This document shows positions 1 through 64,000 of a DNA stretch of 64,000 nt, piece by piece. Numbering within the stretch: position 1 is the first letter of the stretch; each line of letters opens with the position of its first letter. The stretch covers positions 682,001 through 746,000 of the forward strand of contig NZ_CP032543.1 of assembly GCF_003610995.1 (NCBI RefSeq). The letters run 5' to 3'. The notes beneath the pieces were generated by a model that ran no database searches, was not told where the DNA came from, and was given only the letters and a program-made list of their open reading frames with translations. The position numbers and the translations under genes were made by a program. Source of the stretch: Streptomyces griseus subsp. griseus. Its GTDB lineage: Bacteria > Actinomycetota > Actinomycetes > Streptomycetales > Streptomycetaceae.

Positions 1-163
1 AAGCTGCATTTTCCCAGCATATGCAGGCAGAGCAGCTGAGTTGAAGGGTTCTGCCGAGGCAATCCATAACACCGGTCCTATGGAAGATGAGATGTCCCAT
101 CCATGGCATGCCCACACCCATACTCAGCCCGTCCCCACCCCCCTTTGAGTAACCGGAGCAGAA

Positions 164-2548
164 GTGCAACCCACCAGACTCACGGCAGTACTCGCCGCCC
201 TCGCACTGACAGCGGGCCTCGCCGGCAGCCTCGCGACCACCGCCACCGCGGATGACCGGAGCGCCCACAGCGAGTCCCGAGGCCTGCGCCACGGCGCCCT
301 GGAAGCCGAACTCACCCCGGCCCAGGGCAAGGCGCTCGTCCGCAAAGCCCAGGACAAGACAGCCGACACCGCCCGCGCCCTCGGCCTCGGCACCAAGGAG
401 GCGCTGGTCGTCAAGAACGTCGTGAAGGACAACGACGGCACCCTGCACACGCGCTACGAACGCACCTATTCCGGCCTGCCCGTTCTCGGCGGCGACCTGG
501 TCGTGCACACGGCACCCGCCTCGAAGGCGTCCGGCACGGTAGCCACGACCTTCAACACCAAGCATCACATCCGTGTCGCCTCCACCAGCGCCACGCTGAC
601 CAAGGCGCAGGCCGAGGCGAAGGCGCTCAAAACGGCTCGCGCGCTGGACGCCCGGCAGCCCGCCGCCGAAAGCGCCCGCAAGGTCGTCTGGGCCGGCAGC
701 GGTACCCCCAGACTTGCCTGGGAGACCGTGATCGGCGGCCTGCAGGACGACGGCACCCCAAGCCGCCTGCACGTCATCAGCGACGCGGACACCGGCAAGG
801 AGATCACCCGCCACCAGGACATCAAGACGGGCACCGGCAACACCCAGTACAGCGGCTCCGTGACCCTGGACACGACCCGGTCCGGCTCGACGTACCAGCT
901 CACTGACACCACGCGCGGCAGCCACAAGACCTACAGCCTCAACAACGCCACGTCAGGCACCGGCACGCTGATGACCGACGCCGACGACGTCTGGGGCACC
1001 GGCTCCGGCTCCCAGACGCAGACCGCGGGTGCGGACGCCGCCTACGGCGCGCAGAAGACCTGGGACTTCTTCAAGAACACCCTGGGACGCAGCGGCATCC
1101 GCAACGACGGCGTCGCCGCCTACTCCCGCGTCCACTACGGCAGCGCCTACGCCAACGCGTACTGGGACGACAGCTGCTTTTGCATGACCTACGGCGACGG
1201 CTCCGGCAACACCCACGCACTGACCTCGCTGGACATAGCCGCCCACGAGATGGGCCACGGCGTCACCTCCAACACAGCGGGCCTCACCTACAGCGGGGAG
1301 TCCGGCGGACTCAACGAGGCCACCTCGGACATCTTCGGCGCGGGTGTGGAGTTCTACGCCGACAACAGCACCGACGTCGGCGACTACCTCGTAGGGGAGA
1401 AAGTCGACATCAACAGCAACGGTTCGCCGCTGCGCTACATGGACAAGCCCAGCAAGGACGGGAACTCGGTTGACAGCTGGTACTCCGGCCTCGGCAGCCT
1501 CGATGTCCACTACTCCTCGGGCCCCGCGAACCACATGTTCTACCTGCTCTCCGAGGGCAGTGGCAGCAAGACGATCAACGGCTTGGCCTACAACAGCCCG
1601 ACCGCCGACAGTGTCGCCGTCACCGGCATCGGCCGCGACGCCGCCCTGAAGATCTGGTACAAGGCGCTGACGACGTACATGACGTCCAGCACCAACTACG
1701 CCGGCGCCCGCACCGCCGCCCTCAACGCCGCATCCGCGCTCTACGGCACCAACTCCGCCCAGTACGCGGCCGTCGGCAACGCCTTCGCCGGCATCAACGT
1801 GGGCAGCCACATCACCCCGCCGACCAGCGGCGTCACGGTGACCAACCCCGGCAGCCAGGCCTCGGCCGTCGGCACTCCCGTCAGCCTCCAGGTCCAGGCG
1901 AGCAGCACCAACAGCGGCTCCCTCACCTACAGCGCCTCCGGCCTGCCCGCCGGCCTGTCGATCAACGCCTCGACCGGCATCATCTCCGGTACGCCCACCA
2001 CGGCCAAGGCCTACACCACCACCGTCACGGTGACCGACTCCACCGGAACCACCGGCACCGCGGCGTTCACCTGGACGATCAGCACCGGCGGGGGCGGTAG
2101 CTGCACCTCGGCCCAACTGCTCACCAATCCGGGCTTCGAGTCCGGCAACACCGGCTGGACCAACAGCGACGTCATCAACAACGACGTCCGCGAACCGGCC
2201 CACGGCGGTTCCTACACGGCCTGGCTCAACGGCTGGGGCTCCGCACACACCGACACCCTGTCCCAGACGGTGACGATCCCCGCCGCCTGCAAGGCGACCC
2301 TCACCTTCTACCTGCACATCGACACTGCGGAGATATACGCCGGCGTGTACGACAAGCTGGCGCTCACCGCAGGATCGAAGACCCTCGCGACCTACTCGAA
2401 CGCCGACGCAGCCAATGGCTACGCCAAGACGTCCCTCGACCTGTCCTCACTGGCGGGCCAGACGGTGACCCTGAAGTTCACCGGCGTCGAGGACGCGTAC
2501 CTCGCAACCAACTTCGTCGTCGACGACACCGCCCTGACAACCGGCTGA
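164..2548 (+). CDS. Secreted M4-family (thermolysin-like) neutral metalloprotease
   Basis: Zinc endopeptidase predicted to be exported and self-processed. The 794-aa product starts at a GTG preceded by a GGAG-type ribosome site. Residues 1 to about 29 form a Sec signal peptide. A fungalysin/thermolysin-type propeptide with a PepSY-like part follows to about residue 210. The catalytic domain shows HEMGH at residues 361-365 (two zinc His and the catalytic Glu), and NEATSD supplies the third zinc ligand, Glu385. After the M4 C-terminal helical domain, residues about 547-640 form an Ig-like putative domain and about 650-794 a beta-sandwich resembling a proprotein-convertase P or carbohydrate-binding module. 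The family hydrolyses extracellular protein on the N-side of hydrophobic residues. Family assignment is secure; the substrate is not known. Confidence 0.95.
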   Translation: MQPTRLTAVLAALALTAGLAGSLATTATADDRSAHSESRGLRHGALEAELTPAQGKALVRKAQDKTADTARALGLGTKEALVVKNVVKDNDGTLHTRYERTYSGLPVLGGDLVVHTAPASKASGTVATTFNTKHHIRVASTSATLTKAQAEAKALKTARALDARQPAAESARKVVWAGSGTPRLAWETVIGGLQDDGTPSRLHVISDADTGKEITRHQDIKTGTGNTQYSGSVTLDTTRSGSTYQLTDTTRGSHKTYSLNNATSGTGTLMTDADDVWGTGSGSQTQTAGADAAYGAQKTWDFFKNTLGRSGIRNDGVAAYSRVHYGSAYANAYWDDSCFCMTYGDGSGNTHALTSLDIAAHEMGHGVTSNTAGLTYSGESGGLNEATSDIFGAGVEFYADNSTDVGDYLVGEKVDINSNGSPLRYMDKPSKDGNSVDSWYSGLGSLDVHYSSGPANHMFYLLSEGSGSKTINGLAYNSPTADSVAVTGIGRDAALKIWYKALTTYMTSSTNYAGARTAALNAASALYGTNSAQYAAVGNAFAGINVGSHITPPTSGVTVTNPGSQASAVGTPVSLQVQASSTNSGSLTYSASGLPAGLSINASTGIISGTPTTAKAYTTTVTVTDSTGTTGTAAFTWTISTGGGGSCTSAQLLTNPGFESGNTGWTNSDVINNDVREPAHGGSYTAWLNGWGSAHTDTLSQTVTIPAACKATLTFYLHIDTAEIYAGVYDKLALTAGSKTLATYSNADAANGYAKTSLDLSSLAGQTVTLKFTGVEDAYLATNFVVDDTALTTG

Positions 2549-2621
2549 GCGCACGGCCGGCCCGGGGACGTGCCGGCCGGTGACGCACACGGAAGCCCGG
2601 CCAACACAGAGAGGTACTGCC

Positions 2622-3608
2622 GTGATCATCCCTGAAAGCTCTCCCGAAGAGCCTGACAACGCTCTCGTCTCCCAAAGGGTGTCCCGCCGCCGCATGCTCC
2701 TTCTGGGCGGAGCAGTCGGCGTAGTAGCCATCAGCGGCGCCGCCGTCGCCAACGCCGCCGGCCGCAACACCGCCGACACCGGCATCCTCGACTCGGTGAA
2801 GACGGCCGCCTCCGCGTCCAGCACCTGCATGTCGCTGACCACGGAGCAGATGGAGGGCCCCTACTACATCGACTACGAGCTCTTCCGGAAAGACGTGGTC
2901 GAGGACCGCACCGGTATCCCGCTCCTCCTCGTTCTGCGCGTAGTGGACAGCGTGACCTGCCGGCCCATCCGTAACTCCGCCATAGAGATCTGGCACTGCG
3001 ACGCTTCCGGCGTCTACTCCGGCTACATCCAGAACGGCAACGGAGGCGGCGGTGGAACGCCTCCCGGCCCGCCGCCCACCGGAACGCCGACGGCGCCTCC
3101 GGACGGCCCAGGCAGTCCGGGCGATCCGGGCGGGCCTGTGGGTCATGCCACGCCGACCGACGACCTCACGTGGCTGCGCGGCATTCAGATGACCGACGCC
3201 CAGGGGTTCGTCACCTTCCGCACCGTCTTCCCCGGCTGGTATGCCGGTCGCGCCGTCCACGTCCACACCAAGGTCCACACCGGCGGCTCGCGTACTCCCG
3301 ACGGCTACACCGGCGGACGCACCTGTCACACCGGGCAGTTCTACTTCTCCGAAGAGGCGGTCAAGGCCACCGAAAACACCGAGCCCTACTCTGCGAACAC
3401 CATCACCCGGATGCCTCTCGACAACGACTCCATCTACCCGGGAACCGGCACCCAGGGCGGCCTGCTCAACCTCAACTACGACAAGAAGCACATCGAGCGC
3501 GGCGTCATCGGCAACATCACGATGGCAGTCGATCCCAACGCCACCAATGACGGCCAGGGAACACCCGGCGGCCCCGCCCCCACCGCCTCCTCGGCGCCCA
3601 CCCCCTGA
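2622..3608 (+). CDS. Tat-exported intradiol ring-cleavage dioxygenase-like protein
   Basis: Related to protocatechuate 3,4-dioxygenase beta chain and catechol dioxygenases, non-haem Fe(III) enzymes that open catecholic rings between the hydroxyls. The N-terminus has a twin-arginine signal ([10 protein letters not shown]) followed by an Ala-rich hydrophobic stretch, so the enzyme is probably extracytoplasmic. The usual iron ligands are visible as Tyr in DASGVYSGY, Tyr in FPGWYAGR, and two His in VHVHTK. An unusual Pro/Gly-rich insert of about 40 residues separates the first Tyr from the rest. I chose GTG 2622 over the upstream GTG 2580 because GAGAGGT lies at the right spacing; this gives 328 aa. 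It sits 73 nt after the protease gene in the same direction. The substrate is unknown; such secreted forms are often linked to lignin-derived aromatics. Confidence 0.85.
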
Positions 3609-3639
3609 CGCGACGACACCAGCACGCCCGACAAACCCC

Positions 3640-3673
3640 GGCGGCCCAGACACCGAACGGAGTCTGGGCCGCC
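3640..3673 (+). terminator. Intrinsic terminator-like hairpin after the dioxygenase gene
   Basis: A perfect 12-bp inverted repeat (GGCGGCCCAGAC / GTCTGGGCCGCC) with a 10-nt loop starts 31 nt after the stop codon. There is no U-tract, which is common in Streptomyces terminators. From 3674 to about 3990 I see no supportable gene. Confidence 0.7.
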
Positions 3674-3989
3674 ATCCTGGCGCCCAGCCGAAGCTGACGC
3701 AAGATTGACAAACCGCTTCGGAGCTTGCGGGCGCGCTGCTCGGCACAGCGCACCTGCCACACGAGGTACTCCCGCATGGCGGGCCACTTCCTGAGACACA
3801 CAGGAGCGGCCCGGCGGAACATCCCGAGCCGCTCCCAGGAGCTCATATGAGTTCTGGTGTTTGCGGCGGTGACTGACACAGCAGCGCTCGCGTTCCCCTC
3901 GGTTATCACGAGGGGCCCGAATACGACGAGGTTCGGCACGTCATATCCGTCCGGGGCTTCCGTCTCCTGCCAGCGCCCGTCTACAGGCC

Positions 3990-4190
3990 GACCCGTTGGT
4001 CTCCTCCCGCAGCTGCAACGACTCGCCCAGCGGTGCCATACCAGTCTCACCGTGGTTGGTGACCGGAGCCAGCACCCGCCACCGTTCTGTGCCTTACACC
4101 GCGTGGACGACTCTCTGTGTGCGGAGAAGTTCGTCGTACATGCCGCTGCCTGCGAAGGAGACTTGCTCGACACGGATGAATCCCACACCC
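3990..4190 (-). pseudogene. Decayed gene fragment, possibly from a SpoIIE/PP2C-type phosphatase
   Basis: On the minus strand two short stretches read like protein but are separated by a stop codon and frame breaks. One reads [20 protein letters not shown] (4125-4184 region). The next contains [12 protein letters not shown] (about 4050-4085), which resembles the GAF-like segment of Streptomyces SpoIIE-family phosphatases. No start codon, ribosome site or continuous frame of normal length exists. Identification rests on remembered family resemblance only, so it is weak. It supports the view that 3.7-6.3 kb is decaying DNA. Confidence 0.25.
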
Positions 4191-4256
4191 TGTCCAGCAC
4201 CAACCGCTCAGCGACCCTCACCATGTCGAAATGCTTTGCTGAGTCGTCCAAATGAG

Positions 4257-4500
4257 ATGAGTTCTAAGGGCCTTGTCGAGCGTTCCTACTACGACGAAGC
4301 GCAGCACAACGGGGACACGGCTCATTCCCTCTTCGATCTCCCAACCCTCGCTAGACAGGACCCGGGCCGAGCAGCGCGCCGATTCAGCACAGCGGTGAAC
4401 GGACACACGGACGCCTACGGCCGGGCTCGTGCAATCTCGCGGACGAAGCTGGCCTCCCTGCTCATGGCCAAGGGTGACCCTCGCCAGGCGGCAGCGCTCG
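4257..4500 (+). pseudogene. C-terminal remnant of an XRE/TPR-type transcriptional regulator
   Basis: The frame reads YYDEAQHNGDTAHSLFDL, then NGHTDAYGRARAISRTKLAS and LLMAKGDPRQAAALG. This matches the tetratricopeptide-like C-terminus common in long Streptomyces helix-turn-helix regulators. The N-terminal HTH domain and the last roughly 30 residues are absent, so only about 80 residues survive. In intact loci such regulators often sit just before a phosphotransferase gene, as here. I regard it as a truncated, non-functional remnant. Confidence 0.55.
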
Positions 4501-4545
4501 GCAGGCTTCAGCGCTGCGAGATCGGATCGCCGCTACGGTTTCCGC

Positions 4546-5408
4546 ATGACTCCTTCGGCATCCGAACCTGCACGTCACGTCCCGAAGCAGGCTTGTTCGG
4601 CGGTCGGATTGGACTCCGACGGAGCCGAGCCTCTCCGCCTGGCCGAGAACCAGATATGGCGACTACCTCGTCAGCGGGTGATCGTACGGATCGCCCGGGA
4701 GGGAGAGAGCGCTGCGGCGGCCCGCGAGGTGCGCGTCGCACGTTGGCTCACCCGGGAGAACGTGCCGGCCGTTCGCCTGGTCGACGTGGAGCAGTTGGTA
4801 GAGGTGGACGGCAGGCCCGTGACCTTCTGGGCGGAACTGCCGCCGCAGCAGCACGGCTCGGTCGAGGATATCGCTGAACTCTTCGCGAGGCTCCACTCCC
4901 TGACCACGCCAGCGATCGAGCTGGGGTATCTCGATCCCTTCGTCAGGGTCGGCGAACGGCTGCACTCGGCCACCACGATCCGCGACGACGACAAGCAGTG
5001 GCTGCATGCCCTGCATAGCGACCTCCTAGCGGCCTGGGCGGAGCGGCCGGCCCGGTCTCCCCGATCGGGCCGTGCACGGTGAGGCCTGGCCCGGCAACAT
5101 CGTCCGCACGGCCGGTGGGGTCCTGATGATGGACCTGGAACGCTCTTCGGGCCCCCGGAGTGGGATCTCGTGTCCACCGCCGTGCGAGCGAAGACCACGG
5201 GCGCCGTCAGCGCACGCGAGTACATCCGCTTCTGTGCGGTGTACGGGTACGACGTGACGGCGTGGGAGGGCTACCCCGTCCTTGCGCACGCCCGTGAGCT
5301 GCGCATGGTGACGTATGCGGCGCAGCACGCAACCCGGAGTGGAGGAGCCAGGCGCAGTACCGGATCGACTGTCTCCGCGGTCGATCCGGCCCGCGACCGT
5401 GGTCGTGA
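4546..5408 (+). pseudogene. Frameshifted aminoglycoside phosphotransferase-family (APH) gene
   Basis: Reading starts at ATG 4546 (MTPSASEPARHVPKQAC). It shows the nucleotide-binding lobe (IWRLPRQRVIVRIAREGESA), the LHSLTTPAIELGYLDPF linker, and then the catalytic loop HGEAWPGNIV and metal-binding MMDLERSS. The frame changes three times: near 5049 (one extra base), near 5155 (one missing, restoring PEWDLVSTAVRAK), and near 5328 (one missing, restoring NPEWRSQAQYRIDCLRG). The stop is at 5406-5408. The intact family phosphorylates small hydroxylated substrates. Three breaks make a functional product unlikely, unless they are sequence errors. Confidence 0.7.
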
Positions 5409-5517
5409 AAGCGAATATTGTGAAGTCAGACTGTCCGCTGTCTCATCTGGTCGGACGATTGTCACGCTTGGAGCAGAGGAGGCTCTACGCCCTTCCCTTA
5501 AGTCTGCGAGACTCGCG

Positions 5518-6234
5518 CTATGCGGCCAAGTCGAATAGCGCTGCGGTGTCTCCCCAAGAGAGGCGTTGTCCTACTGGTTGAGCAAGAGCCACCTCGACGC
5601 CTGACCGCGTGCGGACGTCCGCTCGACGAAGCTGAACCTGTGCCCCCACCACCCCATTCCGCCAAGCACCGCTACGAACAAGATCTCGAAGCCAAAGACT
5701 CAGCGCCCAGGATGTCGAACGCATGAAAACAGGTCCGATCTCTGGCACGGCCTGAAGGCTGAACAGGAACGCCGCCTGCGGAGCCTCTCCTCGACTGATC
5801 CGCATGATTGACTTACGGCATATACCGCCGAAGTGGCAGCCGCAGACGCATCCGTACGGCTCGCTCGATTCAGCGTCTCCGCCACCTCGACAAGGACACG
5901 ACTCACCCACTCCCTCCTCGATCCCCTCTCGGCCGATAAACACGGCCTCTGCGTCTGCGATTCGCACCATTACCTCGTCGACCAAGAGATTCCGTCCCAA
6001 CTCGCCCGATTCGGCAGCACCGAGACATCGTTCCGTCGGCAATGCCTCTGCGATCGCTCGATCAATCTGCCGATCGCAGGACTTGATCAACCACTGCACA
6101 TCGACGGTGGTCGTCTCGACCTGCAGTTCTGCCACTGCCTTGTCACGCATCCACCGCTCCCCCGCTTGAGTCACATCACTCACCTCGTCGCTGTACATCA
6201 CGCCCAGAGAATCCCGGAGAAGGTCGGCTTGCAC
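5518..6234 (-). CDS. Hypothetical protein with a Cys-rich centre (uncertain)
   Basis: A 238-aa minus-strand frame reads without interruption upstream of nothing recognisable. Its N-terminal half looks protein-like, with helical acidic segments such as GERWMRDKAVAELQVETTTV. The middle holds a cysteine cluster (CPC, then CVCGCHFGGIC) that could bind metal. There is no clear ribosome site at the GTG start; GTG 6201 is an alternative. Codon third positions are less G/C-rich than in core genes, consistent with foreign or decaying DNA. The C-terminal third is weakly convincing. I do not recognise a family. Apart from this frame, 5409-6338 contains no gene I can support. Confidence 0.3.
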   Translation of the reverse strand: MQADLLRDSLGVMYSDEVSDVTQAGERWMRDKAVAELQVETTTVDVQWLIKSCDRQIDRAIAEALPTERCLGAAESGELGRNLLVDEVMVRIADAEAVFIGREGIEEGVGESCPCRGGGDAESSEPYGCVCGCHFGGICRKSIMRISRGEAPQAAFLFSLQAVPEIGPVFMRSTSWALSLWLRDLVRSGAWRNGVVGAQVQLRRADVRTRSGVEVALAQPVGQRLSWGDTAALFDLAA

Positions 6235-6338
6235 CGGCCGGCATCAGCCTGTATGGATGCATGCCACTGATCGACCGCCGACAGCCCGACGGTGACGTCC
6301 CCGGACAGCGCGCTCAGCGCCACCCAGGGACGCCTTCC

Positions 6339-7883
6339 CTAAAGCAGGGTCATCGGGTCCTGTTCGGGACCGTGAAGGAAACCGGGCGCCCAGCGAACGG
6401 GAGCACTGGCCGGGAAGAGCGTCACCCGTACGCCGAAATCGATCAGGATTTCCTTTCGAGCCTGTACATCCGCAGCACGGAACCAACGGTCGGCGACCGT
6501 CTCGCCGGTCGGCCGCCGGACCATACCAGGCGCCCGCCGTGGCTCAGCCTCCAGAGCGGCCAGCTCCCGCCCCAGCGCGGCATACCGGTCCCGGAACCAC
6601 GCGGCGTCGTCCGGGGCGTCGTACAGCCCGGCTTCACGGTCGGCTCGCAGCCGTTCACGGCTGGCTCGGGTCTCCGCCACGCGTTCCGCGATGCCATTGC
6701 CCGGGTCGTACACCGTTTCGTAGATCATGCCGTCACCCAGCTCCCGGAGGAACCACTCCTCGACGTAGGCGTCAAGAAGATGAGCATTGATGAGCGGTGC
6801 GGGTCGGCAGTGCTGCGCCTGAAGCCAGCCCTTGTTCCGCGCCGTACACGTGTAGCGCGGTGGGGCGTCTTTCGACGTCTGGGTATAGAGACGCGTATGG
6901 CACTGCCCGCACAGGGCGACCGTGGTCAACAGGTATTCGCGGTTGGATCGGCGGGTCCAGGGAGCCTTTCGGGACAGGATGGCGCTCCTGAGCGCCTCGT
7001 GTGTGGCCCGGTCCCACAGCCCCTCGCAGAGCCGTACAGGGTGACCGTCCCCCCTGCCGAGGACGGGCTTGTTGCGGTGCATCAGGTATCCGAGGGTGGC
7101 CTCTGACAGAAGGATGTTCTTCAGGCTCTGGGGAGACCACGGTCGGCCCCCTGCCGGCTTGCCGTACATCACGGCCAGGTGATCCGCAGGTGAGAGTTCC
7201 CCGGCACGATTGAGACGTGCGGCCTCGCTACTGCAGGTGACGTTGTCAGGATCGGCCAGGATGCGGCGGGCGACGTTCCGCAGTACTTCCGAGGCATGCG
7301 GATGCAGTTCGACCAGGTCAATCTTCCCTCCCATCACCTTCCGGACGTACTGGAAGCCGTACGACGGCTTGCCTTTCGGGCGGCCGGCTGCGCGGGTCTT
7401 GACGGTGGCGTCACGGTTCCTGCGCTGGATCGCGCGCAGTTCCATCTGCGCGCCCCAGGCTTCCATGGTGAAACGGTTCTCGTCGGCGGGGTCGTCGAGG
7501 TTCCAGGCACCGTCGTGCCCGTACGTGACGAGCATCTTCTTCTCGTCCCGCATCTTGTAGCCGGTGTTCAGGCAGTCGACGACGTTGCGGCCGAGCCGGT
7601 CCACCGCTGCCGCGACCAGGCCGTCGTACGGGCCCTTCTCGTCACGGAGCCACGGGCCCAGGCTGGGGCGGGTCACGGGGTCCGTGGCGCCGGAGACCTC
7701 CCAGTCGTCCGCCCAGCCGATGATGTGGGCCCCGACGGAGGCGGCGGCAGTGAGCACGTTCTCGCGCTGGCGCTCAGGCGAAGACGTCGCCAGCTTCACG
7801 CGCGACAGCCGCCGCACTCCGAGCAGGCACTTGCCGCATCCGTCGTAGGGTCGTTCGATCGTGTTGAGGTCCGTACCGCGCAT
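6339..7883 (-). CDS. Large serine recombinase (phage/ICE-type integrase)
   Basis: Site-specific recombinase of the resolvase/invertase superfamily, 514 aa. The N-terminal catalytic domain has the nucleophile Ser27 in RRLSRV, the SPERQ motif and the VDRLGRN motif. It is followed by the recombinase domain (GRPKGKPSYGFQYV; RPWSPQSLKNILL), a zinc ribbon (CGQC then CTARNKGWLQAQHC), and a coiled-coil region rich in Arg/Glu. The start at ATG 7883 has GGAG at 7-nt spacing. The family catalyses attP x attB integration with a covalent Ser-DNA intermediate. No other phage or conjugation genes remain nearby, so this is probably what is left of an integrated element. It lies 67 nt downstream of the yjbQ stop in the same orientation, suggesting the yjbQ 3' end as a target. 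Confidence 0.93.
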   Translation of the reverse strand: MRGTDLNTIERPYDGCGKCLLGVRRLSRVKLATSSPERQRENVLTAAASVGAHIIGWADDWEVSGATDPVTRPSLGPWLRDEKGPYDGLVAAAVDRLGRNVVDCLNTGYKMRDEKKMLVTYGHDGAWNLDDPADENRFTMEAWGAQMELRAIQRRNRDATVKTRAAGRPKGKPSYGFQYVRKVMGGKIDLVELHPHASEVLRNVARRILADPDNVTCSSEAARLNRAGELSPADHLAVMYGKPAGGRPWSPQSLKNILLSEATLGYLMHRNKPVLGRGDGHPVRLCEGLWDRATHEALRSAILSRKAPWTRRSNREYLLTTVALCGQCHTRLYTQTSKDAPPRYTCTARNKGWLQAQHCRPAPLINAHLLDAYVEEWFLRELGDGMIYETVYDPGNGIAERVAETRASRERLRADREAGLYDAPDDAAWFRDRYAALGRELAALEAEPRRAPGMVRRPTGETVADRWFRAADVQARKEILIDFGVRVTLFPASAPVRWAPGFLHGPEQDPMTLL

Positions 7884-7950
7884 TTCTTCTCTCCGTTCGA
7901 GCGCGCATCGTACGGAGAATCGGCGGCCACGCCCCGCTGAACGATCTTGG

Positions 7951-8373
7951 TCAGCTGAGGAAGCTCAGCCGCACCTGACGGTTGTCTTTAGAAACGTTCG
8001 TGTCGACCAGGCACACCGACTGCCAGGTGCCCAGCTCCAGCACTCCCCCGATCACCGGCAGGGTGGCGTGGGGCGGGACGAGGGCGGGGAGTACGTGGTC
8101 GCGGCCGTGGCCCGGGCTGCCGTGGCGGTGTTGCCAGCGGTCGTCCGCCGGGAGCAGGTGGTGGAGGGCGGCGAGGAGGTCGTCGTCGCTGCCCGCGCCC
8201 GTCTCCAGGACGGCGATGCCCGCGGTGGCGTGGGGGACGAAGATGTTCAGGAGGCCGTCCCGGCCGGACGCCGCCCGGGTGAGGAACTCCTCGCACTCCC
8301 GGGTCAGGTCCAGGACGCGCTCGGTCGTACCCGTGGTGATGTGCAGGACAGTGGTGGTGAAGGAATCGGACAT
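7951..8373 (-). CDS. YjbQ/UPF0047 family protein (secondary thiamine-phosphate synthase-like)
   Basis: A 140-aa protein of the YjbQ family, a trimeric fold with a conserved His/Glu site. Members can weakly complement thiamine-phosphate synthase mutants; the true role is unsettled. Conserved blocks seen are NIFVPHATAGIAVLETG, HRHGSPGHGRDHV, and ELGTWQSVCLVDTNV. I start at ATG 8373 because GGAAGGGAAG precedes it at correct spacing; the longer frame begins 33 nt upstream without such a site. The last codons around 7980 are A/T-richer than the rest (TTGTCTTTAGAAACG), which may reflect replacement of the 3' end by element integration. Confidence 0.88.
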   Translation of the reverse strand: MSDSFTTTVLHITTGTTERVLDLTRECEEFLTRAASGRDGLLNIFVPHATAGIAVLETGAGSDDDLLAALHHLLPADDRWQHRHGSPGHGRDHVLPALVPPHATLPVIGGVLELGTWQSVCLVDTNVSKDNRQVRLSFLS

Positions 8374-8465
8374 GGGTCCATCTTCCCTTCCGGACAGCGA
8401 GATCACACGTCCACCCTCCGAGACGCCATTGACCGTGTCCTGACGGGATGACTACGTTCATCGCC

Positions 8466-8549
8466 ATGTTCCGATCAGCTCTGCTCACCTCGCGCGGTCA
8501 CATCGACCTGCTGCGGGTGGCATCCGCCGCGTGTCGTCGCGGCTGCTGA
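8466..8549 (+). CDS. 27-aa putative sulfur-operon leader peptide
   Basis: A short ORF from ATG 8466 to TGA 8549 encodes a 27-residue peptide with the block SRGHIDLLRVASAACRRGC. The pattern (Arg/His, then LLRVxSAxC near the end) matches the Streptomyces family annotated as putative leader peptide, which precedes sulfur and sulfonate assimilation operons. It stands 379 nt upstream of the ssu permease. The two terminal-region Cys codons suggest attenuation in response to cysteine supply, as shown for Cys-rich uORFs in mycobacteria; here that is an inference. Confidence 0.72.
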   Translation: MFRSALLTSRGHIDLLRVASAACRRGC

Positions 8550-8773
8550 CGTTCCCTCAGCGCCCTTCGCGCCTCTTCTGACCGGGCTTTCCTCGCCCGC
8601 TCCTGCCCCATCGGCCGCGCCTTCGCCCTTCCGGTCACGCACCCGTCCGGGCCGCTTCGGTCTGTCGGCAGACCGGGGCCCCGACGCCCTCTGGCCCAGC
8701 GGTCCCCTGGGTCCGACGGTCTCCTGACGTGCCCGGGGCGCCCGGACCCCAGGGTCCCCGTGGCCAGATCGCC

Positions 8774-8851
8774 GGTCCGTTCGGGCCTTTCGGTCCGGGC
8801 ACTGACGTCGCCGGTCCGCTCGGGTCCTTCGGTCCGGGCACAGCCGTCGCC
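8774..8851 (+). repeat. Two-copy 39-bp imperfect tandem repeat
   Basis: Two adjacent 39-bp units (8774-8812 and 8813-8851) differ at a few positions; each contains TTCGGTCCGGGCAC. In one plus frame they read GPFGPFGPGTDVA and GPLGSFGPGTAVA. With neighbouring GAPGPQGPRG this gives a collagen-like Gly-X-Y pattern, and the minus strand reads similarly. They fill the gap between the leader peptide and ssuC, where an intact ssuA might be expected. No ribosome site supports translation. Confidence 0.6.
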
Positions 8852-8927
8852 GTGAGGGCCGGGCGGAGGGGTGAACCGTGGCCAGCGTCGCCGATCACCG
8901 CCTCCAGACGACCTCCGTGGAGCCCCC

Positions 8928-9811
8928 ATGACCATCAGCCACGCACCGCCCGATCCGTCCGCCGGCCTGGAGAAGGCCCCAGCCCCCGGCAGCAGCCGTA
9001 CGCCTCCCGAGCTGGAGCCGGTCGTCCCGGCGTCCGTGCGCCGGGCGCGGTCCGCGCCCCGGTGGCTGCGGCGCACCGTGGGGCCGTTGCTGCTGCTCGC
9101 GCTCTGGCAGGTCTTCAGCGCAGCGGGAGTGCTGCACCCCGATGTGCTTGCCTCGCCCGGAATCATCGCCCGTGCGAGGGGCGGTCTGATCGCCGACGGG
9201 ACCCTTCCGGCCGCCATGGGCGTCTCGCTCCAGCGGGTGGCCGTGGGGCTGGTGCTCGGCGGGGTCGCCGGGACTGCGCTCGCGCTGGTCTCGGGGCTCT
9301 CGCGGCTCGGCGAGGACCTCGTCGACGCGACCGTACAGATGCTCCGCACCGTCCCCTGGGGGGGCTGATCCCGTTGTTCATCATCTGGCTCGGGATCGGC
9401 GAAGCGCCCAAGGTCGCGCTCATCGCGCTCGGGGTCGCCTTTCACCTGTATCTGAACGTGTATGCCGGTATTCGCGGTGTCGATGCCCAACTCATCGAGT
9501 CCGGTGAGTCGTTGGGTCTCAACCGGTGGGGTCTCGTACGCCATGTGGTGCTGCCGGGGGCGTTGCCCGGGGCCATGACCGGGCTGCGGTACTCACTCGC
9601 GACCGCCTGGCTCGCGCTCGTCTTCGGCGAGTCCATCAACGCCGATGCCGGGATCGGGTTCCTGATGAACCAGGCCCGGGAGTTCTTCCGGACGGACGGG
9701 ATCGTCGCCTGCCTCGTCGTGTACGCCTCCCTCGGCCTCACCGCCGACGTCATCGTCCGGACCCTCGAAAGGCTGCTGCTGCCATGGCGACCGACTTTCA
9801 CCGGCCGGTGA
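8928..9811 (+). pseudogene. ssuC: Sulfonate/taurine ABC transporter permease, frameshifted
   Basis: Inner-membrane permease of an SsuABC-type importer. The first frame (ATG 8928, GGAG at 7 nt) gives the N-terminus through MLRTVPWGG, then stops at TGA 9366. The second frame continues directly with LIPLFIIWLGIGEAPKVALI, the EAA-loop region GVDAQLIESGESLGLNRWG, and FGESINADAGIGFLM. Intact homologues read PWVGLIPLFIIW here, so one base is missing in the run of seven G at 9358-9364. This is either a real frameshift or homopolymer under-calling. The 3' end overlaps ssuB by 28 nt. Confidence 0.85.
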
Positions 9812-10608
9812 CCGCCCCGGCCCCCTCCCCCGCCGGGGCACCCGAAGCCGCCGTACGGGTCGAAGGGCTCACCCGGGCCTTCGACGGGCGTGCCGTCCTC
9901 GACCGTCTCGATCTCACCCTGGAAGCCGGGGAGTTCACTGCCCTGCTGGGACGCAGCGGATGCGGGAAGTCGACCCTGCTGCGAGTGCTCGCCGGACTCG
10001 ACCGCGAGATAGCCGGGACCGTGCTGGTGCCCCGGCGGCGCGCCGTGGCCTTCCAGGCGCCGCGCCTGATGCCCTGGAAGCGGGTCTGGCGCAACGTCCT
10101 GCTGGGGCTGCCCGGGAAGCCCGAACGGGCCCTGGCGGAGGAGGCGTTGGCGGAGGTCGGGCTGACCGACCGGGCGGGCGCCTGGCCCAAGACGCTCTCC
10201 GGCGGCGAGGCCCAACGCGTTTCTCTCGCACGTGCGTTGGTACGGGAGCCCGATCTGCTCCTCCTCGACGAGCCGTTCGGCGCGCTGGACGCCCTGACCC
10301 GGATCAAGGCGCAGCAGCTCGTCGCGGAGCTCTGGCAGCGGCGCGGCTGCGCGGTCCTGCTGGTCACCCATGACGTGGATGAGGCGCTGCTGCTGGCCGA
10401 CCGGGTGCTGGTGATGCGGGACGGCGGCATCGCGTACGACACGCATGTCGGCCTGGAACGCCCGCGCGGCGTCGGCTCCGCCGGCTTCACCGGCCTGCGT
10501 TCACGGCTGCTGAACGAGCTCGGCGTCGAGGACGGCGGCGCGGCCGACGCAGGGGCGGGGGCCGACCAGCCGCAGGAACCGGCCGCCGTCGCGCACCCGG
10601 ACGTATGA
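9784..10608 (+). CDS. ssuB: Sulfonate ABC transporter ATP-binding protein
   Basis: The ATPase subunit of the SsuABC importer, 274 aa from ATG 9784. Walker A is GRSGCGKST, the signature LSGGEAQR, Walker B LLLLDEPF, and the H-loop LLVTHDVDEAL. A short Pro/Ala-rich N-terminal extension of about 20 residues precedes the first strand. It overlaps the permease end and runs into the next ORF through an ATGA overlap, so the locus is translated as a coupled operon. The upstream longer frame is out of register with the permease and rejected as start. Confidence 0.92.
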   Translation: MATDFHRPVTAPAPSPAGAPEAAVRVEGLTRAFDGRAVLDRLDLTLEAGEFTALLGRSGCGKSTLLRVLAGLDREIAGTVLVPRRRAVAFQAPRLMPWKRVWRNVLLGLPGKPERALAEEALAEVGLTDRAGAWPKTLSGGEAQRVSLARALVREPDLLLLDEPFGALDALTRIKAQQLVAELWQRRGCAVLLVTHDVDEALLLADRVLVMRDGGIAYDTHVGLERPRGVGSAGFTGLRSRLLNELGVEDGGAADAGAGADQPQEPAAVAHPDV

Positions 10609-10982
10609 CACCCCTCATCCCCCTCTCTTGCCCGAGCATCACGGAGAACCGCAAGGCCCTCGGTGATCTGCTCGTCCGGCTGGAGCGGGCGCAGAACTGG
10701 GTCTTCGAACACCCGGAGGCGTGGGCGAAGGCATGGGCCAGGGAGACCGGGCTCCCCTACGAGGTGGCGTTGGACGCTGTGAAGCTCACCTACGGCACCC
10801 GCGTCCCCGTGGCGATCGACGACGCCGTCATCGCCTCCGAGCAGCAGATCGCCGACGCGTTCGCCGAACTCAAGCTGATCCCCAGGCGGTTCGACTTCAA
10901 GGACTACGTCGACACCCGCTTCAACCGGAACCCCCCGCCGTCCTCCACCGCACCCCGCTCCTACGGAAAGGCCTCCTCATGA
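10605..10982 (+). CDS. Truncated sulfonate-binding protein (C-terminal part only)
   Basis: The 125-aa ORF corresponds to the C-terminal quarter of an SsuA-type periplasmic/lipoprotein solute receptor. The segment ENRKALGDLLVRLERAQNW, the PEAWAKAWARETGLP block, and IASEQQIADAFAELKLIP are typical of that end. It lacks the lipobox signal and the ligand-binding lobes. The start codon overlaps the ssuB stop and the stop overlaps the ssuD start, so the residue of the gene still lies within the coupled operon. A non-functional receptor is expected; a full copy may exist elsewhere in the genome. Confidence 0.75.
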   Translation: MTPLIPLSCPSITENRKALGDLLVRLERAQNWVFEHPEAWAKAWARETGLPYEVALDAVKLTYGTRVPVAIDDAVIASEQQIADAFAELKLIPRRFDFKDYVDTRFNRNPPPSSTAPRSYGKASS

Positions 10983-12145
10983 ACGTCCATCTCCACTGGT
11001 TCCTGCCCACCGGCGGTGACGGCCGGACGCTCGTGGACCGGCACGCGTACACCGACGGCGGGATCAGGCGCGACCGGATCACCCCGGCGAGCGGGGTCCG
11101 CGCCCCGGACATCGAGTATCTGGCGCAGATCGCCAAGGCGGCCGAACAGCTGGGCTTCGAAGCCGTGTTGACGCCGACCGGTACGTGGTGCGAGGACGCC
11201 TGGCTGACCACGGTGGCGCTCGCCCAGCACACCGAGCGGCTGAAGTTCCTCGTCGCCTTCCGGCCGGGGGTCATCTCGCCGGTGCTCGCCGCCCAGATGG
11301 CCGCCACCTATCAGCGGATCACCCGGGGACGGCTGCTGCTCAACGTGGTGACCGGCGGCGATTCGACCGAACAGCGGCGGTTCGGCGACCACTTGGACCA
11401 CGACCGGCGGTACGCGCGCACGGCGGAGTTCCTGTCGGTGGTGCGGGGTGCCTGGAGCGGGCAGCCGTACGACTTCGACGGCGAGCACTACCAGGTGGAG
11501 GGCGGGCTGACCGCACTGCCGCCGGACCCGCTGCCGGAGATCTTCTTCGGCGGCTCCTCGGCGGCCGCCGGTCCGGTGGCCGCCGCCCATGCCGATGTCT
11601 ATCTGACCTGGGGTGAGCCGCCGGCCCAGGTGAAGAGGAAGATCGACTGGATTCGCGCGCTCGCGGAGGAGCAGGGGCGTACGGTCCGGTTCGGCATCCG
11701 GCTGCACACCATCTCGCGCGACTCGTCGAGGGAGGCATGGGCCACCGCCGGCCGGCTGCTGGACGATCTGGACGCGGACACGATCGCGGCGGCGCAGCAG
11801 GCGCTGGGGAAGAGCGAGTCGGTCGGGCAGCAGCGGATGCTGGCGCTGCACGGCGGTTCGCGGGACAAGCTGGAGATCGCGCCGAACCTCTGGGCGGGCG
11901 TCGGCCTGGTGCGGGGCGGGGCCGGGACCGCGCTGGTGGGCAGCCATGCGGAGGTCGCCGACCGGATCGAGGAGTACCACGCGCTCGGCGTGGAGCACTT
12001 CGTGCTCTCGGGCTATCCGCACCTGGAGGAGGCGTACTGGTTCGGTGAGGGCGTGACGCCCGAGCTGGCGCGGCGCGGACTGCTGTCGACCGTTCCGGCG
12101 TCCCCGCGCCTGGGGGCACCTGGCGCCGATTCGCGGGCGGTCTAG
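10979..12145 (+). CDS. ssuD: FMNH2-dependent alkanesulfonate monooxygenase (LLM class)
   Basis: Bacterial-luciferase-type flavin monooxygenase of 388 aa. With reduced FMN and O2 it cleaves C-S bonds of alkanesulfonates, releasing sulfite and aldehyde for sulfur assimilation. The sequence follows SsuD closely: MNVHLHWFLPTGGDGR at the start, GFEAVLTPTGTWCEDAW, LLLNVVTGGDSTEQRRFGD, FFGGSSAAAGPVAA, and the C-terminal LSGYPHLEEAYWFGEGV. It is the last gene of the ssu operon, coupled to the preceding ORF by a TGA/ATG overlap. No flavin reductase gene is adjacent. Confidence 0.92.
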   Translation: MNVHLHWFLPTGGDGRTLVDRHAYTDGGIRRDRITPASGVRAPDIEYLAQIAKAAEQLGFEAVLTPTGTWCEDAWLTTVALAQHTERLKFLVAFRPGVISPVLAAQMAATYQRITRGRLLLNVVTGGDSTEQRRFGDHLDHDRRYARTAEFLSVVRGAWSGQPYDFDGEHYQVEGGLTALPPDPLPEIFFGGSSAAAGPVAAAHADVYLTWGEPPAQVKRKIDWIRALAEEQGRTVRFGIRLHTISRDSSREAWATAGRLLDDLDADTIAAAQQALGKSESVGQQRMLALHGGSRDKLEIAPNLWAGVGLVRGGAGTALVGSHAEVADRIEEYHALGVEHFVLSGYPHLEEAYWFGEGVTPELARRGLLSTVPASPRLGAPGADSRAV

Positions 12146-12192
12146 GCTCCCGGCGGGGCGCCGCTGCCGCCGGCCGGAGGGCGCTGAACCGT

Positions 12193-12225
12193 GTGGGGCG
12201 CCCGGGAAGATCCCGGACGCCCCAC
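12193..12225 (+). terminator. Terminator-like hairpin after ssuD
   Basis: GTGGGGCGCCCGGGA pairs with TCCCGGACGCCCCAC around a 3-nt loop, with one internal mismatch. It lies 48 nt after the ssuD stop and only 14 nt before the next start codon. If it terminates transcription, the next gene needs its own, probably leaderless, promoter. Confidence 0.6.
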
Positions 12226-12239
12226 GAGTTAGTAGAAAC

Positions 12240-13352
12240 GTGAACATTACTGGGGTGCGCGAGCTGGACGTGGTCGTGATCGGCGCCGGGCAGGCGGGGC
12301 TGTCCGCCGCCCACCATCTGCGCCGTGTCGGTCTGGAGCCGGACCGCGATTTCGTGGTGCTGGACCACGCGCCCCGGCCCGGCGGCGCCTGGCAGTTCCG
12401 CTGGCCCTCACTGACGTACGGCAAGGTCCACGGGATGCACGCGCTGCCCGGCATGGAGCTGACCGGCGCCGACCCCGACCGGCCCTCGTCCGAGGTGATC
12501 GGCGGATACTTCACGGCGTACGAGGAGCGCTTCGAGCTGCGCGTGCACCGGCCCGTCGAGGTGAGTGCCGTACGCGAGGGGAGCGGCGGGCGGCTGCTCG
12601 TGGAGACGTCCGAGGGCAGGTACGCCCCGCGCGCGCTGATCAACGCGACCGGCACCTGGGACCGGCCGTTCTGGCCGCGCTACCCCGGGCAGGAGACGTT
12701 CCGGGGGCGCCAGCTGCACACGGCGGACTACCCCGGGCCCGAGGAGTTCGCCGGTCAGCGGGTCGTCGTGGTCGGCGGCGGCGCCTCCGGCACGCAGCAT
12801 CTGATGGAGATCGCCGAGTACGCCGCCGAGACGTTCTGGGTGACCCGGCGTGAACCGGTCTTCCGCGACGAGCCGTTCACCGAGGAGTGGGGGCGGGCGG
12901 CCGTGGCGATGGTGGAGGAGCGCGTCCGCAAGGGGCTGCCGCCGCAGAGCGTGGTGTCGGTGACCGGGCTGGCGGTCACCGACGCCGTGCGGCGCGCCCG
13001 TGAGCAGGGGGTGCTGGACCGGCTGCCGATGTTCGACCGGATCACGCCGACCGGGGTGGCCTGGGACGACGGCCGGAGCGTCGAGGCGGACGTGATCCTC
13101 TGGGCGACCGGCTTCCGGCCCGCCGTGGACCACCTGGCACCGCTGAAGCTGCGCGAGCCGGGCGGTGGCATCCGGGTGGACGACACCCAGGCTGTACGGG
13201 ACGGACGCGTCCATCTCGTCGGGTACGGGCCGTCCGCCAGCACCATCGGAGCCAACCGGGCGGGCCGCACCGCCGTGCGGTCGGTGCTCCGGCTGCTGGA
13301 GGGGACCGGTGACGTGGACCGTACGCAGAAGGCCGGAGCGGCGGCCGTGTGA
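12240..13352 (+). CDS. Flavin-dependent monooxygenase / NAD(P)-binding oxidoreductase
   Basis: A 370-aa FAD/NAD(P)H enzyme of the flavoprotein-monooxygenase (FMO/YUCCA/CzcO-like) group. The FAD Rossmann motif is VVIGAGQAGLSAAHH near the N-terminus; the NADP motif is VVVVGGGASGTQH near residue 180; the C-terminal ATGFRP motif near residue 285 is typical of N-hydroxylating and FMO enzymes. A terminator-like hairpin ends 14 nt before GTG 12240 and no Shine-Dalgarno is seen, so a leaderless message is possible (TAGTAG-like -10 at 12230). Its location beside the ssu genes fits sulfur or heteroatom oxidation, but the substrate is not evident. It converges on the next gene with 12 nt between. Confidence 0.85.
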   Translation: MNITGVRELDVVVIGAGQAGLSAAHHLRRVGLEPDRDFVVLDHAPRPGGAWQFRWPSLTYGKVHGMHALPGMELTGADPDRPSSEVIGGYFTAYEERFELRVHRPVEVSAVREGSGGRLLVETSEGRYAPRALINATGTWDRPFWPRYPGQETFRGRQLHTADYPGPEEFAGQRVVVVGGGASGTQHLMEIAEYAAETFWVTRREPVFRDEPFTEEWGRAAVAMVEERVRKGLPPQSVVSVTGLAVTDAVRRAREQGVLDRLPMFDRITPTGVAWDDGRSVEADVILWATGFRPAVDHLAPLKLREPGGGIRVDDTQAVRDGRVHLVGYGPSASTIGANRAGRTAVRSVLRLLEGTGDVDRTQKAGAAAV

Positions 13353-13364
13353 CAGGGACTCGCG

Positions 13365-14219
13365 TCAGCCCGTGGCCGCGCGGCGGTTGCGGTTGAACTC
13401 CTCGACATTCTTCCGCTGTTCGTCGTAGCTGTCGGTGAACCGGGTGTCCCCGGGCGCGACCGTGACGAAGTAGAGCCAGGGGCCGGGCGTGGGGCTGATC
13501 GCGGCACGCAGCGCCTCTTCGCCCGGGTTGCCGATGGGCGTCGGCGGCAGCCCCTTGCGTACGTAACTGTTGTACGGGCTGTCCAGCTGGGTGTCGGTGG
13601 TCGTGGTGTCCAGGGTGGAGCGCTTGAGGGCGTAGTTGATGGTGGAGTCCATCTGCAACGGCATGTCCTTGAGCAGCCGGTTGTAGACGACCCGGGCGAC
13701 CTTGCCCATGTCGGAGGCGGTGTCGGCCTCGGCCTGGACGATGCTGGCGATCGTGGCCGTCTCGTAGACCGTGACGTTGTTGCGCTGCGCCCCGGCGGTG
13801 ATGTGGTCCGCGCCGAGCCGTTTGCGGGCGGTGTCCGCCATGTAGCGCAGCAGGCCCGCCGGCTCGGTCGCGGAGTCGATCGGATACGTGGCTGGGAAGA
13901 GATACCCCTCAGGGTTGCCCTCGGCCGGCTCGGGCAGCTCCAGATCCACCGCCGCCGCGGTCTTCTCCGTGGAGCCGGACTTCAGGCCGAGCGCCCGGTC
14001 GACGGCCTCGAACACCTGCGAAGCGCGCCAGCCCTCCGGGATCACCAGCGTGGACTGCGGGCGCTCCTGCTTCTTCTTCTCGTCCGAGCCGAGCAGGGAG
14101 AGCGGGATCAGTACGGCGGCCGACACGACGAGCAGCGCGGCGACGATCAGCACGATCTTTCCGCGGCGGGTCGGGCGGAGTCTGCGACGGGGACGGACGT
14201 CCGGGGACTCGTTCACCAT
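13365..14219 (-). CDS. Endolytic transglycosylase MltG-like (YceG family) membrane protein
   Basis: A 284-aa protein starting MVNESPDVRPRRRLR at 14219. A basic cytoplasmic tail precedes one transmembrane helix (IVLIVAALLVVSAAVLIPL) near residues 22-42. The extracytoplasmic YceG domain follows with VIPEGWRASQVFEAV, EGYLFPATYPI, TIASIVQAEAD (the catalytic Glu region) and VVYNRLLKDMPLQMDSTINY, ending with the PTPIGNPGEEALRAAISP block. MltG enzymes cut nascent glycan strands and set their length. It is shorter than the main actinobacterial MltG near aroK, so it is likely a paralogue. The upstream 76 codons of the open frame lack start-site support. Confidence 0.88.
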   Translation of the reverse strand: MVNESPDVRPRRRLRPTRRGKIVLIVAALLVVSAAVLIPLSLLGSDEKKKQERPQSTLVIPEGWRASQVFEAVDRALGLKSGSTEKTAAAVDLELPEPAEGNPEGYLFPATYPIDSATEPAGLLRYMADTARKRLGADHITAGAQRNNVTVYETATIASIVQAEADTASDMGKVARVVYNRLLKDMPLQMDSTINYALKRSTLDTTTTDTQLDSPYNSYVRKGLPPTPIGNPGEEALRAAISPTPGPWLYFVTVAPGDTRFTDSYDEQRKNVEEFNRNRRAATG

Positions 14220-14365
14220 GCGGGCACGGTAACCCGGTCCGCTCCCCCGGGCCGGTAGCCCGGCTGCGGCGTCGGCTCGGGCGACACGAACGCCGTACCG
14301 CACGACCAGAACACACGAACAAGGGATCGGATGTTCGCTGGAACGCGTGATCGTATGGGGATTCG

Positions 14366-14395
14366 TTGCTGATCTTCCCCGGCGGGCATGATGAT
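14366..14395 (+). promoter_or_regulatory. Possible promoter for the 19-aa peptide gene
   Basis: TTGCTG (14366-14371) and GATGAT (14390-14395) are separated by 18 nt, about 80 nt ahead of the small ORF. It is a plausible vegetative promoter by pattern only. The rest of 14220-14473 shows no gene. Confidence 0.3.
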
Positions 14396-14473
14396 TGCAG
14401 AGCGCAGTCAACGGGCTGCAGACCGCGACCGCGCACGTCCCACACATGCATCACGCACAAGGAGAAGCACCAG

Positions 14474-14533
14474 ATGAACTTCCTGACCAACCTGCTGGCC
14501 GGCATCGTCCACTTCGTGGGTTGGCTCGTCTGA
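14474..14533 (+). CDS. 19-aa hydrophobic peptide
   Basis: ATG 14474 to TGA 14533 encodes MNFLTNLLAGIVHFVGWLV. A strong AAGGAG sits 9 nt upstream of the start, much better than chance. The peptide is nearly all hydrophobic with a central His and a Trp, and could be a single short membrane helix or an amphipathic pore/toxin-like peptide. It lies between the MltG-like gene and the ABC exporter and faces away from the former. I do not recognise a named family. No antisense antitoxin RNA is evident. Confidence 0.6.
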   Translation: MNFLTNLLAGIVHFVGWLV

Positions 14534-14661
14534 CCATCGCTCCGCCCGGCGCCGTCGCTCCCCGTCCCACGGGAGCGGCGGCGCCGCTGCGTGTGGGGAA
14601 CCGGGGTGCCGGACGGGCCGTGCGCGGGTTGCATCGGGGTGCGGCCGCCCGCGGCGCACGG

Positions 14662-16476
14662 TCAGGACGCCGGGACCGGGGCCTGGTGGGAGTCGCGGCG
14701 GATCAGGGCGGCGTAGCGCCCGTCCCGGCCGAGCAGCTCCTCGTGCGTGCCGCGTTCGGCTATGCGGCCGGCGTCCAGGACCACGATCTGGTCCGCGTCG
14801 CGGACGGTGGAGAGGCGGTGGGCGATGGTGAGGGTGGTGCGGCCCTCGGAGAGGGCGTCGATCGCTTCCTGCACGGCGTGTTCCGTGCGGGTGTCGAGTG
14901 CGCTGGTCGCCTCGTCGAGGATCAGCACCGGGGGGTCGCGGAGGATGGTGCGGGCGATGGCCAGGCGCTGCTTCTCGCCGCCGGAGAAGCGGTAGCCGCG
15001 CTCGCCGACGAGGGTGTCGTACCCGTCGGGCAGGGAGACGATGTGGTCGTGGATCTGCGCGGCACGGGCCGCGGCCTCGATCTCCTCGGCGGTGGCCTCC
15101 GGCTTGGCGAAGCGCAGGTTGTCGGCGACGGAGGCGTGGAAGAGGTAGGTCTCCTGGGAGACCACGCCGACCGCTCGGGCCAGGGTGTCGAAGTCCAGAT
15201 CGCGGACGTCGACCCCGTCGAGGGTGACCCGGCCGCCGGTGACGTCGTAGAGCCGGGGCACGAGATAGCTGAGCGTGGACTTGCCGGAGCCGGTGGGGCC
15301 CACGACCGCCAGGCTGTTGCCGGCCGGGACCGTCACGTCGATACCGCCGAGCGTGGGGCCGCTCTTCTCGTCGTAGTGGAAGTCGACGCCCTCGAAGGCG
15401 ATCTCGCCGCGGATCTTCTCCAGCCGGACGGGCCTCTCCGGCTCGGTGATGTCCACCGTGAGGTCGAGGTATTCGAAGATGCGCTGGAAGAGGGCGAGGG
15501 AGGTCTGCATCTGCACACCGGTGGAGAGCAGGCTCACCGCCGGGCGGAAGAGCCCCTGCTGAAGCGTGACGAAGGCGACCAGCGTGCCGATGGAGACGGG
15601 CGTCCCGCCCGGCTGGAAGGTCAGGCCGGCCACCCAGTAGATGACGGCGGGCATGGCGGCCATCACGATGCCGATGGTGGACATCCGCCAGCGGCCGGCC
15701 ATGTTGGAGCGCACCTCCAGGTCGACCAGGCGCTCGGACTCCTCGGTGAACCCCTTGGTGAGGGAGTCGGAGCGGCCCATCGTGCGGCCGAGCAGGATGC
15801 CGCTGACCGACAGGGACTCGGTCACCGTGGCGGCCATGGCGGCCATCTGCTTCTGGCGCTGGGTGGTGATCCTCTTGCGCTCCCGGCCGACGCGGCGGCT
15901 GATCGCGACGAAGACGGGCAGCAGGAGCAGCGAGACGACGGTGAGGCGCCAGTCGAGGGCGAGCATCGCGACGACCGTGGCGATCACGGCGGTGAGGTTG
16001 GAGACGAGCGAGGTCGCGGTCGAGGTGACCGTCGCCTGCATGCCGCCGATGTCGTTGGCGATGCGGGACTGGACCTCGCCCGTGCGTGTCCGGGTGAAGA
16101 AGGCGAGGGGCATCCGCTGGAGCTGGGTGTACACAGCGGTGCGCAGGTCGTGCATGACGCGCTGGCCGACCGTCGTCGAGATGAGGGTCTGGAGGACGCC
16201 GAAGACGCTGTTCATCACGGCGGTGGCGATCATGCCGAGCGCCAGCAGCGTCAGCAGCCCCGTGCGCCCTTGCGGGATCGCGGTGTCCAGGATCTCGCGC
16301 AGCAGGAACGGCGAGGCGACCGACACCAGGGAGGAGGCGCCGACCAGCAGGCCGACCACGGCGAGCCGGCCCCGGTAGGGATGGAAGAGGCGGAGGATGC
16401 GGCGCACCTCGCCGGGCGTCCGGTCGGAGGTGCGGGCATCGGGTGGGGGCGTCCACGTGAGTTCGTCGGGCTTCAT
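14662..16476 (-). CDS. ABC exporter, fused membrane and ATPase domains
   Basis: A 604-aa half-transporter of the MsbA/LmrA/MDR type that works as a homodimer to expel lipids or drugs. Six transmembrane helices fill residues about 35-320 (for example LAVVGLLVGASSLVSVASPF). The nucleotide-binding domain follows with Walker A VGPTGSGKST, Q-loop VSQETYLFHASV, signature FSGGEKQR, Walker B LILDEATSALD and H-loop TIAHRLS, all intact. It is transcribed divergently from the MarR gene, with a 25-bp palindrome between them. This is the classical arrangement of an exporter repressed by MarR. The last gene product residues end QAPVPAS. Confidence 0.93.
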   Translation of the reverse strand: MKPDELTWTPPPDARTSDRTPGEVRRILRLFHPYRGRLAVVGLLVGASSLVSVASPFLLREILDTAIPQGRTGLLTLLALGMIATAVMNSVFGVLQTLISTTVGQRVMHDLRTAVYTQLQRMPLAFFTRTRTGEVQSRIANDIGGMQATVTSTATSLVSNLTAVIATVVAMLALDWRLTVVSLLLLPVFVAISRRVGRERKRITTQRQKQMAAMAATVTESLSVSGILLGRTMGRSDSLTKGFTEESERLVDLEVRSNMAGRWRMSTIGIVMAAMPAVIYWVAGLTFQPGGTPVSIGTLVAFVTLQQGLFRPAVSLLSTGVQMQTSLALFQRIFEYLDLTVDITEPERPVRLEKIRGEIAFEGVDFHYDEKSGPTLGGIDVTVPAGNSLAVVGPTGSGKSTLSYLVPRLYDVTGGRVTLDGVDVRDLDFDTLARAVGVVSQETYLFHASVADNLRFAKPEATAEEIEAAARAAQIHDHIVSLPDGYDTLVGERGYRFSGGEKQRLAIARTILRDPPVLILDEATSALDTRTEHAVQEAIDALSEGRTTLTIAHRLSTVRDADQIVVLDAGRIAERGTHEELLGRDGRYAALIRRDSHQAPVPAS

Positions 16477-16533
16477 GGGCTCCTTCGTGGGGCGTGAGGA
16501 ACGGCCGGACCCATCCGGCGTCCAGAGCTTAGC

Positions 16534-16558
16534 TCATTGTTACCTATACTCACAATGA
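16534..16558. promoter_or_regulatory. Palindromic operator between exporter and MarR genes
   Basis: TCATTGT (16534-16540) and ACAATGA (16552-16558) are perfect inverted 7-mers around an 11-nt spacer containing TATACT. The A/T-rich site is distinctive in this GC-rich region and lies between the two divergent starts. It overlaps the expected -35 area for marR, whose -10 could be TATTGT at 16571-16576. It is the probable MarR binding site. Confidence 0.7.
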
Positions 16559-16582
16559 ACGGGGTCCTGATATTGTTCCCGT

Positions 16583-17098
16583 ATGGACGCCTCAGATTCC
16601 CCCGACGTCGGTGCCACGGATGCGCCGGCCGCCGCCGAGCGGTCCCACCACCCTGACCGGGACCGTGACCCCGACGGCATGCTCGCCGAGCAGCTGCTGC
16701 GGCTGACGCGGCGGCTCCACCGCATCCAGAGCCGCCAGCTGGAGCCGATCGGCATCACCCCGGCCCAGTTCCGGCTGCTGCGGACCGTCGCGAGCTATGA
16801 CGCGGCACCCCGGATGGCCGATCTCGCCCAGCGCCTGGATGTCGTCCCCCGCGCCGTGACGACGCTGGTCGACGCCCTGGAGGCGAGCGGGCGGGTCCGC
16901 CGCGCCCCGGATCCGGACAGCCGCCGGGTGGTCCGCATCGAGATCACCGACGAGGGGCGCGCCACGCTGCGTTCCCTGCGCAACGCGCGCCGGGCCGCCG
17001 CGGAGGAGATCCTGGCTCCACTGACCGCCGGGCAGCGCGAGGTGCTCGGCGGGCTGCTCTCCGCTCTGGTCGACGGAATGCCGGAGCGCCACTGCTGA
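16583..17098 (+). CDS. MarR-family transcriptional regulator
   Basis: A 171-aa winged-helix repressor. Residues about 38-140 hold the MarR core: EQLLRLTRRLHRIQSRQL, the helix-turn-helix MADLAQRLDVVPRAVTTLVD, and the wing RVRRAPDPDSRRVVRIEIT. The acidic, His-rich N-terminal 35 residues are variable. No Shine-Dalgarno precedes ATG 16583, but TATTGT ends 6 nt upstream, so the mRNA is probably leaderless. It most likely represses itself and the divergent exporter through the 16534-16558 palindrome. It is followed 52 nt later, in the same direction, by the FAD/Fe-S dehydrogenase, which might be co-transcribed. Confidence 0.92.
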   Translation: MDASDSPDVGATDAPAAAERSHHPDRDRDPDGMLAEQLLRLTRRLHRIQSRQLEPIGITPAQFRLLRTVASYDAAPRMADLAQRLDVVPRAVTTLVDALEASGRVRRAPDPDSRRVVRIEITDEGRATLRSLRNARRAAAEEILAPLTAGQREVLGGLLSALVDGMPERHC

Positions 17099-17150
17099 GA
17101 CCGGGGTACGAGCCACCAGGACCGTACCGGACGTCGAAGGGGACGCCGAC

Positions 17151-20120
17151 ATGCCGCTGCTCGAGCCCGACCCGGATGCCCTCCGTCCCCGTACGGAACG
17201 CGCACCCGCCATCGACCGGGTCACCGACCGGAGCGCGTCCGGCACCCCCGAGCCCCTGCGCTCCGAGCTGACCGCCCTGCTCGGCGCGGACAAGGTGCTC
17301 TGGAAGGTCTCCGACCTCGTGCGGTACGCCTCCGACGCCAGCCCCTACCGCTTCCTCCCCCGGGTCGTGCTGGTCCCCGAGTCCATCGACGACGTCTCCG
17401 CGATCCTGTCGTACGCCCACGGCAAGGGCCGCGAGGTCGTCTTCCGGGCCGCCGGGACCAGCCTCAACGGCCAGGCGCAGGGCGAGGACATCCTCGTCGA
17501 CGTACGCCGCCACTGGACCGGCGTCGAGGTGCTGGACGACGGGGCGCGGGCCCGCATCCGGCCCGGCACCACCGTCCTGCGGGCCAACACCACCCTCGCC
17601 CGGTACGGCAGGCTGCTCGGCCCCGATCCGGCGAGCGCCATCGCCTGCACGGTCGGCGGGGTCGTCGCCAACAACGCCTCGGGCATGACGGCCGGCACCA
17701 CCCGCAACTCCTACCGCACGCTCGCCTCGCTCACCTTCGTCCTGCCGAGCGGCACCGTCGTCGACACCGCCGGCCCCGCCGCCGACGAGGAGCTGGCGCG
17801 GGCGGAGCCGAGGCTGTGCGCCGGACTGCTGGAGCTCAAGGCGGAGATCGAGGCGGACGAGGAGCTGACGGCCCGGATCCGTACCAAGTACGCGATCAAG
17901 AACACCAACGGTTACCGGCTGGACGCGTTTCTCGACGGGGAGACGCCCGTACAGATCCTGCGCGGGCTCATGGTCGGCTCCGAGGGCACGTTCGGCTTCA
18001 TCTCCGAGACCGTCTTCGACACCCTGCCGCTGGACAGGCGGGTCACCAGCGCCCTGCTCTTCTTCCCCTCCCTCACCGCCGCCGCGGCCGCCGTCCCCCG
18101 GTTCAACGAGGCCGGGGCCATCGCGGTGGAGCTGATGGACGGCAACACCCTGCGCGCCTCGGTGAGCGTGAAGGGCGTCCCGGCGGACTGGGCGGCGCTG
18201 CCCCGGGAGACGGCCGCTCTGCTGGTCGAGTTCCGCGCCCCGGACGCGGCGGGCCAGGAGGCGTACGAGGAGGCGGCGGCCGGGGTGATGCGGGGGCTGG
18301 ACCTGGTCGTTCCGGCCGTCTCCGTCACCAACGCGTTCACCCGGGACGCGGGGACGATCGCCGGGTACTGGAAGGCGCGCAAGGCGTTCGTGACGGCGGT
18401 CGGAGGCTCCCGCCCCTCGGGTACGACGCTGATCACCGAGGACTTCGCGGTCCCGCCGGACCGGCTGGCCGACGCCTGCGCGGCGCTGCTGGAGCTCCAG
18501 TCGCGCCACGGCTTCGACGCCGCGGTCGCCGGTCACGCGGCCCACGGCAATCTGCACTTCCTGCTCGCCTTCGACGCGGCGCGCCCCGACGACGTCGAGA
18601 GGTACGACGCGTTCATGCAGGAGTTCTGCGCGCTCGTCGTGGACCGCTTCGACGGGTCGCTCAAGGCGGAGCACGCCACCGGCCGCAACATCGCGCCGTT
18701 CCTGGAGCGGGAGTGGGGCGCGCGGGCGACGGAGCTGATGTGGCGGACGAAGCAGATCATCGACCCCGAGGGGGTGCTCGCCCCGCGGATCGTCCTCGAC
18801 CGCGACCCGCGCGCCCATCTGCGGGGGCTGAAGACCATTCCGAAGGTGGAGGCGGTCGCCGACCCGTGCATCGAGTGCGGCTTCTGCGAACCCACCTGCC
18901 CCAGCGAGGAGCTGACGACCACTCCGCGCCAGCGCATCGTGCTGCGCCGCGAGATGATGCGCCAGGCGGACGGCTCCCCGGTGGAGGCCGGACTCCTCGA
19001 CGCCTACGGGTACGACGCGGTGGACACCTGCGCCGGGGACTCCACCTGCAAGCTCGCCTGCCCGGTCGGCATCGACACCGGGGCGATGATGAAGGGGTTC
19101 CGCCACCTCAGGCACTCCCCGCGCGAGGAGCGGATCGCCGCGCTCACCGCGAAGAACTTCCGCGTTGTGGAGGCCTCGGCCCGGCTCGCGGTGGCGGCGG
19201 GGAAGGCCATCGGGGAGCGCGGCGGCGACCGGCTCCTGGAGTCCGTGACGCGGCTCGCCCGCAAGGCCGTCCGCCCCGACCTCGTACCGGAGTGGCTGCC
19301 CCAACTGCCCGGCTCCGCCGCCCGGCATCTGCCGCGCACCGCACGGGTGGGGGCGAGTGCCGTCTACTACCCGGCCTGTGTGAACCGCATCTTCGCCGGA
19401 CCGGAGAAGGGGCCGGAGGCCGGGCCCGACGGCATTCGCACCCCCTCCCTCCCCGAGGCCGTGGTCGCCGTGTCCCAGCGGGCCGGAAAGCCGGTGTGGA
19501 TCCCCGAGGACGTCGCGGGCACGTGCTGCGCGACCATCTGGCACTCCAAGGGGTACGACGCGGGCAACAGGGTCATGGCGAACCGCATCGTCGAGGCTGC
19601 CTGGGGCTGGACGGCCGGCGGGGCCCTGCCACTGGTCGTGGACGCGTCCTCCTGCACGCTCGGTATCGCCGAGGAGGTCGTGCCCTACCTCACCGAGGAC
19701 AACCGGGCCCTGCACCGGGAGCTGACCGTGGTGGACTCGCTCGTCTGGGCGGCCGGTGAACTCCTGCCGGAGCTGACGGTGTCCGAGAGGACCGGATCGG
19801 CCGTCGTCCATCCGACCTGCTCCATGGAACACCTGGGCGACACCGAGCAGTTGCGGGTGCTGGCCGAGGCGTGCGCCGAGGAGGTGACCGTCCCGGACGG
19901 AGCGGGGTGCTGCGCGTTCGCGGGCGACCGGGGCATGCTGCACAAGGAGCTGACCGACGCGGCCACGGCGAAGGAGGCGGCCGAGGTCAACTCCCGTACG
20001 TACGACACCTATCTGTCGGCCAACCGCATGTGCGAGATCGGCATGGAGCGGTCCACCGGGCATCCGTACCACTCGGCCCTGATCGCGCTGGAACGCGCCA
20101 CCCGCCCGGCCGGCCACTGA
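17151..20120 (+). CDS. FAD-binding and iron-sulfur oxidoreductase (D-lactate dehydrogenase-like)
   Basis: A 989-aa fusion of a GlcD/Dld-type flavoprotein and a GlpC/LldE-type iron-sulfur module. The FAD-binding PCMH domain occupies about residues 60-290 (VVFRAAGTSLNGQAQGEDIL; GGVVANNASGMTAGT). The FAD-oxidase C-terminal domain follows to about 560, with the active-site-like GHAAHGNLHF. A 4Fe-4S ferredoxin pair comes next (CIECGFCEPTCP; CAGDSTCKLACP), then two CCG-type domains (GTCCATIWHSKG; GCCAFAGDRG). Such fusions oxidise D-lactate or related 2-hydroxy acids and pass electrons to the quinone pool. A GAAGGGG ribosome site precedes ATG 17151. The exact substrate is inferred. Confidence 0.88.
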   Translation: MPLLEPDPDALRPRTERAPAIDRVTDRSASGTPEPLRSELTALLGADKVLWKVSDLVRYASDASPYRFLPRVVLVPESIDDVSAILSYAHGKGREVVFRAAGTSLNGQAQGEDILVDVRRHWTGVEVLDDGARARIRPGTTVLRANTTLARYGRLLGPDPASAIACTVGGVVANNASGMTAGTTRNSYRTLASLTFVLPSGTVVDTAGPAADEELARAEPRLCAGLLELKAEIEADEELTARIRTKYAIKNTNGYRLDAFLDGETPVQILRGLMVGSEGTFGFISETVFDTLPLDRRVTSALLFFPSLTAAAAAVPRFNEAGAIAVELMDGNTLRASVSVKGVPADWAALPRETAALLVEFRAPDAAGQEAYEEAAAGVMRGLDLVVPAVSVTNAFTRDAGTIAGYWKARKAFVTAVGGSRPSGTTLITEDFAVPPDRLADACAALLELQSRHGFDAAVAGHAAHGNLHFLLAFDAARPDDVERYDAFMQEFCALVVDRFDGSLKAEHATGRNIAPFLEREWGARATELMWRTKQIIDPEGVLAPRIVLDRDPRAHLRGLKTIPKVEAVADPCIECGFCEPTCPSEELTTTPRQRIVLRREMMRQADGSPVEAGLLDAYGYDAVDTCAGDSTCKLACPVGIDTGAMMKGFRHLRHSPREERIAALTAKNFRVVEASARLAVAAGKAIGERGGDRLLESVTRLARKAVRPDLVPEWLPQLPGSAARHLPRTARVGASAVYYPACVNRIFAGPEKGPEAGPDGIRTPSLPEAVVAVSQRAGKPVWIPEDVAGTCCATIWHSKGYDAGNRVMANRIVEAAWGWTAGGALPLVVDASSCTLGIAEEVVPYLTEDNRALHRELTVVDSLVWAAGELLPELTVSERTGSAVVHPTCSMEHLGDTEQLRVLAEACAEEVTVPDGAGCCAFAGDRGMLHKELTDAATAKEAAEVNSRTYDTYLSANRMCEIGMERSTGHPYHSALIALERATRPAGH

Positions 20121-20150
20121 ACGTCCGAAGGGACCGACAGCGCAGGTCAG

Positions 20151-20181
20151 ACGCCCCGACTGGTTGAACCAGTCGGGGCGT
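20151..20181 (+). terminator. Strong intrinsic terminator
   Basis: A 15-bp perfect inverted repeat (ACGCCCCGACTGGTT / AACCAGTCGGGGCGT) with a one-base centre follows the dehydrogenase stop by 30 nt. It is positioned to end that transcript. Confidence 0.85.
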
Positions 20182-20219
20182 TCGCGTGCCCGGAAGAAAA
20201 GTCCATGGTTTGAGTACGA

Positions 20220-20234
20220 GAGTCCAATTGGCTC
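20220..20234. promoter_or_regulatory. Short palindrome upstream of the GH109-type gene
   Basis: GAGTCCAATTGGCTC is an imperfect 15-bp palindrome centred on CCAATTGG, about 130 nt ahead of the start codon and in an A/T-richer patch. It may be an operator for an unlinked regulator; no direct evidence. Confidence 0.25.
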
Positions 20235-20363
20235 CCTTGCGCACCATCATCCTCACCCTCCAGGGTCCTTACCGAGGCCCGGTCCCGGGGTCGCTCACAC
20301 CCGTACGGGACGCGGGCCCCGCTCGCGCACGTCCAGAACCCCCACACCCCACCTGGAGGCTCG

Positions 20364-21836
20364 ATGAACGACGACGCCCGGCCCGGACGGACACCGCAGG
20401 ACCTCCCCCCGCAGCACACCGGCGATGACACCGACCGGCAGGACCCCAGCCGCCGTTCGGTGCTGTGGACCACGGCGGGCGTGGCGGGCGCCGGACTCGG
20501 TCTGAGCTCCCTCACGGGAGGCAGCGCGTCGGCCGCCGGACCCGTGACACCGGAAGCCGTGGAGGCCGCGACAGCCGCCCCCGTCCGCCAGGGACGCACG
20601 ATGACCGACGTCCCCTTCGAGCGGCGGTCGACCGTACGGGTCGGCATCGTGGGCCTCGGCAACCGGGGAGACAGCATGATCGGCCTCTTCCTCGCGGTCC
20701 CCGGCGTCCGGGTCGTGGCGGTCTGTGACCCGGTCCGGGAGAAGGCGGAGAAGGCCGCCGCCAGGGTGACGGCCGCCGGGCAGCCCGCCCCCGCCGTCTA
20801 CGCCAAGGGGGAGAACGACTACGTCGACCTCTGCCGGCGCGGGGACATCGACTTCGTCTATGTGGCCACGCCCTGGGAGCTGCACTTCCCGATGGCCAAG
20901 GCGGCGATGCTGAACGGCAAGCACGTCGGCGTGGAGTGTCCGATCGCGATGCGGCTGGAGGAGCTCTGGCAGCTCGTCGACCTCTCCGAGCGCACCCGGC
21001 GCCACTGCATGCAGCTGGAGAACTGCTGCTACGGCAAGAACGAGATGCGGGTGCTCCGGATGGCGCACGCGGGTCTCTTCGGGGACCTGCTGCACGGGGC
21101 GGGGGCGTACAACCATGATCTGCGCGAGCTGATGTTCGACCCGGACTACTACGAGGGCCCGTGGCGGCGGCTCTGGCACACCCGGCTGCGCGGCGACCTC
21201 TACCCCAACCACGGGTTCGGGCCGGTCGCCAACTACATGGACGTAAACCGGGGCGACCGGGCCGTCTCCATCACCAGCATCGGCACCCCCGCCCTCGGCC
21301 TCGCCGCGTACCGCAAGGAGCACATGCCGCCGGGCGACCCGAGCTGGAAGGAGTCGTACATCGGCGCCGACCGGACGATCAGCCTCGTGCAGACCGCCAA
21401 GGGCCGGGTGATCCGGCTGGAGCACGATGTGTCGACGCCGCACCCGTACTCCCGTATCAACAGCCTCGGCGGCACCCGGGGCGTCTTCGAGGACTACCCG
21501 GAGCGGATCTACCTGGAGCCCACGAACACGAACCACCAGTGGGACGACTTCACGAAGTACGCCGAGTGGGACCACTGGCTGTGGAAGGAACACGCCAATC
21601 CGCCGGGCGGCCATGGCGGGATGGACTACATCATGGTGTTCCGGCTGATGCAGTGCATGCGGCTCGGACTGGTCCCGGACTTCGACGTGTACGACGCCGC
21701 CGTCTGGACGGCCCCCGTGCCGCTCAGCCACCTCTCCATCAAGGCCAAGGGCGCCCCGCTGCCCATACCGGACTTCACCCGGGGCGCGTGGAAGAAGGCC
21801 AGGTCCGGGATGGACTCGGACAAGCCGGCCGCGTAA
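20364..21836 (+). CDS. Tat-exported Gfo/Idh/MocA protein, GH109-type glycosidase
   Basis: A 490-aa NAD-dependent protein of glycoside hydrolase family 109, whose characterised member is an alpha-N-acetylgalactosaminidase using an NAD redox cycle. A twin-arginine signal ([16 protein letters not shown]) spans residues about 29-58. The Rossmann domain begins [16 protein letters not shown]. Family hallmarks are [12 protein letters not shown], the [17 protein letters not shown] block, [29 protein letters not shown] and [10 protein letters not shown]. Export as a folded, cofactor-loaded protein fits Tat use. GGAGG precedes ATG 20364. The sugar target is inferred from family and could be another glycoside. 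Confidence 0.88.
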
Positions 21837-21842
21837 GGGCCT

Positions 21843-21874
21843 CGGGGTCCCGGGCGGCTCGGCACGGGACCCCG
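21843..21874 (+). terminator. Terminator-like hairpin after the GH109-type gene
   Basis: CGGGGTCCCG pairs with CGGGACCCCG across a 12-nt loop, starting 7 nt after the stop codon. No U-tract. Confidence 0.6.
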
Positions 21875-21960
21875 GGGGGCGGCCTCCGGGGTGCGGAAAA
21901 CCGGTTGCCCCGAAGGAGGACGGGAAGCGAACCTTGCACCGTTTGGTCACCCCGTCACTC

Positions 21961-21980
21961 CGAGGTCCGCACGGACCTCG
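21961..21980. promoter_or_regulatory. Inverted repeat in the leader of the ABC exporter operon
   Basis: CGAGGTCCGCACGGACCTCG is a 9-bp inverted repeat with a 2-nt centre, ending 23 nt before ATG 22004. It could be a regulator site or an mRNA hairpin that affects initiation. No adjacent regulator gene is present. Confidence 0.4.
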
Positions 21981-22003
21981 CGCATACCGAGCCCTGGGAC
22001 GTC

Positions 22004-23827
22004 ATGCAGATTCGCGATCTTCCGTATTCGGATCCCGGCGACCCCGATGTACGGTCGGGCCCCCGCTTCCTGTACTGGCTCGGGCGCAATCAGCTCGGCG
22101 GACAGCTCAAGTCGCTCGGCTGGGGACTGCTCCACCAGCTGAGCATCGCGGGGCTCCCGCTCACCGTCGGCGTCGCCGTCCAGGCCGTCATCGAGCGCTC
22201 CGGCGCCCGCCTGGCCCTGGCCGGCGGCCTCATCGTGGCCCTGGGCGTCCTCATCGCGGTGGGCGACACCATGCTCCACCGGACCGCCGTCACCAACTGG
22301 ATCACGGCCGCCGCCCGGGTGCAGCAGCTCCTGGCGCGCAGGACCGCCGAGCTGGGCGCCGCCCTGACCCGGCGGGTCGCCGCCGGTGAGGTCGTCGCCG
22401 TCTCCACCGGTGACGTGGAGAAGATCGGCTGGTTCGTCGAGGCGCTCTCCCGCTTCCTGGCCGCCGCCATCGCGCTCGTCGTGGTCTGCGTGGGGCTGGT
22501 CATCTACCTCCCGGCCCTCGGCGTCCTCGTGGCCCTCGCCATGCCGGTGCTGGCCCTCGCCGTGCTGCCGCTGCTCCCCCGTGCCACCCGGCGCGCCGAC
22601 GAGCAGCGTGAGAAGGCGGGCAAGGCGATCGAGCTGGCCTCGGACACCGTGGCCGGGCTGCGGGTGCTGCGCGGCATCGGCGGTGAGGAGCTGTTCCTCG
22701 GCCGCTACCGCCGCGCCTCCCAGGAGGTCCGCAAGGCCGCCGTGCGCTCCGCCAGGATGTGGGCGCTGATCTCCGCGGTGCAGGTGCTGCTGCCGGGGAT
22801 CCTGCTGATCTCCCTGGTCTGGTACGGGGCGACGCTGGCCCGCGAGGGCCGCATCGACGTGGGTCAGCTGGTCACGGTCTACAGCGCGGCCACGCTGCTG
22901 CTGTTCCCCCTCCGTCACTTCGAGGAGATCGCGATGGCCTACTCCTTCTCCCGGCCGTCCGCGCAGCGCGCCGTACGGGTGCTGTCGCTGCGCCGCACCG
23001 ACCGGACGGCCACGGAGGCGGGCGTCCCGTCGGGCGACCTGTACGACCCCGCCACTGGGCTGATGGCTCCCCAGGGGCAGTTCACCGCCGTCGTCTGCGG
23101 CGACCCGGACGAGGCGGGACGGCTGGCCGAGCGCCTCGGCGGCCATGCCCAGACCGGCGACGGGAGCGCCGTGGAGGAGAAGGCGCCGTCCGTGCTGCTC
23201 GGCGCCGTCGCGCTGGACGAACTCCCGCTGGACACCGCCCGTACCGCCGTCCTGGTCCAGGACAAGGACCCGGTGCTGCTCTCCGGCACGCTCCAGGAGC
23301 TGCTGGACGTGCCGTCCTCGGGCCTGGTCACCGCCGGACAGGCGCTGGAGGCCGCCCAGTGCGGCGATGTGCTCGCCGCCCTGGCCCAGGCCTCCCCGGA
23401 CAACGACGGGGACCCGATGCGGACCCGCATCACCGAACGGGGCAGGTCGCTCTCGGGCGGCCAGCGCCAGCGCCTCGCACTGGCCAGGTCGCTGATCACC
23501 GACCCGGAGGCGCTGGTCCTGGACGAGCCGACCTCCGCCGTCGACTCGCACACCGAGGCGCGCGTCGCCGCCGGGGTCGCGGGGCTGCGCCGGGGCCGTA
23601 CGACGGTCGCCTTCGCCTCGTCCCCGCTGCTGCTGGACGTCGCCGACCGGGTCGTCCTCGTCCACGAGGGGAGCGTGGTCGCCGTGGGCACCCACCGCGA
23701 CCTGCTGCGCACCGAACCGCGCTACCGGGCCGTCGTCACCCGCGAGACCGACGAGGAAGCGGCGGCGGGCAGCGTCACGGTCCCCGCCATGAACACCAGG
23801 ACCCAGGAAATCGAGGAGAGGGCATGA
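22004..23827 (+). CDS. ABC exporter half-transporter with degenerate Walker A
   Basis: A 607-aa permease/ATPase fusion, partner of the next gene. Six transmembrane helices occupy about residues 40-320. In the ATPase domain the normal Walker A is missing: after QGQFTAVVCGDPDEAGRLAE no GxxGxGKS/T motif appears. The signature LSGGQRQR and Walker B LVLDEPTSAVD are intact, and the H-loop His is replaced (TVAFASSPLLL). It can therefore supply a signature motif but not bind ATP normally itself. I chose ATG 22004 because the upstream frame overlaps the previous gene and lacks membrane character. The stop overlaps the next ATG (ATGA), so the pair is translationally coupled and forms a heterodimer. The substrate is unknown. 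Confidence 0.88.
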   Translation: MQIRDLPYSDPGDPDVRSGPRFLYWLGRNQLGGQLKSLGWGLLHQLSIAGLPLTVGVAVQAVIERSGARLALAGGLIVALGVLIAVGDTMLHRTAVTNWITAAARVQQLLARRTAELGAALTRRVAAGEVVAVSTGDVEKIGWFVEALSRFLAAAIALVVVCVGLVIYLPALGVLVALAMPVLALAVLPLLPRATRRADEQREKAGKAIELASDTVAGLRVLRGIGGEELFLGRYRRASQEVRKAAVRSARMWALISAVQVLLPGILLISLVWYGATLAREGRIDVGQLVTVYSAATLLLFPLRHFEEIAMAYSFSRPSAQRAVRVLSLRRTDRTATEAGVPSGDLYDPATGLMAPQGQFTAVVCGDPDEAGRLAERLGGHAQTGDGSAVEEKAPSVLLGAVALDELPLDTARTAVLVQDKDPVLLSGTLQELLDVPSSGLVTAGQALEAAQCGDVLAALAQASPDNDGDPMRTRITERGRSLSGGQRQRLALARSLITDPEALVLDEPTSAVDSHTEARVAAGVAGLRRGRTTVAFASSPLLLDVADRVVLVHEGSVVAVGTHRDLLRTEPRYRAVVTRETDEEAAAGSVTVPAMNTRTQEIEERA

Positions 23828-25605
23828 TCGGCGTCGCACCACCGGCGTACGACCCGGCCGCCCCGGAGTCGGCCACCACCCTGCCCGTGGGCACCCCCAC
23901 GACCGTACGGAGTTACGTACGGCAGCTGCTGCGGCGCCACCGCAAGGCCTTCGCCCTCCTGATCGGCGCCAACACCGTGGCGGTCATCGCGTCGATCGCC
24001 GGACCGTATCTGCTCGGCGGGCTGGTCGAGGACCTCTCGAACGGGGTCACCGACCTCCATCTGGAGCGCACGGCCGCGATCTTCGCGCTCGCGCTGGTGG
24101 TCCAGACGGTGTTCACCCGGTCCATGCGGCTGCGCGGGGCGATGCTGGGCGAGGAGATGCTCGCCGATCTGCGCGAGGACTTCCTCGTACGGTCGGTGGG
24201 GCTGCCGCCCGGCGTGCTGGAGCGGGCCGGGACCGGCGATCTGCTCTCCCGGATCACCACGGACATCGACCGGCTGGCCAACGCGATGCGCGAGGCCGTG
24301 CCGCAGCTGGCCATCGGGGTCGTCTGGGCCGGGCTGCTGCTCGGCGCGCTGACCGTGACCGCTCCCCCGCTGGCGCTGGCCGTGCTCATCGCGCTGCCGG
24401 TGCTGATCACCGGCTGCCGCTGGTACTTCCGGCGCGCGCCCTCGGCGTACCGCTCGGAGGCCGCCGGTTACGCGGCCGTCGCCGCGATGCTCGCCGAGAC
24501 CGTGGACGCCGGGCGGACCGTGGAGGCGCACCGCCTCGGCGCGCGCCGGGTGGCGCTGTCGGACCGGCGGATCACGGAGTGGACGGCGTGGGAGCGGTAC
24601 ACGCTCTTCCTGCGCTCGGTGCTCTTCCCGGTCATCAACGCGACGTACGTGACCATCCTCGGCGCGGTGCTGCTCCTCGGCGGCTGGTTCGTCCTGGAGG
24701 GGTGGCTGACGGTCGGGCAGCTGACCACGGGCGCGCTGCTGGCGCAGATGATGGTCGACCCGATCGGCCTCATCCTGCGCTGGTACGACGAACTCCAGGT
24801 GGCCCAGGTGTCGTTGGCGCGACTGGTCGGCGTGCGGGAGATCGAGCCGGACGCCGGTGACGCCGAGGTAGGGCCGGACGGCCGGGACGTGCGGGCGGAC
24901 GAGGTGCGGTTCGGGTACCGGGAGGGCGTCGACGTCCTGCACCAGGTGTCCCTCGACGTGGCTCCGGGCACCCGGCTCGCCCTGGTCGGGCCCTCGGGTG
25001 CGGGCAAGTCGACGCTGGGCCGGCTGCTGGCCGGGATCTACGCCCCGCGCACCGGCGAGGTGACCCTGGGCGGGGCCGAGCTGTCGCGGATGACGGCGGA
25101 GCGGGTCCGGGAGCATGTGGCCCTGGTCAACCAGGAGCACCATGTCTTCGTCGGCTCGCTGCGGGACAACCTGCTGCTGGCCAGGGACGGTGCGCGGGAC
25201 GCCGAGCTATGGGCCTCGCTGGCCGCGGTGGACGCGGACGGCTGGGCGAAGGGGTTGGAGAACGGGCTGGAGACGGAGGTCGGTTCGGGCGGCTTCGCGC
25301 TGACCCCGGCGCAGGCGCAGCAGATCGCGCTGGCCCGGCTGGTGCTGGCCGACCCGCACACGCTGGTGCTGGACGAGGCGACCTCGCTGCTGGACCCGCG
25401 GGCGGCCCGTCATCTGGAGCGGTCGCTGGCCCGGGTGCTGGAGGGCCGTACGGTTGTGGCGATCGCGCACCGGCTGCACACCGCGCACGACGCGGATGTG
25501 ATCGCGGTCGTGGAGGACGGCCGGATCAGCGAGCTGGGCAGCCATGACGAGCTGGTGGCGGCGGACGGCGCTTACGCGGCGCTGTGGCGGTCCTGGCACG
25601 GATAG
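23824..25605 (+). CDS. ABC exporter half-transporter with degenerate signature motif
   Basis: A 593-aa permease/ATPase fusion, second subunit of the heterodimer. Transmembrane helices run from about residue 40 to 310 (FALLIGANTVAVIASIAGPY). The ATPase domain has intact Walker A VGPSGAGKST, Walker B LVLDEATSLLD and H-loop AIAHRLH. Its signature region reads LTPAQAQQ instead of LSGGQ. It thus complements its partner: one composite site combines this Walker A with the partner's LSGGQ, while the other site is dead on both sides. GGAGAGGG precedes the start. Confidence 0.9.
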   Translation: MIGVAPPAYDPAAPESATTLPVGTPTTVRSYVRQLLRRHRKAFALLIGANTVAVIASIAGPYLLGGLVEDLSNGVTDLHLERTAAIFALALVVQTVFTRSMRLRGAMLGEEMLADLREDFLVRSVGLPPGVLERAGTGDLLSRITTDIDRLANAMREAVPQLAIGVVWAGLLLGALTVTAPPLALAVLIALPVLITGCRWYFRRAPSAYRSEAAGYAAVAAMLAETVDAGRTVEAHRLGARRVALSDRRITEWTAWERYTLFLRSVLFPVINATYVTILGAVLLLGGWFVLEGWLTVGQLTTGALLAQMMVDPIGLILRWYDELQVAQVSLARLVGVREIEPDAGDAEVGPDGRDVRADEVRFGYREGVDVLHQVSLDVAPGTRLALVGPSGAGKSTLGRLLAGIYAPRTGEVTLGGAELSRMTAERVREHVALVNQEHHVFVGSLRDNLLLARDGARDAELWASLAAVDADGWAKGLENGLETEVGSGGFALTPAQAQQIALARLVLADPHTLVLDEATSLLDPRAARHLERSLARVLEGRTVVAIAHRLHTAHDADVIAVVEDGRISELGSHDELVAADGAYAALWRSWHG

Positions 25606-25618
25606 GACCGCCGGGCGC

Positions 25619-27156
25619 TCACTGTACGGTCCGCGTGGGGTGGGGCTGGAGGAGCTGGTCGACGGGTGCGTGGTCGTCGGTGAGGACCGGGGCGTCACCG
25701 GCCCAGGCCGTCACGGTGTCGCCGGTGGCGATCCTCCAGCCGGTCTCCCGGGCGTCCAGCGCCCTCTGGATCGCGGGGGCGTCGACCGGCCGGTCGGAGG
25801 CGAGCACCACCATGTTGCCGCCCACGGGGGTCGCGGCCGGATCGAGGCCGATGTCCCCGGGGGCGCCCATGACGGCGACATGCCCGAACACCTCGGCGAG
25901 CGTGGCGACTTCGGCGCGGGCGAAGGCGAGCCGGCCGTGGTCGATGAGGTTGGCGACGTACAGCCCGTCCTTCCTGAGCGCCCGGTGGACGTCCCTCAGC
26001 GCCTCGGCGGTGGTGAGGTGCCACGGCACGCTGACGCCCCCGAAGGCGTCGCCGACGACGAGGTCCCGGCTGTCGGTCCCCAGCTGCTTGAGGCCGAGCC
26101 GGGCGTCCTCCACCCGGACGTCGATGCCGCCGGACGCCCCCAGCTCCAGCTGCTCGCGGTCGATGCGGACGACCCCGGCGTCGATCTCCGAGACGAGGCT
26201 GCGGGTGCCGGGGCGTACAGCCGCGAGGTAGCGGGGAAGGTGAGGCCGCCCCCTCCGATGTGGTGGGCGGCCAGCGGCTCGCCCGCGGGGAACGCGGTGT
26301 CGGCGACGGCCGCGATGGCGCGCACATAGCCAAACCGGAGGTACGTCGGGTCCTGGAGGTCGACGTACGAGTGGCGCAGGCCGTCCAGGACCAGGGTGCG
26401 GCCGGTGGCCCGCTCGGGGTCCGCGACGATGCGGGCGCAGTGGTAGCGGGTCTCGGCGTCGCAGCCGCCGGGGGCGAGCGCGGTGGCGAGGGAACCGGCC
26501 ACGACGGTGGCCAGCGCCACGGCGGAGGCCCGGCGCCGGCGGCCCGCCCGCCGGCCGACCAGCACGGAGCCGATCACCAGCAGGGCTCCCAGCCCGATCA
26601 GGATGGAGCTGACGGGCAGCCGGGAGACCAGGACGAAACCGGTGAGGACCGTGCCGACGATGGCGCCGAAGGTGCCGACCCCGGAGAGCCGTCCCACGAC
26701 CGTCCCGGTCTCGGCGAGGCTGGTGAGCCGCAGCTTCGTCACGAACGGGGTCACGGCGGAGAGCAGCGCCCCGGGCACGAGGAGAGTGCCCGCCGCGACC
26801 AGCAGGAGCGCCGGAGCCGCCCACTCGGCGGTGGTGCGCAGGAGGAGGGGGGTGAGCGCGACGACCACGCCCGACACCCCGAGCGCCGGGCCGATGAGCC
26901 GGTGCGGGTCGACCTGGTCGGCGACGCGCCCGCCCAGCCACGAGCCCAGCGCGATCGCGGTGAGGGCGATGCCGATCACCAGGGAGCTGGTCTCCAGGGT
27001 GAGGCCGAGGTACGGGGCCAGCAGGCGGAGCGCGACGATCTCGACGACCAGGACCGCGGCCGAGGAGCCGAACACGAGGACGGCTGCGGCGCGTTGGCCC
27101 AGCCCCTCGCCGGAGGGCGGGGTGTCGGCCACGGGCGGGGAAGGCGGTGTGGTCAC
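25619..27156 (-). pseudogene. Membrane protein with spermidine synthase-like domain, frameshifted
   Basis: A fused-MFS/spermidine-synthase type protein. From GTG 27156 (TTPPSPPVADTPP) the N-terminal part has about seven hydrophobic segments (AAVLVVEIVALRLLAPYLGL; LLVAAGTLLVPGALLSAV), then a methyltransferase-like aminopropyltransferase domain begins near HSYVDLQDPTYLRFGYVRA and GGGGLTFP. The reading frame then shifts: the other frame continues RYLAAVRPGTRSLVSEID, DLVVGDAFGGVSVPWHLTT and ends LLQPHPTRTVQ. One base is missing in the G-run 26233-26236. Only this one lesion separates it from a full 512-aa product, so a sequence error is likely. The enzymatic role of such fusions in Streptomyces is uncertain. 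Confidence 0.82.
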
Positions 27157-27621
27157 CGCAGCATCCTCGCATGCGGGCGGCCGAACTCCCGCTGCCCGGC
27201 CTCTCGGTGACCGGACTCCCCGCCGCCCTCGCGGCCGGAGGAGGCGGGGCCCCCTCCATGGAGCGGGAGACCGGCGCACCCCTGACTGCCGAGAACACGA
27301 CCCTGGACCGGGGGCGCTTCCCGGACGCCGTCACCCCCTGGGAGCACGCGGTCCGGCGGGCGGCGGCCCTCGGCCGGGTGAACGACTCCCCGGTCGGCCG
27401 CCCCTTCCCCAGCCAGCCGGGCCCGCCCGTACGGCCCGCGAGCGCTGCGGTCCCGGGGTGCTGCTGCGGGAGCCGGCGGCCGGCCCACCCCGGTGAGCGG
27501 CCCCCGTTGACCCCCGCCAGGAGGCGGACCCGGTGGCATCCGGTGAGGATGAGGAGTGCATCGGCCGGTATACGGGGCAGGCGAGCGCAGAACCACGCAA
27601 GCCCGAGAAGGGACGCAGACC

Positions 27622-28983
27622 GTGGCACCACCCAGGATTCTCGTCGTCGGCGCCGGCTTCGCAGGTGTCGAATGTGTACAACGTCTGGAGCGCAGGCTCG
27701 CTCCGGGCGAGGCCGAGATCGCGCTCGTCACGCCGTTCTCCTACCAGCTCTACCTGCCGCTGCTGCCCCAGGTGGCCTCCGGCGTGCTCACCCCCCAGTC
27801 GGTCGCGGTCTCCCTGCGCCGCAGCCGCCGCCACCGCACCCGGATCATCCCCGGCGGGGCGATCGGCGTGGACACGAAGGCCAAGGTCTGTGTGATCAAG
27901 AAGATCACCGACGAGGTCGTCAACGAGCCGTACGACTACATCGTGCTGGCCGCCGGAAGTGTGACCCGGACGTTCGACATCCCGGGGCTGCTGGACCACG
28001 CCCGCGGGATGAAGACGCTGGCGGAGGCGGCGTACGTACGCGACCACGTCATCGCCCAGCTGGATCTGGCCGACGCCAGCCACGACGAGGCGGAGCGGGC
28101 CTCGCGGCTCCAGTTCGTCGTGGTCGGCGGCGGTTATGCCGGTACGGAGACGGCCGCCTGCCTCCAGCGCCTCACCACCAACGCGATCCGGCATTACCCA
28201 CGGCTGGACCCGAAGCTGATCAAGTGGCACCTGATCGACATCGCGCCCAAGCTGATGCCGGAGCTCGGCGACAAGCTGGGCCGGGCCGCGCTGGACGTGC
28301 TCCGCAAGCGGAACATCGACGTGTCGCTCGGGGTCTCCATCGCCAAGGCCGGGGCGGAGGAGGTCACGTTCACCGACGGCCGGGTGCTGCCCTGCCGGAC
28401 GCTGATCTGGACCGCCGGGGTGGCCGCCAGCCCGCTGATCGCCACGCTGGGCGCGGAGACCGTACGCGGCCGCCTCGCCGTGACACCGCAGCTGAAGCTG
28501 CCGGGTGAGGACGGGGTGTTCTCGCTCGGCGACGCGGCGGCGGTGCCCGACCTGGCGAAGGGCGACGGGGCGGTCTGCCCGCCGACGGCTCAGCACGCCA
28601 TGCGCCAGGGCAAGGTGATGGCGGACAACCTGATCGCCTCGCTGCGCAACCAGCCGCTCAAGGACTACGTCCACAAGGACCTGGGTCTCGTCGTGGACCT
28701 CGGTGGCAAGGACGCGGTCTCCAAGCCGTTGGGCGTCGAGTTGCACGGGCTGCCCGCGCAGGCGGTGGCGCGCGGCTACCACTGGTCGGCGCTGCGGACG
28801 AATGTCGCCAAGACCCGCGTCATGACGAACTGGATGCTCAACGCGATCGCGGGTGACGACTTCGTACGGACCGGGTTCCAGTCGCGCAAGCCGGCGACGC
28901 TGCGGGACTTCGAGTACACCGACGCCTATCTGACGCCGGAGCAGATCAAGGAGCACACGGAGTCGAAGGTCATCAAGCACTGA
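27622..28983 (+). CDS. ndh: Type II NADH dehydrogenase (NDH-2)
   Basis: A 453-aa single-subunit FAD enzyme that passes electrons from NADH to menaquinone without pumping protons. The FAD motif is ILVVGAGFAGVECVQ at the N-terminus. The NAD-binding motif is VVVGGGYAGTETAA near residue 165. The FAD/quinone-side block GEDGVFSLGDAAAVPD and the quinone-site CPPTAQHAMRQGK motif are present. A C-terminal amphipathic region anchors such enzymes to the membrane. The start GTG 27622 is chosen over ATG 27556 because AGAAGGGA lies 8 nt upstream. Confidence 0.9.
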   Translation: MAPPRILVVGAGFAGVECVQRLERRLAPGEAEIALVTPFSYQLYLPLLPQVASGVLTPQSVAVSLRRSRRHRTRIIPGGAIGVDTKAKVCVIKKITDEVVNEPYDYIVLAAGSVTRTFDIPGLLDHARGMKTLAEAAYVRDHVIAQLDLADASHDEAERASRLQFVVVGGGYAGTETAACLQRLTTNAIRHYPRLDPKLIKWHLIDIAPKLMPELGDKLGRAALDVLRKRNIDVSLGVSIAKAGAEEVTFTDGRVLPCRTLIWTAGVAASPLIATLGAETVRGRLAVTPQLKLPGEDGVFSLGDAAAVPDLAKGDGAVCPPTAQHAMRQGKVMADNLIASLRNQPLKDYVHKDLGLVVDLGGKDAVSKPLGVELHGLPAQAVARGYHWSALRTNVAKTRVMTNWMLNAIAGDDFVRTGFQSRKPATLRDFEYTDAYLTPEQIKEHTESKVIKH

Positions 28984-28995
28984 CCCCCGACGCCT

Positions 28996-29027
28996 GAGCC
29001 GCGCCCTGCCACCCCGGGGCGCGGCTC
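28996..29027. terminator. Bidirectional terminator between ndh and the ligase gene
   Basis: GAGCCGCGCCC and GGGCGCGGCTC form an 11-bp perfect stem with a 10-nt loop. It lies 12 nt past the ndh stop and overlaps the stop codon of the convergent ligase gene. Confidence 0.75.
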
Positions 29028-30561
29028 ACCGCTGCCGTGCGAGGACCGTCTCCACCGTGTCCGCCTCCTGCGCGGTCTTGTCCTCGCGGTAGCGCAGGAC
29101 CCGGGCGAAGCGGAGGGTGACACCCGCCGGGTAGCGGGTGGAGCGCTGGAGTCCGTCGTAGGCGATCTCCACGACGAGCTCCGGACGTACGGTCACGGTG
29201 TGTCCGTCCTCGCCGGTCGCCAGTTCGCGCAGCTTCTCCGTCTGCCACTCCAGCAGGGCGTCGGTGAGCCCCTTGAAGGTCTTGCCGAGCATCGCGAACG
29301 TGCCGTCGGGGCGGCGGGCACCCAGGTGGAGGTTGGAGAGCTTGCCCGTGCGCCGCCCGCTCCCCCATTCGGCGGCCAGCACCACCAGGTCCAGGGTGTG
29401 CACCGGCTTGACCTTGAGCCAGGAGGCGCCCCGGCGGCCCGCGCTGTAGGCGGCGGCCAGGTCCTTGACGACGACGCCCTCGTGACCGCGCTCCAGGGTC
29501 TCGGCGAGGAACGCCTCGGCGGCCCGGCGGGCGTCCGCGTCCGCCGGGTCGGGCACGAGCACGCGGCGGACGCGCAGGGCCTCGGGGACCAGCCGGGCCA
29601 GGGCGGCATGGCGCTCGGCGAAGGGGAGGTCGAGGAGGTCCTCGCCGTCGGCCGAGAGGGCGTCGAAGAAGACGGGCACGATCGGTACGCCGGCGGCCGC
29701 GGCGGCCACGTCCCGGCGCGAGCCCACCCGGGCGGCGGTCTCCTGGAAGGGGCGCGGCCTCCCGTCGTCCCCCAGCGCGATCACCTCCCCGTCCAGGATG
29801 AAGCGCCCGGTCTCCAGCGCGGTGACGGCGGTGACCACTTCGGGCAGCCGGTCGGTGATGTCGTCCAGGGTCCGGGTGTAGGCGCGGACCCGGTCGCCGT
29901 CCCGGTGCACCTGGACCCGGATGCCGTCGAGTTTCTCCTCCACCGCGCAGGGGCCCAGCTTGTCGACGGCCTCGGTGACGGAGGCGGCCGTGTGGGCCAG
30001 CATCGGCTGGACGGGCCGCCCCACGGTGAGGCGGAAGTCCGCGAGTGCTCCGGGGCCCTCCGCGAGGAGGCTCCGGGCCACCTCCTGGAGCGATCCGGCG
30101 AGCATCACGGCCCGGCGGACGTCGGCGGGCGGGGCTTCGGCTGCCCGGGCCAGCGCGTCGGCGGCGACGGCGTCCAGCGCACCCTGGCGGACCTCCCCGG
30201 TGAGCAGGGCCTTCAGGAAGTGCTGCTCGTCCTCGGTGGCGGCGGCGAACAGGGCGCGCAGGCGCTCGCGCCGCAGGGCCTGGGAGCCGGTGCCGGAGAT
30301 GGCGGCGAGGGCCGTCAGCTCGGCGTCGACGCCGGTGACGGTGAGCGTGGGCTCGGCGGCGGGCTCCACGGGGTCCCCCAGGCTCCGCCAGCCGACGCCG
30401 ATGCGGCCCTGAGGCAGCCGACCTGCGAGGTACGGGATGACCACGGGCACGTCGTCGGGTCCGGCGTCCCGGAAGAGCGTGGCCAGGAGCGCCACCTTCC
30501 GGGACCGGGCGGAGGTGGCGGCGACCTCCAGGGAGACCTGGGCGAGCTCGGCGAGCAGCAT
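29026..30561 (-). CDS. ATP-dependent DNA ligase
   Basis: A 511-aa LigB-type ligase. The N-terminal helical DNA-binding domain covers about residues 1-180. The nucleotidyltransferase domain carries the adenylation motif [10 protein letters not shown] (Lys about residue 210), motif [13 protein letters not shown], motif [11 protein letters not shown] and motif [15 protein letters not shown]. An OB-fold C-terminal domain ends with [20 protein letters not shown]. It seals nicks with ATP. Streptomyces also have the essential NAD-dependent LigA, so this is an accessory ligase for repair. It ends on the shared hairpin with ndh. Confidence 0.92.
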
Positions 30562-30617
30562 GCGGCCATGGTGCTACGGGCGCGGGCGGTGCGCCCGCCG
30601 AAGAGACGCCGGGCGGG

Positions 30618-30719
30618 TCACTCGCCGGGGAAGCACCGGAGACAGAGGGCGGGCCGCCCGCCCGTGACACGGCCGGTGCGCCATACGTACGCGTGTCCGC
30701 GACACGGCCGACGGGTCAT
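30618..30719 (-). CDS. 33-aa Cys/His-containing small protein, coupled to upstream gene
   Basis: ATG 30719 overlaps the stop of the upstream membrane hydrolase gene as ATGA. The 33 residues begin MTRRPCRGHAYVWRTG and end CLRCFPGE. CxxH plus CxxC would suit a single zinc site. The 4-nt coupling overlap is the main support that it is translated. I do not recognise a named family, and the frame is short enough to be chance. Confidence 0.45.
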   Translation of the reverse strand: MTRRPCRGHAYVWRTGRVTGGRPALCLRCFPGE

Positions 30720-31507
30720 ATGAAGTTGAGGGCCGCTGCCCCTCCCACGCCCCCGAGCAGCATGAACGCGGGCATCAGGATCTTGATCTCGACCCAGCTG
30801 CCGGCCCGGAACCGCATGAACTTCGGCGGGCCGAGCGCGTACCAGCGCTTGCCGCCGATCGGGAGGGGCCACAGGATCGGGCACCCCGAGATGGTCAGGG
30901 CGTCCCCGATGTCGTGGACCAGGGCGCCCAGCACGATGGGCAGGCCGAGCCACATGTACTCCTGGCCGGGGGCGTCGAAGAGCCAGCCGGCACCGTTGCC
31001 GGGCTGGTCCAGGACCCCGGCGAGGATCCACGCGCTGGTGGCGCCGAGCAGCCAGACGAGCACGTCGCTGGAGACCCGGGCGGCCCGCCAGAGCAGGCCC
31101 TCGACGGCGAGCACCAGGTGGACGAAGAGGATCGCCAGGACCGCCCAGCGTCCGCCGGTGACGGCGGCGAAGGAGCAGCCGGCGCCCATCAGGACGGCGA
31201 AGAACCAGGTGTGCGTGAGGGTGCGGTGGCCACCGGTACGGCGGGGGTCGGCCTTGCTCTTGGTGCCTTTGTAGACGGCGTAGGAGATCTTGTCGGTGAT
31301 CTCGCAGAGCGCCTTGGAGATGGGCCCGAAGGCGCGTGAGATGGTCGCGGCCTTGTGGTCGAGGTCGGGGGCGAGGGCGGCTCCCGCGCTGATCAGCGCT
31401 CCGACGACCAGGACGGGCCAGGGCATCGTGTGGCCCGTGGCGGCGGCCGCCGCACCCACCCCCAGCCAGGCCGCTGCCCCTGACAGAGAGTGCGCCGGTC
31501 CCATCAT
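30716..31507 (-). CDS. YdjM-like membrane-bound metal-dependent hydrolase
   Basis: A 263-aa integral membrane protein of the DUF457/YdjM family. The N-terminal MMGPAHSLSGAAAWLGVG supplies the first conserved His. The ALAPDLDHK motif and the GGHRTLTHTWFF motif carry the Asp/His residues expected to bind metal. A later HDIGDALTISGCPILWP block is also conserved. Five to six hydrophobic helices surround these. E. coli YdjM is SOS-induced, but the biochemical activity of the family remains uncertain. It is followed by a coupled 33-aa ORF. Confidence 0.85.
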   Translation of the reverse strand: MMGPAHSLSGAAAWLGVGAAAAATGHTMPWPVLVVGALISAGAALAPDLDHKAATISRAFGPISKALCEITDKISYAVYKGTKSKADPRRTGGHRTLTHTWFFAVLMGAGCSFAAVTGGRWAVLAILFVHLVLAVEGLLWRAARVSSDVLVWLLGATSAWILAGVLDQPGNGAGWLFDAPGQEYMWLGLPIVLGALVHDIGDALTISGCPILWPLPIGGKRWYALGPPKFMRFRAGSWVEIKILMPAFMLLGGVGGAAALNFI

Positions 31508-31644
31508 GGTGTCTTCCGCCCCCAGTGCGTCATGCGCCCATCACCGGTATGGCGCGGGCTGGTTGAGTGCGCAGCGTATCGCCCATGATCTTGGTGCTGC
31601 CCGCCGGTTCCCTCATCCGGTCCGAAGACAGGCAAGATGGGGGC

Positions 31645-34158
31645 GTGACCCTCATCGACCAGCTTCCCCAGACCGCCGACCCCGACGCCCTCTTCGAGGC
31701 CTTCTCGTCATGGACCGAGAGCCAGGGCATCACGCTGTATCCGGCTCAGGAGGAGGCGCTGATCGAGGTGGTGTCCGGGGCGAACGTGATCCTCTCCACC
31801 CCGACCGGCTCGGGCAAGAGCCTGGTGGCGGCGGCCGCGCACTTCACCGCGCTGGCCCAGGACAAGGTCACCTTCTACACCGCGCCGATCAAGGCGCTGG
31901 TCTCGGAGAAGTTCTTCGATCTGTGCAAGCTCTTCGGTACCGAGAACGTCGGCATGCTCACCGGTGACGCCTCGGTCAACGCGGACGCCCCGGTGATCTG
32001 CTGCACGGCCGAGGTGCTGGCCTCCATCGCGCTGCGCGACGGGAAGTACGCCGACATCGGCCAGGTCGTGATGGACGAGTTCCACTTCTACGCCGAGCCG
32101 GACCGGGGCTGGGCCTGGCAGATCCCGCTGCTGGAGCTGCCGCAGGCGCAGTTCGTGCTGATGTCGGCGACGCTCGGCGACGTCTCGATGTTCGAGAAGG
32201 ACCTGACCCGGCGCACCGGCCGCCCCACCTCCGTGGTGCGCTCGGCGACCCGCCCGGTGCCGCTGAGCTACGAGTACCGCTTCACGCCGATCACCGAGAC
32301 GCTGACCGAGCTGCTGGACACCCGGCAGTCGCCGGTCTACATCGTGCACTTCACGCAGGCGGCGGCCGTCGAGCGGGCGCAGTCGCTGATGAGCATCAAC
32401 ATGTGCACGAAGGAGGAGAAGGAGAGGATCGCCGATCTGATCGGCAGCTTCCGCTTCACCACCAAGTTCGGCCAGAACCTCTCCCGCTATGTGCGCCACG
32501 GCATCGGGGTGCACCACGCGGGGATGCTGCCCAAGTACCGCCGCCTGGTGGAGAAGCTGGCCCAGGCCGGTCTGCTGAAGGTGATCTGCGGTACGGACAC
32601 GCTCGGCGTCGGTGTCAACGTCCCCATCCGTACGGTGCTGTTCACGGCACTCACCAAGTACGACGGCACCCGGGTGCGGACCCTGCGGGCGCGGGAGTTC
32701 CACCAGATCGCGGGGCGCGCCGGGCGGGCCGGGTTCGACACGGCCGGGTTCGTCGTGGCGCAGGCCCCCGAGCACGTCATCGAGAACGAGAAGGCCGTCA
32801 AGAAGGCGGGCGACGACCCGAAGAAGAAGCGCAAGGTGGTCCGCAAGAAGGCGCCGGAAGGTTTCGTCGCCTGGTCGGAGTCGACGTTCGACAAGCTGAT
32901 CCAGTCCGAGCCGGAGCCGCTGAGCTCCCGCTTCCGGGTCACGCACACGATGCTGCTCGCGGTGATCGCCCGTCCCGGCAACGCCTTCGAGGCGATGCGG
33001 CATCTGCTGGAGGACAACCACGAGCCGCGCCGGGCGCAGCTGCGGCACATCCGCCGGGCCATCGCGATCTACCGCTCGCTGCTGGACGGCGGGGTGGTGG
33101 AGCAGCTGGAGACGCCGGACGCCGAGGGGCGGATCGTGCGGCTGACGGTCGACCTCCAGCAGGACTTCGCGCTGAACCAGCCGCTCTCCACGTTCGCGCT
33201 GGCCGCGTTCGACCTGCTGGACGCCGATTCCCCGTCGTACGCGCTGGACATGGTCTCGGTCGTCGAGTCGACGCTGGACGATCCCCGGCAGATCCTGGCC
33301 GCCCAGCAGAACAAGGCGCGCGGTGAGGCCGTGGGGCAGATGAAGGCCGACGGGGTCGAGTACGAGGAGCGGATGGAGCGGCTCCAGGAGGTCACGTACC
33401 CCAAGCCGCTGAGCGAGCTGCTGTGGCACGCCTACGACGTGTACCGCACGAGCCACCCGTGGGTGAACGACCACCCGGTCTCGCCGAAGTCGGTGATCCG
33501 GGACATGTACGAACGCGCCATGACCTTCACGGAGTTCACCTCGCACTACGAGCTGGCCCGGACCGAGGGCATCGTGCTGCGGTATCTGGCGAGCGCGTAC
33601 AAGGCGCTGGAGCACACGATCCCGGACGACGTGAAGTCGGAGGACCTCCAGGACCTGATCTCCTGGCTCGGCGAGATGGTGCGCCAGGTGGACTCCAGTC
33701 TGCTGGACGAGTGGGAGCAGCTGGCCAACCCCGAGGTGGAGACGGCCGAGCAGGCGCAGGAGAAGGCGGACGAGGTCAAGCCGGTCACGGCGAACCCGCG
33801 CGCCTTCCGGGTGCTGGTGCGCAACGCGATGTTCCGGCGGGTGGAGCTGGCCGCGCTGGACCGGGCCGGTGCGCTGGGCGAGCTGGACGGCGAGGCCGGG
33901 TGGGACGAGGAGGCTTGGGGCGAGGCGCTGGACGCGTACTGGGACGCGCACGAGGAGATCGGCACCGGTCCCGACGCGCGCGGCCCGAAGCTGCTGAAGA
34001 TCGAGGAGGACCCGGCGCACGGGCTGTGGCGGGTCTGGCAGGCGTTCGCGGACCCGGCGGGCGACCACGACTGGGGCATCCAGGCCGAGGTGGACCTGGC
34101 GGCGTCCGACGAGGAGGGCCGGGCGGTCATCCGCGTCACGAAGGCCGGCCAGCTGTGA
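31645..34158 (+). CDS. DEAD/DEAH-box superfamily 2 RNA helicase (Ski2-like)
   Basis: An 837-aa helicase from GTG 31645; the ATG at 31567 would add a poor 26-residue leader. Motif I is TPTGSGKS, motif Ia TAPIKALVSE, motif II DEFH, motif III MSATLGD, motif IV region FTQAAAVERAQ, and motif VI QIAGRAGRAG. A Lys-rich linker (DPKKKRKVVRKK) and a C-terminal DUF3516-like region of about 380 residues follow. Homologues are near universal in actinobacteria and presumed to unwind RNA. CAAGAT sits 6 nt before the start and no Shine-Dalgarno is visible, so the mRNA may be leaderless. Confidence 0.9.
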   Translation: MTLIDQLPQTADPDALFEAFSSWTESQGITLYPAQEEALIEVVSGANVILSTPTGSGKSLVAAAAHFTALAQDKVTFYTAPIKALVSEKFFDLCKLFGTENVGMLTGDASVNADAPVICCTAEVLASIALRDGKYADIGQVVMDEFHFYAEPDRGWAWQIPLLELPQAQFVLMSATLGDVSMFEKDLTRRTGRPTSVVRSATRPVPLSYEYRFTPITETLTELLDTRQSPVYIVHFTQAAAVERAQSLMSINMCTKEEKERIADLIGSFRFTTKFGQNLSRYVRHGIGVHHAGMLPKYRRLVEKLAQAGLLKVICGTDTLGVGVNVPIRTVLFTALTKYDGTRVRTLRAREFHQIAGRAGRAGFDTAGFVVAQAPEHVIENEKAVKKAGDDPKKKRKVVRKKAPEGFVAWSESTFDKLIQSEPEPLSSRFRVTHTMLLAVIARPGNAFEAMRHLLEDNHEPRRAQLRHIRRAIAIYRSLLDGGVVEQLETPDAEGRIVRLTVDLQQDFALNQPLSTFALAAFDLLDADSPSYALDMVSVVESTLDDPRQILAAQQNKARGEAVGQMKADGVEYEERMERLQEVTYPKPLSELLWHAYDVYRTSHPWVNDHPVSPKSVIRDMYERAMTFTEFTSHYELARTEGIVLRYLASAYKALEHTIPDDVKSEDLQDLISWLGEMVRQVDSSLLDEWEQLANPEVETAEQAQEKADEVKPVTANPRAFRVLVRNAMFRRVELAALDRAGALGELDGEAGWDEEAWGEALDAYWDAHEEIGTGPDARGPKLLKIEEDPAHGLWRVWQAFADPAGDHDWGIQAEVDLAASDEEGRAVIRVTKAGQL

Positions 34159-34192
34159 GGAACGCCCTGACACCGGAGTGGAGAGGTACGGC

Positions 34193-35059
34193 ATGACGAA
34201 TCCGGCCGAGCGCCTGGTCGACCTTCTCGACCTGGAGCGGATCGAGGTCGACATCTTCCGCGGCCGCAGCCCCGAGGAGTCCCTCCAACGGGTCTTCGGC
34301 GGACAGGTGGCGGGCCAGGCGCTGGTGGCGGCGGGCCGCACCACCGACGGGGAGCGGCCGGTGCACTCGCTGCACGCCTACTTCCTGCGGCCGGGACGCC
34401 CCGGGGTGCCGATCGTCTACCAGGTGGAGCGGGTCCGGGACGGCCGGTCCTTCACCACCCGGCGGGTCACCGCCGTCCAGGAGGGCCGGACGATCTTCAA
34501 CCTGACGGCCTCCTTCCACCGCCCCGAGGAGGCCGGCTTCGAGCACCAGCTGCCGCCGGCCCGGATCGTCCCGGACCCGGAGGAGCTGCCGACGGTCGCC
34601 GATGAGGTGCGCGAGCACCTGGGCGGGCTGCCGGAGGCGTTCGAGCGGATGGCCCGGCGCCAGCCCTTCGACATCCGGTACGTCGACCGGCTGCGCTGGA
34701 CGCAGGAGGAGATCAAGGACGCCGACCCGCGCAGCGCGGTGTGGATGCGGGCGGTGGGGCCGCTGGGCGAGGACCCGCTGGTGCACACGTGCGCGCTGAC
34801 GTACGCGAGCGACATGACGCTGCTGGACGCGGTGCGCATCCCGGTGGAGCCGCTGTGGGGCCCGCGCGGCTTCGACATGGCGTCGCTGGACCATGCCATG
34901 TGGTTCCACCGGCCGTTCCGGGCTGACGAGTGGTTCCTGTACGACCAGGAGTCGCCGATCGCGACGGGCGGGCGCGGTCTGGCGCGCGGCCGGATCTACG
35001 ACCGTTCGGGGCAGCTGCTGGTGTCGGTGGTGCAGGAGGGGCTGTTCCGGCGGCTGTAG
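34193..35059 (+). CDS. tesB: Acyl-CoA thioesterase II
   Basis: A 288-aa double hot-dog thioesterase hydrolysing acyl-CoA to free acid and CoA. The N-terminal repeat shows FRGRSPEESLQRVFGGQVAG, HSLHAYFLRPGRPGVPIVY and RSFTTRRVTAVQEGRTIF. The C-terminal repeat contains YASDMTLLDAVRIP (the catalytic Asp), SLDHAMWFHRPFRADEWFLY and ARGRIYDRSGQLLVSVVQEG. Start ATG 34193 follows GGAGAGG at 7 nt. It lies 34 nt after the helicase in the same direction. Confidence 0.92.
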   Translation: MTNPAERLVDLLDLERIEVDIFRGRSPEESLQRVFGGQVAGQALVAAGRTTDGERPVHSLHAYFLRPGRPGVPIVYQVERVRDGRSFTTRRVTAVQEGRTIFNLTASFHRPEEAGFEHQLPPARIVPDPEELPTVADEVREHLGGLPEAFERMARRQPFDIRYVDRLRWTQEEIKDADPRSAVWMRAVGPLGEDPLVHTCALTYASDMTLLDAVRIPVEPLWGPRGFDMASLDHAMWFHRPFRADEWFLYDQESPIATGGRGLARGRIYDRSGQLLVSVVQEGLFRRL

Positions 35060-35070
35060 TACGCCCCCTG

Positions 35071-35307
35071 TCAGGTGCCCGGCAGTGTGTCCTGGTCGAC
35101 CTCGTGGCGCCGGGTGCGGATGTCCGGCGGCGCGGGGTGCAGCTTGGCGTCGCAGGAGGGACCGAGACCGGTGCGGCGGGAGTCGGTGCCGGTGAGCGGG
35201 CGGCCGCAGAGGCGGCAGCGGATCAGGCGTCGGGACGGGGATTCACCGGAATGCTCCTCGCGGTCGAGTGCGGGCAGCGGTTCAGGGAATGGTTCGGGAG
35301 ACTGCAC
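35071..35307 (-). CDS. DUF6011-type small zinc-binding protein
   Basis: A 78-aa protein with the core CRLCGRPLTGTDSRRTGLGP followed by Cys. The C-x2-C and later Cys resemble a zinc finger common in phage and actinobacterial DUF6011 proteins. The N-terminus is Glu/Pro-rich and variable. It converges on tesB with 11 nt between. Function unknown. Confidence 0.7.
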   Translation of the reverse strand: MQSPEPFPEPLPALDREEHSGESPSRRLIRCRLCGRPLTGTDSRRTGLGPSCDAKLHPAPPDIRTRRHEVDQDTLPGT

Positions 35308-35406
35308 AGGGGAGATCCTCCCTCATCGGGAGCCGTATCGGGCAGCCCTGACCGGTGCGCCCGACCTTCGCACCGTGACCGTTCCGCTGGAAAGGACCCC
35401 GTACCC

Positions 35407-35931
35407 ATGACCGAGATCGTCCACGTGACCGGCCCCGAGCTGGTCACGTACGCCGACGGGATGGCCGAGCTGCTCGTCGAGACCGTCGAGGAGGGTTCAT
35501 CGGTGGGCTTCCTGGCTCCGCTGGACCGGGAGAGGGCCGCCGTCTGGTGGCGGGAGCGGGCGGGCGCCGTGGAGTCCGGGGAGGTCTCCATCTGGATCGC
35601 CCGGGAGGGCGGCCGGGTCGCCGGGACGATCGCCCTGGTCCGGGCGCCGCTGCCGAACGCCCGCCACCGCGCGGAGGTCGCCAAGCTGATGGTCCGCCCC
35701 GCCGCCCGCGGCCAGGGGCTCGGGCGGGCGCTGCTGGACGCCGTGGAGACGTACGCGCAGGCGGAGGGCATCACGCTGCTGATCCTGGACACCGAGAGCG
35801 GCAGCCTGGCCGAACAGGTCTACTGCAAGGCCGGGTGGACGGAGGTCGGCTCCGTTCCGGGATACGCGGCCGATCCGGCGGGCAGCCTCAAGCCGACCAC
35901 CTTCTACTACAAGGAGCTCGTCGCCCCATGA
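35407..35931 (+). CDS. GNAT-family N-acetyltransferase
   Basis: A 174-aa acetyl-CoA-dependent acyltransferase. The acetyl-CoA-binding motif A reads VAKLMVRPAARGQGLGRALL near residue 100. A strand then LLILDTESGSLAEQVYCKAGW completes the fold. AAAGGA lies about 10 nt upstream of ATG 35407. The acceptor is unknown. Confidence 0.88.
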   Translation: MTEIVHVTGPELVTYADGMAELLVETVEEGSSVGFLAPLDRERAAVWWRERAGAVESGEVSIWIAREGGRVAGTIALVRAPLPNARHRAEVAKLMVRPAARGQGLGRALLDAVETYAQAEGITLLILDTESGSLAEQVYCKAGWTEVGSVPGYAADPAGSLKPTTFYYKELVAP

Positions 35932-35982
35932 GCGGCGGGCGGCACAATGGGCACCACGCACGCGATGATCAGGGAGAGCTTC

Positions 35983-36471
35983 ATGACGCTGCACGACATT
36001 CCGCTGCACACCCTCGCCGGTGAGCCGACCACCCTGGGCGCCTGGAGCGGCCGGACCGTCCTGCTGGTGAACGTGGCGTCCAAGTGCGGGCTCACCCCGC
36101 AGTACGAGGGCCTGGAGCGGTTGCAGCAGACGTACGGGGACAGGGGGCTGACCGTGCTCGGTGTGCCGTGCAACCAGTTCGCCGGGCAGGAGCCGGGGAG
36201 CGCGGAGGAGATCGAGACCTTCTGCTCGACGACGTACGGCGTCACCTTCCCGCTCCTGGAGAAGATCGAGGTCAACGGGGCCGGCCGGCACCCGCTGTAC
36301 GCGGAGCTGACGAAGCTGGCGGACGCGGACGGCGAGGCCGGGGACGTCCAGTGGAACTTCGAGAAGTTCGTGATCTCCCCGGCCGGTGAGCCGGTGGCGC
36401 GCATCCGCCCGCGCAGCGAGCCGGAGTCGACGGAGGTCGTGTCGGCGATCGAGGCACAGCTGCCGGGCTGA
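35983..36471 (+). CDS. Glutathione peroxidase-family thiol peroxidase
   Basis: A 162-aa thioredoxin-fold peroxidase that reduces hydroperoxides. The catalytic triad is visible as Cys in VNVASKCGLTPQYEGL, Gln in PCNQFAGQEPG, and Trp in VQWNFEKFVIS. The residue is Cys, not selenocysteine. As actinobacteria use mycothiol and thioredoxin rather than glutathione, the electron donor is probably thioredoxin. AGGGAG at 7 nt supports ATG 35983 over the upstream ATG 35947. Confidence 0.9.
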   Translation: MTLHDIPLHTLAGEPTTLGAWSGRTVLLVNVASKCGLTPQYEGLERLQQTYGDRGLTVLGVPCNQFAGQEPGSAEEIETFCSTTYGVTFPLLEKIEVNGAGRHPLYAELTKLADADGEAGDVQWNFEKFVISPAGEPVARIRPRSEPESTEVVSAIEAQLPG

Positions 36472-36482
36472 GCGACGGCATG

Positions 36483-36518
36483 AAGGGGCCCGGCCGTCCA
36501 TGGACGGCCGGGCCCCTT
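36483..36518. terminator. Strong bidirectional terminator
   Basis: AAGGGGCCCGGCCGTCCA and TGGACGGCCGGGCCCCTT form an 18-bp perfect palindrome, with a short T-run after it on the plus strand. It serves the peroxidase gene and the convergent acyl-CoA dehydrogenase gene. Confidence 0.9.
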
Positions 36519-36534
36519 TCTTCCGGCGTGTACG

Positions 36535-37761
36535 TCAGCGGATCGGCATGCCCGAGAGCGTGCGGGCGATCACCAGGCGCTGGATCTCGCTGGTGCCCTC
36601 GAAGATGGTGTAGATCGCGGCGTCCCGGTGCATCCGCTCCACCGGGTACTCGCGGGTGAAGCCGTTGCCGCCGAGGATCTGGATGGCCTGTGCGGTGACC
36701 TTCTTGGCGGTCTCGCTGGCGTAGAGCTTCGACATGGAGCCCTCGGCCGAGGTGAACGGCTTGCCGGTGGTGGCCATCCAGGAGGCGCGCCAGACCAGCA
36801 GCCGGGCCGCGTCGATCTGGGTGCGCATGTCGGCGAGCTGGAAGGCGATGCCCTGGTTGTCGATGATCGGGCGGCCGAACTGGCTGCGCGTCTTCGCGTA
36901 GTCGAGGGCCACCTCGTACGCCGCCCGGGCGGTGCCCACGGCCATGGCGCCGACGGCCGGGCGGGAGGCCTCGAAGGTGGCCATGGCCGCGTTCTTGACG
37001 CGCTCGCCGCCGGACCTGGCGCGCTCCCGGGCGCGGGCGAGGCGCTCGTCCAGCTTCTCCTTGCCGCCGAGCAGGCAGTGGCCGGGGACGCGGACGTCCT
37101 CCAGGACCACCTCGGCGGTGTGCGAGGCCCGGATGCCGTGCTTCTTGAACTTCTGGCCCTGGGAGAGGCCGGGGGTGGCGGGCGGCACGATGAACGAGGC
37201 ATGGCCCTTGGAGCCGAGGTCGGCGTCGACGACGGCGACCACCACGTGGACGTTGGCTATGCCGCCGTTGGTCGCCCAGGTCTTGGTCCCGTTGAGGATC
37301 CACTCGTCCTTCGCCTCGTCGTACACGGCGCGCGTACGCATGGCGGCGACGTCGGAGCCGGCGTCGGGCTCGGAGGAGCAGAAGGCGGCGACCTTGACGT
37401 CGTTCGCGTCGCCGTACATCTGCGGGATCCAGGTGCCGATCTGCTCCTCGGTGCCGTTGGCGAGGACACCGACGGCCGCCAGGCCCGTACCGACGATGGA
37501 GAGGGCGATGCCCGCGTCGCCCCAGAAGAGCTCCTCCATGGCCATGGGGATGCCGAGCCCCGTAGGGTCGAAGAACTGCTGGGCGTAGAAGTCGAGGGAG
37601 TAGATGCCGACCTTGGCCGCCTCCTGGATGACGGGCCAGGGCGTCTCCTCACGCTCGTCCCACTCGGAGGCCGCGGGGCGGATCACATCCGCCGCGAAGC
37701 CGTGCAGCCAGTCACGGACCTGCTTCTGGTCGTCGTTGAGATCGAGTGTGAACTCGGCCAT
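36535..37761 (-). CDS. Acyl-CoA dehydrogenase
   Basis: A 408-aa FAD flavoprotein for the first step of fatty acyl-CoA beta-oxidation. The N-terminal helical domain starts MAEFTLDLNDDQKQV. The central block AAFCSSEPDAGSDVAAMRT and the FAD site TKTWATNGGIANVHVV are typical. The C-terminal helical domain has QFGRPIIDNQGIAFQLADM and the signature QILGGNGFTREYPVERMHRD, then YTIFEGTSEIQRLVIAR. The GGAGGGG ribosome site 7 nt upstream selects ATG 37761. It is divergent from a TetR gene with an operator-like repeat between them. Confidence 0.93.
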   Translation of the reverse strand: MAEFTLDLNDDQKQVRDWLHGFAADVIRPAASEWDEREETPWPVIQEAAKVGIYSLDFYAQQFFDPTGLGIPMAMEELFWGDAGIALSIVGTGLAAVGVLANGTEEQIGTWIPQMYGDANDVKVAAFCSSEPDAGSDVAAMRTRAVYDEAKDEWILNGTKTWATNGGIANVHVVVAVVDADLGSKGHASFIVPPATPGLSQGQKFKKHGIRASHTAEVVLEDVRVPGHCLLGGKEKLDERLARARERARSGGERVKNAAMATFEASRPAVGAMAVGTARAAYEVALDYAKTRSQFGRPIIDNQGIAFQLADMRTQIDAARLLVWRASWMATTGKPFTSAEGSMSKLYASETAKKVTAQAIQILGGNGFTREYPVERMHRDAAIYTIFEGTSEIQRLVIARTLSGMPIR

Positions 37762-37794
37762 GTTCCCCTCCATGCACTGCCGTGAAAAGCATGC

Positions 37795-37809
37795 GTTACT
37801 TGCGGTAAC
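37795..37809. promoter_or_regulatory. Likely TetR operator between acyl-CoA dehydrogenase and tetR
   Basis: GTTAC-N5-GTAAC, with an overlapping near-palindrome TGCGGTAACCGCA (37801-37813) and a further TGTTACCGGACAGTA downstream, lies 34 nt ahead of the dehydrogenase start. Such sites are typical of TetR fatty-acid regulators. Confidence 0.6.
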
Positions 37810-37947
37810 CGCAGTCTGTTACCGGACAGTAGCCGCTGTCAACCGCCCCGGAGCTGATCGACAGGGGCGCCGGGCGTGGTGTTACGTTGCGCAGGCGCGA
37901 AGAAGCAGACGTGAAGAAATCGCAGGGCCAGGGGTGGGAGAGACGAC

Positions 37948-38631
37948 ATGGAGAGCACACGCGGCGCCGAGCGGCAGCGGACGGCGGCCGAGGCCCGCCG
38001 CCGCGAACTGCTCGAAGCGGCGGACCGGGTGGTGCTCAGGGACGGCCCGCAGGCGTCGATGAACGCGATCGCCGCCGAGGCCGGGATCACCAAACCCATC
38101 CTCTACCGCCACTTCGGGGACAAGGGCGGCCTCTACCGCGCACTGGCCAAACGCCACACCGACGCCCTCCTCAGCGCGCTGCGCGCGGCCCTGGACGCCC
38201 CCGCCGAGCGCCGCGCGCGGATCGAGGCCACCCTCGACACCTATCTCGCCGCGATCGAGGCCCGCCCGCAGGTCTACCGCTTCCTGATGCATCCCGCCGA
38301 CGGAGCGGCCGACTCCGCCGCCTCCGCGGAGAGCGCCCTCTCCTCCGAGCAGGGCTTCGACGTCGGCCGTCACTCCGCCCCGCTGCTGCGCCGGCTCGGC
38401 GAGGAGCTGGGCCAGGTCATCGTGGAACGCGTCGACCTCGGACCGGACGGCGAGCAGATGGCCCGCATCTGGGGCCACGGCATCGTCGGCATGATGCACG
38501 CGGCGGGCGACTGGTGGCTCGCCGACCGGCCCTGCTCCCGCGAGCGGCTGGTGCGCAGCCTGGCCGACCTGCTGTGGGGGCGGCTGGCGGAGGCGGGCGA
38601 CCGCGACGTCAAGGGCGGCCCGGGGTTCTAG
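37948..38631 (+). CDS. TetR-family transcriptional regulator
   Basis: A 227-aa repressor. Residues about 17-65 form the HTH: RRELLEAADRVVLRDGPQAS then MNAIAAEAGITKPILYRHFG. The C-terminal ligand domain contains YRFLMHPADGAADSAASAE and a GHGIVGMMHAAGDWWLADRP block. Divergence from the acyl-CoA dehydrogenase gene and the repeat between them suggest it represses that gene and responds to acyl-CoA. Start ATG 37948 has a GGGAG-type site upstream. Confidence 0.9.
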   Translation: MESTRGAERQRTAAEARRRELLEAADRVVLRDGPQASMNAIAAEAGITKPILYRHFGDKGGLYRALAKRHTDALLSALRAALDAPAERRARIEATLDTYLAAIEARPQVYRFLMHPADGAADSAASAESALSSEQGFDVGRHSAPLLRRLGEELGQVIVERVDLGPDGEQMARIWGHGIVGMMHAAGDWWLADRPCSRERLVRSLADLLWGRLAEAGDRDVKGGPGF

Positions 38632-38648
38632 GGCAGACGGCAGTTTGC

Positions 38649-39209
38649 CTACAGGCCCTGGAGGTCATCCTTACGCGCCCACGGTGCCCGGCGCGCGGCC
38701 CGCAGCGCCCGGGACCGCCGCAGCCCGGTCAGCCGGTCGGTGTAGACCATGCCGTCCAGGTGGTCGCACTCGTGCTGGAGGCAGCGGGCGAACCACCCCG
38801 TCCCCGCGATCCGCACCGGCTCGCCCTTCATCGTGAAGCCCTCGACCACCGCGTGGTCGAAGCGTTCCGTGCCCGCTTCCAGACCCGGAAGTGACAGACA
38901 GCCCTCGGGTCCGCGTACGGTGAGTCCGTCCGCCTCGACCAGTTCGGGGTTGACGACATGTCCCAGATGACGGACGTCGTCGTCGTCCGGGCAGTCGTAG
39001 ACGAACACTCTGAGCGGGACGCCGATCTGGTTGGCGGCGAGCCCGACACCCTGCGCGGCGTACATCGTGGCGAACATGTCCTCGACCAGCCTCGCGAGCG
39101 ACGGGCCGAACTCCGTCACGTCCTCACAGGCACGGTGGAGCAACGGGTCGCCGAGCAGACTCATCTCACGGATGAGTCCGGAACTGCCGGGGATCGGGCG
39201 GTTTCGCAT
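38649..39209 (-). CDS. def: Peptide deformylase
   Basis: A 186-aa Fe(II)/Zn metalloenzyme that removes the N-formyl group from nascent proteins. Motif 1 GVGLAANQIG, motif 2 EGCLSLPG (metal Cys) and motif 3 QHECDHLDG (two metal His and the catalytic Glu) are intact. The start at ATG 39209 fits the MRNRPIPGSSGLIREMSLLG N-terminus usual in Streptomyces; the longer open frame to 39308 overlaps the next promoter region. The Arg-rich tail (RRSRALRAARRAPWARKDD) is normal for actinobacterial forms. It is divergent from murT. Confidence 0.92.
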   Translation of the reverse strand: MRNRPIPGSSGLIREMSLLGDPLLHRACEDVTEFGPSLARLVEDMFATMYAAQGVGLAANQIGVPLRVFVYDCPDDDDVRHLGHVVNPELVEADGLTVRGPEGCLSLPGLEAGTERFDHAVVEGFTMKGEPVRIAGTGWFARCLQHECDHLDGMVYTDRLTGLRRSRALRAARRAPWARKDDLQGL

Positions 39210-39323
39210 GGCGGCAAGCGTACGTTCCGCCGCCACCGGGGAGTTCCCGTGGTGCCGCGGTGCGGTCGCCGCGCCGGACATCGATAGGCTGGGCGCGGAC
39301 CGATGCAAGGAGGATCTAGGACG

Positions 39324-40562
39324 ATGGCAGGCAACACGGAGCCGTTGTCGCCGCGGGCCAAGCTGGCCGTGACGGCGGGCAAGGCCGCGGCGGCGGTGTC
39401 ACGCGCCGCGGGGCGGGGCAGCGGATCGGTGATCGGCGGCCGGGTGGCGCTCAAACTCGACCCCGACCTGCTGGGGCGGCTGGCGCAGCACCTGGACGTG
39501 ATCCTCGTGTCGGCGACGAACGGCAAGACGACGACCACCCGGCTGATCGCCGAGGCGCTGCGGGCCGCGGGGCCCGTCGTGTCGAACGCGCTCGGCGCGA
39601 ACATGCCCGCGGGCATCACCTCGGCGCTGGCCGGCGGCTCGGACGCGAAGTTCGGCGTGATCGAGGTCGACGAGAAGTATCTGGCGGGTGTCGCCCGCGA
39701 CACCACCCCCAAGGCGATCGCGCTGCTCAACCTCTCCCGCGACCAGCTGGACCGCGCGGCCGAGACCCGGATGATGGCCGAGCACTGGCGCGAGGGCCTC
39801 TCCGGCTCGAAGGCCGTGATCATCGCCAACGCGGACGACCCGCTGGTCGTCTGGGCGGCCTCCTCCTCGGCCAATGTGGTGTGGGTGGCGGCCGGTCAGG
39901 CGTGGAAGGACGACGCCTGGTCCTGCCCGTCCTGCGGCGGTGTGATGCAGCGCCCCGGCGACGACTGGTTCTGCGGGCAGTGCGGCTTCCGCCGCCCCGC
40001 CCCGAGCTGGGCGCTCAACGGCGACTACGTCCTGGACCCGCACGGTTCGGCCTGGCCGATCCACCTCCAGCTGCCCGGCCGCGCCAACAAGGCGAACGCC
40101 ACCAGCTCGGCCGCCGTCGCCGCCGTCTTCGGTGTGCCGCCACAGGTCGCGCTGGAGCGCATGTACCAGGTGCAGGCGGTGGCCGGACGCTATGACGTCG
40201 TCACCTTCCACAACCGTGAGCTGCGCCTGCTGCTGGCGAAGAACCCGGCCGGCTGGCTGGAGACCTTCTCGCTGATCGACCCGCCGCCGACGCCGGTGAT
40301 CCTCTCCGTCAACGCCCGTGGCGCGGACGGCACGGACACCTCCTGGCTCTGGGACGTCGACTACACCCAGCTGGCCGGTCACCCGATCTTCGTGCTCGGC
40401 GACCGCAAGCTGGACCTCGCGGTCCGCCTCGAAGTCGCCGGTCTCGACTTCCGGGTCTGCGAGAACCTCGACGAGGCCGTGCAGTACGCCCCGCCCGGCC
40501 GTATCGAGGTCATCGCCAACTACACCGCCTTCCAGGATCTGCGCCGTCGTGTCGGCAACTGA
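39324..40562 (+). CDS. murT: Lipid II isoglutaminyl synthase subunit MurT
   Basis: A 412-aa Mur-ligase-like protein. With GatD it amidates the D-Glu alpha-carboxyl of lipid II to D-isoglutamine using ATP and glutamine. The P-loop is VSATNGKTTTTRLIAEAL. A Mur-ligase middle domain holds LLNLSRDQLDRAAET. An inserted four-cysteine zinc ribbon (CPSCGG and CGQCGF) is characteristic of MurT. The DUF1727 C-terminal domain ends IEVIANYTAFQDLRRRVGN. AAGGAGG precedes ATG 39324. The gatD gene follows 34 nt later. Confidence 0.94.
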   Translation: MAGNTEPLSPRAKLAVTAGKAAAAVSRAAGRGSGSVIGGRVALKLDPDLLGRLAQHLDVILVSATNGKTTTTRLIAEALRAAGPVVSNALGANMPAGITSALAGGSDAKFGVIEVDEKYLAGVARDTTPKAIALLNLSRDQLDRAAETRMMAEHWREGLSGSKAVIIANADDPLVVWAASSSANVVWVAAGQAWKDDAWSCPSCGGVMQRPGDDWFCGQCGFRRPAPSWALNGDYVLDPHGSAWPIHLQLPGRANKANATSSAAVAAVFGVPPQVALERMYQVQAVAGRYDVVTFHNRELRLLLAKNPAGWLETFSLIDPPPTPVILSVNARGADGTDTSWLWDVDYTQLAGHPIFVLGDRKLDLAVRLEVAGLDFRVCENLDEAVQYAPPGRIEVIANYTAFQDLRRRVGN

Positions 40563-40596
40563 CCCCGGCCCCGGCCACCTCCGGAGAGGACGAAGC

Positions 40597-41325
40597 ATGA
40601 GCAACAACGGTCTGCGTCTGGTCTGGGTCTACCCCGACCTGCTCAGCACCTACGGCGACCAGGGGAACGCCCTGGTCGTGGAGCGGCGGGCCCGGCAGCG
40701 CGGTCTGGACGTGCAGCGCGTCGACGTGCGCAGCGACCAGCCGGTGCCGACGTCCGGCGACATCTATCTGATCGGCGGCGGCGAGGACCGGCCCCAGCGC
40801 CTCGCGGCGGAGCGGCTGCGCCGCGACGGTGGGCTGAGCCGGGCCGCCTCCAACGGCGCGATCATCTTCTCGGTCTGCGCGGGCTACCAGATCCTGGGCC
40901 ACGAGTTCGTCAACGACCTCGGTGAGCGCGAGCAGGGCCTCGGCCTCCTCGACGTGGTCTCCACCCGCGGCGAGGGCGCCCGGTGCGTCGGCGACGTACT
41001 GGCGGACATCGACCCGCAGCTCGGCCTGGAAGCGCTGACCGGGTTCGAGAACCACCAGGGCGTCACCCATCTCGGCCCCACCGCACGGCCGTTCGCCCGG
41101 GTGCGGTTCGGCCGGGGCAACGGGACGGGGGACGGCACGGAGGGCGCGTACAACGACACGGTCTTCGGGACGTACATGCACGGCCCCGTGATGGCGCGCA
41201 ACCCGCAGATCGCCGACCACCTGCTGAAACTGGCCCTCGACGTCAACGCGCTGCCGCCCACGGACGACCGGTGGTACGAGGCGCTGCGCGCGGAGCGGAT
41301 CGCATCGGCGACACAGCCCGCCTGA
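40597..41325 (+). CDS. gatD: Lipid II isoglutaminyl synthase, glutamine amidotransferase subunit GatD
   Basis: A 242-aa class I glutamine amidotransferase partner of MurT, supplying ammonia from glutamine. The nucleophile Cys is in FSVCAGYQILGHEF and the catalytic His in GTYMHGPVMARNPQ. The N-terminal VWVYPDLLSTYGDQGN and IYLIGGGEDRPQ motifs are characteristic. GGAGAGGA precedes ATG 40597. It completes the two-gene murT-gatD operon. Confidence 0.94.
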   Translation: MSNNGLRLVWVYPDLLSTYGDQGNALVVERRARQRGLDVQRVDVRSDQPVPTSGDIYLIGGGEDRPQRLAAERLRRDGGLSRAASNGAIIFSVCAGYQILGHEFVNDLGEREQGLGLLDVVSTRGEGARCVGDVLADIDPQLGLEALTGFENHQGVTHLGPTARPFARVRFGRGNGTGDGTEGAYNDTVFGTYMHGPVMARNPQIADHLLKLALDVNALPPTDDRWYEALRAERIASATQPA

Positions 41326-41380
41326 TGAGGGGTTTTCCGCTCGGCTGAGCGGAGTCCAGCAGGCGGACGGACGGTTCGGT

Positions 41381-41410
41381 CCCGCCACCCTGCGCCGGTA
41401 GGGTGGCGGG
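41381..41410 (+). terminator. Hairpin between gatD and pfkA
   Basis: CCCGCCACCCT and AGGGTGGCGGG form an 11-bp perfect stem with an 8-nt loop, 55 nt after the gatD stop. It probably ends the murT-gatD message. TAGGGT in the right arm could also act as a -10 for pfkA, so an operator role is possible. Confidence 0.55.
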
Positions 41411-41468
41411 GATCCAACCGGACGACGTGGTCCGGTCGTCGACTCAACGTTGCAAAGGTTTCCGGGCC

Positions 41469-42494
41469 ATGCGCATTGGCGTACTCACCTCCGGCGGCGA
41501 CTGCCCCGGCCTCAATGCCGTCATCCGTTCCGTCGTGCACCGCGCGGTGGTGGACCACGGCGACGAGGTCATCGGCTTCCACGACGGGTGGAAGGGCCTG
41601 CTGGAGGCCGACTACCGCAAGCTGGACCTTGACGCGGTGGGCGGCATCCTGGCCCGCGGTGGCACGATCCTCGGCTCCTCCCGGGTCCAGCCGGCCCATC
41701 TGCGGGACGGTGTGGAGCGCGCCCGCGGCCATGTCGCCGACCTCGGTCTGGACGCCATCATCCCGATCGGCGGCGAGGGCACGCTGAAGGCGGCCAACCT
41801 GCTGTCCGAGGCGGGGCTGCCCATCGTCGGTGTCCCCAAGACCATCGACAACGACATCTCCTCCACCGACGTCACCTTCGGCTTCGACACCGCCGTCGGT
41901 GTCGCGACCGAGGCGCTGGACCGGCTGAAGACCACCGCCGAGTCCCACCAGCGGGTTCTGATCGTCGAGGTCATGGGCCGTCACACCGGCTGGATCGCCC
42001 TGCACTCCGGGATGGCGGCCGGCGCGCACGCCATCGTCGTGCCCGAGCGCCCCTTCGACATCGACGAGCTGACCGCGCTGGTCGGCAAGCGCTTCTCGGC
42101 GGGCAAGAAGTTCGCCATCGTGGTGGTCGCCGAGGGCGCCAAGCCCCGTGCGGGCTCCATGCAGTTCGAGCAGGGCGTCAAGGACGTCTACGGACACGAG
42201 CGGTTCGCCGGAGTGGCCACGCAGCTCTCCGGGGAGCTGGAGCAGCGGCTCGGCAAGGAGGCCCGCCCGGTCATCCTCGGCCACGTCCAGCGCGGCGGCA
42301 CGCCGACCGCGTACGACCGGGTCCTGGCGACCCGGTTCGGCTGGCACGCGGTGGAGGCGGCGCACCGGGGCGAGTTCGGGATGCTGACCGCGCTGCGCGG
42401 CACCGACATCGTGATGGTCCCGCTGGCGGAGGCGGTCGAGACGCTGAAGACGGTCCCGGCCGAGCGGTACGCCGAAGCGGAGTGCGTGCTCTAG
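41469..42494 (+). CDS. pfkA: 6-phosphofructokinase
   Basis: A 341-aa group III actinobacterial phosphofructokinase, phosphorylating fructose 6-phosphate in glycolysis. Seen motifs are MRIGVLTSGGDCPGLNAVIR, PIGGEGTLKAANLL, the substrate/catalytic block GVPKTIDNDI, EVMGRHTGWIAL, and HVQRGGTPTAYDRVLATRFG. In this group the GGEGT loop usually goes with ATP rather than pyrophosphate use. S. coelicolor has three such paralogues. AAAGG precedes ATG 41469. It is flanked by hairpins and is probably monocistronic. Confidence 0.92.
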   Translation: MRIGVLTSGGDCPGLNAVIRSVVHRAVVDHGDEVIGFHDGWKGLLEADYRKLDLDAVGGILARGGTILGSSRVQPAHLRDGVERARGHVADLGLDAIIPIGGEGTLKAANLLSEAGLPIVGVPKTIDNDISSTDVTFGFDTAVGVATEALDRLKTTAESHQRVLIVEVMGRHTGWIALHSGMAAGAHAIVVPERPFDIDELTALVGKRFSAGKKFAIVVVAEGAKPRAGSMQFEQGVKDVYGHERFAGVATQLSGELEQRLGKEARPVILGHVQRGGTPTAYDRVLATRFGWHAVEAAHRGEFGMLTALRGTDIVMVPLAEAVETLKTVPAERYAEAECVL

Positions 42495-42507
42495 GGACAC
42501 GCCGTCC

Positions 42508-42547
42508 AGAACTGCCCCCGGCCGCGAACGCGGCCGGGGGCAGTTCT
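42508..42547 (+). terminator. Strong intrinsic terminator after pfkA
   Basis: A 19-bp perfect inverted repeat (AGAACTGCCCCCGGCCGCG and its complement) with a 2-nt centre begins 14 nt after the pfkA stop. Confidence 0.9.
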
Positions 42548-42604
42548 ACGCTGTACCGGACAACCGGCACGAAACGGGGACGTGTCCCCATCGGGAGTGG
42601 ACAG

Positions 42605-43552
42605 ATGGATCACAGCGGGCACGGCATGAACATGGATCTGCCGCCGTTCACGCTGGGACGGGGGCTGGAGCTCTCACCCGAGCCGTTCTTCCTCACCGGC
42701 TGCGTCCTGGCGCTCGCCCTCTACGGGTACGGCGTGGTGCGCCTGCGCCGGCGCGGGGACGGCTGGCCGGTCAACCGGATCGTCTTCTTCACCGTGGGCG
42801 TACTGAGCATCGCGCTGGTGATGTGCACCAAGCTCAACGACTACGGCATGGTCATGTTCAGCGTGCACATGGTGCAGCACATGGTGATCAGCATGCTGTC
42901 GCCGATCCTGCTGCTCCTGGGCGCCCCGGTGACGCTGGCGCTGCGCGCGCTGCCGCCCGCCGCCCGCGGCCGGACCGGGCCGCGCGAGCTGCTCCTGAAG
43001 CTGCTGCACAGCCGGTACATGAAGATCATCACGCATCCGGCGTTCACGATCCCGCTCTTCATCGCGAGCCTGTACGCGCTGTACTTCACGCCCGTCTTCG
43101 ACTTCCTCATGGGCTCCAAGCCCGGCCACATCGGGATGATGGTGCACTTCCTCGCGGTTGGCCTGGTCTTCTTCTGGCCGATCATGGGCGTCGACCCGGG
43201 CCCGCACCGCCCCGGCTATGTGATGCGGATGCTGGAGCTGTTCGCCGGGATGCCGTTCCACGCCTTCTTCGGGATCGCGCTGATGATGGCGACCACGCCG
43301 ATGGTCAAGACGTACGAGAACCCGCCCGCCTCCCTCGGCATCGACGCCCTCAGCGACCAGAACTGGGCCGGCGGCATCGCCTGGGCCTTCAGCGAGATCC
43401 CCTCCGTGCTGGTGCTGATCGCCCTGGTGTACCAGTGGTACCACTCCGAGCAGCGTGCGGCGAAGCGCTCGGACCGGGCCGCCGACCGCGACGGCGACAA
43501 GGAGCTGGAGGCGTACAACGCCTATCTCGCGTCGTTGCAGGCGCGACAGTAG
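42605..43552 (+). CDS. Cytochrome c oxidase assembly protein, CtaG/caa3 type
   Basis: A 315-aa polytopic membrane protein of the CtaG_Caa3 family, linked to copper delivery to cytochrome oxidase. About seven helices are visible (for example LTGCVLALALYGYGVV; MIHFLAVGLVFFWP-like segment). Conserved His/Met-rich helices include MFSVHMVQHMVISMLSPILL and GMPFHAFFGIALMMATTPMV. The extreme N-terminus MDHSGHGMNMD is His/Met-rich and may bind copper. ATG 42605 follows GGGAG at suitable distance. Confidence 0.88.
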   Translation: MDHSGHGMNMDLPPFTLGRGLELSPEPFFLTGCVLALALYGYGVVRLRRRGDGWPVNRIVFFTVGVLSIALVMCTKLNDYGMVMFSVHMVQHMVISMLSPILLLLGAPVTLALRALPPAARGRTGPRELLLKLLHSRYMKIITHPAFTIPLFIASLYALYFTPVFDFLMGSKPGHIGMMVHFLAVGLVFFWPIMGVDPGPHRPGYVMRMLELFAGMPFHAFFGIALMMATTPMVKTYENPPASLGIDALSDQNWAGGIAWAFSEIPSVLVLIALVYQWYHSEQRAAKRSDRAADRDGDKELEAYNAYLASLQARQ

Positions 43553-43617
43553 CGCGGAGGGCGCCATCGGGGTGACCATGGGGTGAACGGCCGCGCGGCC
43601 GACGAGGAGGGACGCGC

Positions 43618-43776
43618 ATGTCCGGATCGACGAAAACCATGGGTTATCTGACCGTCGGGGCGCTGGTCACGGTGACGGCGTACACGGTGGCGCTGGGCAG
43701 CAGTGGCTGGCTCTGGTTCGGCTGGGTGGTGCTGGGACTGTGCACGCTCGGCATGCTGGCGACCCGGGACACCTGA
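43618..43776 (+). CDS. 52-aa two-helix membrane protein
   Basis: From ATG 43618, preceded by GAGGAGGGA, to TGA 43776. It begins MSGSTKTMGYLTVGALV and contains two hydrophobic stretches around a GSSGWLWFGW turn, ending MLATRDT. The ribosome site and membrane pattern support a real gene. It sits 65 nt after the CtaG-type gene and may be co-transcribed. I do not recognise a function. Confidence 0.65.
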   Translation: MSGSTKTMGYLTVGALVTVTAYTVALGSSGWLWFGWVVLGLCTLGMLATRDT

Positions 43777-43853
43777 CCGGCGGCGGACACGCCTGACGGT
43801 CCCGGCGGCGGGGTACCAGCCGGAGGACCGGTTCGCCACGGTCACACGGTGCT

Positions 43854-43882
43854 GCCGGGGACCTACACTGACGGTCCCCGGC
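43854..43882 (+). promoter_or_regulatory. Inverted repeat with TACACT in the loop, upstream of acyltransferase
   Basis: GCCGGGGACC and GGTCCCCGGC form a 10-bp stem around TACACTGAC. It could end the previous message, or TACACT may be a -10 element for the acyltransferase gene 65 nt downstream. Confidence 0.4.
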
Positions 43883-43946
43883 GCGACCATGACCTGGCAG
43901 AACGCAGCCCTGACGCCGGCCCGGCAGAGCGAGGTGCACCCACAAG

Positions 43947-44663
43947 GTGTTTTATTACGTCCTGAAATATGTCGTGCTGGGCCCCGTGCTGCGGGTGCTG
44001 TTCCGCCCTCGTATCGAGGGTCTGGAGAACATCCCGGAGGACGGCGCGGCGATCATCGCCGGGAACCATCTCTCCTTCTCCGACCACTTCCTCATGCCCG
44101 CCATCATCAAGCGGCGCATCACGTTCCTCGCGAAGGCCGAATACTTCACCGGTCCGGGGATCAAGGGCAAGCTCACCGCCGCGTTCTTCCGCAGCGCGGG
44201 CCAGATCCCGGTGGACCGGTCGGGCAAGGACGCCGGGCAGGCGGCGATCCGCGAGGGCCTGGGCGTGCTGAGCAAGGGCGAGCTGCTGGGGATCTACCCG
44301 GAGGGCACCCGTTCGCACGACGGCCGGCTCTACAAGGGCAAGGTCGGGGTGGCTGTCATGGCGCTCACCGCGCAGGTGCCGGTGGTGCCGTGCGCGATGC
44401 TCGGTACGTTCGAGATCCAGCCGCCCGGCCAGAAGATCCCGAAGATCAAGCAGGTGGCGATCCGGTTCGGTGAGCCCCTGGACTTCTCGCGGTACGCGGG
44501 CATGGAGAACCAGAAGGCCGCGATCCGGGCGGTGACGGACGAGATCATGTCCGCGATCCTCGAACTCTCCGGCCAGGAGTACGTGGACGAGTACGCGGCG
44601 AAGGTGAAGGCGGCCGAGCAGGAGGCCGCGCCGCCGAGGAAGTTCCCCAAGCTGCGACGCTGA
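43947..44663 (+). CDS. 1-acyl-sn-glycerol-3-phosphate acyltransferase (PlsC-like)
   Basis: A 238-aa membrane-associated acyltransferase transferring an acyl chain to lysophosphatidic acid. The catalytic HX4D motif is IAGNHLSFSDHFLMP; the glycerophosphate-binding motif is GIYPEGTRSHDGRLYKGKVG. An N-terminal hydrophobic helix precedes. The start codon is GTG 43947 with a distant GAGGTG. The C-terminal Lys/Glu/Pro tail is typical of Streptomyces paralogues. Confidence 0.9.
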   Translation: MFYYVLKYVVLGPVLRVLFRPRIEGLENIPEDGAAIIAGNHLSFSDHFLMPAIIKRRITFLAKAEYFTGPGIKGKLTAAFFRSAGQIPVDRSGKDAGQAAIREGLGVLSKGELLGIYPEGTRSHDGRLYKGKVGVAVMALTAQVPVVPCAMLGTFEIQPPGQKIPKIKQVAIRFGEPLDFSRYAGMENQKAAIRAVTDEIMSAILELSGQEYVDEYAAKVKAAEQEAAPPRKFPKLRR

Positions 44664-44728
44664 CGGCGAATTCGCCACCGGCAGAGCGGGCTGGTCCGGC
44701 CCGGCCGGCTCCCCCTAGCGTCGTGACC

Positions 44729-45781
44729 ATGAACCAGGGACACGCGTGGGTGCTCGGAGCGACAGGACAGATCGGGCGGGCCGCGGTGAGCGCGCTCGCC
44801 GGGGACGGCTGGGAGGTGACCGCCGTATCGCGCGGCGGCGGCCGGGACGAGCGGTGGGACGACGGGGTCCGGACGCTCGCCCTCGACCGGGACGAGGAAG
44901 GCGCGCTGGAGAAGGCGCTCGGCGAGGGCTGTGACGTCCTGGTCGACCTGGTGGCGTTCGACGGGACGCACGCACGGCAGCTGGCCTCACTCGCCGGGCG
45001 GGCCGGCTCGGCGGTCGTGATCTCCAGCGGTGCGGTGTACGAGGACGACCGCGGCCGCAGCTTCGACACCCAGTCCGAAGCGGACGGCTTTCCGCGCTAT
45101 CCCGTGCCGCTGCCGGAGAGCCGGCGGACGGTGGAGCCGGGCGAGGCGACGTACGGGACCCGGAAGGTGCTGCTGGAGCGTGAGCTGCTGGCGGTGGGCG
45201 ACGCGCTGCCGGTGACCCTGCTGCGGGCGGGCGCGGTCCACGGCCCGTACTGCCGCACACCACGCGAGCTGTACTTCGTGAAGCGGCTGCTGGACGGGCG
45301 CCGGCGCCGGGTGCTCGCGTACGGCGGCGAGAGCCGCTTCCACCCGCTCCATGTCGCGAACGCGGCCGAGCTGATCCGCCTCGCCGCCCGCCGCCCCGGC
45401 TCACGGGTGCTCAACGCGGCGGACCCGCAGGCGCCGACGGTCGCCGAGATCGGGACGGCGATCGACGAGGTGCTCGGCCGGGAGACGGAGACGGTCCTGG
45501 TCGACGGCCCGGCGCCCGAGGGAGGTGTGGGCGACACGCCGTGGAGCGGGGCGCACCCCGTCGTGTACGACATGACGGCGGCGGAGCGGGAGCTCGGTTA
45601 CCGGCCGGTGACGGGGTACGTGGAGTCGCTGCCGGAGACCGTCGAGTGGCTGGCCGGGGAGCTGGCGGGGCGGGACTGGCGGGAGGCGTTCCCGAAGATG
45701 GCGCGGAACTACGGGGAGGCGCTCTTCGGCTATGCGGCGGAGGACGCGTGGCTGGAGGCGTACGACCGGGGCGGCCGCTGA
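44729..45781 (+). CDS. NAD-dependent epimerase/dehydratase-family protein
   Basis: A 350-aa extended short-chain dehydrogenase-like protein. The Rossmann motif is VLGATGQIGRAAVSALAGDG. Later blocks are FDGTHARQLASLAG, VVISSGAVYEDDRGR, TYGTRKVLLERELL (the YxxxK-type segment is changed to TYGTRK) and LLRAGAVHGPYCRTP. TAGCGT at 44716-44721 ends 7 nt before ATG 44729, so the message is probably leaderless and starts at ATG; GTG 44723 is less likely. The substrate is unknown. Confidence 0.85.
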   Translation: MNQGHAWVLGATGQIGRAAVSALAGDGWEVTAVSRGGGRDERWDDGVRTLALDRDEEGALEKALGEGCDVLVDLVAFDGTHARQLASLAGRAGSAVVISSGAVYEDDRGRSFDTQSEADGFPRYPVPLPESRRTVEPGEATYGTRKVLLERELLAVGDALPVTLLRAGAVHGPYCRTPRELYFVKRLLDGRRRRVLAYGGESRFHPLHVANAAELIRLAARRPGSRVLNAADPQAPTVAEIGTAIDEVLGRETETVLVDGPAPEGGVGDTPWSGAHPVVYDMTAAERELGYRPVTGYVESLPETVEWLAGELAGRDWREAFPKMARNYGEALFGYAAEDAWLEAYDRGGR

Positions 45782-45814
45782 GCGGGGGGCCCGGCCGTAC
45801 GCCTCATGGCCTGC

Positions 45815-47396
45815 CTACGGCTTCGGCGTGGCGTGCGGGGTGCACGTCACGTCGCGCCGGTCGGTCTTCCCGGTCAGCAGGTAGGTGTCCACCCGCTCGT
45901 TGACGCACGGGTTGACCAGCCCGGTGACGCCGTGGGACCCGGCGCCCTGCTCGGTGATGAGCCGCGAGCCCTTGAACCGCTTGTGCAGTTCGACGGCGCC
46001 CTCATAGGGGTGGCGGCGTCCCGGGTGGCCTGCACGATGAGGACCGGCGGCAGCCCCTTGCCGGTCTTCACGTCCAGCGGGGTCCGCTGCTTGGCCGGCC
46101 AGGTGGCGCAGGGCAGGTTCATCCACGCGTTGGCCCAGGTCATGAACGGGTACTTCTGGTGCAGCCGGGTGTTGTCCCGGTCCCAGGTGCGCCAGTCGGT
46201 GGGCCACTTGGCGTCCGCGCACTCCACGGCGTTGTAGACCGCGTTGCCGTTCTCCGCGGCGGCGTTGCCCGCGAGGTCGTCCATGTCGGGGCGGCGGCGT
46301 CGATCAGCGCCTGGGTGTCGCCGGCCCGGTAGGCGCTCCAGGTCTTCGCGGTGGGCGCCCAGGCGGAGTCGTAGTACGGGGCGCTCTGGAAGAAGCCGAT
46401 GAGCTCGGCCGGTCCGACGACCCCGCCGATGGGCTCCTTCTTGGCGGCCGCGCGGAGCTTCAGCCACTCCTTCTCGACCTTCTGCGGGGTGTCGCCGATG
46501 CCGTAGACGGAGTCGTGCCGCGCGACCCACGTCTTCCAGTCGTCCCAGCGCAGCTGGAAGGCGATGTCCTGGTTCAGGTTCGCCCGGTACCAGATGCTCT
46601 CCCGCGCCGGGTTGACCACGCTGTCGACGACCATGCGCCGTACGTGGGCGGGGAAGAGCGTCCCGTAGACGGCGCCCAGGTAGGTGCCGTAGGAGACGCC
46701 GAGGAAGTTGAGCTTCCTCTCCCCGAGCGCGGCCCGGATGACATCGAGGTCCCGTGCGGTGTCGAGGGTGGTCATGTGCGGCAGCATCGCGCCGCTGCGC
46801 TCGCCGCACCCCTCGGCGTACTCACGGGCGAGCTTGCGCTGCGCGCGCTTGTCGGCCTCGCTGTCGGGGACCGGGTCCGCCTTGGGCGCCTTGACGAACT
46901 CCTGCGGGTCGACACAGGAGATGGGCGCCGAGCGGCCCACCCCGCGCGGGTCGAAGCCCACGAAGTCGTACGCCTTCGCGGTCTTGGCCCAGAGCGGGTT
47001 CTTGGTGGTGACCCGGGTCGGGAAGCGCATCCCCGAACCACCGGGCCCGCCCGGGTTGTAGACCAGGGCGCCCTGGCGCTCGCCCTTGGTGCCGGTGCTG
47101 ACGTGCCGGTCGACGGCGAGCTTGATCTTCTTGCCGTACGGCTTCGCGTAGTCCAGCGGCACGGTCACCCAGCCGCACTGGATGGGAGCGGCCAGGCCCC
47201 AGTCCTCCGGACAGCCCTTCCAGTCGATCCCGGTCCTGCCCGCCCGCTCGGCGGCGATCCTGACTCCGCGCGCCTCGGCGTCCGCCCGGCCGTGGTGCCG
47301 GCCGTCGGCGCTGGCGGCGGGCGCGGCTATCGCTCCCGCGACGAGCGTGCCCGCGATCAGCGCGCCGGCCGCGCCGAGCACTGCTGTGCGTCCCAC
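45815..47396 (-). pseudogene. Secreted alpha/beta-hydrolase, tripeptidyl aminopeptidase-like, two frameshifts
   Basis: Exported serine peptidase of the S33/TAP family. From GTG 47396, with GGGAGG at correct distance, a signal peptide (GAAGALIAGTLVAGAIAAPA) leads into QCGWVTVPLDYAKPYGKKIK, NPGGPGGSGMRFP (oxyanion region), and the nucleophile GVSYGTYLGAVYG. The Asp block QATRDAATP and the His block GAGSHGVTG lie near the end. The reading frame shifts twice, at G-runs 46288-46291 (LIDAAAP to DMDDLAGN) and 46007-46010 (DAATP to YEGAVELHKRFKG), each by one missing base. With both corrected a full protein of about 527 aa results, so sequence error is a serious alternative to true loss. Confidence 0.83.
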
Positions 47397-47547
47397 GTGG
47401 AACCTCCCCCATCGTCCTCCGATGCGCCGCCGGTGGCGGCGTGGTCTCCATCGGAGCGTTCCGGGGATCCTTTCGTCTGTGGGGTTCCCGGGGCCAGGGC
47501 GTACACCTGTTTCTTTACCGAACCCATAACCGGTGAAGGAAGTCCGC

Positions 47548-48345
47548 TCAGCGGACCCAGCCGTCACCGGTGTCCGCTGTGAGCCCGTTCAGCAGCTCGT
47601 GCATCGCCTCGTCCAGGATCGCGCGCAGCAGGCGGGCATCGGCGGCCACCGCGGTCACCAGGACCGCGGATCCGGCGAGCGGGGTGAGGGCGGCGGTGGG
47701 ACCGAGGAGCCGGGCGGGGAGCGGGGCGTCCTCGAAGGACGGGTCGGCCAGGAGGAGTTGGCCGACCGCCCGGTGGCCGCCGAGGACCGCGGGGCCGTCC
47801 CAGCCACCGGGCGCGCCGGGCCCGTAGGCGAGTTGCTGGTCCAGGAGCGGGCGGCCCGCCCGGCGGACGGTGAGCCGGGTGGTGAGGGCGCCGGTGGGTT
47901 CGCCGTGGCGGCCGAGGATCTGCTCCTCGCGCAGCAGAAGCCGCGCGGTGGGCGCGAGTTCGACGCGGGTGGTCTGGCGCAGGTCGCTGCCGTGGGCGGA
48001 GACGAGCTGTTCGGGGAGCCAGCGCAGGGTGGCTCCCTCCCCCACGTTCAGACCGATGGCGTACGTGGACGGCTCGCCGTCCGCCCGCGCGCCCGGCAGC
48101 GCCACGGTGGCCGCCGCCGCGTCGACGGTGAGGCGTGCGCCGCCGGCGGCCTCGGCCTCGATCGCCAGCCGGTCGCCGTTGAGGGGCGCGCTCATGGCGC
48201 CGACGACCGTGGCCCGGGCGTGGCCGGGGAGCGGTGAGCGGGTGCGGCGCAGCGCGAGCGGCCCGGCGGACTCCAGGACGGGCAGCGCGGTGGAGCCCCG
48301 GCCGTCGGGTTCGGCGCGGAGGCGGGCGGTGGCGCGGACGCTCAT
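47548..48345 (-). CDS. ureD: Urease accessory protein UreD
   Basis: A 265-aa scaffold that joins UreF and UreG on the urease apoenzyme for nickel insertion. Family features include [37 protein letters not shown] and [20 protein letters not shown]. The start overlaps the ureG stop (ATGA), so it is the last gene of the ure operon. Confidence 0.9.
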
Positions 48346-49019
48346 GCGGTCCAGGCGGCGAGCTGCGCCCGCACCCAGCCGGCGACCGGCCCGACACCCT
48401 CGGCGGAGGTCAACGAGGTGAACAGTACGGGGAGTTCACCGCGCTGTTCCTTGGCGTCGCGGGCCATCCGCTGGAGGTCGGAGCCGACGTAGGGGGCGAG
48501 GTCGGTCTTGTTGATGACCAGGAGGTCGGCGGTGGTGACACCGGGGCCGCCCTTGCGCGGGATGTCGTCGCCGCCCGCCACGTCGATGACGAAGACCTGG
48601 GCGTCGACGAGCCCCTTCGAGAAGGTGGCGGTGAGGTTGTCGCCGCCGGACTCGACGAGGATCAGGTCGAGTGGGCCGACCGCGTCCTCCAGGTCCTCGA
48701 CGGCTTCGAGGTTGGCGGAGATGTCGTCGCGGATCGCGGTGTGCGGGCAGGCGCCCGTCTCCACGGCCTGGATGCGCTCGGGCGGCAGAACCGCGTTGCG
48801 CAGGAGGAAGGCGGCGTCCTCGCGGGTGTAGATGTCATTGGTGACGACGGCGATGGAGAGCCGGTCGCGCAGCTCGCGGCAGAGGGCGGCGACGGTGGCC
48901 GTCTTGCCGGAGCCGACGGGGCCGCCGAGCCCGATGCGCAGGGCGCGCCGGGTGCCGTCGGGGCGGGTGGCGTCGGCGCCGACCGCGGCGGGGCCGTCGT
49001 GGGTGTGGCCGAGGTGCAT
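48342..49019 (-). CDS. ureG: Urease accessory GTPase UreG
   Basis: A 225-aa SIMIBI-class GTPase driving nickel delivery. The P-loop is [18 protein letters not shown]. The nickel-binding CPH motif is [14 protein letters not shown], and VESGGDNL and the guanine-specificity [14 protein letters not shown] follow. A His pair at the N-terminus (MHLGHTHD) may bind metal; UreE is absent from this operon. Confidence 0.94.
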
Positions 49020-49049
49020 GGGGGCTCCTGTCGGGGTGTGGGTGGTGTG

Positions 49050-49711
49050 TCAGGACGCGAAGAGGCGGACCGGCCAGGCGGCGTGGGCCTCGGCGGTGAT
49101 GTCGAGGAGCGGGGCCGAGGCGGCGGGCAGGGCGTCGATGCCGTGCCGGGCGGCCTCCGCGGCCTGCGCGGCAACCTGGTCCAGCTCGGGGCGAGGCGGG
49201 CGAGTACGGCGGTGGCGTGGAAGGGGTCGAGGGAGAGCAGCCGGACCACGGCGGTGGCCGGGCCGCTGACCGTCTCGTACGCGGCACAGTGCGCGGCGTC
49301 CTCGGGGCCCAGCCCGGCCGCCCGGGCGGTGAGGCCGAGGACGACGGGCTGGTGGGCGCCGCGCGGCCGGGCCGAGGCGAGCGCGTCGAGTCCGGGGCTC
49401 GGCCAGGTGGCGCGGGCGGCCCGCATCAGCTGCCGGCCCAGCTTGCGGGCGGTGGCCCGCAGGGCGGGTGAGGGCGTACGGGCGTCGGCGGCCTCGTCCA
49501 GCGCGAGCGGGTCGAGGCCGTGGGCGGCCGCCGCGGCGAGGGCGGCGGCCGTGAGCCCGGTGGTGTGCAGGCGGCCCCGGCAGAAGGCGGCGAGGTCGTC
49601 GGCGTCGCGGATGCGACCCTGGGTGACGGCCGGTTCGGCGCCGCCGGAGTGGGCGTGGCCACCGGCGGGGAAGCGGCCGTCGGCGAGGACGAGCAGGGCT
49701 GCGCGTGACAT
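49050..49711 (-). pseudogene. ureF: Urease accessory protein UreF, one frameshift
   Basis: Helical accessory protein that activates UreG in the urease maturation complex. The first frame from ATG 49711 runs LLVLADGRFPAGGHAHSGG, AHGLDPLALDEAADARTPSP, and AAYETVSGPATAVVRLLSLD to VLARLAP. The second frame continues ELDQVAAQAAEAARHGIDAL and ends HAAWPVRLFAS. One base is missing in the G-run 49188-49191. All other genes of the operon are intact, so a base-calling error is more likely than loss. It sits between ureC and ureG in the usual order. Confidence 0.87.
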
Positions 49712-49725
49712 GGCTCGGCCCCGGC

Positions 49726-51447
49726 TCAGAAGAGGAAGTAGCGCTGGGCCATGGGCAGTTCCGCCGCCGGTGCGGGTTCGACCGGTTCGCCGTCGATGGT
49801 GACGGCGAAGCTGTCGGGGTCGACGTGGACGTGCGGCATCGCGTCGTTCTCCCGCATGTCCGCCTTGGTGACGCCCCGGGTACTGGTGATGGCCCGGAAC
49901 TCCTTCTCCAGGCCGAGCCTTTGGGGCAGGCCGTCCTCGATCGCCGTCTCGGTGACGAAGTTGAAGGAGCCGCGTGCGGCCGCCCGGCCCAGTGCGCCGA
50001 ACATAGGCCGGGGCAGGACCGGTTGCGGTGTCGGGATGGAGGCGTTGGCATCGCCCATCTGCGCGTACGCGATCTGACCGCCCTTGATCACGGTCTGCGG
50101 CTTGACCCCGAAGAACGCCGGGTCCCAGAGCACGAGGTCGGCGAGCTTTCCGCTTTCCACCGAGCCGATCTCCCGGTCCAGGCCCTGGGCGACGGCCGGG
50201 TTGATGGTGTATTTGGCGACATAGCGACGGACCCGGTGGTTGTCGGCGGCCCCGTCCCCGGCCAGCGCCCCGCGCCTCTTCTTCATGACGTGGGCGGTCT
50301 GCCAGGTCCGCAGGATCACCTCGCCGATGCGGCCCATGGCCTGCGAGTCCGAGGAGATGATCGAGATGGCGCCGAGGTCGTGGAGGATGTCCTCGGCCGC
50401 GATGGTGGAGGGCCGGATACGGGACTCCGCGAAGGCCAGGTCCTCGGGGACGGCCGGGTTGAGGTGGTGGCAGACCATCAGCATGTCGAGGTGTTCCTCG
50501 ATGGTGTTGACGGTGTGCGGTCGGGTCGGGTTGGTGGAGCTGGGCAGGACGTACGGCTCCGAGACCACGGTGATGATGTCGGGCGCGTGCCCGCCGCCCG
50601 CGCCCTCCGTGTGGTACGCGTGGATGGAGCGTCCGGCGATGGCGGCGAGGGTGTCGGCGACGAACCCGGCCTCGTTGAGGGTGTCGGTGTGGATGGCGAG
50701 CTGGGCGCCGGTCTCCTCGCAGACGGTGAGGCAGGCGTCGATGGCGGCCGGGGTGGCGCCCCAGTCCTCGTGGATCTTGAACCCCAGCGCTCCGCCCCGC
50801 AGTTGGGAGTACATGGCGTCGCGGGAGGTCGTGTTGCCCTTGCCGAGCAGCCCGATGTTGACCGGGTAGGTCTCCAGCGCCTCGAACATCCGGGCAAGGT
50901 GCCAGGGGCCCGGCGTGATGGTGGTGGCCTTGGTGCCCTCGGCGGGTCCGGTGCCGCCGCCGACGAGGGTGGTGATGCCGCTGGAGAGCGCCTGGTCCAG
51001 AAGGGTCGGCGAGATGAAGTGGACGTGCGCGTCGACCGCTCCGGCCGTGACGAACTTGCCGTTGCCCGCGATGATCTCGGTCTCGGGGCCGATCACCAGG
51101 TCGGGGTGGACCCCGTCCATGGTGTCCGGGTTCCCGGCCTTGCCGATGCCGGTGATGCGGCCGTCACGGATGCCGATGTCGGCCTTGACGATGCCCCAGT
51201 GGTCGATGACGACCGCGCCGGTGATGACGGTGTCGGGTGCGCCCTCGGCCCGGGTGGTGCGGGCCTGGCCCATGGACTCGCGGATCACCTTGCCGCCGCC
51301 GAAGACCGCCTCGTCGCCCGCGTTTCCCGGGCCGCCGGAGCGGTCCTCCTCGATCTCCACGAAGAGGTCGGTGTCGGCGAGCCGGATGCGGTCGCCGGTG
51401 GTGGGCCCGAAGAGGTCCGCGTACACGGCCCTGTTGATGTCAGCCAT
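49726..51447 (-). CDS. ureC: Urease alpha subunit
   Basis: A 573-aa amidohydrolase carrying the dinickel centre that hydrolyses urea to ammonia and carbamate. The metal His pair is [10 protein letters not shown]; the carbamylated Lys is in GFKIHEDWG; further His ligands are in [10 protein letters not shown] and the flap [16 protein letters not shown] contains the catalytic His. Start ATG 51447 is chosen because GGAGGTG lies 8 nt upstream; the GTG three codons earlier falls inside that site. It overlaps the end of ureB by 8 nt. Confidence 0.96.
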
Positions 51448-51751
51448 CGAGGGCACCTCCGGTCTCGCCGCGCAGGCCGGGGACGACGCGCCGGCCGGTG
51501 AGGGGGACGAGTTCGACGCCGACGGGGATGCCGGGTTCGAAGCGGACCGCCGTACCGGCCGCGATGTGCAGCCGCAGCCCGTGGGCGGCGTCCCGGTCGA
51601 AGTGCAGCCCGGGATTGGCCTCGGCGAAGTGGTAGTGGGAGCCGACCTGGACGGGGCGGTCGGCGGCGTTGAGGACGGTGAGGCGGGTGACGGGACGCCC
51701 CTCGTTGAGGGCGATGCCCCCGTCCCCGTACAGGATCTCTCCGGGAATCAT
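51440..51751 (-). CDS. ureB: Urease beta subunit
   Basis: A 103-aa structural subunit beginning [19 protein letters not shown]. Typical [18 protein letters not shown] and [18 protein letters not shown] are present. The beta subunit is separate from gamma, as in most actinobacteria. Confidence 0.95.
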
Positions 51752-51763
51752 CGGCGTGCCCCG

Positions 51764-52066
<303 letters not shown>

Positions 52067-52123
52067 GCTTTCACCTCATCGTCTACCGCCCGGTACCGGC
52101 CTCCGGGCGCAGCGGGACCCTAT

Positions 52124-52150
52124 CCCCGTTCAACAGTTTGTTGAACGGGG
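52124..52150. promoter_or_regulatory. Perfect 12-bp inverted repeat upstream of ureA
   Basis: CCCCGTTCAACA and TGTTGAACGGGG flank GTT. The core GTTCAACAGTTTGTTGAAC looks like a TetR-type operator. It lies 58 nt upstream of ureA and downstream of the tetR stop, so it may be an operator controlling ureA or a terminator for tetR. Confidence 0.6.
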
Positions 52151-52205
52151 AACCCGGCTCTCGCGACCAGGTATTGCACGTTAGGGCGGAAGTTTTTCCA
52201 TTGCG

Positions 52206-52864
52206 TTAACTGGGCTTTTGCGGACCCATGGGCATCAGGCCGCGCAAGCCGCTCTCCAGCGTCTCGGGGTGCACGTCCCCGAAGAGGGCCTCCCGCACGA
52301 TGAAGCCCTGGGCGGTGGCGATCATCGTCCGCGCCGTAGGGCCGGCCACCACGTCGCCGCCCGGGAGCCCGGCGTCCCGGCAGACCTCGACCGGCCTGGT
52401 CCACCCGGCGCGCATCGTGGCGTACCCCTCGTCCAGCTGCGCCGCGCGGGGCCCGTCGCGCAGCGTCTCGGACCGGAGCTGCACGGCGAGGGGCGGCGAA
52501 GGTCCGGCGCTCCGGCCCGGTACAGCTCCCCGGACAGCACCCGGCCGAGGACGGTGCTCAGCGGCACGTCCGGGGCGGGCGGCGGCGACATCCGGCGGGC
52601 CTCCTCGAACGCGTCGCGGATGGCGGCGAAGGTCTCCGCGGTGATGTCCTCGGTGATGTCCTCCTTGCCGGGGAAGCAGCGGTGGACCGCACCGCCGGAG
52701 AGGCCCACCTCCTTGAGGACGTCCTGCATGGACGTGCCGTGGAATCCGCTGCGGGCGAAGCAGCGCGCCGCTCCGTCGAGGACCTGGCGGCGCCGGGCGT
52801 CGAGCGAGGACCGGGTCGTATACGGAGCCGTGGTCGCCGGACCGGAGGGCCCGCACGTGCTCAC
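52206..52864 (-). pseudogene. TetR-family regulator, frameshifted, N-terminus uncertain
   Basis: The HTH region is clear: RRRQVLDGAARCFARSGFHG, then TSMQDVLKEVGLSGGAVHRC FPGKEDI. The frame changes once at the G-run 52490-52493, after which it reads LAVQLRSETLRDGPRAAQLD, TMIATAQGFIVREALFGDV and ends GLMPMGPQKPS. GTG 52864 is a possible start, without a ribosome site, and the N-terminal codons overlap a plus-strand membrane-protein remnant. The true start may have been lost in that deletion. It lies upstream of the urease operon on the same strand, with an operator-like repeat between. Confidence 0.65.
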
Positions 52865-53300
52865 CGCGACGGCCGCGAGCCCCGTGGTCGCCCAGCTGTC
52901 GCGTGAGGCGGTGACGGCGGCGGCACCGGAAGGCCCCCAGGGCCGGCTCACTGATGCGGCCGCCGCGCCCTCCGGGGACCCGCGCGGCAGCGCACTCGGC
53001 GCGAGCGTGCTGCCGCCGGTCCTGGCGGGAATCGGGGGCCGGAGCGGCGAGCACCCTGCTGGGCCTGCGCGGGGCGTGGGCGGGTCACTGCTGCGCACGG
53101 TCGCGTTCTTCGACGGCAGCGCGGCGGGCGGTCCCGTCCTCACGCTCGCCCTCTGGGCGGCGCTCGGCCTGACGGCGGTGCTCGGCCTGACGGCGGTGCT
53201 CGGCCTGACGGCGGTGCTCGGCTTGACGGCGGTGCTCGTCGCGGGGAGGCGGCGTACGACCGCCGCACCCGCCGGCGGTCAGGCTCCCGACTCGCCCTGA
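52809..53300 (+). pseudogene. Collapsed membrane-protein gene (YhgE/Pip or ABC-2-like remnant)
   Basis: A plus-strand frame reads DRVVYGAVVAGPEGPHVLTA, AASPVVAQLSREAV, DPRGSALGASVLPPVLAGIG, then jumps to GGSLLRTVAFFDGSAAGG and a terminal hydrophobic helix. These are pieces of a large Streptomyces YhgE/Pip-type membrane protein, with the internal helices deleted. The 5' end is buried in tetR and no start is visible. Such exporters are often paired with a TetR regulator, so one deletion may have damaged both genes. It includes the LGLTAV tandem repeat. Confidence 0.5.
53163..53234 (+). repeat. Four-copy 18-bp tandem repeat
   Basis: CTCGGCCTGACGGCGGTG occurs four times in tandem; the fourth copy has one C-to-T change. 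It encodes LGLTAV repeated in a membrane helix of the collapsed gene. Near-identity implies recent slippage. Confidence 0.95.
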
Positions 53301-53569
53301 CCGGGGTGGTGGGCGGCGATCCCGAACCGCTGACGTTCGCCGGGGGCCGAGACGGTGGAGCCGATCGAGGAGACCGAGCTGATCACCTGCTCCTCGGCCG
53401 CCTCCTCCGCGTCCAGCCTTTCGAGCCGCTCCAGGTCGGCGGCGGAGACCAGTGCGACGAGCGGCTTGCCGTGCCGCGTCACGACGACCCGCTCACCGCC
53501 GTAGACGACGCGGTTGATCAGGTCGGCGAGCTCCGCCCGTGCTTGCGTCACCGGAATCTCGTAAGCCAT
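53279..53569 (-). CDS. Phd/YefM-family antitoxin-like protein
   Basis: A 96-aa protein with the Phd/YefM N-terminal DNA-binding fold: MAYEIPVTQARAELADLINR then VVYGGERVVVTRHGKPLVAL. The C-terminal part (LDAEEAAEEQVISSVSS) is Glu-rich and would normally bind a toxin. No RelE, YoeB or Doc gene is adjacent on either side, so it is an orphan here. It could act as a stand-alone regulator. Confidence 0.85.
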   Translation of the reverse strand: MAYEIPVTQARAELADLINRVVYGGERVVVTRHGKPLVALVSAADLERLERLDAEEAAEEQVISSVSSIGSTVSAPGERQRFGIAAHHPGQGESGA

Positions 53570-53772
53570 GGCCCCAGCTTAAGGCGCGCAGGCAGCCGCC
53601 ACGGAGCCTCGCGGCATCCGCACGACCCGACCGGCGGCAGCCCGGCAGAGCGGGTCGGGGCCACCACTCCCCCGCTTTCTGGTCACAACTCCGTCACCAA
53701 CGGAACATTCTGCTCCAGCCGGTGCACCCGACTCACTAGCGTCGCACCTCCACGAACTGCCTTGGGGGACCC

Positions 53773-54288
53773 ATGGATTGGAACGACCCGCACCACCCGT
53801 CACGCCAAGCGGACTGGGGACCGGGTGTCACCGTCCCGCCGCCGGCCCCTTCCACCGGGCCGCGTTGGGCCCGTAAGCGCGTCGTCCTCCCCGCCGCCGG
53901 TGTGCTGTTCCTGCTCGGCATCGGGATCGGCGCCACCGGCGAGCAGCCGGAGGCCGTGCAGACGGCGGCGGTGAAGGCGGAGCCGGGGCCGACGGTGACC
54001 GTCACCGTGACGGAGACGGCGAAGGTCACGGTGACGGCCACCCCGGAGCCGGCCCCGACGGTCACGAAGATCAAGAAGGTGCGGGTGACCGTCACCGCTC
54101 CGCCACCGGAGCCTGCCGCCGAGGCGCCCGACCCGGTCCACGACGATGACGACGACCCGGGTGAGGCGTACACGTACTACAAGAACTGCGCCGCCGTCCG
54201 GGCCGCGGGCGCCGCCCCCATCAGGAGGGGCGAGCCCGGGTACGCCTCTCATCTCGACCGTGACGGTGACGGAATCGGCTGCGAATAG
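53773..54288 (+). CDS. Membrane-anchored Excalibur calcium-binding domain protein
   Basis: A 171-aa protein. After a Pro-rich cytoplasmic N-terminus a single helix ([20 protein letters not shown]) spans the membrane near residues 37-56. A linker of Thr-Val repeats ([18 protein letters not shown]) follows. The C-terminal Excalibur domain has [20 protein letters not shown] and the calcium loop [10 protein letters not shown] with its paired Cys. Such domains bind calcium outside the cell; the role is not defined. A TAGCGT -10-like element lies about 35 nt upstream. Confidence 0.88.
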
Positions 54289-54434
54289 GCACCCACCGAC
54301 CCCTCCTGGATGCCGCGAACGGGAAAGCCACCGCTCTCTTCTGTACGTCCTGTACATTTTTGACGGGGCGTGAGTGCGGGGCAGGCCTGCGCCACCCCTG
54401 CCTTCCGTCGCGCATCCAGGAGAGGGGCTCCGCC

Positions 54435-55070
54435 ATGATCCGACCCGCCGTCCGCCACGTACTGCCCGAGTTCACCGAGCGCACCATGTACGGGCCCCGG
54501 ACCCAGGACCCGTACTCCAAGCTCCTCTCCGAACGGATCATCCTTCTCGGGACGCGGGTCGACGACACCGCGGCGAGCGACCTGATCGCGCAGCTCGTGC
54601 GCTTAGAGCACGCCGATCCGGACCGGCCGGTGTCGCTCTACATCAACTGCCCCGGCGGCTCGTTCGGGGCGATGGCGGCGGTCTACGACACGATGCGGTA
54701 CCTGACGTGCGACGTGGAGACCTTCTGCCTGGGGCAGGCCGACTCCTGTGCGGCCGCCCTCCTGGCGGCCGGGGCACCGGGACGGCGACATGCCCTGCCC
54801 GGCGCGCGGGTAGTCATCCAGCAACCCGCACTGGCGGAGCCGCTGCGGGGCCGGCCGTCCGACCTGGAGATCCACGCGCACGAACTGGTGCGCACCCGCG
54901 CGCTGTTCACGGCCATGCTGGTCCGCCACACGGGCCGGACCGCCGAGCGGGTCACCGCCGACAACGAACGCTCCACCATCCTCGACGCTGAGGCCGCCCG
55001 CTCCTACGGGCTGGTGGACCACGTCGTGCAGAACCGCACGCTCTCCCAGCCGCCGCACGACGTGAGGTGA
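54435..55070 (+). CDS. ClpP-like protease subunit lacking catalytic His and Asp
   Basis: A 211-aa ClpP-fold protein from ATG 54435, with GGAGAGGGG upstream. The oxyanion glycine block [18 protein letters not shown] and [14 protein letters not shown] keep the nucleophile Ser104. The position of the catalytic His (25 residues on, VVIQQP) is Gln129, and the position of the catalytic Asp reads Ser180 (ERSTILDA). It is therefore probably proteolytically inactive or a regulatory ring subunit, like ClpR. Codon 57 is TTA (54603-54605), rare in Streptomyces, so translation should depend on the bldA tRNA. A 101-aa gene follows 7 nt later. Streptomyces have several clpP paralogues; this is not the housekeeping clpP1P2 pair. 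Confidence 0.88.
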
Positions 55071-55077
55071 ACCGCTC

Positions 55078-55383
55078 ATGGAGCCACCGGAGTTCCCGCC
55101 TTTGCCCGCTCTGACCCGCGCCGAGGGCGAGTTCATCGACTGCTATCTGGCGGCCCTGGACCAGGTGGGCCGGATCAACCCCGCACACGGCGGCGACACC
55201 TACAGCGCGCTGCGGGCGGCTCAGGCCCTGGCCTCCGGGGCGGCGGCCCTGCGCGACGCGCTCGCCCTGATGCACGAGCGCGGCGAGCGGCAGATCCACG
55301 CGGCGACGCTCGTACGGGCCCTGCGGGTGCTGGACGGCGAGCGGCGGGCGGGCAGGGTCGCCGTGCCGCCCAACCCGAACTGA
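55078..55383 (+). CDS. 101-aa hypothetical protein downstream of the ClpP-like gene
   Basis: A soluble, mostly helical protein: TRAEGEFIDCYLAALDQVGR, then YSALRAAQALASGAAALRDA and a basic C-terminus ending AVPPNPN. It starts 7 nt after the ClpP-like stop, so the two are surely co-transcribed and perhaps work together. I do not recognise a family. From 55384 to 55757 I see no gene. Confidence 0.7.
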   Translation: MEPPEFPPLPALTRAEGEFIDCYLAALDQVGRINPAHGGDTYSALRAAQALASGAAALRDALALMHERGERQIHAATLVRALRVLDGERRAGRVAVPPNPN

Positions 55384-55757
55384 GCCGCGCCGCGCGCCGG
55401 GAGCGCGTCACGGGAGCGGGCCGGTCGCCGCGCCGTGCGACACGCCCGGTTCCGCGATCGATTTCCCTCGCTCGTTCGGCGTAGGCCATCACCCGCGCGA
55501 GCGACGGCTCAACTTGCGTTCGGCGTGCGGGCTGTACTCGAAATGCTCCCTTTCGTCGCTGGTACGAGGGTGTGCGCCGGGCTCGTCGGCGGGCGCGAAT
55601 CCGCCCCGTCCACCCGAACGGTTCAGTGGTGAGGAGACTCACAAATCACTGTTTCAGCTCGGAAATCCGGCACTTCGTGAGTCAAGATCCCTGGGACGAC
55701 AAGCCCCCGCCGCCGCGGCGGGGCGGTCCGGGTGGACGCCGAGTCCTGCCGCTTCCC

Positions 55758-55898
55758 GGATGACTGGTCGACAGGAGTGGATCGGCAGGAGTGGAGGACC
55801 CGAGCACAACGGGCCGACCGGGAGACCGGGAAGCCCTCGGGGTGAAGCCGCGTCAAGCGGCCGGGCAACTTCGCCAGCCCGAACCCGACAGGTCATCC
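55758..55898 (+). ncRNA. ydaO-yuaA type c-di-AMP riboswitch
   Basis: The leader of the NlpC/P60 gene contains the conserved blocks of this class: GGAGGACCCGAGCACAACGG, CTCGGGGTGAAGCCGC and CAGCCCGAACCCGACAGG. The closing helix P1 pairs GGATGAC (55758-55764) with GTCATCC (55892-55898). This class binds c-di-AMP and in Streptomyces typically lowers expression of cell-wall hydrolases. The start codon of the hydrolase lies 28 nt after P1. The match is from remembered consensus; the exact 5' boundary may extend. Confidence 0.85.
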
Positions 55899-55926
55899 TT
55901 CACAGGCGGCTGACGAAGGGTTGCGC

Positions 55927-56397
55927 ATGTCTGCGCAGGTTCATGTCCCGTCTCTGTTCGCCCGGGTCGGTACGGCTTCCGTACTCACCCTGGCCGTGAC
56001 GTCCTCGATGCTGGCACCAGGTCTGGTCAACGATGCCGAGGCCGCCACCCATTCGACGAAGGCGCTCAAGATCGCCGCGTCGAAGAAGGGCGCTCCTTAC
56101 AAGTACGGAGCCACAGGTCCCAGCCGTTTCGACTGCTCGGGGCTGACTGTCTACTCGTTCAAGAAGGCCGGGAAGAAACTCCCTCGCACGGCACAGCAGC
56201 AGTACAACAAGACCAGCCGGATCTCCTCGTCGAAGCGGAAACCCGGCGACCTGGTCTTCTTCCATTCCGGCCGCAGCGTCTACCACGTGGGCATCTACGC
56301 CGGGGGCGGGAAGATCTGGCACTCCCCCAAATCCGGGGACGTGGTCCGCAAGGCGAAAATCTGGTCCAAGAGCGTCTGGTACGGACGGGTCCGCTGA
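55927..56397 (+). CDS. Secreted NlpC/P60 peptidoglycan endopeptidase
   Basis: A 156-aa cell-wall hydrolase. A signal peptide covers about residues 1-39 (VLTLAVTSSMLAPGLVNDAEAA). The NlpC/P60 domain carries the catalytic Cys in RFDCSGLTVYSFKKAGKKLP, the catalytic His in YHVGIYAGGGKIWHSPKSG, and RKPGDLVFFHSG. It cleaves stem peptides. There is no LysM or coiled-coil domain, making it a minimal form. A c-di-AMP riboswitch immediately upstream links its expression to osmotic and developmental signalling. Confidence 0.93.
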   Translation: MSAQVHVPSLFARVGTASVLTLAVTSSMLAPGLVNDAEAATHSTKALKIAASKKGAPYKYGATGPSRFDCSGLTVYSFKKAGKKLPRTAQQQYNKTSRISSSKRKPGDLVFFHSGRSVYHVGIYAGGGKIWHSPKSGDVVRKAKIWSKSVWYGRVR

Positions 56398-56602
56398 CCC
56401 ACCGACCGGACGCTCTTCCCTTGCGGGCGGTACGGGCGCAGCTGCCGCCCCCGCCCGCAAGGGCCCCGGCGCCCCTCGGCGCAGGAGGGGGCCCGGTCAC
56501 CAGCGCCGGGCGACCCCGGCGAAGGCGATCGCCTGTGCGTCCACGGGGTCCAGCCCGGACCTGCGGAGCCTTCAGCGTGTACTTGCGGTCTTCTGGGTCT
56601 GC

Positions 56603-57180
56603 CTGAGGGAACGCCTCATCCACGACCCGACGCGGCTCGCCGCACTGGTGGCGGTCTCCGGGACCGGATCGATCACGCGGGCCGCCGCCCACCTGGGCGG
56701 CACCGCGCCCGCGCTCTCCCGGCAGCCGGCCGAGCTGGAGCGCGAGGCCGGGCGACGCTGCTGGTACGCCACCATCGCGGGGCGTGGCCGACGGCCGCCG
56801 GTGAGCTGCCGGCGGGCCGGGCCAGGCGGGTGCTGGACGGGCTGGACCAAGCGCGGCACGGGCCGGCCGGGCTGTCGGGCGGCAGGTTGCGGGTGGGGAC
56901 GTTCACGACGGCCGGGGTCCATCTGCTTCCGCCGGTCCTGAGCGCGTTCCGGCGGGCCCAATCCGGAGGTCGATCCGGGGGTCACCGAGTGCGAGCCGCC
57001 GGGCGGTGTCGCGGCGGCCACCGCGCGCGAGGCGGACCTGGCACTGACCCACACCTGCGGCCCGGCGGTGGCGGACCCGCCGCCCCTGGGCGTCACCGTG
57101 GAGCCCCCGCTGGTCGAGGAGCTGGTGCCGGCGACCGCCGTCGGGCACCGGCCCGCTGAGCCGTGGCACCCCCTGACGTG
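56603..57180 (+). pseudogene. LysR-family regulator, frameshifted and truncated
   Basis: The N-terminal HTH is visible as ERLIHDPTRLAALVAVSGTG then SITRAAAHLGGTAPALSRQP. The frame then changes near 56780, continuing RARRVLDGLDQARHGPAGLS and RLRVGTFTTAGVHLLPPVL, and again near 56960, continuing TECEPPGGVAAATAREADLA to PLVEELVPATAVGH. The last third of the substrate domain is missing. No ATG precedes it. It is a decayed regulator. Confidence 0.6.
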
Positions 57181-57238
57181 GCGGCCCGCTGAACCACGGC
57201 CGTCCCCTGAACCGCGGTGGCCCTCGCGACCCCTGTCG

Positions 57239-57670
57239 TCAGCCCTGGACCGACACCACCCAGGGCAGCGTGATCCAGACCGTCTTGCCGCCCTCCGCCG
57301 TCGGGACGACCGTGAGCCGTCCGCCGTACTCCTTGGCCAGCGCCCGGATGATCACCATGCCGCGCCCGTTGTCCTGCCGTACGGCGGCGGGCAGCCGCTG
57401 AGGCCACCGAGGGTGACTGTCCGTCACGCCCAGACGCAGTTCCTCGTCGCGTTCCAGGCGCAGATCCACGGTGAAGGTGGGTGACTGGCCGAAGGTGTGC
57501 TGGACGGCGTTGGTGGTGAGTTCGGAGATGATCAGCCGGATGGTGTCGGCGAGATCCGTGTCCTCGGAGAGGCCCCACTCGGCCAACGTCCTGGCCACAT
57601 ATCTGCGGGCCGAGGAGACCGAGGCCGGATCGCTCGGCAGGGTGACGGTTGCTTCCTGATGGTCTGCCAT
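57239..57670 (-). CDS. Anti-sigma-like ATP-binding protein (HATPase_c, AbaA-type)
   Basis: A 143-aa GHKL-fold protein. The N-box is IISELTTNAVQHTF and the G-box DNGRGMVIIRALAKEYGG. It starts at ATG 57670, with GAAAGGGA upstream; the longer open frame has no support. This type resembles RsbW/SpoIIAB kinases but in Streptomyces often occurs beside a XRE-DUF5753 gene and a DUF397 gene, as here. It would act as a signalling partner rather than a membrane sensor. Confidence 0.88.
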   Translation of the reverse strand: MADHQEATVTLPSDPASVSSARRYVARTLAEWGLSEDTDLADTIRLIISELTTNAVQHTFGQSPTFTVDLRLERDEELRLGVTDSHPRWPQRLPAAVRQDNGRGMVIIRALAKEYGGRLTVVPTAEGGKTVWITLPWVVSVQG

Positions 57671-57773
57671 GGCGACGCCGTCCCTTTCGCGCCCTGGCCG
57701 ACCGGCAGTCGGCCAGGATGGTGCTTCGCGCCAGACTGCCACTGTTGAAGCTCGCTGTAACGATGTTCGGCCA

Positions 57774-57789
57774 AGATATGCATATATCT
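57774..57789. promoter_or_regulatory. AT-rich palindrome between HATPase and XRE genes
   Basis: AGATAT-GCAT-ATATCT is a strikingly A/T-rich inverted repeat in GC-rich DNA, midway between the two divergent starts. It may be an operator for the XRE protein or hold -10 elements for both promoters. A separate hairpin (CTGGCCGAC / GTCGGCCAG) lies at 57696-57718. Confidence 0.55.
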
Positions 57790-57913
57790 GTCGCTCGAAG
57801 CGGTGAATTCGGGCCCGCGCAACCGGGACGACGGGCACACTGACCCCCTTGCGGGACCGAACCTTGCGGTGCATGTCGGACCCGTTCCGTCCGCACAGCG
57901 CGAGGAGACCTGG

Positions 57914-58774
57914 ATGCTGCACGGCCCCGTCGTCCGACGACGGAAGCTCGGCGAGGAGTTACGGAGTCTGCGGCACGCCTCCGGACTGACCAGCCGGGAC
58001 ACCGCGCGCCTGCTCGGCTGGCACCAGTCGAAGGTGAGCCGTATCGAGACCGGAGCCAGCGGCGTCAGCCCCGGGGACGTGACGCGCCTCCTCGACGTCT
58101 ACGCGGTGCGCGACACCCAGCTGCGCGCCCTGCTCGAAGTGCTCGCCGGGTCGGCGGGCGGCGGCGGCTCGGGGTGGTGGCACGCCTACCGGGGCCTGAT
58201 CCCGCCCCAGTACCGGGACTTCATCAGCCTGGAGTCGCAGGCGAGCACGGTGCGGACCCTGGAGACCTCGGTGGTGCCGGGGCTGCTCCAGACCGCCGGT
58301 TACGCGCGGGCGGTGACCCGGGCCTCGCTGGAGGGCCTGCCGCCGGACGACCTCGACTCCCTGGTCGAGGTGCGGCTGACCCGTCAGAGGGTGCTGCGCG
58401 CGAAGCCGCCGCTGCGGTTCACCGCCGTCCTGGACGAGGCGGTGCTGCACCGGGAGGTGGGCGGGCCCGAGGTGATGCGGGATCAGCTGCACCATCTGAA
58501 CCAGGTAGCCCAACTCCCGCACGTGGAACTCCAGTTGCTGCCCTTCTCGGTCGGCGGGTATGTCGGACTCACTTCCCCTTTCGTCATCTTCTCCTTTCCG
58601 AACATTTCTGATCTGGATGTGGTCGCTCTTGACCACTTGACGAGTAGCCTCTATCTGGAGCGGAAAGAAGACCTCGACGCGTACAGCTCGGCCTTCCGCA
58701 CCTTGCAGACACACGCACTGCCGCCGGACCACTCGCTGGAGCTCGTCGCCGCGATCCGCCGCGGCTTCCGCTAA
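57914..58774 (+). CDS. XRE-family regulator with DUF5753 domain (WhiJ-like)
   Basis: A 286-aa DNA-binding protein. The HTH_31 domain occupies residues about 10-70: KLGEELRSLRHASGLTSRDT then ARLLGWHQSKVSRIETGASG. The DUF5753 domain begins YRDFISLESQASTVRTLETS and includes VPGLLQTAGYARAVTRASL, LPFSVGGYVGLTSPFVIFSF and a C-terminal LTSSLYLERKEDLDAYSSAF. ATG 57914 follows GAGGAG. It belongs to the WhiJ type, regulators of development and antibiotic production that act with a small DUF397 partner. Confidence 0.92.
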   Translation: MLHGPVVRRRKLGEELRSLRHASGLTSRDTARLLGWHQSKVSRIETGASGVSPGDVTRLLDVYAVRDTQLRALLEVLAGSAGGGGSGWWHAYRGLIPPQYRDFISLESQASTVRTLETSVVPGLLQTAGYARAVTRASLEGLPPDDLDSLVEVRLTRQRVLRAKPPLRFTAVLDEAVLHREVGGPEVMRDQLHHLNQVAQLPHVELQLLPFSVGGYVGLTSPFVIFSFPNISDLDVVALDHLTSSLYLERKEDLDAYSSAFRTLQTHALPPDHSLELVAAIRRGFR

Positions 58775-58819
58775 CCCGACAACCCGACAGGACGTCCGAC
58801 TCTGCCCGAGGGGGGCACC

Positions 58820-59062
58820 ATGTCCGACCGTCTCGCACCGCACCCGTTGTCACCCACCGCCGAACCACTGCTGTGGCACCGCAGCAGCCGCTCCACCGGA
58901 ATGAACAACTGCGTGGAGACCGCCCGGCTGTACGGCCCCGAGCCCGGCGGCCCGCTCCTCGCCGTACGCGACTCCAAGGACGTGGACCGGCCGCCGCTCC
59001 GCTTCTCCGCGACGGCCTGGACCACCTTCGTCGCCGGGCTGGACCGGCAGCACATCAGCTGA
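58820..59062 (+). CDS. DUF397-family small regulatory protein
   Basis: An 80-aa protein, [20 protein letters not shown], with the DUF397 core [36 protein letters not shown] and WTTFVAGLD. It follows the XRE gene by 45 nt and completes the trio with the HATPase gene. Family members bind and modulate their XRE partner. Its end overlaps that of the convergent bioF by 8 nt. Confidence 0.92.
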
Positions 59063-60227
59063 GCGGAGCCAGGGCCTCCCGGGGAGCGGTCGCGACGATC
59101 GTGGCCACCGCGCCGGTGATCTGCTCCTCGGTGAGGTCCGCCCGTGCGGTCAGCCGCAGCCGGGAGATGCCGTCCGGCACCGACGGCGGCCGGAAGCATC
59201 CGACCGCCACTCCGGCCGACCGGCAGTCCGCCGCCCACGTCACCGCCGCGTCGGCGGAGGGTGCCCGTACGGAGACGACCGCAGCGTCCGGGCGGACCGC
59301 CGTCAGCCCGGCGGCGGTGAGCCGCCCGTACAGCGTGGTGGCGACCTCCCGGGCCCTGGCCGCCCGTTCCGGTTCCCGGCGCAGCAGCCGGAGGGCCCCC
59401 AGCGCGCCGCCCGCCGCCGCCGGGGCGAGGCCGGTGTCGAAGATGAACGTACGGGCCGTGTTGACCAGATGGCCGATGACCCGGGCCGGGCCGAGGACCG
59501 CACCGCCCTGGCTGCCCAGCGACTTGGAGAGGGTGAGCGTGGCGACGGTCCCCTCACCGCCCGCGAGTCCCGCTGCGGCGAGGGCGCCGCGTCCGCCGTC
59601 GCCGAGGACGCCGAGGCCGTGCGCGTCGTCCACGACGAGGGCCGCGTTCGCGGCGCGGCAGACCTCGGCCAGCGCCGAGAGCGGGGCCGCGTCCCCGTCC
59701 ACCGAGAAGACCGAGTCGGTGACGGCGAGCGCCCGCCCTCCGTGGGCCCGGAGCGCCTTGGCCACGGCGTCCGGGTCGGCGTGCGGGACGACGGCGGTCT
59801 CCGCGCGGGAGAGCCGGCAGCCGTCCACGATGGAGGCGTGGTTCCCCGCGTCGGAGACGATGAGCGAGCCGCGCCCGGACAGTGCCGTGAGGGCCGCCAG
59901 GTTGGCCGCGTAACCGGAGGAGAGGACGAGGGCCGCCTCGAAGCCGCAGAAGTCGGCGAGTTCCCGTTCGAGTTCGGTGTGCAGCTCGGTGGTGCCGGTG
60001 ACCAGCCGGGACCCCGTGGCGCCCGCGCCCCAGCGGTGGGCTGCGGCAGCGGCCGCGGCGGCCACCTCAGGGTGCCGGGTGAGGCCCAGGTAGTCGTTGC
60101 TCGCCAGGTCCAGGAGCCCGGCTTCCGCGCTCCTCGGGCGCAGGACCCGGACGAGCCCGGCCTCGGCCCGGCGGCGGGCCTCGTCGTCGATCCAGTCGAA
60201 CGGGGCGGAGGGCGGGGCGAAGGACAT
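59055..60227 (-). CDS. bioF: 8-amino-7-oxononanoate synthase
   Basis: A 390-aa PLP enzyme that condenses pimeloyl-ACP/CoA with alanine, first committed step of the biotin ring pathway. The N-terminus reads [18 protein letters not shown], the fold has [35 protein letters not shown] and the PLP Lys in [16 protein letters not shown]. It is divergent from bioBAD; together they cover the last four biotin steps. Confidence 0.94.
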
Positions 60228-60283
60228 AGGACGGTCCCTTTTGTAGGCAGCTCACAGACCCTAGCGGGGTGCGCAGCAGGTCA

Positions 60284-60305
60284 GGGTGTGGCAATACACA
60301 CACCC
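60284..60305. promoter_or_regulatory. Inverted repeat in the bioF-bioB intergenic region
   Basis: GGGTGTG and CACACCC surround GCAATACA, 57 nt upstream of bioF and 67 nt upstream of bioB. It is a candidate operator for a biotin regulator (BioQ or BirA type), though it does not match a consensus I can vouch for. Confidence 0.35.
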
Positions 60306-60371
60306 GCACCCACGTCTCCTGTCTGGTTCCTCCTTGGCTGGAGGCGGTGCCGTAAGCCAGGATCATCTTTC

Positions 60372-61595
60372 ATGGACCTGCTGAACACGCTGGTGGACAA
60401 GGGGCTGCGGCGCGAACTGCCGACCCGCGAAGAAGCGCTCGCCGTGCTGGCGACCTCCGACGACGACCTGCTCGACGTGGTGGCCGCCGCGGGCAAGGTA
60501 CGCCGCCAGTGGTTCGGGCGGCGCGTCAAACTCAACTACCTGGTCAACCTGAAGTCGGGGCTCTGCCCCGAGGACTGCTCGTACTGCTCGCAGCGGCTGG
60601 GTTCCCAGGCCGGGATCCTCAAGTACACCTGGCTGAAGCCGGACGAGGCGTCCAGGGCGGCCGCCGCCGGGGTCGCGGGCGGGGCCAAGCGGGTCTGCCT
60701 GGTGGCGAGCGGGCGCGGCCCGACGGACCGGGACGTGGACCGGGTCACCAAGACCATCGAGGCCATCAAGGAGCGACACGAGGGCGTCGAGGTCTGCGCC
60801 TGTCTCGGTCTGCTCTCCGACGGGCAGGCCGACCGGCTGCGTTCGGCGGGTGCCGACGCGTACAACCACAACCTCAACACGTCCGAGGAGACGTACGGGG
60901 CGATCACCACCACTCACACGTACGCGGACCGGGTGGAGACCGTGCAGCAGGCCCAGGCCGCCGGGCTCTCGGCGTGTTCCGGGCTGATCGCCGGGATGGG
61001 CGAGAGCGACAAGGACCTGGTCGACGTCGTCTTCGCGCTGCGCGACCTGGACCCGGACTCGGTGCCGGTGAACTTCCTGATCCCTTTCGAGGGAACGCCG
61101 CTGGCCAAGGAGTGGAACCTCACCCCGCAGCGCTGCCTGCGCATCCTCGCCATGGTCCGCTTCGTCTGCCCGGACGTCGAGGTCCGGCTCGCGGGCGGCC
61201 GCGAGGTGCATCTGCGGTCGATGCAGCCGCTGGCGCTGCACCTGGTGAACTCGGTCTTCCTCGGTGATTACCTGACCAGCGAGGGCCAGGCGGGCCAGGC
61301 GGACCTGGACATGATCGCGGACGCCGGGTTCGAGGTGGAGGGCCAGGGCACGACCACGCTGCCGCGTCACCGGTCCGACGCGCTCGCCGGGGGCGGTTGC
61401 GGTTCGCAGGACGCCCCGGAGACGGCTGGCTGCGGTGCGCACGGAGCGTCCGGCGGCGGCTGCGGGCCGTGCGGTGGCCATGGCGAGCCGGCGCCCGCCG
61501 AAGCCGGGGAGAGCGCCCCGGCCGGCGCGGCGCGTACGGATCTGGTCGCGGTCCGCCGGCGCGGTGCGGGGACGGATCTCGCGCCCAATGCCTGA
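60372..61595 (+). CDS. bioB: Biotin synthase with Cys/Gly-rich C-terminal extension
   Basis: A 407-aa radical SAM enzyme inserting sulfur into dethiobiotin. The radical SAM cluster motif is [10 protein letters not shown]. Further blocks are [59 protein letters not shown] and [19 protein letters not shown]. The conserved fold ends near residue 335. An extra tail of about 70 residues follows with four Cys in Gly-rich context ([25 protein letters not shown]). The start ATG 60372 is fixed by the conserved [12 protein letters not shown]. It overlaps bioA by 8 nt. Confidence 0.95.
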
Positions 61596-62931
61596 GCCGT
61601 ACGACCCCGACCGCGGCGGGCCCGCCGAGCCGAAACCGTACGCCCCGGACGAACTGCGGGCGCTGGACCGCGCGCACGTCTGGCACCCCTACGGTCCGAT
61701 GCCAGGTCGGCAGCAGCCGCTGATCGTGGAGTCGGCCTCCGGCGTGCGGCTCCAACTCGCCGAACCCGTCGAAGGGCAGCGGGAGTTGGTGGACGGCATG
61801 TCGTCCTGGTGGTCGGCGGTGCACGGCTACAACCACCCGGTCCTCAACGAGGCCGCGCGCGGCCAGCTGGACCGGATGAGCCATGTGATGTTCGGCGGGC
61901 TCACCCATGAGCCCGCCGTCCGGCTGGCGGCCCGGCTGGTGGAGATCACCCCTGAGCCGCTCCAGCATGTCTTCCTGGCCGACTCGGGGTCCGTCTCGGT
62001 CGAGGTCGCGGTCAAGATGTGCCTGCAGTTCTGGCGTTCGGCCGGGCGCCCGGAGAAGAGCCGGCTGCTGACCTGGCGCGGCGGCTACCACGGCGACACC
62101 TGGCAGCCGATGTCGGTGTGCGACCCGGAGGGCGGGATGCACGAGCTGTGGTCGGGGGCGCTGCTCCGGCAGGTCTTCGCCGACGCCCCGCCGGACGGTT
62201 TCGACGCGGAGCCGGACCCCGCCTATGTGACCCATCTGCGGGAGCTGATCGCGGACCACGCCGACGAGGTCGCCGCGGTGATCGTGGAGCCGGTGGTGCA
62301 GGGAGCGGGCGGGATGCGGTTCCACTCCCCCGCCTATCTGCGGGTGCTGCGCGAGGCGTGCGACGCGTCGGACGTGCTGTTGGTGTTCGACGAGATCGCC
62401 ACGGGTTTCGGGCGGACGGGGAAGCTGTTCGCCGCCGCTCACGCCGGTGTCTCGCCGGATGTCATGTGCGTGGGCAAGGCGCTGACCGGCGGTTATCTCA
62501 CGATGGCGGCGACGCTGTGCACCTCGCGGGTGGCCGAGGGGATCTCGCGCGGCGAGGTGCCGGTGCTGGCGCACGGCCCGACGTTCATGGGCAACCCGCT
62601 GGCCGCCTCGATCGCCTCGGCCTCGGTGGACCTGCTGCTCGGGCAGGACTGGGAGGGCGAGGTGGCGCGGATCGGCGCCGGGCTGCGTGCGGGGCTCGCG
62701 CCCGCGTCGGCGGTCCCGGGGGTCGTGGACGTACGCGTCCTGGGGGCGATCGGGGTCGTCCAACTCGACCACGAGGTGGACATGGCGGCGGCGACCCGGG
62801 CGGCCGTGCGCGAGGGCGTGTGGCTGCGGCCGTTCCGCGATCTGGTGTACACGATGCCGCCGTACGTCACCGGGGACGACGACGTACGACGGATCTGCCG
62901 GGCCGTGTGCGCCGCGGCACGGGAGGGCTGA
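61588..62931 (+). CDS. bioA: Adenosylmethionine-8-amino-7-oxononanoate aminotransferase
   Basis: A 447-aa class III PLP aminotransferase using S-adenosylmethionine as amino donor to make 7,8-diaminopelargonate. Visible blocks are [66 protein letters not shown], the PLP Lys in [15 protein letters not shown], and [21 protein letters not shown] 61588 overlaps the bioB stop. Confidence 0.95.
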
Positions 62932-62932
62932 G

Positions 62933-63628
62933 ATGACGATTCTCGTGGTGACCGGTACGGGGACGGAGATCGGCAAGACGGTGGTGACCGCTGCCGTGGC
63001 GGCTGCCGCGCGGGGGCGCCGGGTCGCGGTGCTCAAGCCCGCGCAGACCGGGCTCGCGCCCGGCGAGCCGGGCGATGCGGCCGAGGTGGCGCGGCTGGCG
63101 GGTGACCAGGTGACCGCGGTCGAACTGGCCCGGTTCCCCGAGCCGTTGGCCCCGGCAACGGCGGCCCGGCGGGCGGGGCTCACCCCGGTGCGGCCGCACG
63201 AGGTGGCCGAGGCGGCGCGGAAGCTGGCCACCGAGCACGATCTGGTGCTGGTCGAGGGGGCGGGCGGGCTGCTCGTCCGGTTCGACGACGAGGGCGCGAC
63301 CCTGGCGGACGCGGCACAGCTGCTGTCGGCACCGGTGCTGGTGGTGGCGCCCGCGGGCCTGGGCACGCTGAACGCCACCGCGCTCACGGCCGAGGCGCTG
63401 CGGGCGCGTGGGCTGGAGTGCCTGGGCGTCGTGGTGGGCAGCATGCCGGACCACCCCGATCTCGCCTCCCGTTGCAACATCGAGGACCTGCCGGTGGCGG
63501 CCGGCGCCCCGCTGCTGGGGGCCGTACCGGCCGGGGCGGGGGCGCTGGCGGGCGCCGACTTCGCGGCGAGGGCGGCCGGTTGGCTGGCGCCGGAGCTCGG
63601 GGGGACGTGGACCGTGCCGTCGCTGTGA
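62933..63628 (+). CDS. bioD: Dethiobiotin synthetase
   Basis: A 231-aa ATP-dependent carboxylase closing the ureido ring of dethiobiotin. The P-loop is [40 protein letters not shown] and [20 protein letters not shown] are typical. It begins 1 nt after the bioA stop, overlapping its ribosome-site region (GGGAGGG), and ends the bioBAD operon. Confidence 0.94.
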
Positions 63629-63680
63629 CGGCGGGAGCGGCCTGTGGCGTAGGGAGCGGAACGGGTCGCGTACGGCCGCC

Positions 63681-63724
63681 CCTCCCCCGTACGGACACGC
63701 CTGTACCGGTCCGTACGGGGGAGG
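63681..63724 (+). terminator. Strong terminator after bioD
   Basis: CCTCCCCCGTACGGAC and GTCCGTACGGGGGAGG form a 16-bp perfect stem with a 12-nt loop, 52 nt past the bioD stop. Confidence 0.85.
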
Positions 63725-63769
63725 ATCGTTGGGGAGAGCCGTACGCCCGCTCCCTCCCGGAGGTCCGTC

Positions 63770-64000
63770 ATGCAGCTGCGCAGCAGGAAGCGCCCACCGG
63801 ACGCCGTGCACCACCCGGTCTTCGCCCGCTTCTACGCCCGGCTGAGTGTGACGGCCGACCTCAGGGGCGGCGTCGCCGCGTACCGCGAGGAGCTGGTGGC
63901 GGGGGTCTCCGGCCGGGTCATCGAGATCGGTGCGGGCAACGGGCTGAACTTCGCCCACTATCCGGGGACCGTGTCGGAGGTCGTGGCGCTGGAGCCGGAG
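63770..64000 (+). CDS. Class I SAM-dependent methyltransferase, 5' part
   Basis: From ATG 63770, with GGAGG 6 nt upstream, the frame runs off the window end after 77 codons. VIEIGAGNGLNFAHYPG is SAM-binding motif I and VVALEPE is the motif with the acidic ribose-binding residue. The N-terminus (HHPVFARFYARLSVTADLRG) resembles small UbiE/phosphatidylethanolamine-type methyltransferases. The substrate cannot be told from this part. Confidence 0.85.
   Translation, partial: MQLRSRKRPPDAVHHPVFARFYARLSVTADLRGGVAAYREELVAGVSGRVIEIGAGNGLNFAHYPGTVSEVVALEPE

Follow-up and report, generated by a model that had tools for sequence, protein, structure and literature searches.

A predicted non-cutting ClpP5 in Streptomyces griseus: recurrent catalytic triad loss beside a conserved partner gene and an operator-like site

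The window, a 64,000-nt stretch of the genome of Streptomyces griseus subsp. griseus, encodes on its forward strand a ClpP paralogue of 211 amino acids, ClpP5 (gene clpP5, 54435..55070). The open reading frame of an uncharacterised 101-aa protein begins 7 nt past the clpP5 stop on the same strand (55078..55383); we call it the partner gene. An operator-like site, TGTACGTCCTGTACA (54342..54356, no strand assigned), lies 79–93 nt upstream of the clpP5 start. Farther upstream is a divergent Phd/YefM antitoxin-family gene on the reverse strand (phd, 53279..53569; PF02604, 52.1 bits). An Excalibur-domain gene (53773..54288, forward strand; PF05901) stands between phd and the site, a rare arrangement found in 1/80 and 1/80 other loci; these two sets of 80 loci overlap in part, and counts from them are not independent.

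ClpP5 of the window has a full-length ClpP domain (Pfam CLP_protease, PF00574; 198.5 bits against a cut-off of 20.2, profile positions 5–181 of 182). Its HMMER alignment with Mtb ClpP2 (5dzk) runs without gaps over residues 2–204, each residue i pairing with chain residue i+6. The catalytic triad of Mtb ClpP2, which we take to be S110/H135/D186, is thereby matched with Ser104 (codon TCC, 54744..54746), Gln129 (CAG, 54819..54821) and Ser180 (TCC, 54972..54974), all on the forward strand. A ClpP protease requires Ser-His-Asp at these columns, and only the Ser is present here. Since the alignment is gapless, no His or Asp can shift into a triad place; D176, considered as the catalytic Asp, was rejected, as it pairs with Mtb D182 and Ser180 occupies the Asp column. 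The first-pass annotation was thus correct in reading a retained ClpP fold and Ser104 with Gln at the His place and Ser at the Asp place, and the shifted but equivalent His or Asp that it had named as counter-evidence did not appear. The comparison shows window ClpP5 to lack the Ser-His-Asp triad, and thus to be a predicted non-cutting subunit in this strain. Gln at the His column is common among near relatives, since 110 of the 121 closest rows (window included) read Ser-Gln-Asp. Ser at the Asp column is rare, with four of the 121 rows (SQS 2, SRS 1, SES 1).

The source genome has three ClpP genes: clpP5 in the window and an adjoining pair at 2.23 Mb, identified as ClpP1 and ClpP2 by gene order and tree. 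A quick tree of 106 proteins places the protein of the window among 81 ClpP5 rows (SH-aLRT 98) and sets ClpP5, ClpP4 and ClpP2 apart from ClpP1 and ClpP3 with support 100. The join between ClpP5 and ClpP2 has a support of only 78 in this tree, which we count against our main reading, and a smaller, careful tree neither resolves ClpP5 as one branch nor settles its link to ClpP2. Identity of the window protein is about 52–53% to ClpP2, 45–48% to ClpP4 and 42–47% to ClpP1, and a close relative (P0148) carries the source name Clp protease proteolytic subunit 5. From its tree place, its highest identity and that name, we classify the protein by sequence as a ClpP5 of ClpP2 type, an assignment that the first-pass annotation had not made. 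ClpP5 of S. lividans, the fifth ClpP homologue there, is likewise separate from the clpP1P2 and clpP3P4 pairs. The accessible text of PMC9765437 describes S. lividans clpP5 as monocistronic; in contrast, judged by gene layout, clpP5 is followed by the partner gene in 81/81 sampled loci, S. lividans being outside the sample. The accessible literature on Streptomyces clpP5, supplementary alignments excepted, yielded no mention of triad loss, the partner, the phd gene or the site, and an earlier notice of the triad is possible; nor did it yield a task for ClpP5, there counted as the fifth ClpP.

Triad loss recurs across the genus. We sampled 101 Streptomyces genomes and defined a ClpP5-like gene by at least 57% identity; 81 genomes have one and 20 do not. 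Ser-His-Asp is intact in 30 of the 81 proteins, while one to three residues are lost in the other 51, in 24 combinations, and two or more are lost in 21. The Ser column holds Ser in 64 and has lost it in 17; the His column, with eight letters in all, reads Q, R, E, D, S, G or K in 43; and the Asp column is changed in 14. These columns bear on the idea that ClpP5 of the window is still a protease, using Ser104 in an unusual dyad or in substrate-assisted catalysis. The retained Ser in 64/81 and the invariant Gly columns 74–75 would fit such an enzyme, but the changes that have reached each of the three catalytic columns make it very unlikely.

Parsimony on one quick tree gives at least 10 changes between intact and lost states, with 12 at the Ser column, 5 for His or not and 8 at the Asp column; the tree was built without the triad columns, 34 of its 103 inner branches are open, and loss and gain are not told apart. 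Ser-His-Asp is the probable ancestral state because ClpP1, ClpP2 and ClpP3 are intact. In a second, partly overlapping set, the triad is intact in 20 of 75 named loci (78 minus L169, L214 and L216, where clpP5 is broken; L167 and L215 of the 80 have no clpP5). As a control, ClpP1 and ClpP2 are intact in 20/20 each in the same genomes (20 of the 81, including 19 of the 51 with lost ClpP5 triads), and ClpP3 is intact in 5/5. The three-column comparison with housekeeping ClpP that had been proposed as a check therefore confirmed the loss and found it to be recurrent.

Streptomyces ClpP4 is, like ClpP5, a ClpP2-type subunit without the catalytic His. It has Gly at this place in 5/5 cases (L105, L106, L107, L110, L111) and in 119 of 120 ClpP4 proteins (P0243–P0362, all close relatives of one ClpP4). 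P0243 itself is a 331-aa protein with two ClpP-like halves from a 3-kb contig, possibly the result of a fusion or of faulty assembly. The change in ClpP4 is single and fixed, and ClpP4 is paired with ClpP3, whereas ClpP5 has many different changes and another neighbour gene. Fixed loss in ClpP4 and repeated loss in ClpP5 suggest a genus rule of catalytic loss in ClpP2-type subunits that do not belong to the housekeeping core, and this fits the division of labour published for ClpP1P2, as far as the accessible text describes it. Five ClpP genes are present in 21 of the 30 genomes with a kept ClpP5 triad versus 15 of the 51 with a lost one (Fisher p 0.0005, kinship ignored); an independent-pairs test of triad state against clpP3P4 had only three pairs, with kept and lost grouped by column 176.

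Recurrent loss could also mean plain decay, in which a redundant ClpP5 under relaxed selection is heading for removal and the partner alone matters. Several observations lean this way: clpP5 is absent from 20 of the 101 genomes, is broken or cut beside the partner in three loci (L169, L214, L216) and is missing beside it in three more (L087, L167, L215). Relatives of the partner also occur without clpP5 in another family (L228–L230), the His column has eight letters, and mean column entropy is higher in lost lineages (0.96) than in kept ones (0.67). One of the 81 genes (L005, genome G062) ends ten codons early.

We estimated dN/dS by the Nei-Gojobori method for 274 close pairs. ClpP5 medians are 0.26 between two lost copies (76 pairs), 0.29 between two kept copies (128 pairs) and 0.28 for mixed pairs (70 pairs); the lost-lost median is not above the kept-kept one, and values fall below 0.5 in 75/76 and 127/128 pairs, respectively. 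The highest lost-lost value, 0.51, is that of the window against its nearest sampled relative (L004), a point for decay, with 0.15 for the partners of the same pair; partner dN/dS is below that of clpP5 in 239 of the 274 pairs. As gauged from codon changes, ClpP5 has diverged under purifying selection, although there are broken copies. With clpP5 kept beside the partner in 81 of 101 genomes, 36 of 204 columns invariant in all 81 proteins and the upstream site kept in 81/81, we consider plain decay unlikely. The non-catalytic ClpP subunits found in cyanobacteria and plastids, ClpR among them, likewise have a ClpP domain without the full triad. Compared with them by description only, ClpP5 shares the loss of the triad (51/81) in a gene that is maintained (lost-lost median above), and differs in that the loss recurs within one orthologous group and ring membership is putative.

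Among the columns with the strongest loosening in lost lineages are those of the triad together with 105, 77 and 158–160, which presumably line the active site. Columns 48, 202, 18 and 89 loosen as well, and entropy at columns 176–180 rises from 0.28 to 0.96; we count both against our main reading. Columns 137–157, which we take to be the handle-helix region where rings meet, have entropies of 1.06 in kept and 1.19 in lost lineages, above the average of each group. Given this variable handle region and the loosened columns 176–180, kept ring contacts do not follow from the sequences; the handle region and the higher overall entropy of lost lineages likewise weigh against our main reading.

The partner gene is more constant. 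It lies directly downstream of clpP5 on the same strand in 81/81 genomes, 3–37 nt away (3–8 nt in 77), and no clpP5 in the sample lacks it (0/81). It is present in 85 of the 101 genomes; the four without clpP5 are G013, where it stands beside another ClpP2-like gene, G057, G081 and G100. In wider samples, it was found in 27 of 61 genomes from the whole family (9/17 genera) and in 22 of 246 genomes of the class, 18 of these being of the same genus. Four loci from another genus of the family (L129, L130, L131, L133) have it beside a clpP5 with the His kept. The gene pair that had been put forward for a conservation check is thus adjacent wherever clpP5 occurs in the sample. Its description as dedicated to clpP5 needs a caveat: the partner accompanies clpP5 in 81/81, and it also occurs without clpP5 in 4/85 genomes, at L167 and L215 and in another family. 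In three genomes of that actinobacterial family (L228, L229, L230), the fetched 10-kb stretches hold a partner relative and gave no ClpP match. L233, a further candidate for a partner without ClpP, was discarded for a 46% ClpP match there.

The first-pass annotation had assigned the 101-aa reading frame to no known family, and our searches agree. Pfam gave no match over cut-off (best EAD2, E 0.058), nor did NCBIfam, and PHROG and PADLOC gave no match; a PDB sequence search found no relative (best E 0.34). An AF2 model predicts three helices with moderate confidence (pLDDT 73.5, pTM 0.54), and a Foldseek search with it returned 0 matches at E 0.001 or better.

The phd gene follows the same distribution. 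It is found in 83 of the 101 genomes, namely all 81 with clpP5 plus G013 and G081, and in 0/16 genomes without the partner. It lies near clpP5 in 75/80 and 69/80 loci of the two sets, and is divergent in 146/146 measured loci (window and three B modules, described below, included), usually adjacent to clpP5. No toxin family was recognised among phd neighbours: the partner has no family match, and the others are TetR and Excalibur genes. In 148 of 152 copies, the Phd-family protein (window 53282–53569, reverse strand) carries a short, strongly conserved tail, Phe-Gly-Ile/Leu/Val-x-Ala; the tail is altered in two of the three loci without clpP5. The first-pass annotation had named neither the phd gene nor the upstream site.

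A bipartite GTAC-N4-TGTAC site lies 24–96 nt upstream of clpP5 in 81/81 genomes. Such a site occurs within 150 nt upstream of clpP5 in 81/81 versus 15 of 1680 random stretches from the same loci. TGTACA is present in 137 of 139 phd-clpP5 intergenic stretches (mononucleotide shuffles: mean 2.4, largest 7) and the fuller bipartite pattern in 144 of 146, and TGTACN4TGTACA has two copies in the source genome, one of them at clpP5. In the 23 loci with a phd-clpP5 gap above 150 bp, which include the window and some near-duplicates, the site is 46–92 nt from clpP5 and up to 1673 nt from phd. Where DNA has been inserted between the two genes, the site stays with clpP5. A scan of 53500–55600 for promoters and terminators found nothing.

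According to the accessible text of PMC7730913, the sites bound by YefM antitoxins are TGTACA cores in pairs, with a spacing of 12 bp as in yefM-yoeB. The clpP5 locus resembles these operons in its Phd/YefM-family gene and its paired site with a TGTACA core. It differs in having no recognised toxin, in carrying clpP5 and the partner downstream of the site and in the distance between the GTAC cores, 9 bp centre to centre instead of 12, which we count against our main reading.

Second modules of phd, a ClpP2-like gene with an intact triad and the partner (B modules) occur at other chromosomal places (L084, L085, L086; genomes G054 and G060 have such second ones). In the three B modules, the site is 18–19 nt from phd. 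Their ClpPs group with ClpP2 at 99/100, though grouping with ClpP5 survives an AU test (p 0.199). G013 has only a module of this second type; its old place (L264) holds phd and the site without clpP5 and the partner. The co-occurrence of phd, partner and site, together with the second modules, speaks for a three-gene unit; L264 speaks against it.

Published work on S. hawaiiensis offers a frame for these findings. In ClpP1P2, the Ser of ClpP1 cuts and that of ClpP2 is not required. The ATPases dock on ClpP2, in a pocket that contains Ser94, Tyr96 and Tyr116; at the first pocket place, ClpP1 has Tyr76 (PMC9765437, accessible text). The corresponding column 67 of ClpP5 reads Ser in 64, Ala in 9, Thr in 5, Cys in 2 and Glu in 1, and is aromatic in 0/81; it is Tyr or Phe in 19/20 ClpP1 and Ser in 20/20 ClpP2. 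Tyr69 is kept in 81/81 ClpP5. Column 89 is Phe or Tyr in 69/81 and non-aromatic in 12 of the 51 lost copies, the latter a count against our main reading. The predicted docking pocket of ClpP5 thus follows the ClpP2 pattern. If, as the accessible account has it, docking falls to ClpP2 and the Ser of ClpP1 is the sole one required, a mixed core would tolerate a ClpP2-type subunit that has lost its triad, and this tolerance would explain why the loss recurs in ClpP5.

That the active site is lost repeatedly while partner, regulator gene and site stay constant suggests that the task of ClpP5 is mostly not cutting; the partner, the Phd-type protein and the site offer three handles by which this task can be tested in laboratory strains. 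Our main reading, held tentatively and with doubt and confidence nearly in balance, is that ClpP5 may be a ClpP2-type ring subunit without cutting activity, whose role is to dock Clp ATPases or to reduce the activity of Clp, working with the uncharacterised partner under the control of a YefM-like site. Most likely it would enter Clp rings at the ClpP2 position beside a cutting ClpP1 ring, and would there either dock Clp ATPases for special substrates or lower activity by occupying the place of ClpP2. The predicted three-helix partner, probably on the same transcript as clpP5, could act as an adaptor, an assembly factor or a pore partner. Both genes would be controlled from a promoter bearing the GTAC-N4-TGTAC site, to which the Phd/YefM-type protein may bind. 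Elsewhere, ClpXP or Lon degrades antitoxins of the Phd family (PMC4963847, accessible text), so the Phd-type repressor may itself be a Clp substrate, which would close a feedback loop of the ClgR and PopR kind. The 30 of 81 ClpP5 proteins with Ser-His-Asp may still cut, a further count against the main reading, as are the broken or missing clpP5 copies beside a partner and the phd gene and site left on their own at L264. In S. cattleya, four ClpPs with ClpX shortened the half-life of RelB in E. coli; one of the four, there called ClpP3 and unpaired by locus tag, is a candidate ClpP5 only, and we count this result against the main reading too (PMC4989188, accessible text).

Non-cutting rings might instead serve as a brake. 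ClpP5 and its partner could act as a dominant-negative or plug subunit that blocks ClpP1P2, comparable to ClpP-ADEP of S. hawaiiensis, an accessory ClpP next to a ClpP1P2 core that disrupts ClpP1 complexes and inhibits ClpP1 within ClpP1P2 (PMC12607617, accessible text). That precedent, the maintenance of a gene whose triad is lost and the repressor-type site upstream of clpP5 are consistent with a plug. However, ClpP-ADEP is tied to an antibiotic cluster and is closest to ClpP1 according to its authors, in the text accessible to us, whereas window ClpP5 is nearer ClpP2 than ClpP1. A plug does not need the docking pocket that most ClpP5 proteins keep, and 30 of 81 still have the triad. We regard blocking as rather unlikely.

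A more specific arrangement, which we think quite improbable, would be a toxin-antitoxin-like switch, with a dead ClpP ring and its helper in the toxin slot. The orphan Phd/YefM protein would repress clpP5 and the partner through the site, and its tail would bind ClpP5 or the partner. Clp ATPases dock by a hydrophobic-Gly-hydrophobic loop, and the tail would perhaps sit in the ClpP docking pocket where the ATPases place this loop. If so, Clp load would set the repressor level and thus the share of dead rings, forming a proteolysis rheostat.

Codon 57 of the window clpP5 is TTA (54603..54605, forward strand), as the first-pass annotation had reported. It had taken this codon to tie ClpP5 synthesis to bldA and thereby to development, and the rarity of TTA in the window (2 codons in 39 coding-like open reading frames) is in keeping with a bldA-controlled developmental ClpP. 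A codon scan found TTA in one of 81 clpP5 genes, the window copy alone, and in 0 of 158 others in a larger, partly overlapping set without the window; a member of the bldA regulon should conserve it among orthologues. The bldA link is therefore no feature of the clpP5 system, and developmental control of this kind is highly improbable; an effect of the codon may exist in the window strain alone. Elsewhere in the window, an HTH_31/DUF5753 regulator gene adjoining a DUF397 gene (57803–58774, forward strand) contains TTA, a codon also present in 53 of 90 relatives from fetched loci. A gene for a HATPase-domain protein (57239–57922, reverse strand), perhaps of the SspH/SCO1241 kind if orthology is assumed (PMC9137472, accessible text), has TTA in 25 of 138 relatives.
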